This document shows positions 1 through 37,287 of a stretch of 37,287 nucleotides of DNA, piece after piece. The number at the start of each line of letters is the position of its first letter. The stretch's first letter is position 1. The stretch lies in contig NZ_JAMXFD010000009.1 of NCBI RefSeq assembly GCF_025370875.1, positions 205,344-242,630 on the forward strand, written 5' to 3'. The stretch is from Laspinema palackyanum D2c. GTDB taxonomy: Bacteria > Cyanobacteriota > Cyanobacteriia > Cyanobacteriales > Laspinemataceae. The position numbers and the translations under genes were made by a program. The notes beneath the pieces were generated by a model that did no database searches, had not been told where the DNA came from, and saw only the letters and a program-made list of their open reading frames with translations.

Positions 1-58
1 CGACTGAAGTCGTTATTACGAACTAAGAAAGAGGACGACTGAAGTCGTTACTACGAAC
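1..58 (-). repeat. Two copies of palindromic 3'-end repeat, first cut by window edge
   Basis: On the minus strand this reads as two copies of a unit starting GTTCGTAGTAACGAC followed by the mirror arm AGTCGT, joined by a short spacer. It is the same repeat as in the arrays at 8695-8843 and 8981-9098. It starts about 12 bases after the stop codon of the ferritin-like gene and is in sense orientation to that gene. The outer copy is truncated by the window start and carries one change in the GTAGTAA part. The function is unknown; its position suggests a 3'UTR or transcript-end element. Confidence 0.85.
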
Positions 59-70
59 TGGGGATGGGTT

Positions 71-997
71 TTATTGAAGGACGCATTTTTCTGGGGGGTA
101 GGGGGTGAAGGAGCCTTTTTCTTCTAGGTGATTGATGATAGAATGGGTGGGGTCGGAGCGGAGGAGCGATCGCAGGAGTTGGAGGCGAGTGGCGCTGTGG
201 GTTTGGGTGTCTAATTCTTGGAAGATTTTGATTTGTTGGGGACGGGATAAATCTCCTTTGACTTGTGCGATCGCCTGAAGGACTCGTTGGGGTCCGACTT
301 GGACCATCTGCAAGAATGAGGTGAGGGCTTCTACGATCGCACTCTGGGATTGCGGGGTGATGGGGTGGCGATCGCACAAGGTGACGCCGGTACTGTGATG
401 GCGCGCTTCGGCATCGAGAAATCCGCGAAACATCTGGGTTAATTCGCGATCGCAACAGTCGTTAGCGAGGTGGCGATAATGGCTAAGTCCCCATCCTTCT
501 AACACCACCTGAATCACAAAGATTAAGACGCTTTTATCCTCCATCTCCACAATTTCAGCCAGTAATTCTAAAAAGCGATCGCCCGTTGCTACTGGGTCGC
601 GATCGGCTAAAAATGGCCGAATTTGCGCTAAATGAGTGGCTTCATCCGCTGCAAATAACCCATACAGCATCCGTTCTTCCGTGGTTTCGGCCAGCATGAC
701 CATTTTCGCCATGTATCCCACGCCTGCTTTTTCTACAAAGTAGGCTTCTTCCAGAAGTGCGTTGCTACATTGATACAAAATTTGCTGCTGTTCTTCCCCA
801 GTGGAATCCTGAAAAATTTTCACCTGATCCAGGCCAAAGTAAGATGAATTCCAATAGGCCGGGGTGACTGCCTCTGGGATTGACAACGAATTGCCAATGC
901 TGCTTTTTAAAGCAGCAGAAAGAAGGCGATGCAATTTATCGCCTTCTGTAACATGAGGTAAGTCAAACTGCGCTGTGGTAAATAAAGATTGACTCAT
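71..997 (-). CDS. Ferritin-like diiron-carboxylate protein
   Basis: The 308-residue protein has the six-ligand pattern of four-helix-bundle diiron proteins: Glu in a first helix (E83/E84/E89 region), E119-A-T-H122, a lone Glu in LEGWG (E167) and E197-A-R-H200. This spacing resembles ferritin-like and R2-like oxidases or oxygenases, but I cannot name the substrate. An in-frame ATG lies seven codons upstream (1018). The start at 997 is preferred because GGAG lies six bases before it, while the upstream ATG has no such site. There is no signal peptide or membrane segment, so it is probably soluble. The next gene upstream on the same strand is a Rieske oxygenase about 70 bases away, suggesting co-transcription and a shared oxidative pathway. 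The diiron fold is well supported; the function is unknown. Confidence 0.8.
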   Translation of the reverse strand: MSQSLFTTAQFDLPHVTEGDKLHRLLSAALKSSIGNSLSIPEAVTPAYWNSSYFGLDQVKIFQDSTGEEQQQILYQCSNALLEEAYFVEKAGVGYMAKMVMLAETTEERMLYGLFAADEATHLAQIRPFLADRDPVATGDRFLELLAEIVEMEDKSVLIFVIQVVLEGWGLSHYRHLANDCCDRELTQMFRGFLDAEARHHSTGVTLCDRHPITPQSQSAIVEALTSFLQMVQVGPQRVLQAIAQVKGDLSRPQQIKIFQELDTQTHSATRLQLLRSLLRSDPTHSIINHLEEKGSFTPYPPEKCVLQ

Positions 998-1065
998 CGG
1001 TGACTCCGTGGCAACCATTCCATTATGGCGTAGTCTAGCCTGGGTTTTTTCCGGAGTCGTCGGGA

Positions 1066-2127
1066 TTATGACAGATGCTCAACTGTCTCCCAGGTTTCCC
1101 ATTTCAGAGGTTTTTGTGTTTCTACTTGTTCGATAAACTCAATAATCGATTGATCCGCTAGAGTCGGGGTTTTTAAATCAAATTTAATCGTTTCAAATAC
1201 TTGAGTATCCCCTTTGGCAAAGTAATTCCCCACCCGCAAGGTAATCCACAAGACAATCCGATTAAATAGCCATCCCCCCAAACCGGGACGTTTCTCGGTA
1301 ATGGCGATCGTTTGACCTTCGGCTTTGCCATCGGCTTTGAGGCGGATAGTAAACATAATGTGAAAGTGCAAAAAGTCTGGCCCCACGGTCACAGTGCCAG
1401 TGCTGCCATACCAATAACACATTTTATAGGTAATTTCATTTTGATACAGGGGACGAATCAGTTTGATAAACCAAGATTGGTCTCCCCCACGGGTAATATT
1501 GTTGAAAATAATGGCGTTGTCGTTGAGGTTTTCTTTCTCGAATTTCACCTCAACGGGTAGGTTATGAACGGTATTAAAATGATGGGCATCGATCGCATTA
1601 ATCATCACTACATTCGGATGACAGTTTTTGCGGAACCCTAACCCAAAGCCCGCATCACAGTCTTTACCAGCCAATTCTGGAACAAAAGGCACGGGATGTC
1701 GGGGAGTCTCGCCGGTCCAAACCCAGACTAGGCCATAGGTTTCACAAGTGGGCCAAGACCGAACTTTGGCGGGAATCGTTCTATCTAGGCCCGGAGTTTC
1801 GACACATTGGCCGCGATTATCATATTTCCAATTGTGGAAAAAACAGCCCAATCTATTCCCGTCAACTTTGCCTTCAGCGAGGTGAGCGCCCATGTGGGGA
1901 CAGTAGGCATCTAAGGCGACAACTTTGCCATCGGTTCCTCGATAAATTGCCAGGTTTCGACCTTGTAGGGTGATGGGTTTAACGTGACCAATTTTTAAGT
2001 CCTTAGACCGGATGGCCCAGTACCACCCTTCTATAAATCGTTCGGGATTATTAAAGGTTTTGGCTTGGCGAACGGTCCGTAAACTTTGGGCTAAATCGGC
2101 AAGGGGTTGAGATTCAAATTGCAGCAC
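1066..2127 (-). CDS. Rieske [2Fe-2S] non-heme iron oxygenase, alpha-subunit type
   Basis: The 353-residue protein has an N-terminal Rieske domain with C76-P-H78 and C95-F-F-H98 as cluster ligands. The mononuclear iron site shows the ring-hydroxylating oxygenase pattern N177-x2-D180-x2-H183-x4-H188, so electron transfer and catalysis lie on one chain. The start codon is GTG, supported by AAGGA about seven bases upstream. Such enzymes hydroxylate or demethylate aromatic, sterol, carotenoid or tetrapyrrole substrates using a separate reductase; none is encoded nearby. No transmembrane tail like that of the pheophorbide a oxygenase group is obvious. It lies directly upstream of the diiron gene on the same strand. 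Family assignment is firm; the substrate is not known. Confidence 0.9.
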   Translation of the reverse strand: MLQFESQPLADLAQSLRTVRQAKTFNNPERFIEGWYWAIRSKDLKIGHVKPITLQGRNLAIYRGTDGKVVALDAYCPHMGAHLAEGKVDGNRLGCFFHNWKYDNRGQCVETPGLDRTIPAKVRSWPTCETYGLVWVWTGETPRHPVPFVPELAGKDCDAGFGLGFRKNCHPNVVMINAIDAHHFNTVHNLPVEVKFEKENLNDNAIIFNNITRGGDQSWFIKLIRPLYQNEITYKMCYWYGSTGTVTVGPDFLHFHIMFTIRLKADGKAEGQTIAITEKRPGLGGWLFNRIVLWITLRVGNYFAKGDTQVFETIKFDLKTPTLADQSIIEFIEQVETQKPLKWETWETVEHLS

Positions 2128-2650
2128 TGAATTTCCTTTCGTTGAATTGAGGTTTAATAACGTGACTTAAACGTTGATATCAATTATACCGAAGAGATTT
2201 AAAGAGGCAATCCCCTAGCTATGGGGGAGAGTTTGCCTCCTCAATTTGTTATAACCTTTAAGTGTTTCCGTGAGGAATCATCTGTCCTCCATATCCTTAA
2301 AATATGGAAAACTGGAATCAGTAATTTGCCTATAGATTCATTAAAACAGATCAAGCAGCCAAAGGCGATCGCCGCCTCAGACAGTTCATAAACTGGCCCA
2401 GAACCCAGTCTCATACCCGGTTTCACTTCTGTTATTGTGAATAAGCATCAATGAAAAGGAACGAGAAACAAGAGGGTCTCTATGATTCGGATTAGCAAGT
2501 GTTTAAACGGTTCAGGAGTTCGCCCAGAACCCACGGCCCTAAACCAATGCCTTTCCCTGGGTACATTTTACTTAAGAAAAAATTCCTCATCTCACCCGCT
2601 GGTTTGGAGAGATAGGGGAACAATGGATATGACATTGAATGAGCACAACG
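2128..2650. other. Gene-poor intergenic stretch
   Basis: I find no convincing gene here. Two short open frames exist, minus strand 2241-2426 (61 codons) and plus strand 2482-2763 (93 codons). Neither has a good ribosome binding site or a recognisable domain, and the second overlaps a better-supported gene on the other strand. The only clear structure is the hairpin at 2204-2239. Confidence 0.5.
2204..2239. promoter_or_regulatory. Nested hairpin upstream of the Rieske gene
   Basis: GAGGCAA at 2204-2210 pairs with TTGCCTC at 2233-2239, and inside it CCCC (2212-2215) can pair with GGGG (2223-2226). It lies roughly 80-110 bases upstream of the Rieske start, so it could be a 5' leader structure. 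It also lies directly after a weak 61-codon minus-strand frame ending at 2241, for which it could be a terminator. No long T run follows on either strand. Confidence 0.4.
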
Positions 2651-3031
2651 CTAAGTCAATAAGGGATTGGCATCCATTGTTTTGTTTTTATTATATTGAA
2701 AGCAAAAAATTTCTTCGCGATCGCGCCATACAACGGATTGAACTTGGGACTCGGAAATGGTAAACCAACCACTGTCCAACAATCTAAACATTCCTTGGAC
2801 AAAGAGAGGATCGTTCATCATTGCAGTGTATTCTTGGAAGAGAGCAAGTTCTTGGTCCCAGGTCAACCCGGCGCGGTTCACGCGAAAGGCCGGTTCGATA
2901 TCCATCAATTCGCCGGTGCATCCATCATAAATTTCTATGAAATCATCCGGGGTGAACCCATAGGTAGGCACTCCCTGGGGAAACAGTTCTTCAAACTCGT
3001 GATTTGGAACAGAGAGGTAAGCGTAATACAT
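2651..3031 (-). CDS. Conserved-looking hypothetical protein
   Basis: The 126-residue protein belongs to no family I recognise. It is acidic and aromatic-rich, with no signal peptide or membrane segment. The ATG at 3031 is chosen because GGGAGG lies six bases upstream; the frame extends two codons further to a GTG at 3037, but that would place the start directly against the GGGAGG. Balanced amino-acid composition and the strong ribosome site argue for a real gene. A competing plus-strand frame overlaps its 3' part but lacks such support. The gene is monocistronic, between the Rieske gene and the vMAP/AAA gene. Confidence 0.65.
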   Translation of the reverse strand: MYYAYLSVPNHEFEELFPQGVPTYGFTPDDFIEIYDGCTGELMDIEPAFRVNRAGLTWDQELALFQEYTAMMNDPLFVQGMFRLLDSGWFTISESQVQSVVWRDREEIFCFQYNKNKTMDANPLLT

Positions 3032-3435
3032 CAGCACCCTCCCAGGTGTACTGTATATGATAGTATCCGCGATCGCCGATACCTTTTATGACCTAGGAAA
3101 TGCCAAAAAGTCAGGAAATCTTGACATTAGGCTCCTGGGACGGCGATCGCTGATGACTTTTTATTACTTTTCCTGACCTAGCAAATCCGGACAGAAAAAA
3201 AATTTTTCCAACTCCTCCGGGAGATTCTAGGATTAGTCTGGTTGTCTGTTGTCAATTGACTATTACTCATTCGTTACCCTTTACCCCCTTTCATGAAATT
3301 CTGAAAAATTCAGGTTCCCTCTGTCCCCACCGTTATCTGCTGTGGGTCCTAGGCTACCGCAGCAACCTGATATAATACAAATTAATAGTTATTACCCCGG
3401 ACTTTCCCCTTCTCTTTATTAAAACTTTAAGCTTT
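3032..3435. other. Intergenic region with divergent start signals
   Basis: This stretch of about 400 bases separates a minus-strand gene from a plus-strand gene and so should hold both promoters. It contains two HIP1-type octamers and a perfect TATAAT at 3371-3376. The phrase ACCTAG-AAAT occurs twice in variant form (around 3091 and 3177). No RNA gene was recognised. Confidence 0.5.
3371..3376 (+). promoter_or_regulatory. Candidate -10 box for the vMAP/AAA gene
   Basis: A perfect TATAAT lies 60 bases before the ATG at 3436. The expected -35 position (about 3348-3353, CCTAGG) does not resemble TTGACA, so the promoter would be of -10-only type or need an activator. Confidence 0.4.
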
Positions 3436-4833
3436 ATGCAGGAAACTCCTATCAATTTTGAAGAAGCATTCAAAATAGCCGATCGAGTAATTTTTGCCAA
3501 GACGGGAAAGCATATCACCGATATCGAAATGATGATTTTTCGGGGTGCTTGGCAAGACAAAACTTACGAAGAGATTGCGGAAAATACGGAATATGCCGCC
3601 AATTATTTACACCGAATGGTGGGCAAAGATTTCTGGCAACGCTTGTCGGATTCATTAGGGGAGAAAGTTAGTAAGAAAAATTTTAAAACGGCGTTAGAAC
3701 GGCATTGGAAAGCAACCTTAAACAATTCCCAGGCGGGAGGAGGGTCTTTACTGAAAACCGAGAGTTGGGTGACCTCAGAAACGCTCAAGGGACCTATACT
3801 AAACTGTTCAGAAGGTTCGGTTCCCTTGGACTCGCGGTTTTATGTTCACCGTCCACCGATAGAAGCCCGATGTCAAGTGGCGATCGCGCAACCGGGGGCA
3901 TTAATTCGGATTAAAGCGCCCCAACAAATGGGCAAAACCTCCCTACTTGATCGCATCCTAGAAGTGGCCCGAACTGCTAACTATCACACCGTTACCTTAA
4001 GTTTTGATTTGGCCGATAGTACAGTTTTTGCGGACCTCCGCACCTTCTTGCAGTGGTTTTGCGCCAGCGTTGGTCAATTATCTGGGTTACCCAATCAATT
4101 ATCAAATTATTGGGACGATATTTTTGGCTGCAATAATAATTGCACCGTTTATTTTGAGGAGTATATTTTATCTCAATTGCCAACTCCGTTAGTCTTAGCT
4201 TTAGACAAAGTTGATGTGGTATTTGAACATCCGGAAATTGCCAATGATTTTTGTCGATTATTACGCGCTTGGTATGACATCGCCAGACGTAGCGATCGCC
4301 GGGGGGATATTTGGAAACAACTGCGATTAATTGTGGTGCATTCTACGGAAGTTTATAGCGCCCTTGACATCAATCATTCTCCCCTTGCCAACGTGGGCGC
4401 TGTCTTTCCATTACCGGAATTTACAGCCTTACAGGTGCAGGATTTAGCCCAACGGTATGGCTTAAACTGGGACAGCGAGGGAGAAGTTCGCCAGTTGATG
4501 AGTGCGATCGGGGGACATCCCTATTTAATCCGAAAATCCCTGGATTTTTTATGTCGTCAACCGATGACATTAGAGCAATTTTCCCAGATTGCGGCAACAG
4601 AAGCAGGGCCATTTAGTGACCATCTTCGCCAACATTTATGGAATCTCCAACATCATCCTGAATTGGCAGCAGCCTTTCGTGATGTAGTGATGGCAAATAA
4701 GCCTGTTAAAATTCCTTCTGAACGCGCTTTTAAGTTATATAGTATGGGATTGGTTCAGTTACAGGATAATAATGTTACCCCTCGATTTGAGTTGTATCGA
4801 CAGTATTTTTCGGTGCGTTTGGCTGTTAATTGA
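3436..4833 (+). CDS. vMAP-type HTH N-terminal domain plus AAA-like (AAA_35) ATPase
   Basis: Residues 1-95 match the N-terminal helical domain of vWA-MoxR-associated (vMAP) proteins, typical of cyanobacterial signalling and conflict genes. A linker follows, then an AAA-like domain from about residue 133 to the end. The P-loop reads APQQMGKTSL with K167 and T168. The Walker B segment PLVLALDKVD has D257 and D260, but position 258, the usual catalytic glutamate, is lysine. No WD40, TPR, protease or other effector follows, so this 465-residue protein ends where many relatives carry one. No membrane segment is seen. A related AAA-like gene with WD40 repeats lies 346 bases downstream on the same strand. 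It probably acts as a regulatory nucleotide-binding protein rather than a vigorous ATPase; that is inference. Confidence 0.8.
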   Translation: MQETPINFEEAFKIADRVIFAKTGKHITDIEMMIFRGAWQDKTYEEIAENTEYAANYLHRMVGKDFWQRLSDSLGEKVSKKNFKTALERHWKATLNNSQAGGGSLLKTESWVTSETLKGPILNCSEGSVPLDSRFYVHRPPIEARCQVAIAQPGALIRIKAPQQMGKTSLLDRILEVARTANYHTVTLSFDLADSTVFADLRTFLQWFCASVGQLSGLPNQLSNYWDDIFGCNNNCTVYFEEYILSQLPTPLVLALDKVDVVFEHPEIANDFCRLLRAWYDIARRSDRRGDIWKQLRLIVVHSTEVYSALDINHSPLANVGAVFPLPEFTALQVQDLAQRYGLNWDSEGEVRQLMSAIGGHPYLIRKSLDFLCRQPMTLEQFSQIAATEAGPFSDHLRQHLWNLQHHPELAAAFRDVVMANKPVKIPSERAFKLYSMGLVQLQDNNVTPRFELYRQYFSVRLAVN

Positions 4834-4891
4834 TAATAGGTTGACTGCATGATTAAGGGTAAAGCTATTCGACCCATAAAATGCTGTTTGG

Positions 4892-4946
4892 CAATCGGAG
4901 GGAACCCCACCCTAGCCCTCCCCTTGCTAAGGGGAGGGGACCGGAA
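4892..4946. repeat. 55-base palindromic interspersed repeat, copy 1
   Basis: The core is CCCTCCCCTT, a three-base loop, then AAGGGGAGGG (4916-4938), a perfect 10-base-pair stem, followed by GGACCGGAA. It differs from copy 2 by one base at position 8 of the unit. No coding potential or terminal target duplication is visible. Confidence 0.85.
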
Positions 4947-4983
4947 TTCGACCATAAAATTTTGTTCTAATTTCCACCCTTAC

Positions 4984-5038
4984 CAATCGGGGGGAACCCC
5001 ACCCTAGCCCTCCCCTTGCTAAGGGGAGGGGACCGGAA
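4984..5038. repeat. 55-base palindromic interspersed repeat, copy 2
   Basis: This has the same unit and stem (5008-5030) as copy 1, with one substitution. The start-to-start distance is 92 bases, and the flanking phrase is partly duplicated too, so the pair probably arose by tandem duplication of a larger unit. Confidence 0.85.
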
Positions 5039-5106
5039 GGGGAGTTAAATAGTAAGGCAAATCATCTTAATCGTGAACTTCAAAAAACTACTTTTGTAAG
5101 ATTCTA

Positions 5107-5150
5107 GTCCCCCCCTTAGCAAGGGGGGGTTAGGGGGGGTCCTCCCCATT
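5107..5150. repeat. Diverged inverted copy of the palindromic repeat
   Basis: It holds a run of C, CTTAGCAAG, then a run of G and GTTAGGGGGGG, which matches the reverse complement of the copies at 4892 and 4984 with C/G-tract changes. It lies about 30 bases before the AAA/WD40 start codon, so it may shape that gene's 5' leader. Confidence 0.7.
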
Positions 5151-5179
5151 TAATCCCAATTTAAACTGGTAAATCAATC

Positions 5180-8100
5180 ATGACAAACTCCTATATTTTT
5201 TCCGGGACCTTGCCTGAAAATGCGCCAACTTATGTCAAAAGAAGGGCAGATTTTGAACTGTATGATGGATTAAAATCAGGTCAGTTTTGTTATGTATTGA
5301 ATTCTCGACAAACGGGAAAATCCAGCTTGCGGGTGCAGGTGATGCGGCAGTTAAAAGAAGCGGGAGTTGCCTGTAGTGTGATTGATATTTCGATGGACAA
5401 TATCCAGCAGGGGACTTCAACTCAGTGGTATGCGAATATGCTGCGGAGTCTGACCCTGGATTTGCAACTTGAGGTGAATCTGGGGTCTTGGTGGCGCGAT
5501 CGCGAGTGGTTATCTCCTCTGGGGCGATTTCGGGAGTTTATCGAAACTGTGGTGTTGGTACAAATTCCGGGAACAATTGTCATTTTTATCGATGAAATTG
5601 ACAGTATTCTCAGTTTAAATTTCCCTACTGATGATTTTTTTGCCTTTATTCGCGCTTGTTACAATCAACGGGCGCATCAGCCCCCTTACAATCGCCTGAC
5701 ATTCTGTTTATTAGGAGTGGCAACCCCCTCAGATTTAATCGCAGACAAACAGCGTACTCCGTTTAATATTGGACAAGCGATCGCCCTACATGGGTTTACT
5801 TTAGCCGAAGCGAAACCTGCCTTAATTCCCGGATTGTCTCAGCAGTTTACGGATCCGGAAAGTGTTTTATCAGAAATCTTAGATTGGACCGGAGGGCAAC
5901 CGTTTTTGACCCAGAAATTATGTAAAATGGTGGTAGATAAAGCCCATAATTCTCGACCGGATGTAGGGGCATTAGTTAAAACATATCTGTTGGACAATTG
6001 GGAATCTCAGGATGAACCAGACCATTTAAAAACAATTCGCGATCGCCTCCTTTGTGATGAAAAACGCACCCCGCGACGATTGGGATTATATCAAAAAATT
6101 TTAACAGCGCACCCCGAGGGTTACCCAGCGGATAATAGTCCGGAACAAACTCAACTGCGCCTCTCGGGGTTAGTCGTCAAACATCAGGGCAATTTAACCG
6201 TATTTAATCGAATTTATCAACAGATTTTTAATGCCGACTGGATTGAGAACCAGTTGGCGAATTTGCGTCCCTATTCTGAGGCGATCGCCGCTTGGTGGGA
6301 GAGTGGTGGAGAAGATTCCTCGCGGTTATTGCGGGGACAGGCGTTACAGGATGCTTTAAACTGGGCTAGTGATAAAAGTTTAAGCGATCGCGACTACCAG
6401 TTTCTCTCCGCTAGTCAAAATAGCGAGAAAAAATCCCTAGAATTAGCCAAAATCGAAACCGAAATCACCTTAGAAGCGGAACGAAAAGCCAAACAAATCC
6501 TAGATACAGCCTATAAAAAAGCCCAACGAGTCATCACCTTCGGATTAGTCGGACTCTGTGCCGTTTCTCTGCTTTCTATCACCATTATTGCCTGGGCAAA
6601 TTCTCAAAAAAGACAAGCGGAAATTGCTGAAATTAAAGCTTTGAATTCTGCGTCTAAAATTCGCAACTCTTCCAACGAAAAACTCGAAGCGTTAGTCAAT
6701 GCAATTCGGGCCGGTCGAAAATTACAATCTAATTGGGCAACCTCGGAATTAATGGCCCCGGCAGTGGTTAATTTAGAAACCATTCTTGCCAATCTTCAAG
6801 AACAGAATAGTTTCAATCAGCATAGCGGATGGGTTTGGGATGTTGCTTGGTCTCCCAACGGAGAAACCATTGCCACCGCCAGCGCTGATGGTAGAGCAAT
6901 TTTATGGACAGCGCAAGGGGAATTATTGCAAACCTTAGAACATGGCGATCGCGTTTATGGACTTGCTTTTTCCCCAGACGGACAAACTCTTGCTACAGCA
7001 ACTGCCAATCACCAGGTCAAATTGTGGGCAATGGATGGGACTCTCTTTCATACCCTCAGCGGACATCAAGGGAGTGTTTTTGCCGTGAGTTTCAGTCCTC
7101 AAGGTCAGTTACTTGTCACCGGCAGTACCGACAAAACTGCTAAAATTTGGCGCATCGAACCCAACTCCCGAACTCCTCCCATCCTGCTGCAAACTATCAC
7201 CGCCCATACGAAAGAAATTTCTGATATTAGTTTCTCTCCTGATGGTGAAATCCTCGCTACAGCAAGTTATGATAATCAAGTGAAACTCTGGCAAATTACC
7301 CCCCAGGGAACAGCAGAATTATTAACAACATTGACCGGACATCAAAGCGGTGTTTCTACTGTGAATTTTGCTCCCAATGGTCAAACTTTGGCAACCGCGA
7401 GTGGCGATGGGAGGGTCAAACTTTGGACTCGGGATGGACAATTCATTAATGCTTTCAAAGCTCATGATAATGTGGTGACTCGGGTAATTTGGTCTCCTGA
7501 TGGCAATTTACTGGGGACGGCGAGTGAGGACCACAGCGTGAAACTCTGGAGTGTCTATGATAGGACCCTGCTGAAGCGTTTAACGGCCCATAGTGCTGCC
7601 GTCTGGGACATTGCCTGGTCCCCCGATGGCAAAACTTTGGCCTCCGCGAGTGGGGATAATACGACAATGTTATGGAATCCTGAAATTCGGTTAACTGAGG
7701 TCTTTCAGGGACATCAGGATTTGGTGAATACGGTGAGTTTTTCCCCCGATGGCGAGATTTTGGCCTCGGGGAGTCGGGATAACACGGTGCAACTGTGGCA
7801 ACAAAATGGGACCTTAGTCCAAACTCTGCGAGGACATAGGGATTGGGTCCAGGGAGTGGCCTTTTCTCCCGATGGAGAGGCGATCGCCTCCGCAAGTCGA
7901 GATAAAACGGTCAAACTTTGGGACCGACAGGGAAAGGTTTTGCAGACCCTGCGGGGACATTCAGATTTAGTGCATAGTGTGAATTTTTCTCCGGAAGGCG
8001 ATCGCCTGGTTTCTGGCAGTTGGGATGGAACTGTGAAAGTTTGGAATCGAAACGGCAGTCTTCTGGCAACTTTAACCGGCCATCAAGGACGAGTGTTTGA

Positions 8101-8680
8101 GGTAAAATTCAGTCCAAAAGGGACGTTAATTGCTTCCACCAGTGCAGACAAAACGGTGAAATTGTGGGATAGCGATACTTTTAATTTAGCTGCTACCTTA
8201 GAGGGACATTTGGATGAAGTAAATAGCGTGAGTTTTTCTCCCGATGAAGCAGCGATCGCCACTGCCAGTGATGACAATACGGTTAAAATTTGGAGTCGGA
8301 CTGGAGAACTATTAAATACACTAGAGGGACATCGGGATAAAGTGTTGTGGGTGAGTTTTTCATCCGATGGCAAAATTTTAGCCTCCGCCAGTGACGATCG
8401 CACCGTTAAAATTTGGAGTCGTAACGGTCGCCTCTTGACTACCCTAGAAGGACATCAAAACCGAATTGCTGGGGGAAGTTTTAGTCCGGATAATCAGATT
8501 TTAGCCTCTGCCAGTTGGGACCAAACGGTAAAACTATGGACAATTGCTGATATTTCCCGAGAAAGTTTAGATGGTGAAGGCGATCGGTCAAAATTAGATA
8601 AACTCTTAACCTTGGCCTGCGATCGGTTACATGATTATGTCACCTACACCCTACAATCTTCCCTCTGTCAAGCAGAATAA
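5180..8680 (+). CDS. AAA-like ATPase / transmembrane / 14x WD40 repeat protein
   Basis: The 1166-residue protein has an AAA-like (AAA_35) domain at about 5-390 with P-loop NSRQTGKSSL (K47, S48) and intact Walker B IVIFIDEIDS. A charged helix follows, then one membrane segment at about 452-473. From about 548 to 1130 there are 14 WD40 repeats, each with a GH-like start, SPDG turn and LW/IW end, enough for two seven-bladed propellers. The last 35 residues have the DRLHDYV-type tail common to cyanobacterial STAND-like WD40 proteins. The layout suggests a membrane-anchored NTP switch with a propeller that binds a partner or signal. No enzymatic effector domain is visible. The ATG has no clear ribosome site. 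Palindromic repeats precede it and a repeat array begins 14 bases after its stop. Confidence 0.9.
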   Translation: MTNSYIFSGTLPENAPTYVKRRADFELYDGLKSGQFCYVLNSRQTGKSSLRVQVMRQLKEAGVACSVIDISMDNIQQGTSTQWYANMLRSLTLDLQLEVNLGSWWRDREWLSPLGRFREFIETVVLVQIPGTIVIFIDEIDSILSLNFPTDDFFAFIRACYNQRAHQPPYNRLTFCLLGVATPSDLIADKQRTPFNIGQAIALHGFTLAEAKPALIPGLSQQFTDPESVLSEILDWTGGQPFLTQKLCKMVVDKAHNSRPDVGALVKTYLLDNWESQDEPDHLKTIRDRLLCDEKRTPRRLGLYQKILTAHPEGYPADNSPEQTQLRLSGLVVKHQGNLTVFNRIYQQIFNADWIENQLANLRPYSEAIAAWWESGGEDSSRLLRGQALQDALNWASDKSLSDRDYQFLSASQNSEKKSLELAKIETEITLEAERKAKQILDTAYKKAQRVITFGLVGLCAVSLLSITIIAWANSQKRQAEIAEIKALNSASKIRNSSNEKLEALVNAIRAGRKLQSNWATSELMAPAVVNLETILANLQEQNSFNQHSGWVWDVAWSPNGETIATASADGRAILWTAQGELLQTLEHGDRVYGLAFSPDGQTLATATANHQVKLWAMDGTLFHTLSGHQGSVFAVSFSPQGQLLVTGSTDKTAKIWRIEPNSRTPPILLQTITAHTKEISDISFSPDGEILATASYDNQVKLWQITPQGTAELLTTLTGHQSGVSTVNFAPNGQTLATASGDGRVKLWTRDGQFINAFKAHDNVVTRVIWSPDGNLLGTASEDHSVKLWSVYDRTLLKRLTAHSAAVWDIAWSPDGKTLASASGDNTTMLWNPEIRLTEVFQGHQDLVNTVSFSPDGEILASGSRDNTVQLWQQNGTLVQTLRGHRDWVQGVAFSPDGEAIASASRDKTVKLWDRQGKVLQTLRGHSDLVHSVNFSPEGDRLVSGSWDGTVKVWNRNGSLLATLTGHQGRVFEVKFSPKGTLIASTSADKTVKLWDSDTFNLAATLEGHLDEVNSVSFSPDEAAIATASDDNTVKIWSRTGELLNTLEGHRDKVLWVSFSSDGKILASASDDRTVKIWSRNGRLLTTLEGHQNRIAGGSFSPDNQILASASWDQTVKLWTIADISRESLDGEGDRSKLDKLLTLACDRLHDYVTYTLQSSLCQAE

Positions 8681-8694
8681 ATTCATCTTTCTTA

Positions 8695-8843
8695 GTTCGT
8701 AGTAACGACTTCAGTCGTTCTCTTCTCTTAAGTTCGTAGTAACGACTTCAGTCGTTCTCTTCTCTTAAGTTCGTAGTAACGACTTCAGTCGTTCTCTTCC
8801 TGTTCGTAGTAACGACTTCAGTCGTTCTCTTCCTGTTCGTAGT
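8695..8843 (+). repeat. Direct array of palindromic 3'-end repeat, four copies plus a fragment
   Basis: Copies start at 8695, 8732, 8769 and 8802, with a truncated fifth (GTTCGTAGT) at 8835. Each has GTTCGTAGT, then arms AACGACT and AGTCGTT around TC, then a CTCTTC-type spacer. The first three starts are exactly 37 bases apart and the fourth is 33. The array begins 14 bases after the WD40 gene's stop, in sense orientation to it. Confidence 0.95.
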
Positions 8844-8980
8844 GAGGAGTGGGAACATCTTGCTCCCTACTCTCAAAAAGGGAGAAAAATGCTCCTACTG
8901 TTTTGTAGAATTACCCAATTTATTTCGGGTTATTATACGAAGAATTGAAAAGAATTGCCGGTGTTACTAAATTGGGGGAT
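8844..8980. other. Spacer between opposed repeat arrays
   Basis: This unique sequence separates the two arrays in the convergent region between the WD40 gene and the photolyase gene. It contains a few imperfect short inverted repeats and no open frame of note. Confidence 0.5.
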
Positions 8981-9098
8981 AACGACTGAAGTCGTTACTA
9001 CGAACATCGGAAACGACTGAAGTCGTTACTACAAACCAAGAGAACGACTAAAGTCGTTACTACGAACATCGGAAACGCCTGAAGGCGTTACTACGAAC
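8981..9098 (-). repeat. Inverted array of palindromic 3'-end repeat, four copies
   Basis: On the minus strand the copies occupy about 9098-9074, 9067-9043, 9036-9012 and 9005-8981, with spacers of six or seven bases. The array begins two bases after the photolyase stop codon, in sense orientation to that gene. The copy next to the stop has arms AACGCCT/AGGCGTT instead of AACGACT/AGTCGTT, a paired change that keeps the stem. The next copy differs only in the two-base loop. Confidence 0.95.
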
Positions 9099-9100
9099 TT

Positions 9101-10537
9101 TTATTCCGTTAAGGCTTTTTGCTGTTGATATAGGGCTTTAAATCGACGCTGTTGTTCATTGTGATTGACAAGGGGTGCAGGATATCCAGAGGATTCCCGT
9201 TCTAATGGGAGAATTTTCCCTGAAATTAAAGCTTCTGTCTCAATGGATCGCAACTCGGGTACCCACTCGCGAATGTAGTCTCCTTCGGGGTCGAATTTCT
9301 GGGTTTGGGTTGTGGGATTGAAAATTCGTAGGGGTTTGGGGTCCATGCCACTGGAGGCACTCCACTGCCAACCGCCATTGTTTGCAGCGAGGTCTCCATC
9401 ATATAATTTCTGCATGAAATATTGTTCTCCCCATTGCCAATTTATAATCAAGTCTTTGGTGAGAAAACTGGCGACAATCATCCGGCAACGGTTGTGCATC
9501 CAGCCGGTTTCATTCAGTTGGCGCATGGCAGCATCAACGATGGGATAGCCGGTTTGTCCTTCACACCAAGCTTGAAAGTGTTCTTCGTTATTCTCCCAAG
9601 GAAAGTCTTTCCAAGTGTCTCGATAAGGTCCGGTTGCGAGTTCGGGAAAGTGATAAAGTGCTTGTTGATAAAATTCGCGCCATGCGAGTTCTTGTTGCCA
9701 GGTTTGGACACCTTTGCGAGTTTCGTCACTCCGGCATTGTTCAGAGGCGTTGAGGGTGGCATTCCAGACGGTGCGAATGCCGATCGCCCCAAATTTGAGG
9801 GCGGCACTTAATAGAGAAGTTCCGGGAACTGCGGGGAAATTCCGTTGTTCGTCGTAGTCGTAAATGGTGCGATCGCTAAAGTCTTCGAGTTGCGATCGCG
9901 CGGCAGTTTCTCCCGGTTCCAGCATCAGGGGATTATCCCAACTTAATCCTAAATCTTTGAGGGTCGGTAACGCAACTACACCAGCATTTTTGGCCCGTTC
10001 TTGTTCAGATTCAGTTAGGGATATAGCCTGTTCTAATCCCGGGACAGCTTCTGCTTTTGTTTGGCGAATCCAGTTTTTCCAAAATGGCGTATAAACGGTG
10101 TAGGGATTGCCGGTATTACTACAAATCTCTCCGGGAAAATGTAATAGCTGGTCCCAAAAGGTTTCCACTGCAATTCCCTGTTCTTTGAGGGCTTCTCGAA
10201 CTGCTTTATCTCGGTCCTGGGAATAAGGTTCTATATCTAAATTCCAATAGACAAATTGAGCTTGTAAGGCAGTGGCTAATCGGGCGATCGCCTGTCTGGG
10301 TTCATCAAACAGGATGAACAATTGACTCCCTATTTTAGCATAGTTTTCCTGGAGTTCAGCCAAACAACCGAGCATATATTTAACTCGGGCTGGAGCAATA
10401 TCAGCGCCGTTTAAAATATTGGGGTCTAGGCAAAATACGCCAACAAGTTTTCGGCTTTTCTCAAAGGCAGTCGCCAATCCGATATTATCGGTGATTCTTA
10501 AATCGCGGCGATGCCAAAACAAAATTAAATCAGACAT
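9101..10537 (-). CDS. phrA: Deoxyribodipyrimidine photolyase (class I CPD type)
   Basis: The 478-residue protein repairs cyclobutane pyrimidine dimers using light and FADH-. The N-terminal photolyase alpha/beta domain begins with the family signature [15 protein letters not shown]. The C-terminal FAD domain shows [34 protein letters not shown] and [11 protein letters not shown], the usual flavin- and DNA-binding segments. Length and motif order match cyanobacterial PhrA of the 8-HDF antenna type; a cryptochrome role is less likely given the intact repair motifs. AAGGA lies about seven bases before the ATG. It is followed within three bases by a repeat array and appears monocistronic. Confidence 0.93.
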
Positions 10538-10637
10538 GAATCTTCCTTGGTTTTATAAGTCGCTTTAATTTTGGGGTTGAGTTTCCTTTAAGGGGATTGC
10601 TAATTCTCAGAGCATTTCTCACTCTTTAAACCCCCAA

Positions 10638-10663
10638 ACCGGCATGGACAGAAAATGCCATGT
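10638..10663 (-). terminator. Bulged hairpin after the Nudix gene
   Basis: CCGGCATGG and CCATG-T-CCGG form a nine-pair stem with one bulged base, about 20 bases after the Nudix stop codon on the minus strand. No strong T run follows, so it may be a factor-dependent end or an RNA-stabilising structure. Confidence 0.45.
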
Positions 10664-10680
10664 CCGGTGCGATATTTTAC

Positions 10681-11232
10681 TTAAAAATTTAGAAGACGCT
10701 GCGCTAGGAAAAAGCTAGAAATTGACTTAGAATCCACCGCTTCTCCATTGAGAATTGCCAGCTCAAAATCGTGAGGCGTCATTAAAACGGTTTGGATATC
10801 TTCATCCTCATCTAATTGTTGCGGCGTGGTTAATTTTTCTAAATCTTGGGCTAAAAAGGCGTAAATTACTTCATCAGAATACCCGGGTGCAAGGAAAAAT
10901 TGACCTAATCTTTGCCATTGATGAGCACGGTAACCCGTTTCTTCTTGGATTTCCCGCTGGATGGTTTGAAAGGGGTCTTCATCATGTTCCACGGTTCCCG
11001 CCGGAAATTCTAGTAATCGTCCTTGGACAGCAAAGCGATATTGTTCTACTAAAACGAGTCGTCCATCTGCGGTAACGGGGATGCAGAGTGCGCCGCCTGG
11101 GTGTCGAATGCATTCCCATTCTCCTTCGGCACCATTGGGAAGGCGTAAACGGTTGACATCAAAGCCAAATTTTCGACCGGAATAGGAGAGACGATGTTGA
11201 ATCAGGGTGGGGGGTTCTTGACCGAATACCAT
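10681..11232 (-). CDS. Nudix hydrolase, ADP-ribose pyrophosphatase-like
   Basis: The 183-residue protein carries a perfect Nudix box: G79-x5-E85-x7-R93-E94-I-x-E97-E98-x-G100-Y. The glutamates bind the metal that drives hydrolysis of a nucleoside diphosphate linked to another moiety. The preceding strand-loop (LVEQYRFAVQ and LEFPAG) is typical of the ADP-ribose/NDP-sugar pyrophosphatase branch, so ADP-ribose or a similar compound is the likely substrate, but specificity cannot be read with confidence. It is soluble. The start has no obvious ribosome site. Neighbours are photolyase and an Atx1-like gene on the same strand, without tight spacing. Confidence 0.9.
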   Translation of the reverse strand: MVFGQEPPTLIQHRLSYSGRKFGFDVNRLRLPNGAEGEWECIRHPGGALCIPVTADGRLVLVEQYRFAVQGRLLEFPAGTVEHDEDPFQTIQREIQEETGYRAHQWQRLGQFFLAPGYSDEVIYAFLAQDLEKLTTPQQLDEDEDIQTVLMTPHDFELAILNGEAVDSKSISSFFLAQRLLNF

Positions 11233-11334
11233 AGTTATTTATAACGGCGATCGCTGAATGTGCATAAGAACGATTAGAAAGAGGAATTCGATGCAATTCC
11301 CCCAAGACTTGAGCGGACTTAATCTAACCCGGGC

Positions 11335-11363
11335 GGTGCGTTGAGCTACAGCCGTAACGCACC
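11335..11363. terminator. Hairpin after the Atx1-like gene
   Basis: GGTGCGTT (11335-11342) and AACGCACC (11356-11363) form a perfect eight-pair stem with a 13-base loop, followed on the plus strand by GGGTTTT. It lies about 50 bases after the copper-chaperone stop on the minus strand. Similar GGTGCGTT palindromes are common between cyanobacterial genes, so this may be a dispersed repeat as much as a terminator. Confidence 0.55.
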
Positions 11364-11409
11364 GGGTTTTAGGGGAAATTCTCACCCCTTAATTTGGGGG
11401 AATAAGAGG

Positions 11410-11610
11410 TTAATCCTCTTTGACTTCAAAGCCGACTGCTGTAATGGCTTGTTTGAAGGAGGATTCGGAAGCGGCAGAATCTAACGTGACCGTTTTGTTT
11501 TTTAAATCAATATCCACTTGAGCATCAGAATCAACCGTTTTAATCGCGCCTGTTATCTTTTCAGCACAGCTTTCACAGACCATTGATGGAACATTTAGTT
11601 TGAGTGACAT
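11410..11610 (-). CDS. Atx1-like copper chaperone (heavy-metal-associated domain)
   Basis: The 66-residue single HMA domain has a beta-alpha-beta-beta-alpha-beta layout and a metal site MVCESC with C12 and C15. In cyanobacteria such proteins carry Cu(I) from the import ATPase to thylakoid ATPases that load plastocyanin and oxidase. A clear GAGGT seven bases before the ATG supports the start. In Synechocystis Atx1 a loop-5 histidine (AGHEV) helps bind copper; the matching position here is phenylalanine (VGFEV). No copper ATPase gene is in the window. A zinc or other soft-metal role is possible. Confidence 0.88.
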   Translation of the reverse strand: MSLKLNVPSMVCESCAEKITGAIKTVDSDAQVDIDLKNKTVTLDSAASESSFKQAITAVGFEVKED

Positions 11611-11732
11611 TGTTAAACCTCGTTTACTTTACTGCTTTTTATTGTGATGGGAACGACTTAATTTTGCTATCTCCCCTCTGGCAGATTTGTGGGAATTAAC
11701 GCCTGATCCCCTCGATTCATGGAATAGATTAA

Positions 11733-12221
11733 TCAATTGTACAGGGTTTGTACCCCGCTGATGTCTATTCGTTGCAGAAGTTGCCCGATCGCCTCGCCGG
11801 ATACTGGATCCACCCAGTCCGGGGCGATTTCTGCTAAAGGCAGTAGCACAAATGCTCGTTCTCTCATCCTAGGATGCGGTATTTCCAAATTTGGCGTTGC
11901 CACAATTGCATCGTCATAGAAGAGTAAATCTAGGTCCAGAGTTCTAGGTCCCCACCGTTCCCGGCGTATCCGTCCGAATTGCTGTTCAATCTCTAATAAA
12001 CGCGCTAATAACTGGTCGGGGGTGAGTTGGACTTGCACTAAAGCACAGCCATTGAGATAATCAGGTTGCGGAGGGCCGATCGCTGCGGTTTGATACCAGC
12101 GTGAGGTCTGCTGTACTGATATCCCTGGGGTCGAATCTAAATGAGCGATCGCTGAAGCCAAAATCCTGGGAGAGTCACCCAGATTGCTTCCCAGTGCGAT
12201 CGCACAGATCACTGATGTCAT
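11733..12221 (-). CDS. folK: HPPK, 6-hydroxymethyl-dihydropterin pyrophosphokinase
   Basis: The 162-residue enzyme transfers pyrophosphate from ATP to hydroxymethyl-dihydropterin in folate synthesis. Visible family signatures are ALGSNLGD near the N-terminus, WYQTAAIG, then RERWGPRTLDLDLLFYDD with the metal-binding DLD aspartates, and IPHPRMRERAFVLLPL. The frame extends upstream to a TTG at 12275, but the ATG at 12221 gives the usual family length and begins right at the conserved strand. No strong ribosome site is visible for either start. The gene stands alone on the minus strand, upstream of the Atx1-like gene by about 120 bases; no folP or folB is in the window. Confidence 0.93.
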   Translation of the reverse strand: MTSVICAIALGSNLGDSPRILASAIAHLDSTPGISVQQTSRWYQTAAIGPPQPDYLNGCALVQVQLTPDQLLARLLEIEQQFGRIRRERWGPRTLDLDLLFYDDAIVATPNLEIPHPRMRERAFVLLPLAEIAPDWVDPVSGEAIGQLLQRIDISGVQTLYN

Positions 12222-12458
12222 GGTTTCAGAAAGTAGGGGAGGGTCGGCATAAACAAACCGTTTACGAGTTCTCAACAGTTACAAAGTTATTTTACCTGCT
12301 CAATTCATTCTGATTACGGCTAAACCCCAGAAAATTTATCTCCCGTTTTCGCTGAAAGTTCTGTTGCCAAGTTTACCCTCTAATCTTTAAACCGTCTAAT
12401 TTTATCCCGCTTTCCATCGGGTATGGTATCGATTATAACTGATTAAGTTCGGGAAACC

Positions 12459-12507
12459 CTCCCCAATTTATGCGAAAAATTCTTATAAACATTGGGGAGT
12501 TTTTATT
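12459..12507 (+). terminator. Orphan terminator-like hairpin
   Basis: CTCCCCAAT (12459-12467) and ATTGGGGAG (12491-12499) form a perfect nine-pair stem, followed at once by TTTTTATT. This has the form of a plus-strand intrinsic terminator, but the nearest upstream gene is folK on the other strand. The 23-base loop is longer than usual. Confidence 0.5.
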
Positions 12508-12563
12508 AAAACCCCCAAAAGTATGAGACCCCAATTAACGCAGATTTTGAGAATCCATCCGAC

Positions 12564-12604
12564 CTCAATGTAGAGGCGATTCGCTTGGATGCCTCTCCAT
12601 TGAG
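12564..12604. other. Long hairpin of unknown role
   Basis: CTCAATGTAGAGGC and GCCTCTCCATTGAG form a 14-pair stem with a single mismatch and a 13-base loop, followed by ATTTTAACTTT. It could be part of a structured RNA or a palindromic repeat; no second copy was seen in the window. Confidence 0.5.
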
Positions 12605-12730
12605 ATTTTAACTTTAAAGATTGCGGAAGTTTCATGAAAAATTATGTCAAGAAATTTAAAAATAATACTCCAGAGTAAGCGGATTTTTGTCCGGATAATC
12701 TCTCGAAGATTTGGGTCTAGGAGACAAACA

Positions 12731-12749
12731 GTGACCGCGTTGAGGTCAC
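12731..12749. promoter_or_regulatory. GTGACC-N7-GGTCAC inverted repeat
   Basis: A perfect six-base inverted repeat with a seven-base spacer lies about 170 bases before the kinase/WYL gene. Its size fits a dimeric repressor site or a small hairpin. Nothing else identifies it. Confidence 0.35.
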
Positions 12750-12920
12750 GGGATTTAAGATTGGGTGCATGAAACTAGGGGGGAAAAAGGGATAACCCGG
12801 GTCCCTCAAACAAAAAATCAAACGGTTAACGTTAAAGAAGTCCAGTAATTATGTTATCAATCCTAGGGAGCGAAGTTTAAAATCTAGCCCCTAAAATAGT
12901 ATCAGTTCCACGACCCCACT

Positions 12921-14963
12921 ATGCAACCGCCGCTAATCTGCCACTTTTTGATTGGGATCCCTGGTTGTGGCAAATCTAGCTTTGCCACAATGCTGACAAA
13001 ACTTACGGAGGGACGGATCGTTTCGACGGATGGGATCCGCAAATCCCTCTATGGGGATGAACGGATCCAGGGAAACTGGGAAGCGATTGAACAAGAGGCG
13101 ATCGCGCAGATTCAAGCTGCGATCGCGGCAGGAGACAGCGTAATCTATGATGCCACCAATGCTAAACGGGGATGGCGGATGAGTTTGCTGTGGAAATTGC
13201 GGCAGTTTCAGGTTCCGTGGATGGGGTGGCAGTTGGTGACGCCTTTGGCAACCAGCAAGCGATGGAACCAAACTCGCAGTCGCCAGGTGCCCGAGGGAGT
13301 CCTTGAGTCCATGTCGCGATCGCTGCATCAGTTTCCTCCTCTGCTGGCAGAAGGGTTTGCCGCATTGTATCGAGTCAACCCAGAACAAGGGGTCCAGGAG
13401 GCAGATATCCAAAGAAAAATCCAACGCCTGCGCGATCGCCACCCCGGAGAACCCCGACAGTCCTTTTCTCAACCTCGGTACCATCAATATTCCCAGTTGC
13501 AGGATTTTGATCGCCTCATGCACTTAATTTCCCTGATTTTGCGCTATCCGGGAATCGGCAACCTGCAAAACACCGCGCCATCGGTTTTAGAAACCCTCTT
13601 TGACCCCCTGCCCCAATTTACCAGCGCCATTGAAGAAGTTAGCGCCATCATGGGAAAATTAGCCGGAGAACTCTATGCAGACTCCGTTGCCTTGGCATCG
13701 GATCTGGAATGGTTGGAAGGGAATCATCTGATTGGAACCGGCGGATTTTGGAATGGTAATACTCCAGAAATTCAAGTAGAACCCCTGGAAAATTTGGCCG
13801 TCTCCCCCCATCCTTACTCGGCGATCTCACCGTTTAAACGACTGCTTGCAACCATTCGCTTGATCATCCATCACCCCGTTTTTCGAGAACCGGGAACCGC
13901 GAATTTTCAGGCATTGGCGATCGCACTTCACCAACAGGGAATTATTCCTCAAACCGGAGACAACTACCTCCGAAAAGATATGGAGCGCGTCTTAAACCCC
14001 TATAAAATTTTATCAGATTTGCCCTTGAAACCCGGTTATTTTGCAGGAACAGCGATTTTTTCACCCACGGAGTTAAAGCAAATCTATTGGTTGCTACAGT
14101 CTCAGGAATGCTATCTCAGCGACCCCCTCGCCCGCTCCATTTCCCACCAGTTAAAAGACCGCATGGGACTGATGGAGTTAAATGGTCAGGGTTCTGATGC
14201 TTATTCCATCCGGGAAATCGCCCATTATAACGCCCGGGACTTTCCCTTTATTCCCCGAATCGAGGCGGCGATCGCCCAGGGAACCTTACTAGAATTTAAA
14301 CGCATTCCCGGATTTAAAGACTTATCCAAAACGACCGAACATTTCTTTTTAGCTTGGCCATTAAAAATTATATTTTATGCCGGTTCCTGGTATCTCGGCT
14401 ATGAATGTGAAGGCGGCAAAGAACCCGGATTATTTCGTTTAGAACGATTGGACCGCTTGCGAGTCAATCAAGAAATGGAAACCTCCCGCAGTGCCGAAAT
14501 TCAGGAACAATCGGGACGACAATTAGAAACCCTTTACCAAGAAAGTGCTGGCGTATTTTTAGGAACCAGTACCACTCAGCAGCGCCGTTTCCTCAGTTCC
14601 AATCCCGAAAACCGCAAGCAAGTCGAGTTAATCGTGGAATTATGGTTTACAGATAAATCTTTTCGGTTTATTCGAGAAGAAACCAAGCATTTACCTAGCC
14701 ATAAAATCACCATTTCCGAACCCTTCTTTTTTCAGGAAGACGATAAAATTTCGTCCATTTACTTAACTCCCTCCCCTGACCCCGATTTTCCCAATCGCCT
14801 CCAAATCAAGGTCCCCAAATGGTCATTAAATGATGTAACTTTTTTACGCTGGATTGTGGGATTTGATGGCAATCTGAAGATTCACACTCCGCCAGAATTA
14901 GTCAAGAAAATTAAAAAAATTGGTCAGGAAATTGTGAGGGTTTATAGTCGGAAATTATCATAA
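12921..14963 (+). CDS. P-loop (polynucleotide-kinase-like) domain fused to WYL domain
   Basis: In this 680-residue protein, residues 9-150 form an AAA_33-type P-loop kinase: IGIPGCGKSS (K18, S19), STDGIR (about 35-40), VIYDATNA with D77 and N80, and a lid with NQTRSRQVPEGV. This set is typical of polynucleotide-kinase and zeta-toxin-like phosphotransferases. Residues 150-330 are helical and unassigned. About residues 335-400 read like a degenerate winged helix (ALHQQGI...DNYLRKDMERVL, FSPTELKQIYWLL). A WYL domain starts near 456, with LLEFKRIPG and SWYLGYE. WYL domains sense ligands, often nucleic-acid-derived, in regulators of DNA damage and defence. The gene stands alone, with a strong hairpin after it. 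Substrate and target are unknown. Confidence 0.8.
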   Translation: MQPPLICHFLIGIPGCGKSSFATMLTKLTEGRIVSTDGIRKSLYGDERIQGNWEAIEQEAIAQIQAAIAAGDSVIYDATNAKRGWRMSLLWKLRQFQVPWMGWQLVTPLATSKRWNQTRSRQVPEGVLESMSRSLHQFPPLLAEGFAALYRVNPEQGVQEADIQRKIQRLRDRHPGEPRQSFSQPRYHQYSQLQDFDRLMHLISLILRYPGIGNLQNTAPSVLETLFDPLPQFTSAIEEVSAIMGKLAGELYADSVALASDLEWLEGNHLIGTGGFWNGNTPEIQVEPLENLAVSPHPYSAISPFKRLLATIRLIIHHPVFREPGTANFQALAIALHQQGIIPQTGDNYLRKDMERVLNPYKILSDLPLKPGYFAGTAIFSPTELKQIYWLLQSQECYLSDPLARSISHQLKDRMGLMELNGQGSDAYSIREIAHYNARDFPFIPRIEAAIAQGTLLEFKRIPGFKDLSKTTEHFFLAWPLKIIFYAGSWYLGYECEGGKEPGLFRLERLDRLRVNQEMETSRSAEIQEQSGRQLETLYQESAGVFLGTSTTQQRRFLSSNPENRKQVELIVELWFTDKSFRFIREETKHLPSHKITISEPFFFQEDDKISSIYLTPSPDPDFPNRLQIKVPKWSLNDVTFLRWIVGFDGNLKIHTPPELVKKIKKIGQEIVRVYSRKLS

Positions 14964-14992
14964 ATGTGGGGTGATAAACTCCTAAACCTCTC

Positions 14993-15018
14993 CCCGGACC
15001 TCCCCTGGGAGGTCCGGG
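14993..15018. terminator. Perfect 12-pair hairpin between convergent genes
   Basis: CCCGGACCTCCC and GGGAGGTCCGGG with a two-base loop lie 30 bases after the kinase/WYL stop and 100 bases before the dusA stop. The stem is symmetrical and could end transcription from both sides, though T runs are weak. Confidence 0.6.
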
Positions 15019-15117
15019 AGAATAAGGAAAATTAGGCTCACACTCCTCTTTTTTATTGCTATAAGGGGGAGGAATGCAGACTTTAGGGTTTGACGTTTTT
15101 TTAATTCCCCTTCGTAG

Positions 15118-16143
15118 CTATTCCGGGACTTTGGCTAAGGCAGCACGAATGACATCCGATCCTGCGCCGGGAAGATAGGCGTTTTCGCTAATATGTCGTT
15201 TCCATGCCCGACTTCCCGCTTGTCCCGTGAACAGTTGTAGGATATGTCGGCTAATTTGATTCAAATGGGAACCTTGAGCTAACCAGTGGTCAATATAAGG
15301 CAACATCGCTTCCACGACTTGATGCCGAGAAAGGGGCGGGATTTCTTCACCAAAAATGTCCCGATCGCAGCTTGCAAATAAATAAGGATTATCATAAGCA
15401 GCCCTACCAATCATCACCGCATCCACCTGTTGAAGATGTTCCCGCACTTGTTCCATTGTGGTGATACCGCCATTAATTTCAATCCACAATTCAGGAAACT
15501 CTCGTTTTAACTGATAAACATCTTCATATCTCAGGGGAGGAATCGTGCGGTTTTCCTTGGGATTTAACCCCGAAAGCCATGCTTTGCGAGCGTGTACCGT
15601 AAATCGACGACATCCCGCTTCGGAGATAATCCTGACAAATTCTGTCATATCTTCATACCGATCGCGATCGTCAATTCCGATGCGATGCTTCACCGTTACC
15701 GGCAATTTTGTCACCCGTTGCATTGCCTCTATTCCCCTCGCCACTCGTTCCGGTTGAGCCATTAAACAAGCGCCAAAATTCCCATTTTGAACCCGACTAC
15801 TGGGACATCCTACGTTTAAATTAATCTCGTCATAACCGAAGTCTTCAGCAATGCGGGTACATTCCGCCAGTTCCAGGGGATCATCCCCTCCCAGTTGCAG
15901 AGACAGCGGTTTTTCTTCTGGGGAAAATCCCAACAATTTTTGACGATCGCCATGAATAATCGCCCCTGTGGTAATCATTTCCGTATAAAGTAAGGTGCGC
16001 TGGGTAATCAGGCGCATAAAGTAGCGATAATGGCGATCGGTCCGATCCATCATCGGGGCCACACTCAACGGCAAACCGGGTTCAGAATGGCTTAATTCGG
16101 ACTCCTGAACTGAGGGAAAAACCTGGGTGTTGATAAGATTCAT
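15118..16143 (-). CDS. dusA: tRNA-dihydrouridine(20/20a) synthase
   Basis: The 341-residue flavoenzyme reduces uridine to dihydrouridine in the D-loop of tRNA. The TIM-barrel start LSVAPMMDRTDRHYR, the active-site segment NLNVGCPSSRVQNGNFG with the catalytic cysteine in CLM just after, VKHRIGIDD, and the FMN phosphate-binding NGGI and MIGRAAYDNP segments are all present. The HARKAWLSGLNPKENR segment is typical of the DusA branch. About 25 residues precede the conserved barrel, so a later start is possible, but no better start codon with a ribosome site is seen. It converges with the kinase/WYL gene. Confidence 0.93.
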   Translation of the reverse strand: MNLINTQVFPSVQESELSHSEPGLPLSVAPMMDRTDRHYRYFMRLITQRTLLYTEMITTGAIIHGDRQKLLGFSPEEKPLSLQLGGDDPLELAECTRIAEDFGYDEINLNVGCPSSRVQNGNFGACLMAQPERVARGIEAMQRVTKLPVTVKHRIGIDDRDRYEDMTEFVRIISEAGCRRFTVHARKAWLSGLNPKENRTIPPLRYEDVYQLKREFPELWIEINGGITTMEQVREHLQQVDAVMIGRAAYDNPYLFASCDRDIFGEEIPPLSRHQVVEAMLPYIDHWLAQGSHLNQISRHILQLFTGQAGSRAWKRHISENAYLPGAGSDVIRAALAKVPE

Positions 16144-16321
16144 GATTTCGGCGAGCGCAGCAATGGGATAGCAATAAACGGTTCAGGGTTGAGAGCTTAA
16201 GTCTCTTTAAATCGGGAATGAGCCCCTCTTTCAGTTTAAATCAGGAAAACTCTTTCAAACTTTTGAAGGCAATTCTTCCTTAAATTTTATCGGATTTATG
16301 AGCATATAGCAGATTTCAAAG

Positions 16322-16352
16322 CCCCTCTCCCATCTTGGGAGAGGGGTTTGGG
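16322..16352 (-). terminator. Terminator-like hairpin after glpK
   Basis: CCCCTCTCCCA, a three-base loop and TGGGAGAGGGG form an 11-pair stem beginning about 25 bases after the glpK stop on the minus strand. It belongs to the C/G-rich palindrome style seen between other genes in this window. The T run is short. Confidence 0.55.
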
Positions 16353-16374
16353 GCCGCCATCGCTGTACCTATTC

Positions 16375-17877
16375 TCAATCCACCCAATTTTTAGCCCGAC
16401 TTACCGCCTTTTGCCATTGAGCAAAATGAGGTGCTGCGGTAACTTTTCCCTCTCCAGGTTCAAAGCATCGATCCAGGGTGCGAGTTTGAACCAGAGTGTG
16501 ATAATCGGTCCAGAAACCCACCGCTAAACCGGCAGCAAAGGCGGCACCTTGAGCGGTAGCATCAAGAATTGTAGGACGTTCCAGGGGAATGTTCAGCACA
16601 TCCGCTTGAAATTGCATCAGAAAATCATTTTCGCAAGCGCCGCCATCGACTTTTAAGCGTTGTACGGGGGTATCACTATCTTGATTGATGGCATCAACAA
16701 CTTCTTTGACTTGATAGGCGACTGCCTCTAAAACAGCGCGAACTAGATGGGCACGGGTTACGCCAGCGGTGAGCCCCAAAAATGCCCCCCTGGCACTCAT
16801 ATCCCAATGGGGTGCACCGAGTCCACTCAAAGCGGGGACGAAATAGGCCCCATTAGTATCGGGAACGGAACGGGCGATCGCCTCGGTTTCTCCTGCGGAA
16901 TGAATCAAGTTTAATCCATCTCGCAACCACTGCACAGCACGTCCTGTTGTAAACATTGCTCCTTCTAAGGCATAATTCACCTGATTGCCATCAGTCCAAG
17001 CCACAGTCGAAAGAAGTTGATGATGGGAACGGACTAATTCCTGACCCGTTTGAGCAATTAAAAAACAGCCGGTCCCATAAGTACATTTTACCAGTCCCGG
17101 GCGATCGCATCCGTGGGCGAATAATGCCGCCTGCTGATCTCCTAAAATCGCCATAATCGGGACTGAAAACCCCAGGATATCCGGATCCGTTTCTCCAAAA
17201 TAGCCGAAACTGTCGCGAATTTCTGGCATGATTTCCTGGGGAATTCCGAATAAATTTAAGAGAGTTTGGTCCCAATTTAAGGTTTCCAAATTCATCAACA
17301 GGGTGCGACTGGCATTGCTGCGATCGGTGGCGTGAACCTTGGACCCGGTTAGTTTCCAAAGTATCCAACTATCGATGGTTCCAGCGAGAATATTTTTGGG
17401 ATTAATATCGGGGCGATTGTCCTTGACCCATTGTAATAACCAGGCCAGTTTAGTGGCCGAAAAATAGGCATCTAAAACTAATCCCGTGCGATTTTGAATT
17501 TCAGAAGCATGACCCTTTTCCGTCAACTCTCGACAGAGGGGTGCAGTCCGGCGATCGAGCCAGACAATGGCCGGATGCAAGGGTTCTCCGGTAGTTTTAT
17601 CCCACAGCAAACAGGTTTCACGCTGGACGGTGAGACCGATCGCCGCAATTTCAGAGCCAGAAATTCCCCGGTTTTGCAAGACCTTTTGAATGCAATGGTA
17701 GGTATCCTCCCAGATGGCGACTGGATCATGTTCTACCCAACCGGGCTGAGGATATAATTGATTCAATTCTTGATAAGATTGGGAAATTAATTGACCCTCG
17801 TGATTAAACAAAATCGCCCGATTGCCCGTTGTCCCGAGGTCGAGTCCTAAAACTATATTTGAGTTAGATTGTTTCAT
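16375..17877 (-). CDS. glpK: Glycerol kinase
   Basis: The 500-residue FGGY-family enzyme phosphorylates glycerol to sn-glycerol-3-phosphate for lipid synthesis or catabolism. Visible motifs are the N-terminal phosphate loop LDLGTTGNRAI, glycerol-site segments QRET, AIVWLDRRT and DAYFSATK, the catalytic loop LGDQQAALF, YGTGCF, and the FGGY-type VDGGACENDFLMQ. The usual DQGTT near the start is DLGTT here. The glycerol contacts otherwise look intact, so glycerol rather than another sugar alcohol is the likely substrate. No glpF or glpD is adjacent. It is divergent from the sensor kinase operon, with about 500 bases between starts. Confidence 0.92.
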   Translation of the reverse strand: MKQSNSNIVLGLDLGTTGNRAILFNHEGQLISQSYQELNQLYPQPGWVEHDPVAIWEDTYHCIQKVLQNRGISGSEIAAIGLTVQRETCLLWDKTTGEPLHPAIVWLDRRTAPLCRELTEKGHASEIQNRTGLVLDAYFSATKLAWLLQWVKDNRPDINPKNILAGTIDSWILWKLTGSKVHATDRSNASRTLLMNLETLNWDQTLLNLFGIPQEIMPEIRDSFGYFGETDPDILGFSVPIMAILGDQQAALFAHGCDRPGLVKCTYGTGCFLIAQTGQELVRSHHQLLSTVAWTDGNQVNYALEGAMFTTGRAVQWLRDGLNLIHSAGETEAIARSVPDTNGAYFVPALSGLGAPHWDMSARGAFLGLTAGVTRAHLVRAVLEAVAYQVKEVVDAINQDSDTPVQRLKVDGGACENDFLMQFQADVLNIPLERPTILDATAQGAAFAAGLAVGFWTDYHTLVQTRTLDRCFEPGEGKVTAAPHFAQWQKAVSRAKNWVD

Positions 17878-18075
17878 AAACTATAGGGATTAAATGAATG
17901 AAACTGAGAACTTTCGGGTCAGGGTGGTGCATTTACAGGTCAGATTTGAGTGCTGAATTGTTATAGATTAGGGACTCCCCTATCCCTGAAAGTTTCTCCC
18001 AATCAACCCGTGACCGTGAATTCTCAGAAAACTGCCTCTGATGATTACTTGTCGTCCCCATTAAGGATTAAATAT

Positions 18076-18104
18076 TTGCAATCTTACAATGAGTGGAATA
18101 TAAT
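18076..18104 (+). promoter_or_regulatory. Sigma70-type promoter of the HK-NADAR operon
   Basis: TTGCAA (18076-18081) and a perfect TATAAT (18099-18104) are separated by exactly 17 bases. Transcription would start near 18111 and give a leader of about 270 bases before the first gene. Confidence 0.65.
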
Positions 18105-18250
18105 TGTTCAAGGCAAACAGATTAATTTCTTTAAATATCCAGTCCTGGGGCCCTCAATGTCAAGCCCCTAAAGGCTCCGTATTATCACGGAAAATTATAA
18201 AACCCTTGGAAATTTTATAAAAATTTAATAAAGTAGAGAAATGCTCACGC

Positions 18251-18296
18251 ACCCGCAACCCGATTCATAACGTTTTTTGTGAAGACGGATGCGGGT
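18251..18296 (+). promoter_or_regulatory. Leader hairpin with internal T6 run
   Basis: ACCCGCA (18251-18257) pairs with TGCGGGT (18290-18296), enclosing a loop that contains TTTTTT (18273-18278). It is the first of three inverted repeats in the predicted leader. Confidence 0.4.
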
Positions 18297-18316
18297 TCCA
18301 TTCTGGAATTAAAGCC

Positions 18317-18350
18317 AGTTGGCAGTTGAACGCTGCCTAACTCAGCGTTC
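18317..18350 (+). promoter_or_regulatory. Two mutually exclusive leader hairpins
   Basis: Hairpin A pairs AGTTGGCAG (18317-18325) with CTGCC-T-AACT (18333-18342, one bulge). Hairpin B pairs GAACGCTG (18328-18335) with CAGCGTTC (18343-18350), eight perfect pairs. They share bases 18328-18342, so only one can form at a time. B ends ten bases before the GGAGGA ribosome site. This is the form of a riboregulator or attenuator-like switch. Confidence 0.5.
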
Positions 18351-18382
18351 ACATCGTTGAGGAGGAACCCTTCATCACCGTT

Positions 18383-20317
18383 ATGTTGGGATCCTTACAC
18401 CGAGAAAACATCGCTTGTCCTCAGACAAGAGTATCTTTATCAGCAAGGGAAGCCCCATCTATGCAGCTTCAAGAGCCTTACAAGGTCCTAGAGACCCGAC
18501 AACCGAGAGGGATTGTGGATCCATCACAGATTGGCAATGTGGGGAACTCCTCTCCAAATCTCCTCGATCAGCTCAAAACCAACATTCGCCGCTTAAGTAT
18601 TAAGCAAAAAATCGGCTATGGTTATGGACTGACAATTTCGATCGCGTTATTGGGAACGGGTCTGGGGTTAGTAGTAGGCGATCGCTATCACAACAAAGCC
18701 AAACAACAACTGGTTCATGCCTACGAGCAACAGCGGATCCTCACCCGTTTGCAATATGAGGTGGTCACCGCGCGATCGCATCAACAAGGTTTAGTTTCCA
18801 GTGCGGATCAGTCCCTCTGGAGTGAATCTAAAAGCCGTAGCTTTCTGACCCAAAATCAGAAAGTTGAAAATCTGTTAAACGATTTGCAAGAGGTGGTTAA
18901 AACCAATGAGAAGAGTTTAGTCACCGTTGATGAATCCCAAATGCAAAAATTATGGGAGATTCAAGAAGTTGCTGAAAAATCTTCTCAAGACTTGCTGCAG
19001 TTACAGACCTTGAATCCTAATTTGGGCTCCGATTTAGTGACTCGTCTCACTGATTCGGAAAGAGAGAGAGTTTTGGCGCAAATTTCCCAAGTGGAATTTG
19101 CATTAGAAACCCTTTATCAGGAGTTAGACCAGACCTTAGATGCAGCCCAGGCCCAAGAGAATGCGGCCAAAGAGACCTTTACTAAAGCCGAATCCCTGCG
19201 ATGGAAAATTGCAGTATTCAGCATGATTTTATCCGTGGCGATCGCCGCGATGTTAGCCTCATACACCAGTCGGGCGATCGCCCGTCCCATTGAATGGGTC
19301 ACCCAAGTTGCCCTCCGCACCACTGAACAATCCAATTATAGACTCCGCGCCCCCATCCTCACCGAAGATGAAGCCGGTTTACTCGCCACCTCCCTGAATC
19401 AACTGATTAGTCGAGTTGAGGAACAACTCCAGGAAATTCAGCAAGCTCAAACCCAGCTCATTCAGACCGAAAAAATGTCCAGTCTGGGACAATTAGTCGC
19501 TGGAATTGCCCACGAAATCAATAATCCCATCAACTTTATCACCGGCAATATCGAGCATAGCAATCATTACATCCAAGACATCCTCGAAATCGTCAAACTG
19601 TATCAAAAAGAGCATCCCAATCCGTCCCCGGAACTACAGGAACTCATTGAAGATGTAGATTTAGAATTCGTCATCGCCGACTTGACCAAAATGCTCTCCT
19701 CCATGAGCATGGGTTCCGAGCGAATACGGCAGATTGTCCTTTCTCTGCGTAACTTTTCGCGCCTGGACGAATCCGAGAAAAAACGAGTCGATATTCACGA
19801 AGGAATCGACAGTACCCTGTTGCTCTGTAACCATCGCCTGCACCCGAACATTGAAGTGATTACCCGCTATGATGAATTGCAGCCAATCGAGTGTTATCCG
19901 GCGCAACTCAACCAAGTGTTTATGCACTTGATTTCCAATGCGATCGATGCCTTAGAAAGCAAACCGAATAAAGAGTCAAACCCCCTTCAGTCCCATCGCC
20001 AAATCGTCATTCAAACCCAGAAGCTCAATGAAAGAACCATCCAGGTTAAAATCTCGGATAATGGTCTGGGAATGGATGAGGCAATCCGCAGCAAAATATT
20101 CGACCCATTTTACACGACGAAACCCCCCGGAAAAGGGACAGGTTTGGGATTATCGATTGTTTACCGCGTGGTAGAAAAACATGGAGGTAAAATCGAGGTG
20201 AGTTCACAACCCGGAAGAGGGACAGAATTTAGGATCACCCTTCCCATTGAACCGTTAGCTCATCCTTTATCCATCCAGCACACTCGACCTTCTGTCCCCA
20301 TTTTAAATGCCATCTAA
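18383..20317 (+). CDS. Membrane sensor histidine kinase with HAMP domain
   Basis: The 644-residue protein has about 75 N-terminal cytoplasmic residues, membrane segment 1 (78-99), a helical extracytoplasmic domain of about 170 residues, membrane segment 2 (274-294), a HAMP domain, a coiled coil rich in Gln/Glu, then the kinase core. The phospho-acceptor is H377 in AGIAHEINNP. The dimerisation domain is unusually long, with a PNPSPELQELIED insert, as in many cyanobacterial kinases. ATP-binding boxes read HLISNAIDA, DNGLGMD and GKGTGLGLSIVYR. It heads a tight operon: the next gene starts 11 bases before this one ends. GGAGGA lies 16 bases before the ATG, longer than ideal, so a different start is possible. 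No response regulator is adjacent. Confidence 0.92.
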   Translation: MLGSLHRENIACPQTRVSLSAREAPSMQLQEPYKVLETRQPRGIVDPSQIGNVGNSSPNLLDQLKTNIRRLSIKQKIGYGYGLTISIALLGTGLGLVVGDRYHNKAKQQLVHAYEQQRILTRLQYEVVTARSHQQGLVSSADQSLWSESKSRSFLTQNQKVENLLNDLQEVVKTNEKSLVTVDESQMQKLWEIQEVAEKSSQDLLQLQTLNPNLGSDLVTRLTDSERERVLAQISQVEFALETLYQELDQTLDAAQAQENAAKETFTKAESLRWKIAVFSMILSVAIAAMLASYTSRAIARPIEWVTQVALRTTEQSNYRLRAPILTEDEAGLLATSLNQLISRVEEQLQEIQQAQTQLIQTEKMSSLGQLVAGIAHEINNPINFITGNIEHSNHYIQDILEIVKLYQKEHPNPSPELQELIEDVDLEFVIADLTKMLSSMSMGSERIRQIVLSLRNFSRLDESEKKRVDIHEGIDSTLLLCNHRLHPNIEVITRYDELQPIECYPAQLNQVFMHLISNAIDALESKPNKESNPLQSHRQIVIQTQKLNERTIQVKISDNGLGMDEAIRSKIFDPFYTTKPPGKGTGLGLSIVYRVVEKHGGKIEVSSQPGRGTEFRITLPIEPLAHPLSIQHTRPSVPILNAI

Positions 20318-20990
20318 AGTCCAAAAAATGAGCGCCCTTCTGGGTAAATTTAGAACCCTAGGGCAGTCCAAACGAGAGAAAACCCAAGCTCAAATGTCGG
20401 AATTCTTGTCAAGTTTTTCCGACATCCATCAGAAATCCAGGCAGCGTCAGGTTGCTAATTTTAATCTATTTTCTCTCTTGCAACTGAGCAAAAACGAGAC
20501 AACCCAAACCACCGTGTTAGGGTGGCTGTTAGATGCTGAGGGTAGTCATGGGCAAGGTCCACTGTTTTTAGAACAGCTTGTCAAACTTTGTGGTGACTGT
20601 ATTCCTTCGGAGCATTTCAGCCAACCCTATCGCCTCCTTTCTTCAGCGATCGCACCCCAATTGCGCCTGGACCTGATTCTGTATCGACCCGGGGAATTTT
20701 TAGTGGCGATCGATAACAATATTTTGGACCGAGAAGGCATCCACCAAGCTGACCTAGAAATTATCGAGATGCGACGGTTAGGTTCAGCGCAACGCATCCC
20801 CAAAGAACGACAAATCGCCATCTTTTTAACCCCCGAAGGACGAGAACCCCTGAGTGGAGACCCATCCCATTGGCACTCGCTTTCCTATCCCCAACTCGCC
20901 GCAGCCTTTTCCCAAGTTGTACCGCAACTGAATGATCTAAAACTTAAACATATTTTGGTAGACTGGATCGAGGTGGTGTCAAGGGTATGA
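20307..20990 (+). CDS. PD-(D/E)XK-superfamily protein, probably catalytically dead
   Basis: The 227-residue protein resembles the PDDEXK_4-type family: NFNLFSLLQLSKNET near residues 51-65 with E64, then TVLGWLLDAEGSHGQGPLFL, then the core strands LRLDLIL (D122) and FLVAIDNNIL. In active relatives the last strand reads IENK; here it is I-D136-N-N138, so the glutamate is aspartate and the catalytic lysine is asparagine. The fold is inferred from the order of these segments. It starts inside the kinase gene (11-base overlap), suggesting translational coupling; a second ATG at 20328 would avoid the overlap. The unknown gene follows after three bases. A binding or regulatory role is more likely than DNA cutting. 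Confidence 0.65.
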   Translation: MPSKVQKMSALLGKFRTLGQSKREKTQAQMSEFLSSFSDIHQKSRQRQVANFNLFSLLQLSKNETTQTTVLGWLLDAEGSHGQGPLFLEQLVKLCGDCIPSEHFSQPYRLLSSAIAPQLRLDLILYRPGEFLVAIDNNILDREGIHQADLEIIEMRRLGSAQRIPKERQIAIFLTPEGREPLSGDPSHWHSLSYPQLAAAFSQVVPQLNDLKLKHILVDWIEVVSRV

Positions 20991-20993
20991 TTT

Positions 20994-21542
20994 ATGAAAA
21001 TTTTCTCAGACGAAAGTAAGTTATTAGCCAAAAATTGGGAAACCTATCAGGAACTTCTCAAAGCAGAACAAACCCTTAGAAGTGAACTCCAAAACTTTTT
21101 GGAATCTCTGGAAGCCGATTTAGCTAAAAATCCCTGGTGGCAAAATCAGTGGAATTTTATCGTTTATGAAGAGACAGAAATTTATATTTCTCAGGCAAAT
21201 TGGGTATCGGCTTATGATGAATATGTTATCTTAATTGGCTTAGAAGGATTGACCCCGGAGCGATTGTTTGGCATGGACAATCCGCCTCTGCTATATGTAA
21301 AATCTTCAGATTATAATTTGGGAGAAATGCTCATTGAAAAACTCAAAGAAGAAGAAAACTTAAAACAGGGAGACATTGATTATAGTTCCAGTCGCTATCT
21401 CGTCACCCACCCCTTAAAGGTGCTACCGAACGAAGTTGAAAAATTTGATAAAGTCGTTCGTCAACCTGCCCTGGATTTTTTAAGTTATTATGCAACTACC
21501 CTGGAAAAATATACTGACTTAATAGAAAAAGCCCTGAGTTAA
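20994..21542 (+). CDS. Unknown protein in HK-NADAR operon
   Basis: I do not recognise this 182-residue family. It is acidic (many Glu/Asp), with a predicted coiled or helical N-terminus (LLKAEQTLRSELQNFLESLEADLAK), a middle with several aromatic strands, and a helical C-terminus. No signal peptide, membrane segment or metal motif is present. AAGGG lies about eight bases before the ATG, inside the end of the previous gene, which stops three bases upstream. The spacing makes co-translation with the PD-(D/E)XK-like protein likely, so a physical partner of that protein is a reasonable guess. Confidence 0.75.
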   Translation: MKIFSDESKLLAKNWETYQELLKAEQTLRSELQNFLESLEADLAKNPWWQNQWNFIVYEETEIYISQANWVSAYDEYVILIGLEGLTPERLFGMDNPPLLYVKSSDYNLGEMLIEKLKEEENLKQGDIDYSSSRYLVTHPLKVLPNEVEKFDKVVRQPALDFLSYYATTLEKYTDLIEKALS

Positions 21543-21561
21543 AAGGGGCAGGAGATAGACG

Positions 21562-22008
21562 GTGACTCTATATTTTTATAGCCTCCGTAGTGAATACGGA
21601 TGTTTCTCCAACTTTTCCCGGCATGGCTTTGAGTTAGATGGGGTATGGTGGCCGACGAGCGAACATTATTTTCAAGCTCAAAAATTTGCGGGAACTCCCC
21701 ATGCCGAGCAGATCCGACAAGTTAACAGCCCTAGGGATGCCGCCAACATGGGACGCGATCGCAAACGTCCCCTACGTCCGGATTGGGAAACGGTCAAAGA
21801 TGAAATCATGCGCCGTGCGGTCCTCAAAAAATTCCAGACTCATGACGACATTCGGGAGATTTTGCTCGGAACTGGAGAGGAGGAACTCGTAGAAAATGCC
21901 CCTCATGATTATTATTGGGGATGCGGTAAAGATGGCAGTGGTCAGAATAAATTGGGCCAGATTTTAATGGAGGTGCGAGCAATTCTGCGTCAGGAACCCT
22001 CAATTTAA
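21562..22008 (+). CDS. NADAR (YbiA-like) family protein
   Basis: The 148-residue protein matches the NADAR/YbiA (DUF1768) fold from end to end: YGCFSNFSRHGFELDG, WWPTSEHYFQAQKF, then ANMGRD and HDYYWGCGKDGSGQNKLGQ. Known members cleave N-glycosidic bonds in riboflavin intermediates (YbiA) or remove ADP-ribose from guanine in DarT-type toxin systems. No DarT-like gene is adjacent. The start is GTG at 21562 with GGAG seven bases upstream. It is the fourth gene of the sensor kinase operon, 19 bases after the unknown gene, and a terminator overlaps its stop. It could be a stand-alone housekeeping hydrolase or the enzymatic arm of this operon. Confidence 0.88.
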   Translation: MTLYFYSLRSEYGCFSNFSRHGFELDGVWWPTSEHYFQAQKFAGTPHAEQIRQVNSPRDAANMGRDRKRPLRPDWETVKDEIMRRAVLKKFQTHDDIREILLGTGEEELVENAPHDYYWGCGKDGSGQNKLGQILMEVRAILRQEPSI

Positions 22009-22029
22009 TCAATTTAATCGAGGGTTTTT
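21996..22029 (+). terminator. Intrinsic terminator of the HK-NADAR operon
   Basis: ACCCTC (21996-22001) pairs with GAGGGT (22020-22025), followed by TTTTT. The NADAR stop codon lies in the loop, so the left arm is coding sequence. Confidence 0.6.
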
Positions 22030-22066
22030 ACGCTTAAGGTGATTTGCCCTTCTCGTAACTCCACCT

Positions 22067-22102
22067 CCGGTCCCCTCCCCAAGACACAGGGGAGGGGACC
22101 GG
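22067..22102. repeat. Perfect 14-pair GC-rich palindrome
   Basis: CCGGTCCCCTCCCC and GGGGAGGGGACCGG flank an eight-base loop. The GGGGAGGGGACCGGAA part is shared with the repeats at 4892 and 4984, so it belongs to the same family. It lies between the operon terminator and the nblS gene. Confidence 0.7.
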
Positions 22103-22233
22103 AATTTCCCTAAATGAGAGGCAAATCCCCCTGAACATAAAAAACCACGCCCCATTCTCCCAAAACTTCACAACGTGGCACAATAGAAATAGACTCATCT
22201 CTCATCCTTGCCTTCCACCGGATAGAAAGAACC

Positions 22234-24459
22234 TTGCTGGCTCTCCTAAACAAAATCCGAGAAATTATTGCCCGTTGGTGGTCCGAATTCACCCTCCAGA
22301 CCCGACTGATGGCAGCCGCCACCCTGGTTGTGTCCCTCATTATGAGTGGACTCACCTTTTGGGCTGTCAATACCATTCAGCAGGATGCCCGAATCAATGA
22401 CACCCGCTTCGGTCGAGATTTGGGACTGCTGCTGGCAGCCAATGTCGCCCCATTAATTGCTGAAGATAATCGCACAGAAGTGGCCCGCTTTTCTCATCGG
22501 TTCTATAGCAGCACCACCAGCGTGCGCTATATGCTCTATGCGGATAAGGAGGGCCAAATCTTCCTGGGAATTCCCTTTTCGGAGTCCGAGGTCCAAAATT
22601 CCCTAACCCTGCAACGGAGGATTCAACTTCCCGAGGGCTTTGCCACTACTTATGACTTGCCAATGGTCCGGCAGCATCGTACCCCGGATGGCACCGTCAC
22701 CGATGTATTTGTCCCCCTGGCGCACGAAAAAGAATATTTGGGTGTCTTGGCGATCGGGATCAACCCCAATCCCACCGTAGTCACCTCCTCCAACCTCACC
22801 CGGGATGTCACCATTGCGGTATTTATCTCCATCTGGGTGATGGTCATTTTAGGGGCCGTCTTTAATGCCTTGACCATTACCAAACCGATTAAAGAATTGC
22901 TGGTTGGGGTGAAAAACATTGCTACAGGAAACTTCAAGCAGCGGATAGACTTGCCTTTGCAAGGCGAACTCGGGGAATTAATTTGCAGCTTTAATGAAAT
23001 GGCCGAACGGCTAGAACGGTATGAGGAGCAGAACATTGAAGAACTCACTGCCGAAAAAGCCAAATTAGAAACCCTAGTTTCTACCATCGCTGATGGAGCC
23101 GTCTTATTAGACACTTCCTTACAGGTAATTTTAGTCAACCCCACCGCAAGGCGGATTTTCGGCTGGGAAGGCAAAAACCTGATTTCTCAAAATATCCTGG
23201 ATTTGCTCCCTGCCGCAGTCAGTGCCGAGTTGACTCAACCCCTGTATGAAATGGCCGCAGGGGATTCCCTGCGAGAGCTTTCCTCCTCCAATGACGGGGA
23301 TGGGGATATTTCCGGCAACGGCTATGCGTCCCGAGAGAGTGGGGAGTTTCGCCTCACCCTGAGCGAACCGACAAAACGCACCGTGCGAATTTTACTGAGT
23401 ACCGTGCTGCTGCATAAAGCCCCCGGAGGCGATCCCCTCTGCAAGAGTTGCATCTACCATCACGAAGATACCTGTACCGCCCCGGAACGGCCCTACGCCA
23501 CGGAATGCACCCTCTATCATGATGACTCGGTTTCCTCGGCGACGGCGCAATATCGCGAGAGTCTCAAAGGCATTGCCATGACGGTTCAAGATATTACCCG
23601 AGAGGTCAAGCTGAATGAAGCCAAGAGTCAGTTTATTAGCAATGTCTCCCATGAACTGAGAACGCCGTTATTTAATATCAAGTCCTTTATCGAAACCCTC
23701 CATGAATATGGGGAAGAACTCACCCAGGAGGAGCGTCAGGAATTTTTAGAAACCGCCAACCGGGAAACCGATCGCCTCACCCGCTTGGTTAACGATGTCC
23801 TGGATCTCTCCCGTCTGGAATCCAGCCGGACCTATCAGTTTGAAGCGGTAGAAATTGCTCAACCTGTGGAGCAAACCCTGCGAACCTATCAGCTCAATGC
23901 CAAAGATAAAAATATTGACCTGATTCAAGAAGTTGATCCCGAATTGCCCGCAGTGGTGGCTAACTATGATTTGCTCCTACAAGTGTTTGCCAATTTGGTG
24001 GGAAATGCCCTGAAGTTCACCGAACCCGGGGGAAGAATTGCGATTCGCGCCTATTTGTTGGAAACCGAAGAGGATAATTCCTGGCGCTCTAATCCACAAT
24101 GTCCTCTCCCGAACCAGCAGCAGAAACCCAATGTGCCGATGGTGCGGATTGAAGTGGGGGATACGGGGATCGGGATTGCTGCAGAAGACCAAGTAGCGAT
24201 TTTCGATCGCTTCTTCCGGGTGGAAAACCGAGTTCATACCTTGGAAGGGACAGGGTTAGGTCTTTCCATTGTCCGCAATATTATGGAAAAACATCATGCC
24301 CAAATGCATTTAGTCAGTGAAGTGGGGGTGGGAACCACGTTCTGGTTCGATTTGGCGGTGTACCCGGAAAAAAAGCATCGGGTGGAAAAGACCCAGGACC
24401 AGGCGATCGCCCCGGCTTTGGATGAGGCCCCTAATTCCCATCCCACCCCGGTGAGTTAA
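22234..24459 (+). CDS. nblS: NblS/Hik33-type sensor histidine kinase
   Basis: The 741-residue membrane kinase has the NblS/Hik33 plan: membrane segment 1 (about 26-46), a periplasmic loop, membrane segment 2 (about 193-215), HAMP, coiled coil, PAS (from about 283), H473 in NVSHELRTPLF, and ATP boxes NALKFTEPG, DTGIGI and GTGLGLSIV. The conserved WWSEFTLQTRLMAAATL start lies before the first in-frame ATG, so the TTG at 22234 is taken as the start. NblS senses light, cold and nutrient stress in cyanobacteria and signals to OmpR-type regulators. A segment between PAS and kinase core holds four cysteines (403, 406, 414, 425) that I do not associate with the classical proteins. An OmpR-type regulator follows 19 bases later. 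Confidence 0.88.
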   Translation: MLALLNKIREIIARWWSEFTLQTRLMAAATLVVSLIMSGLTFWAVNTIQQDARINDTRFGRDLGLLLAANVAPLIAEDNRTEVARFSHRFYSSTTSVRYMLYADKEGQIFLGIPFSESEVQNSLTLQRRIQLPEGFATTYDLPMVRQHRTPDGTVTDVFVPLAHEKEYLGVLAIGINPNPTVVTSSNLTRDVTIAVFISIWVMVILGAVFNALTITKPIKELLVGVKNIATGNFKQRIDLPLQGELGELICSFNEMAERLERYEEQNIEELTAEKAKLETLVSTIADGAVLLDTSLQVILVNPTARRIFGWEGKNLISQNILDLLPAAVSAELTQPLYEMAAGDSLRELSSSNDGDGDISGNGYASRESGEFRLTLSEPTKRTVRILLSTVLLHKAPGGDPLCKSCIYHHEDTCTAPERPYATECTLYHDDSVSSATAQYRESLKGIAMTVQDITREVKLNEAKSQFISNVSHELRTPLFNIKSFIETLHEYGEELTQEERQEFLETANRETDRLTRLVNDVLDLSRLESSRTYQFEAVEIAQPVEQTLRTYQLNAKDKNIDLIQEVDPELPAVVANYDLLLQVFANLVGNALKFTEPGGRIAIRAYLLETEEDNSWRSNPQCPLPNQQQKPNVPMVRIEVGDTGIGIAAEDQVAIFDRFFRVENRVHTLEGTGLGLSIVRNIMEKHHAQMHLVSEVGVGTTFWFDLAVYPEKKHRVEKTQDQAIAPALDEAPNSHPTPVS

Positions 24460-24478
24460 GGGAGGAAACGGGTCAGGT

Positions 24479-25180
24479 ATGAAAATTTTAATCGTTGAGG
24501 ATGAACCGGAAATTGCTCGAATTGTGGGGCGGGCATTAGAAGCCGAAGGCTTTCACTGCATCAATAGTCGCGATGGTTTGACTGCCCTGCGCGTCTTTGA
24601 AGAAGAACAGCCGGACTTAATTGTTTTAGACTTAATGTTACCCGGATTAGATGGGTTAGAAGTTTGTGCGCGCATCCGGCAAAAACCAGGACCTAAAGAC
24701 CCTTATATTTTAGTGCTCACCGCTAGAGGAGAGGAAATTGACCGGGTGATTGGCTTATCCACCGGGGCCGATGATTATATGGTCAAACCGTTTAGTCCTC
24801 GGGAATTGGTGGCGCGAGTCCGAGCTTTATTGCGCCGGAGTCTGCGACAAGGGAATCAGAGTTCTCAGGTTTACCAAACTGAACATTTCATGGTGGATCT
24901 GGACCGACGCATCGCCACCAGGCAAGTGGAAAATCGGGAGTTAGAAACCTTGGATTTAACTACTTTGGAGTTTAATCTGCTGTCAACGTTTTTAAGCTAT
25001 CCCGGACGGGTTTGGCAGCGATCGCAACTGATAGAAAAACTCTGGGGGGATGACTTTTTCGGGGATGAACGGGTTGTGGATACTCATGTCGCCCGCTTAC
25101 GAAAAAAAATCGAACTGGACCCGGCCAATCCATCTTTTATTAAAACCGTTATTGGTGTGGGCTATAAATTTGAAGATTAG
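24479..25180 (+). CDS. OmpR/PhoB-family response regulator
   Basis: The 233-residue protein has a receiver domain (1-120) with acidic pocket E7/D8, phospho-acceptor D51 in LIVLDLMLP, and the conserved Thr and Lys in VLTARG and YMVKPFSPREL. A winged-helix domain follows (about 135-230), with LTTLEFNLL, GRVWQRSQLI and RVVDTHVARLRKKI. GGAGG lies about 11 bases before the ATG. It is probably co-transcribed with the NblS-type kinase and is a candidate partner. It does not look like RpaB, whose N-terminus differs. Regulated genes cannot be told from the sequence. Confidence 0.93.
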   Translation: MKILIVEDEPEIARIVGRALEAEGFHCINSRDGLTALRVFEEEQPDLIVLDLMLPGLDGLEVCARIRQKPGPKDPYILVLTARGEEIDRVIGLSTGADDYMVKPFSPRELVARVRALLRRSLRQGNQSSQVYQTEHFMVDLDRRIATRQVENRELETLDLTTLEFNLLSTFLSYPGRVWQRSQLIEKLWGDDFFGDERVVDTHVARLRKKIELDPANPSFIKTVIGVGYKFED

Positions 25181-25610
25181 CCCCCATACTTGACTAACCC
25201 TCAAGGATTTTGTCAAACTTAAGATGATCTTTAAAAGTAGGAATATACAGCGTCTAAATCGGTTGTAGAATTCCAGCAAGGGGCTTTTTCCTTTCCGAGA
25301 GGCTTGGCGATCAAGGTCGAGAATCAGCCCGAACCTTTGAATCTACATGATTTAGACCGACTCGACGCACGACCTAGGGGATTTCCAGAGTTCAGGGAAT
25401 GGAAATCAGGAAAAACAGCTTTTGCAGGGCCATCTACTTTTTCGAGTTTCTATTTTCTTAAGTCCAGAAATAGTATCCATCGGTACCGGTTTCCAGGGAC
25501 AAATCAGGGTGAAGACAATTCGGCAAGGTGACCCATCAGGTCAGGGGAGGCGATCGCTCAAATAGGGGTCAACAGCCTCTAGAGATTTAGTAACAGGATT
25601 GGCAAAATAT
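25181..25610. other. Intergenic region without recognised features
   Basis: About 430 bases separate the response regulator from the multi-PAS kinase. One HIP1 octamer (near 25551) is present. I see no strong hairpin terminator, RNA gene or convincing open frame. Confidence 0.5.
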
Positions 25611-28600
25611 ATGAATGCACCCGGGGATTCCCATCGCTTTTACGAGGCACTGAACACTGCCAAAACAGAGACAGAGGCGCTTCACCTCGTCTCCACTATT
25701 TTCTTTAAACTCTCTGCCGATCTCTTTTGTATTATCGGAACCGATGGCTATTTTAAGCGGGTGAATCCGGCATGGACTCATATCCTCGGATGGACCCAGG
25801 AAGAATTGCTGGGACGCCCTTGGATTGAGTTTCTCCACCCCGACGATCAAGAACGCGCCATCACCATCCCCCATACCGTTCACCAATCTGAGCTATCCAT
25901 TACCAATCGCTGTCGCCACAAAAATGGGAGCTATCGCTGGTTTGCCTGGAAAACGTGCCACTATCCAGACAGCATCAGTTATGCCGTGGGGCGAGACATC
26001 ACGGAACAGCAGGAGTTAGAAGCGGCCCTGCATCAAAGTGAACGCCATTACCGGAATTTAGTCGAAACCTCTCGGGATTTAATCTGGTCCCTGGATCAGG
26101 AGGGCCGCTGGACCTTTGTCAACCAAGCGGCCCAAGAGATTTACGGATATGCACCCCACCAGATGCTGGGGCGATTCTTTTTCGAGTTTATGGACCCGGA
26201 ACAAGGGGTTAAAGATCGGCAGATGTTCGATCGCCTGCAAGCTGGGGAGTCGGTTTTTCCCTACGAAACCCAACATCGCCGCCAAGATGGAACCCCGGTA
26301 TGTTTGAGTTTCAATGCGGTCCTGATGCGGGACGAGTTGGGCAATATCATCGGGACCACCGGGACTGCCACGGATATTACCCATCGCAAGCAGGCAGAAT
26401 CAGCCCTCCAAGAATCCCAACAAAAATTAGCGATTCACCTCCAGCAAACTCCCCTGGCGGCAGTCGAGTGGAACTTAAAATTTGAAGTCAGCAACTGGAA
26501 CCCCGCAGCGGAAAGACTGTTTGGCTATACCCGGGAGGAAATCCTGGGGCATCATGCCTTAGACTTGATTCCCGAGACTGCTCAATGGGAAGTGAACGAA
26601 GAAGTCTTACAAGCACTCTTACATCAAAAAGGCGGGATTTATAGTACCAACGAGAATCAAACTAAAGATGGGCGGGTGATTATTTGTGAGTGGCACAATA
26701 CCCCCTTAGTAGATGCTGAGGGTCAGATGATAGGAGTCGCATCTCTGGTGCAGGATGTGACGGAAAAATTTGTAGCCATCCGGGCTTTAGAACAGAGTGA
26801 AGCGCGGTTTCAAAAGTTAGCCGATAGTATTCCGGGATTAATTTATCAGTCGATTATCCATCAAGATGGAGCGGTTTCTTTTCCCTTTTTATCCTCCGGT
26901 TGTTTGGATGTGATGGAGGTAGACCCGGACTATATGAAGCAGCATCCTCATATTTTGGGAGAGATGATTCATCCCGAGGACCGATCGAGTTATGAGCGAT
27001 CCCTGACCACGAAGATTCAACGGATGGAACCTTGGCGATGGGAAGGCCGATTTATCATGCGATCGGGTACGCTCAAGTGGTTGCAATGTGTGGCCCGACC
27101 GGAACGACAGGAGAATGGAGATATTCTCTGGGAAGGGGTGATGATTGACATTACCGATCGCAAGTTAGCCGAAAAAGCCGTGACTCAAAGCGAAGCCAAA
27201 TGGCGATCGCTGATTCAAAATAGCTCGGATATGATTACCATCCTTGAACCCGATGGCACAATCCGCTACCATAGTCCCTCGGTTGAGCGCATCCTGGGTT
27301 ACTATCCCGAAGAACTGATTGGTCATAATGCCACCGGATTTGTCCATGCCGATGATGTGGAAAAAGTGAGGGAGACCTATCAGATGCTCAGTAACCATCC
27401 CGACTTGATTATGAAAATTGAGTATCGGGTGCAGCGGGCGACGGGAGAGATTTTATATTTTGAATCAATAGGCCGCAATTTGCTGGCGGAACCGGCGGTG
27501 AACGGGTTGGTGATTAACTCTCGCGACATTACCAACCATAAAATAGCAGAAGAGGCGCTCAATCATGCCAATACGGAACTGGAACGGCGAGTCAAACAGC
27601 GCACTTCTGAACTGAATACCAGTTTGGAACAGTTGCGGATAGAAATTATCGAACGCGCCAATGTTGAAGGGGCTTTACGGGAGAGTGAGCAACGGTTTCG
27701 GGCAGTGTTTGAAGGGGCTGCTATTGGGATTGTGGTGCGAACTTTGGATTGGGAGATTTTAGATAGCAATCCGGCATTTCAGTCGATGTTAGGGTATTCC
27801 CACGAGGAATTACAGGGTAAAATTTGTCTGGAACTGAGTGATCCGTTAGACCAAAATACGGAACGGTTATTCGCTTCCGAGATGGTTAGGGGACAGCGGA
27901 AGGGGTATCAAATTGAGAAACGATATCGCTGTAAAAATGGGAGTCAAATTTGGGGTCGGTTGAGTGTTTCTCTGGTGTCTGGGAAAGGAGAAACGGCGCA
28001 GTTTGCGATCGCAATGGTGGAAGATATCACCGCCCGCAAACAAGCGGAATCTGAATTAATTCTCACGCGCAAGGCGGTGGAAAGTTCTGGGGATGCGATC
28101 GCCATAAGTAATCGGTTTGGCTGTCATATTTATCAAAATACGGCATTTTCTCGGCTTTATGAATATGAGACCCCGGAACAGTTAAATGCCGCAGGAGGAC
28201 CCCTAGCGGTTTTTGCGGACCCGATCCTCGGGACCGAGGTATTTGAAACGATTATGGGGGGGAACTCCTGGAGTGGAGAAGTCATCCACCGCACTTCGGG
28301 CGATCGGACCATTCCGGTCCTGTTGAGTGCCGATGCCATTAAGGACCCCAGCGGGACCATTGTCGGACTGATCTCGATTAGTACAGACATTTCCCAGCGA
28401 GTTCGCGCCGAACAAGACCTGAAAAAGGCACTCCATGCCGCAGAGGCAGCGAGTCGTTCTAAAAGTACCTTTTTGGCTAATATGAGTCATGAACTTCGCA
28501 CCCCCCTCAATGCCATTATCGGCTATAGCGAAATCCTCACTGAGGAAATGGAGGATGCCGGAGAGCAAGAGGCGATCGCTGACTTGACCAAAATTAGAAC

Positions 28601-29219
28601 CGCTGGAAAACACCTATTAGCTTTAATTAACGATATCTTAGATATCTCAAAAATTGAAGCCGGACGGATGACCCTGTATCTGGAACCGTTCGACATCACC
28701 CTGCTGATTTCTGAGGTAATCAGTACCGTTAAACCCTTAATCGAAAAAAATGGCAATCACTTAGAAATCAACTGCGATCCAGCGGGGGGAGTGATGACGG
28801 GAGACTTAACCAAAGTGCGGCAGATTTTGTTCAATCTGCTCAGTAATGCCGCGAAATTTACCGAAAACGGGACGATCGCCTTAACCGTTACTCCCAGTGA
28901 ATCTGGGGAATGGGTTCATGATCCTGTAACCCCTGACACTCCTGGGGAAAAGACTCCAGGAATTGAGTTTCGCCTCAGCGATACCGGCATCGGCATTTCC
29001 CCCGAACAACTGGAAAACATTTTTGAAGCCTTTAGTCAAGCCGATGCCTCCACGACTCGTAAGTATGGGGGAACGGGTTTAGGACTAGCCATTTCCAAAC
29101 GATTCTGCAAGATGATGGGGGGTGAAATCAGGGTGGAAAGTGAGGCGGAAAAAGGGTCTACTTTTACCCTGTGGTTGCCGATGGAGATGACTCCCACTGC
29201 CGAGAACATTCCCGAGTGA
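25611..29219 (+). CDS. Soluble multi-PAS sensor histidine kinase
   Basis: The protein has 1202 residues from the ATG at 25611; a TTG four codons upstream is possible, but AGGA lies 12 bases before the ATG and overlaps the TTG site. It has seven PAS or PAC-type domains, at roughly 30-150, 155-265, 270-395, 400-525, 527-645, 690-810 and 812-935, with a coiled coil (about 656-690) between the fifth and sixth. The kinase core has H960 in NMSHELRTPLN, N-box NLLSNAAKF and GTGLGLAISK near the end. No membrane segment, GAF domain or receiver is present, so it is a cytoplasmic kinase whose ligands cannot be read. It ends seven bases before the convergent cytochrome gene. Confidence 0.92.
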   Translation: MNAPGDSHRFYEALNTAKTETEALHLVSTIFFKLSADLFCIIGTDGYFKRVNPAWTHILGWTQEELLGRPWIEFLHPDDQERAITIPHTVHQSELSITNRCRHKNGSYRWFAWKTCHYPDSISYAVGRDITEQQELEAALHQSERHYRNLVETSRDLIWSLDQEGRWTFVNQAAQEIYGYAPHQMLGRFFFEFMDPEQGVKDRQMFDRLQAGESVFPYETQHRRQDGTPVCLSFNAVLMRDELGNIIGTTGTATDITHRKQAESALQESQQKLAIHLQQTPLAAVEWNLKFEVSNWNPAAERLFGYTREEILGHHALDLIPETAQWEVNEEVLQALLHQKGGIYSTNENQTKDGRVIICEWHNTPLVDAEGQMIGVASLVQDVTEKFVAIRALEQSEARFQKLADSIPGLIYQSIIHQDGAVSFPFLSSGCLDVMEVDPDYMKQHPHILGEMIHPEDRSSYERSLTTKIQRMEPWRWEGRFIMRSGTLKWLQCVARPERQENGDILWEGVMIDITDRKLAEKAVTQSEAKWRSLIQNSSDMITILEPDGTIRYHSPSVERILGYYPEELIGHNATGFVHADDVEKVRETYQMLSNHPDLIMKIEYRVQRATGEILYFESIGRNLLAEPAVNGLVINSRDITNHKIAEEALNHANTELERRVKQRTSELNTSLEQLRIEIIERANVEGALRESEQRFRAVFEGAAIGIVVRTLDWEILDSNPAFQSMLGYSHEELQGKICLELSDPLDQNTERLFASEMVRGQRKGYQIEKRYRCKNGSQIWGRLSVSLVSGKGETAQFAIAMVEDITARKQAESELILTRKAVESSGDAIAISNRFGCHIYQNTAFSRLYEYETPEQLNAAGGPLAVFADPILGTEVFETIMGGNSWSGEVIHRTSGDRTIPVLLSADAIKDPSGTIVGLISISTDISQRVRAEQDLKKALHAAEAASRSKSTFLANMSHELRTPLNAIIGYSEILTEEMEDAGEQEAIADLTKIRTAGKHLLALINDILDISKIEAGRMTLYLEPFDITLLISEVISTVKPLIEKNGNHLEINCDPAGGVMTGDLTKVRQILFNLLSNAAKFTENGTIALTVTPSESGEWVHDPVTPDTPGEKTPGIEFRLSDTGIGISPEQLENIFEAFSQADASTTRKYGGTGLGLAISKRFCKMMGGEIRVESEAEKGSTFTLWLPMEMTPTAENIPE

Positions 29220-29225
29220 AACCCG

Positions 29226-29567
29226 TTATTGCCAGCCGATTTCTGCCTGTTCCAAAACGTAGGCGGCTACCGCTTCAATTTCTGGAATACTTAAGCGGTC
29301 ATTGTAGGCAGGCATCGGGTTTTTCCCCTGGGTAATCAACTGGGCGATCGCCTCTTGGGTATCCCGATGATTTTTAGCTAAAGCTTTAAGTTTCAGGGTC
29401 TTTCCTCGGCGAATAATATTACCTCCATTGGCATGACACCCGGCACAGTGAACCGTAAAAAGTTTAGCCCCCTCCCCCGAATTGGCTGCCATTGCCGGTT
29501 GTATTCCCATCAGACTGATTGCCATGATCATGAATAGCATTACAGCCCTAATTAATCGCTGTTTCAT
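29226..29567 (-). CDS. Cytochrome c6-like lumenal c-type cytochrome
   Basis: The 113-residue precursor has a signal peptide of about 27 residues ending AMA, so the mature protein is exported to the thylakoid lumen or periplasm. Heme is attached at C41-A-G-C44-H45, with M85 (NPMPAY) as the distal ligand. The C-terminus VAAYVLEQAEIGWQ is typical of cytochrome c6. The heme-pocket position that is glutamine in PetJ (YQVTNGKN) is leucine here (L77, QLITQGKN), as in low-potential c6-like groups. It may therefore not be the main plastocyanin substitute. AGAGGA lies about eight bases before the ATG. It converges on the multi-PAS kinase gene. Confidence 0.88.
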   Translation of the reverse strand: MKQRLIRAVMLFMIMAISLMGIQPAMAANSGEGAKLFTVHCAGCHANGGNIIRRGKTLKLKALAKNHRDTQEAIAQLITQGKNPMPAYNDRLSIPEIEAVAAYVLEQAEIGWQ

Positions 29568-29678
29568 CCTCGCTTTTCCTCTTACTTCTGGGTTAAATTC
29601 CTTTCTGAATTCCCTCGCTAGATTAAGAATCGGGTCAATTCATAAATTCCCCCTAATTCAGGAGAGAGAGAAGAAGTA

Positions 29679-29697
29679 AGGTGGGCATTGCCCACCT
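29679..29697. terminator. Short hairpin after desD
   Basis: AGGTGGGC and GCCCACCT form a perfect eight-pair stem with a three-base loop, about 70 bases after the desD stop on the minus strand. No strong T run follows. Confidence 0.45.
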
Positions 29698-29764
29698 CAT
29701 TAAGGTTACTCCCTTCACTTCATCCCAATCAGGGGAGGGTCTGGTTGAGTCAGAAGGGGTAAAT

Positions 29765-30889
29765 TTATTTAGCCAAATTACTGGCTAACTCACGAGTAGG
29801 TGCTGCCAGAGGTTTTGGCGGAATGCTCATCGCTTTCAACCAATTAAAATTAGAAATCATGGCCCCGGTTAAGGTTTCATGAATTTGATATTTCACTCCA
29901 AATTCTTCACAAACTTCCATCAAAATTTTAGAAAGTTCAGGATAATGAATGTGGCAAATATGGGGATATAAATGATGGACTACTTGAAAATTCAGTCCTC
30001 CCATATACCAAGTACAAAAGGGATTGTTGGGCGCAAAATCGACGGTCGTGCGAACCTGAAAAATTGCCCATTCATCATCCACATGGTTATGTTCAGGATC
30101 CGGCGTAATAAATTCAGCGTTATCCATCACATGAGCCATCATAAATACCTCACAGATGATCGCTCCGTAGGTAAAATAAGTTAGAAGAAATCCGCCGATG
30201 ACTGTTAAGGGACTGTATCCCACAGCCAGAGGAATTCCGATAAACAGACCCAACCAAACCAACTTACCCCCCAGCAAGGTTGCCAAAGTCATCGGGGAAG
30301 GAGTCGGCAGCACATGGTCATGATATTTGCGCTTGAACAAAATAATTTGAACATCGCAGAACGACCAATACACTGGAATGAGGGGATAAATAAACCAGAT
30401 AAACAAATGTTGGAATTTATGATACCATTTGTGCGGCATATCCGGGGACATTCGGACTAATCCATCCCCATGAATTTCCACATCGTGGCCCAGAATGTTG
30501 GTATAGGTGTGGTGGAGATAGTTGTGGCGGAACCTCCATAAATAACTCGATAATCCGATCGCATCGTAGGTTAATCCTAGACTTTGATTCAGCCATTTAT
30601 GATTAGAATAACCGCCGTGATTGGCATCGTGACCCACACAAAATGCAAAACCGGCTATTCCTGCGGCTAAAACCATACAGCCCAGAATTTTAAAGCCCAT
30701 TCCAGCGGGACCAAAGAGTGTAAAACTGTAAGCCCCAACCATCCATAAAACGAGAGTTAGGGTTTTCAGATACATCTGTGGACAATCGCGTTTGGGGATG
30801 TTTTCCGCCTCAAAATAGGCTTCAACTCGACGGTTGAGTTCTTTCCAGAACCCCTTATTTTTGGCAAACGTTACCTTAGATCCTGTCAT
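29765..30889 (-). CDS. desD: Acyl-lipid delta-6 (front-end) desaturase
   Basis: The 374-residue membrane di-iron enzyme inserts a double bond at the delta-6 position of lipid-bound C18 fatty acids, using ferredoxin. Histidine boxes are H87-DAN-H91, H122-NYL-H126-H127 and Q302-VV-H305-H306. The Gln in the third box marks front-end desaturases. GHDVEIHGDG and NFQVVHHLYPHICHIHYP closely follow cyanobacterial DesD. Four to six hydrophobic segments surround the boxes. No cytochrome b5 domain is fused, as is normal in cyanobacteria. Other desaturases are not in the window. The presence of desD suggests the organism makes gamma-linolenic or stearidonic acid. Confidence 0.92.
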   Translation of the reverse strand: MTGSKVTFAKNKGFWKELNRRVEAYFEAENIPKRDCPQMYLKTLTLVLWMVGAYSFTLFGPAGMGFKILGCMVLAAGIAGFAFCVGHDANHGGYSNHKWLNQSLGLTYDAIGLSSYLWRFRHNYLHHTYTNILGHDVEIHGDGLVRMSPDMPHKWYHKFQHLFIWFIYPLIPVYWSFCDVQIILFKRKYHDHVLPTPSPMTLATLLGGKLVWLGLFIGIPLAVGYSPLTVIGGFLLTYFTYGAIICEVFMMAHVMDNAEFITPDPEHNHVDDEWAIFQVRTTVDFAPNNPFCTWYMGGLNFQVVHHLYPHICHIHYPELSKILMEVCEEFGVKYQIHETLTGAMISNFNWLKAMSIPPKPLAAPTRELASNLAK

Positions 30890-31113
30890 GTTTAAGAGAA
30901 ATTATCAGATTCGCCTTTGTATTCTAACCTATTTGCGCGGTCCGAGAGGCACGATTTTGAACCCAGGGTGGGGAGGGTAATCCGCCATTTTAGAGGGGGA
31001 CAAGACCCCGGATTCGGCTATAGTTTAGGGGTTGAGGATTTCCCAATCTGGAGTGCGATCGCCCGTTTCCCACGGAATTGCTTTCTGTGCAACCCCAAAC
31101 CTTGACCCCGAGG

Positions 31114-32136
31114 TTACCGGCGGCGATATTCATCCCCACAGTCCCCAATTAATTCCAACAAATTCCGGGCGCGATCGCAAACCCCATCAATTTTTTGAAT
31201 ATCCGCCCCAGTCAACTGAAAATCAAACACCTTAGCGTTAGCCTGAATATGTTCAGCCACTCCCAATCTTGTTCCCACAATCGCACCGGCTACCGCAGGA
31301 TTTTCGAGAACATATCGCACGGCTACATTGGCGATCGACACCTGATATTGATTAGCAATTTTCTGAAGCGTTTCTAACAACTCCTGAAACAAACTCCAAC
31401 TTCCCCAAGCCGCTTGCATATTTTTATACTTATTCAAAGAAGCCGTATTCAGAACCCTTGGACTCGGTTCTGGCTGTCCTAAATACCCTTCAGAAAGTAA
31501 CCCACCCCCTAAAGTTCCATAGGCCAATAACTTAATCCCATGCTCCAAACAAAACGGCACCATTTGCTGTTCCGGACGGCGGTCTAAAATTGAAAATTGC
31601 ACCTGATTCGAGACAATTTTAATCCCATTCTCGACAATAATCGCCAAATGTTCCGTATCAAAATTCGTCAGGGCTAAATGCTTAATTTTTCCCTCCGCCT
31701 GAAGTTCCGCCATATACTTCAAGGCATCCAGATAATTTTTATCTTGATAATCCCACCAGTGGAACTGCATCAAATCCAACGCATCCACCCCCATGCGCTG
31801 GCGGGAAATATCGATATTCTTCTCCACCAATTGCCGAGTCATTTTACCCGGACGAGGTACCCACTTCGTAAACGCTTGAAGATTTTCCAGGGCCGCTTCC
31901 CCGCGTTTTTCAGCCAACTGACGACGAAATTCTCCAATAAAATCCTCCGCCGGACCATAATGATCCGCTAGGTCCCAAGTTGTGAATCCTGCATCCACAT
32001 AGTCAAACATCGAGGCGATCGCCCGTTGGGGATGAATCGGACCATGAGCACCAGACACCTGCCACATCCCATTTAAAACGCGGCAAATCGTCAAATCCTC
32101 AGTCAATTGCAGTCGGCTTGATTCAGGTAGCGGCAT
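31114..32136 (-). CDS. Aldo/keto reductase
   Basis: The 340-residue TIM-barrel NADPH oxidoreductase has the full catalytic tetrad: D55 (TWDLADHYG), Y60, K91 (FTKWVP) and H126 (LMQFHWWDY). Cofactor segments SNQVQFSILDRRPE and the late GTRLGVAEHIQAN are present. The family reduces aldehydes and ketones, or oxidises sugars; the substrate is not evident. The start lies 67 bases from the divergent NTF2-like gene, so the two probably share a promoter region. No operon partner is visible; desD lies downstream on the same strand after about 220 bases. Confidence 0.92.
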   Translation of the reverse strand: MPLPESSRLQLTEDLTICRVLNGMWQVSGAHGPIHPQRAIASMFDYVDAGFTTWDLADHYGPAEDFIGEFRRQLAEKRGEAALENLQAFTKWVPRPGKMTRQLVEKNIDISRQRMGVDALDLMQFHWWDYQDKNYLDALKYMAELQAEGKIKHLALTNFDTEHLAIIVENGIKIVSNQVQFSILDRRPEQQMVPFCLEHGIKLLAYGTLGGGLLSEGYLGQPEPSPRVLNTASLNKYKNMQAAWGSWSLFQELLETLQKIANQYQVSIANVAVRYVLENPAVAGAIVGTRLGVAEHIQANAKVFDFQLTGADIQKIDGVCDRARNLLELIGDCGDEYRRR

Positions 32137-32203
32137 TAAAATAAACTCATCAAAGCATTGCTTCCCCTACAATAAATCAAAATCACCCTTCATTCACCAA
32201 CCC

Positions 32204-32590
32204 ATGTCTGCCGAACCCGCCATCCTCGAAGCCAACCTCGCCTTTTATCGCGCCTTTCAGACCAAAGACATGGAAGCCATGAGCGAAATCTGGTCCAAAG
32301 GTATCAACACCCTCTGCATCCATCCCGGACGCAAAATTCTCAAAGGATGGGAAGAAATCCGCCCCTCCTGGCAACAAATCTTTAAAGCCACCACCACCCT
32401 AGACATCGAACTTCAAATTACCGCCAGCGATTCAATCGGCAACCTCGCCTATATTGCCCTCATCGAAAAAGTCACCCAAACCAGCAGCGGACGGAAAAAC
32501 CAATCCCTCTCCAACGCCACCAACCTCTATGAAAACATGGGGGGAAAATGGTATCTCATCCACCATCACGGCAGCCCCATCTTGCGATAA
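32204..32590 (+). CDS. NTF2-like / SnoaL-type small protein
   Basis: The 128-residue single-domain protein has the cone-shaped NTF2-like fold pattern: an N-terminal helix (ILEANLAFYRAFQTKDMEAM), a short IWSKG turn, the GWEEIRPSWQQIF helix, then curved strands ending GKWYLIHHHGSP. Such proteins may be small enzymes or ligand-binding stress proteins; the ketosteroid-isomerase-like pocket cannot be assigned a substrate here. It is divergent from the aldo/keto reductase and convergent with groEL, whose terminator begins at its stop codon. Confidence 0.85.
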   Translation: MSAEPAILEANLAFYRAFQTKDMEAMSEIWSKGINTLCIHPGRKILKGWEEIRPSWQQIFKATTTLDIELQITASDSIGNLAYIALIEKVTQTSSGRKNQSLSNATNLYENMGGKWYLIHHHGSPILR

Positions 32591-32630
32591 AAAAAAAGAG
32601 TTAGACGAGTGCAACACCCCTCCAACTCTT
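32589..32630 (-). terminator. Intrinsic terminator of groEL
   Basis: On the minus strand AAGAGTT (32630-32624) pairs with AACTCTT (32602-32596), followed by a run of T (32595-32589). It starts about 45 bases after the groEL stop and reaches the stop codon of the convergent NTF2-like gene. Confidence 0.75.
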
Positions 32631-32674
32631 CCTTCTGTGAAAATCTGTGAAATCTGTGGTTTAAAACACAGGGA

Positions 32675-34399
<1,725 letters not shown>

Positions 34400-34426
34400 T
34401 TAGCACTCTATGGTGCCGAGTGCTAA
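34400..34426. promoter_or_regulatory. CIRCE operator (HrcA site)
   Basis: TTAGCACTC, a nine-base spacer and GAGTGCTAA form a perfect CIRCE inverted repeat, 37 bases before the groEL start codon. HrcA is expected to repress groEL here and release it on heat shock. hrcA is not in the window. Confidence 0.97.
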
Positions 34427-34440
34427 TTCGTATAAACCGT

Positions 34441-35317
34441 ACAAGCAGAGGTGAGGGATGATCGGTGACGGGGGAGACTCCGGTTCAGGGTGGGTGCTGT
34501 TGAGTCCGGGAAGAGAGACCCCTCTGGTGATTCGGGAACTGGGTTTTCAAGCCAATTTTAGGGAGGGCAGATCGGGAAAATCCGCCGATAGGGATAGGGG
34601 AATAGGGAGGGTAAGGGGGAATACTGGTCTATTTTTGCTTCGGTTTTTTAAGCCCTCCAACCCCCTTCAGGGGAACTTTTAATTCAGGCCCCAAGTCAAG
34701 CGAATTGTAGTTATCACGGCAGCGGTCCCTTCAGGCGATCGCCCTTCCATTGAGTGGAAGAGAAGCATACCCAATGAAAACTGGAAGTCAGGTTAGATCT
34801 ATCATCCTTTCTTGGCTTGCAAGGAGGAGTTGGACTCCTCCTTTGTTCTATCCGGGGTTATTTTTTAAAGAAAGGAAAACTGCCCGGTAGGCACTCTCAA
34901 GTTTTGAGGTTTCTGAGGGTCATTCAATTTAGGCGAAATTTTTATAAATTTAAAGATTATATTTTGGGTTACGGGCCTATCTTACCAGAGGACTGAGGAA
35001 ATTAATTCCGGGGTTTTTATTCGGTTTAGGTGATTTTTTACAGCCTATTTTCAAAGCAGGTTTTGAGAGGGCTGATACTAGGCTGCGGTTTTTGAGCCAA
35101 GTGAGATTAAAGACATATTAATCTCAAGTTGAAATACCTCGGAAAACTAGGGGCGTTCCTTAATCTGTTCCCAGAGAATCCTGTTTTATATTAAGAGGCT
35201 TGAAGAAATATTAAAGAAAAAAGCATTCAGAAAATCAAGTTGTGATTTTTAAGGGCGATCGCTTTTTTCAATCAGGGCTGGCATCTACTCAAAAAAGTAA
35301 GGGTTGGAGTAGTCCAG
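34441..35317. other. Long gene-free divergent region
   Basis: About 880 bases separate groEL from the surface-protein gene. I find no convincing gene; a plus-strand frame at 34458-34682 lacks support. One strong hairpin is present at 34821-34843. The part from about 34860 on is AT-rich and probably holds the promoter of the surface-protein gene. Confidence 0.55.
34821..34843. terminator. Perfect ten-pair hairpin in gene-free region
   Basis: AAGGAGGAGT, TGG and ACTCCTCCTT form a ten-pair stem with a three-base loop. No gene runs into it on the plus strand, so it could end a small RNA or be a leftover terminator. The following T run is broken (TGTTCT). Confidence 0.45.
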
Positions 35318-37287
35318 ATGGCGATTGATTTTGATTTGATTAAAAACCAAGACAAGGGCGGAATCCCGGTGTCAAAAACGCTAGTTTTCATCGACTCGCA
35401 AGTAGAAAATTATCAAAGTTTACTCCAGGGAGTCGGGGAAAATGCCCAGGCGATCGGGTTAGATGAATTAACCGATGGCGTCCAGCAGATTACGGAGGTT
35501 TTACAAACCTTAACCGTTCGGGAAGAAACCGTAGATTCTATCCATATTATTTCTCACGGCAGTCCTGGTTCTCTACAACTGGGAAATGTTATCTTATCCG
35601 GGGATAATTTAGCCGAGTATCACTCCGTTTTGCAGTCCTGGTCCAAAGCAGTTGTCCCTCAAGGAAATCTGTTGCTATACGGATGCCAAGTGGCAGCAGG
35701 AATCGGTGCAGAATTTGTGAGAAACCTGAGTCACTTGCTGGGGGTTAATATTGCTGCATCGGTGGATATTACGGGCAATTCCGAACGGGGAGGCAACTGG
35801 GATTTAGCCTTTAAAACTGGAGAAATAACCGCACCCTTGGCATTGAAACCCGAGGCGATGATGGCATATTCGGGAGTCTTGGCAATTCTAACGGTGACCA
35901 ATGCCAATGATAGTGGGGCGGGGTCTTTAAGAAATGCGATCGCCTCCGCCCAAGCAGGAGATACCATCCAGTTTGACTCCAGTCTTGCTAATCAAACCCT
36001 TACCCTAACTAGCGGTCAATTAGAACTCAATAAAAACCTAACCCTTGATGGTGCAAATGCCCCGGGGATTACGATTAGTGGCAATAATGCCAGTCGAGTT
36101 TTCTTCGTTAAAGAAAATACTAATTTTGTTCCGAGTAGCGTTAACCTCAGAAATCTGGTCATCGCCGATGGAAAAGCTACGGGAATTGGAGAATTAGGTG
36201 CAGGTGGAGGGATTTACACCGCAAGTCGCAGCACTCTAACGGTTGAAAATATTACCTTTAGGAATAATGTGGCTACGGGAGAAGGGGGTGGGGCAATTTT
36301 TGCCGGGTTTAGAAGCAATAATACTATTCTAAATTCTACTTTTGATGGGAATGATGCTACCCCAACTAATAGCGAACGAGGGGGAGGTGCAATTGCCATC
36401 AAGAGCGTGAGCAATACGTCAGTCATTGGCAGTACCTTCACCAACAATAAAGGGATTAATGGCGGGGCGATTAATAGCTTATTAAGTTCCTTGACGGTAG
36501 AAGATTCTGTCTTTATCAATAACGATTCAACTCCCGGGGGTATTTTCAATCAAAATACGATGGGATATGGGGGGGCGATTTATACGGATGGCGCTTCAGA
36601 AACCACTAATGCTGATACATCTGGAGATATTATTATCCGCAGTAGTCGATTTGAAGGCAATCGCGGGGCTGGACAAGGGGGAGGACTCTTTCTCTATGTT
36701 TATGATGGCGATCGCGTGGTAATTGAAGAGAGTAAAATCCTCAACAATCAGGTAATTACAAGTTCCAATGGAGATGCGCTAGGTGGCGGTTTACGTCTTG
36801 GAAATGGGGCGGTAAGAATTAGCAATACCAGCTTTACTAATAACCTAGCGGAAAGTCAGGGAGGGGGTTTATGGGTTGGAGAACGCACTAATCTTGACCT
36901 GGTGAATACTACATTTTCTGACAACCGCGCCCAATTAGCCAATACCCGTCAGGGATTAGGAGGTGGCATCGCTATTAATATTCGTGATGGCTATACTGTT
37001 AATGTTTTAAACTCCACCATCGCCAATAACGTGGCTGGATTCCAAGGTGGCGGGTTTTGGGGAGGGGGAACTAATACAACCCTCACCAATACGATTGTTG
37101 CTAATAATGTAGGCATCAATGGGTTTAATGTTAAACAACAAACGGGGGTTCAATTTAATGATGGGGGAAATAATATTCAATTTCCCAGCAAAAATCTGAA
37201 CGACCCTCAAGATGTTAACGTCACCGCCAATGTCCTGATCGCCGACCCCCTATTAGGACCGCTACAGGAAATAAATGGATTTCTGAT
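35318..37287 (+). CDS. DUF4347 / right-handed beta-helix surface protein, 3' end beyond window
   Basis: The frame is open from the ATG at 35318 to the last base (656 codons plus two bases) and is therefore partial. GGAG lies eight bases before the start. Residues about 20-185 form a DUF4347 domain: TLVFIDSQVENYQSLL, SIHIISHG (H80, G81), LLLYGCQVA (C123) and ITGNSERGGNWDL. From about 190 on, repeated G-G-G-I/L and S-x-F-x-N-N units form a right-handed beta-helix, with TVTNANDSGAGSLRNAI as its usual entry segment. Such giant cyanobacterial proteins are secreted or cell-surface, often with calcium-binding C-termini. No classical signal peptide is present, as usual for type I secretion. The H/C pair of DUF4347 resembles caspase-like peptidases. 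Confidence 0.85.
   Translation, partial: MAIDFDLIKNQDKGGIPVSKTLVFIDSQVENYQSLLQGVGENAQAIGLDELTDGVQQITEVLQTLTVREETVDSIHIISHGSPGSLQLGNVILSGDNLAEYHSVLQSWSKAVVPQGNLLLYGCQVAAGIGAEFVRNLSHLLGVNIAASVDITGNSERGGNWDLAFKTGEITAPLALKPEAMMAYSGVLAILTVTNANDSGAGSLRNAIASAQAGDTIQFDSSLANQTLTLTSGQLELNKNLTLDGANAPGITISGNNASRVFFVKENTNFVPSSVNLRNLVIADGKATGIGELGAGGGIYTASRSTLTVENITFRNNVATGEGGGAIFAGFRSNNTILNSTFDGNDATPTNSERGGGAIAIKSVSNTSVIGSTFTNNKGINGGAINSLLSSLTVEDSVFINNDSTPGGIFNQNTMGYGGAIYTDGASETTNADTSGDIIIRSSRFEGNRGAGQGGGLFLYVYDGDRVVIEESKILNNQVITSSNGDALGGGLRLGNGAVRISNTSFTNNLAESQGGGLWVGERTNLDLVNTTFSDNRAQLANTRQGLGGGIAINIRDGYTVNVLNSTIANNVAGFQGGGFWGGGTNTTLTNTIVANNVGINGFNVKQQTGVQFNDGGNNIQFPSKNLNDPQDVNVTANVLIADPLLGPLQEINGFL

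Follow-up and report, generated by a model that had tools for sequence, protein, structure and literature searches.

The window, a 37,287-nucleotide stretch of the Laspinema palackyanum D2c genome, carries on its forward strand four open reading frames, read as 18383-20317, 20307-20990, 20994-21542 and 21562-22008. Their spacing in gene order (an 11-base overlap, +3 and +19 bases) agrees with a sequence-only reading of this DNA, which had described four tightly packed genes on one strand. They encode an orphan membrane histidine kinase of 618 aa (18461..20317), a PDDEXK_4 (PF14281) protein of 227 aa with a degenerate active site (20307..20990), an acidic protein of 182 aa assigned to no family (20994..21542) and a YbiA-family NADAR protein of 148 aa with a GTG start (21562..22008). 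Both middle frames share the same reading frame, with TGA TTT between them; recoding or readthrough of this in-frame TGA was considered and ruled out, and the stop is taken as real, because genome G006 has TAA there and G009 a different frame. A promoter-like site (TTGCAA-17-TATAAT, 18076..18104, + strand) lies 5' of the kinase gene. The good promoter proposed previously is backed by the conservation of both hexamers in 6/7 genus genomes, as judged by eye in the alignment (G005 has TATAGT), and weakened by a consensus match of 10/12 and by the presence of 10 such sites, against 6.2 expected, in the stretch scanned. Similarly, the terminator described on the last stop codon corresponds to a terminator-like hairpin (AACCCTC/GAGGGTT) with a T run (21995..22029, + strand), overlapping the stop codon of the NADAR gene, that folds well in the window (z -5.7) and was not listed by the consensus scan with a loop limit of 8. 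Compared by eye, two of the six other genomes (G002 and G004) retain the stem apart from one wobble or mismatch, and the terminator is weak evidence because the remaining 4/6 have lost it. Another hairpin, within the leader of the kinase gene (18251-18296), folds well in the window (z -3.5) but was discarded, its pair counts over 8 sequences not exceeding those of shuffles, and no Rfam element was found in 17700-22300 at E<=1.

The kinase matches HATPase_c (5.5e-27), HAMP (3.8e-5) and HisKA (2.9e-4) in Pfam, the last two slightly below their curated cut-offs. Scans for motifs and transmembrane windows recognised the H box of HisKA, the N, G1, F and G2 boxes of HATPase_c and two TM-like segments, so that the description as a membrane kinase holds. 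Translation probably starts at ATG 18461, and the start at 18383 assumed earlier was abandoned in view of the homologues: in G008 the first start codon of the frame falls at the equivalent MQL residues, and in G009, a genome of another genus, the similarity begins at the same MQL residues, though the frame is open 48 residues further upstream. The G008 kinase match contains one in-frame TGA. As previously noticed, no response regulator accompanies the kinase within 18383-22008, the next one (24479-25180) coming after HK2; these downstream HK2 and response-regulator genes were rejected as members of the module, since in G009 the HK2-regulator pair is located elsewhere, apart from it.

Seven of the eight genus genomes, among them that of the window, keep the four genes in this order, and the eighth, G001, is without them (a genome contig scan gave five loci, G005 and G009 not among them). 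In G009 the kinase and both middle genes occur together with no NADAR gene, at a between-genus protein identity of 35% for the PDDEXK_4 protein, 54% for the 182-residue protein and 49% for the kinase, and with different flanks (no glpK match at E<=1e-100, HK2 elsewhere). All eight genomes with the middle pair, from two genera, have the short PDDEXK_4 gene and the 182-residue gene side by side and next to an orthologous kinase. The proposed set would have been contradicted by middle genes lying mostly apart from the kinase and the NADAR gene; inspection of the neighbourhoods placed them beside the kinase in 8/8 cases, and in G009 beside the kinase without NADAR. Of the four-gene set first proposed, the kinase and the two middle genes make up the conserved core and stand as a unit, while the G009 locus removes NADAR from it. 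In the kinase tree, the kinase next to the pair in G009 comes out as sister to those of the genus (support 99/95), and the G008 kinase beside NADAR joins them (support 99/99). That the four genes are neighbours by chance, with unrelated functions, seems to us rather unlikely, considering that kinase and pair are adjacent in two genera at 35-54% identity and with differing flanks; in its favor, the NADAR gene comes and goes, and kinase neighbours are common because each genus genome holds at least 38-55 matches to the kinase at E<=1e-60 (88 candidates scored per genome).

The 227-aa protein scores 31.6 bits against PDDEXK_4, above the curated cut-off of 22.3, and its sequence marks it as a member of this family by descent, though not necessarily as a nuclease. 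Its best PADLOC match is PDC-S26 (1.4e-18), residues 24-226 aligning to 5-207 of 397, so that the alignment stops halfway along what is normally a single protein of ~400 residues. At the active-site positions it carries D122, D136 and N138 (motif D...IDNN) instead of the intact D...(D/E)xK. The long PDDEXK_4 relatives used for comparison were first restricted to 330-460 aa, which retained 25 of 36 matches (the window's own gene included among the 36) after removal of shorter and longer ones, and then widened to 40 rows, 34 of them distinct; D...E-x-K is intact in 34/34 distinct proteins. In the short form, K is replaced by N in 8/8 genomes, E by D in 7/8 and the first D by G in one (G009), which bears out the protein's designation as lysine-less. 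Both middle genes are under purifying selection, with a dN/dS of 0.153 for the PDDEXK_4 gene and 0.080 for the 182-residue gene. These values come from seven genomes for both middle genes and NADAR (the latter over its first 146 codons), and from six for the other genes, the kinase lacking G003 (indel), HK2 lacking G005 (gene beyond the stretch) and glpK lacking G006.

Active PD-(D/E)XK enzymes with another residue in place of the lysine exist, such as BamHI and BglII, and the pair might still act as a nuclease with the lysine relocated or replaced, triggered by the kinase in defence or stress. We regard this as improbable. The window species could have kept activity, since the lysine is replaceable in active enzymes and D is allowed at the second acidic position, and the window does retain D122 and an acidic residue at 136; moreover, the best profile matches are the PDC-S26 phage-defence candidates of PADLOC, and long PDDEXK_4 proteins are carried by the Vibrio records that make up three of the five plasmid records with a PDDEXK_4 match (scans of viral contigs with PDDEXK_4 alignments gave nothing useful). 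Against these points, K is gone in both genera and in G009 the first D is gone too, the 182-residue protein was detected within one taxonomic family only and was absent from the phage, plasmid and viral-contig records searched, which also led us to discard a mobile origin for its gene, and a presence in 7/8 genomes of the genus is more even than is generally expected of defence genes. The conflict or phage-sensing role put forward by the sequence-only reading is unsupported, because the nuclease motif has degenerated, the scans of the proteins list no family of ADP-ribosyltransferases and none of the phage and plasmid records searched carries the 182-residue protein.

The 182-residue protein was previously described as unknown and acidic, and so it proved: its pI is 4.5, no match better than E 0.08 was obtained in Pfam, PADLOC, NCBIfam, PHROGs or solved structures, and none of its eight copies matched a PADLOC model at E<=10. 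Structure gave little help, searches of solved structures with the middle proteins and the long relatives returning chance-level matches only (best E 0.12) and the models being poor (pLDDT 47.8 for the 182-residue protein and 38.1 for the middle genes as one chain). The sum 227+182 compares with about 400 residues for one normal PDDEXK_4 protein, and past the homology boundary the long form continues for a median of about 188 residues (40 proteins), against 182. Among 388 genomes of the order, the other 10 PDDEXK_4 matches lie in long frames of 345-467 aa in nine cases and in a broken one in the tenth, and no 182-residue match was reported, among the matches listed, for the genomes with long PDDEXK_4 (each search covered 388 order genomes, presumably the same). 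Five further genomes were weakly matched by the 182-residue search (E 0.001-0.1), and the one examined, L155, has an unrelated protein. At eight loci of long PDDEXK_4 relatives, inspection by eye of the ORFs listed, over their first 60 residues, revealed no sensor kinase.

A PDDEXK_4/PDC-S26 protein may thus have been split, the 227-aa protein being its N-terminal half and the 182-residue protein its C-terminal half or partner, and the two would form a putative two-subunit pseudonuclease derived from one PDDEXK_4 protein. Homology tests of the second half did not prove robust. With the 40-protein set, chosen post hoc once smaller sets had shown no signal, 0/200 shuffles and 0/200 real decoys reached the observed score, in the expected register, the best shuffle scoring 23.5 against 23.6 observed; an earlier run with the same set gave P 0.007. 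Smaller sets (3; 25 and 17; 5 proteins) gave no homology signal to the 182-residue protein, and after the addition of six long relatives 58/300 shuffles reached the score. When the set was resampled 12 times, the observed alignment fell in register three times (9/12 with G009 alone, 4/12 with the window alone, about 6% for shuffles), and an average of 11% of shuffles reached the observed score. In plain profile alignment 72/100 decoys and 73/100 shuffles were equally good, and hmmsearch of the 182-residue profile against the long proteins gave no significant match (best E 0.063).

The fourth protein reaches 166.7 bits against TIGR02464 (cut-off 73.7) and 2.9e-46 against E. coli YbiA (2b3w). 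Its residues E34, E111 and D116 align with those named for P. nicotianae NADAR, which was identified with chain 8bau_A from the numbering of these three residues, consistent after a constant shift of 2; the hallmark glutamate E111 aligns to the E125 given in PMC11543638. Membership of the NADAR family stands, while the link to conflict systems drawn earlier does not, the protein being YbiA-type and not DarT-linked; its role is probably an ordinary one in damage repair or metabolism. NADAR is absent from the G009 locus, where kinase and pair are present, and tblastn over 8-12 kb around NADAR in G010, G012 and G013 (in G010 only 1.6 kb on one side) found no kinase or pair, on which grounds NADAR was rejected as a core member; in G008 the orthologous kinase adjoins NADAR and the pair is missing, making NADAR a loose neighbour. 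A toxin-antitoxin pair, in which YbiA would neutralise an upstream ADP-ribosyltransferase-like toxin (the 182-residue protein, possibly a very divergent ADP-ribosyltransferase) as in YarT-YbiA or DarT1-NADAR, is highly improbable: YbiA beside a small protein does recall the myxobacterial YbiA-YarT, but no such family appears in the results for the three non-kinase proteins or, among the matches listed (the best 25 of 79 in NCBIfam), for the kinase, the G009 182-residue gene has no NADAR beside it, and the myxobacterial YbiA lies upstream of the toxin gene in the portion of PMC11125620 consulted.

Setting these alternatives aside, we tentatively favor, while rating it somewhat below an even chance, a three-gene module composed of the orphan histidine kinase and a two-subunit, probably non-cutting PDDEXK_4 derivative. 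In this scenario a PDDEXK_4 protein of ~400 residues would have given rise to two products, a nuclease-fold half of 227 residues, which lost the catalytic lysine, and a partner of 182 residues; made side by side, probably via translational coupling, they would bind each other. Selection would have retained the pair to bind or scaffold nucleic acid or protein in the service of the kinase, whose output it would receive instead of a response regulator or whose activity it would modulate; the kinase may control the pair, as suggested earlier for the whole set. NADAR, in this view a YbiA-type N-glycosidase or ADP-ribosyl-guanosine hydrolase, shares the cluster in the genus and is dispensable for the module. 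The more specific version, namely a histidine kinase with a dedicated pseudonuclease partner that arose from a split, inactivated defence-type PDDEXK_4 nuclease recruited to signalling, we consider unlikely as a whole.

The outputs of orphan sensor kinases are mostly unknown, and a kinase with a fixed degenerate-nuclease partner in two genera would, if true, offer a testable one and illustrate how a defence-type nuclease can become a binding component. Being small and present in named strains, the module is directly testable.

Among the matches listed, publications on histidine kinases with anti-phage or nuclease effectors do not, in the excerpts available, describe a kinase with such a pair, and none was found that treats PDDEXK_4, PF14281 or PDC-S26 by name. 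As regards NADAR, profile and catalytic residues are those of the YbiA riboflavin-intermediate N-glycosidase/NADAR superfamily, from which it differs in gene neighbours only. With YarT-YbiA and DarT1-NADAR, as excerpted from PMC11125620 and PMC11543638, the locus has in common a NADAR gene in a tight cluster; here, in contrast, no ADP-ribosyltransferase was detected, and NADAR is YbiA-type and missing from the G009 locus. The stand-alone PDDEXK_4/PDC-S26 proteins are the closest relatives, the 227-residue protein aligning to the first half of the PDC-S26 profiles, but here the protein has half the length, the lysine is gone, the partner is a separate gene and a sensor kinase lies upstream. A precedent for such a fate is offered by RecC, part of a helicase-nuclease, whose inactivated nuclease-like domain is described, in the available part of PMC1185551, as a PD-(D/E)XK fold that is no longer catalytic and serves another function, the likeness being one of description.

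Four ORFs follow one another on the forward strand: a histidine kinase (18383-20317; Pfam HATPase_c, 5.5e-27), a 227-residue PDDEXK_4 (PF14281) protein (20307-20990; Pfam 31.6 bits vs. a cut-off of 22.3), a 182-residue acidic protein (20994-21542), for which a Pfam scan gave no family match, and a NADAR protein (21562-22008; Pfam NADAR, 6.3e-44). Their coordinates bear out the same-strand arrangement described in the sequence-only reading, with an 11-base overlap followed by spacings of +3 and +19 bases. Within the genus the two middle ORFs are in frame with each other, with a stop and a single codon between them, and their starts lie 687 bases apart in 7/7 genomes. Since this stop is TGA in six genomes and TAA in one, and since the middle genes of G009, a family genome outside the genus, lie in differing frames with a 16-base gap, it is a real stop; AAGGG, 8 bases 5' of the second middle gene's ATG, is likely a ribosome site.

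The 182-residue protein occurred in 8 of 59 relatives, namely the window genome, six of the seven other genus genomes and G009 (54% identity), and the PDDEXK_4 protein in the same eight. A class-wide sample returned only the window's own genome (1/388), while an order-wide profile search recovered the same eight of 388 at E ≤ 0.001; five more genomes gave weak matches up to E 0.1, and the one inspected was an unrelated protein. Plasmids, phages and viral contigs yielded no match to the 182-residue protein, and a scan of genome contigs gave five loci, in records titled Laspinema or Oscillatoria. In each of the seven genus genomes having them, the four genes are clustered. The order is kinase, kinase, PDDEXK_4 and 182-residue protein in G009, with no NADAR at the locus, and kinase, kinase, NADAR in G008 (also outside the genus), with no pair at the locus; a SufU-like gene and a second gene that resembles its counterpart lie farther along in both (ORF translations compared by eye). 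In a tree of 18 kinases, the pair-adjoining G009 kinase is sister to those of the genus (99/95), and the NADAR-adjoining G008 kinase joins next (99/99). Because of the gene orders in the genus and G009 and of this tree, kinase and pair are conserved in 8/8 carriers; of the four-gene unit proposed earlier this part stood, whereas NADAR does not always accompany it. The second, same-group kinase of G009 and G008 is immediately 5' of the module kinase (L023 11112-13028, L073 8091-10163), a place occupied by glpK in the window genus.

In G001, the genus genome without the set, the leader can be aligned to window 18135-18410 at 86%; past this point the sequence differs, up to the contig end. A contig edge also cuts off the side of the second histidine kinase (HK2, 3' of the set). 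We take this as loss or interruption of the set in G001, though an assembly gap may also account for it. After the leader, its contig C437 (L138 1-137) carries unrelated sequence resembling, by eye, the end of an IS200/IS605-type element.

The kinase has H, N, G1, F and G2 boxes and two TM-like stretches; as had been described, none of the window ORFs adjoining it is a response regulator. Its start is probably ATG 18461, since the first in-frame start codon of G008 falls at the same MQL residues and similarity to G009 begins there. The promoter-like TTGCAA-17-TATAAT upstream is kept in 6/7 genus genomes. The terminator-like hairpin on the last stop codon folds strongly in the window (21995-22029, z -5.7), but in the alignment by eye its stem is roughly kept in two of six other genomes (G002, G004) and lost in four. 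Farther upstream, 18150-18242 is very highly conserved across eight genus genomes, G001 included, and may be a regulatory element or an additional promoter. A leader hairpin (18251-18296; z -3.5 in the window) is nearly perfect in G004 by eye; its pair counts over eight sequences do not exceed shuffles.

NCBIfam assigns the NADAR protein to the riboflavin-intermediate N-glycosidases of YbiA type (166.7 bits vs. a cut-off of 73.7), and the closest solved chain is E. coli YbiA (2b3w, 2.9e-46). Its E34, E111 and D116 align with E43, E125 and D130, residues described for the P. nicotianae NADAR in a passage of PMC11543638; chain 8bau_A was taken as that protein on the basis of a constant residue offset of 2. 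NADAR proteins sharing 70% identity or more with that of the window occur in 12/14 family genomes, adjoining the kinase in 8 of the 12, and neither kinase nor pair was found within the 8-12 kb fetched around NADAR in G010, G012 and G013 (only 1.6 kb on one side in G010). These loci and that of G009 tell against NADAR as a co-member of the set; our working reading is a passenger that travels often, not always, with a module of kinase and pair. The window genome carries two YbiA-type NADAR genes, ~52% identical (21562-22008 and G000:C42:20387-20824), and two matches occur in 12/14 family genomes.

Within the genus, dN/dS was 0.153 for PDDEXK_4, 0.080 for the 182-residue gene and 0.109 for NADAR (seven genomes each), and 0.208 for the kinase, 0.053 for HK2 and 0.074 for glpK (six each); purifying selection acts on both middle genes. 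Active-site D, E and K are all present in 34/34 distinct long relatives, single chains of ~400 aa (of 40 rows). The window protein has D, D and N, confirming the missing lysine, and that of G009 G, E and N. Given its dN/dS and these changes, the PDDEXK_4 protein of the set is retained, and its motif is degenerate. Some active PD-(D/E)XK enzymes have the lysine replaced, so nuclease activity in the window species, although unlikely, is conceivable. Most likely the pair would form a two-subunit protein, binding rather than cutting, and would serve the kinase.

The chances that the pair is a split PDDEXK_4 protein are put at a little better than even. In its favour, the best PDC-S26 profile (PADLOC phage-defence candidates) aligns with the 227-residue protein only as far as 207 of 397, what is left of the long form measures ~188 residues (median of 40 proteins), and short form and 182-residue gene occur together in 8/8. 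The other ten PDDEXK_4 matches in 388 order genomes comprise nine in frames of 345-467 aa and one broken, and the order-wide search reported no 182-residue partner for them (the two 388-genome draws being presumably identical). One profile comparison with 40 long proteins aligned the 182-residue protein at the expected place, a score matched by 0/200 shuffles and 0/200 real decoys (same-register controls, 9 and 10 of 200); the window sequence and that of G009 each took this register when used singly. Against the split, this set was tried after smaller ones gave nothing, and the best shuffle (23.5) came close to the observed 23.6; with six long relatives added the score fell and 58/300 shuffles reached it, and 12 resampled sets were in register in three (G009 alone nine, window alone four, shuffles ~6%). 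Plain profile alignment to the long form gave nothing, nor did hmmsearch of the 182-residue profile find a significant match among long proteins. Structure models of the 182-residue protein and the fused pair were too poor for use (pLDDT 47.8, 38.1).

Only family resemblance to PDC-S26, itself a candidate list, points to a defence role; a search of one literature library by the names PDDEXK_4, PF14281 and PDC-S26, those words only, found no paper. A toxin-antitoxin set is disfavoured, as the profile scans listed no ADP-ribosyltransferase family for the proteins of the set. A long PDDEXK_4 protein also occurs on a Vibrio plasmid (L117 3968-5140), amid small cassette-like genes (GNAT, NUDIX, VOC, DUF3265), surroundings that recall an integron array.
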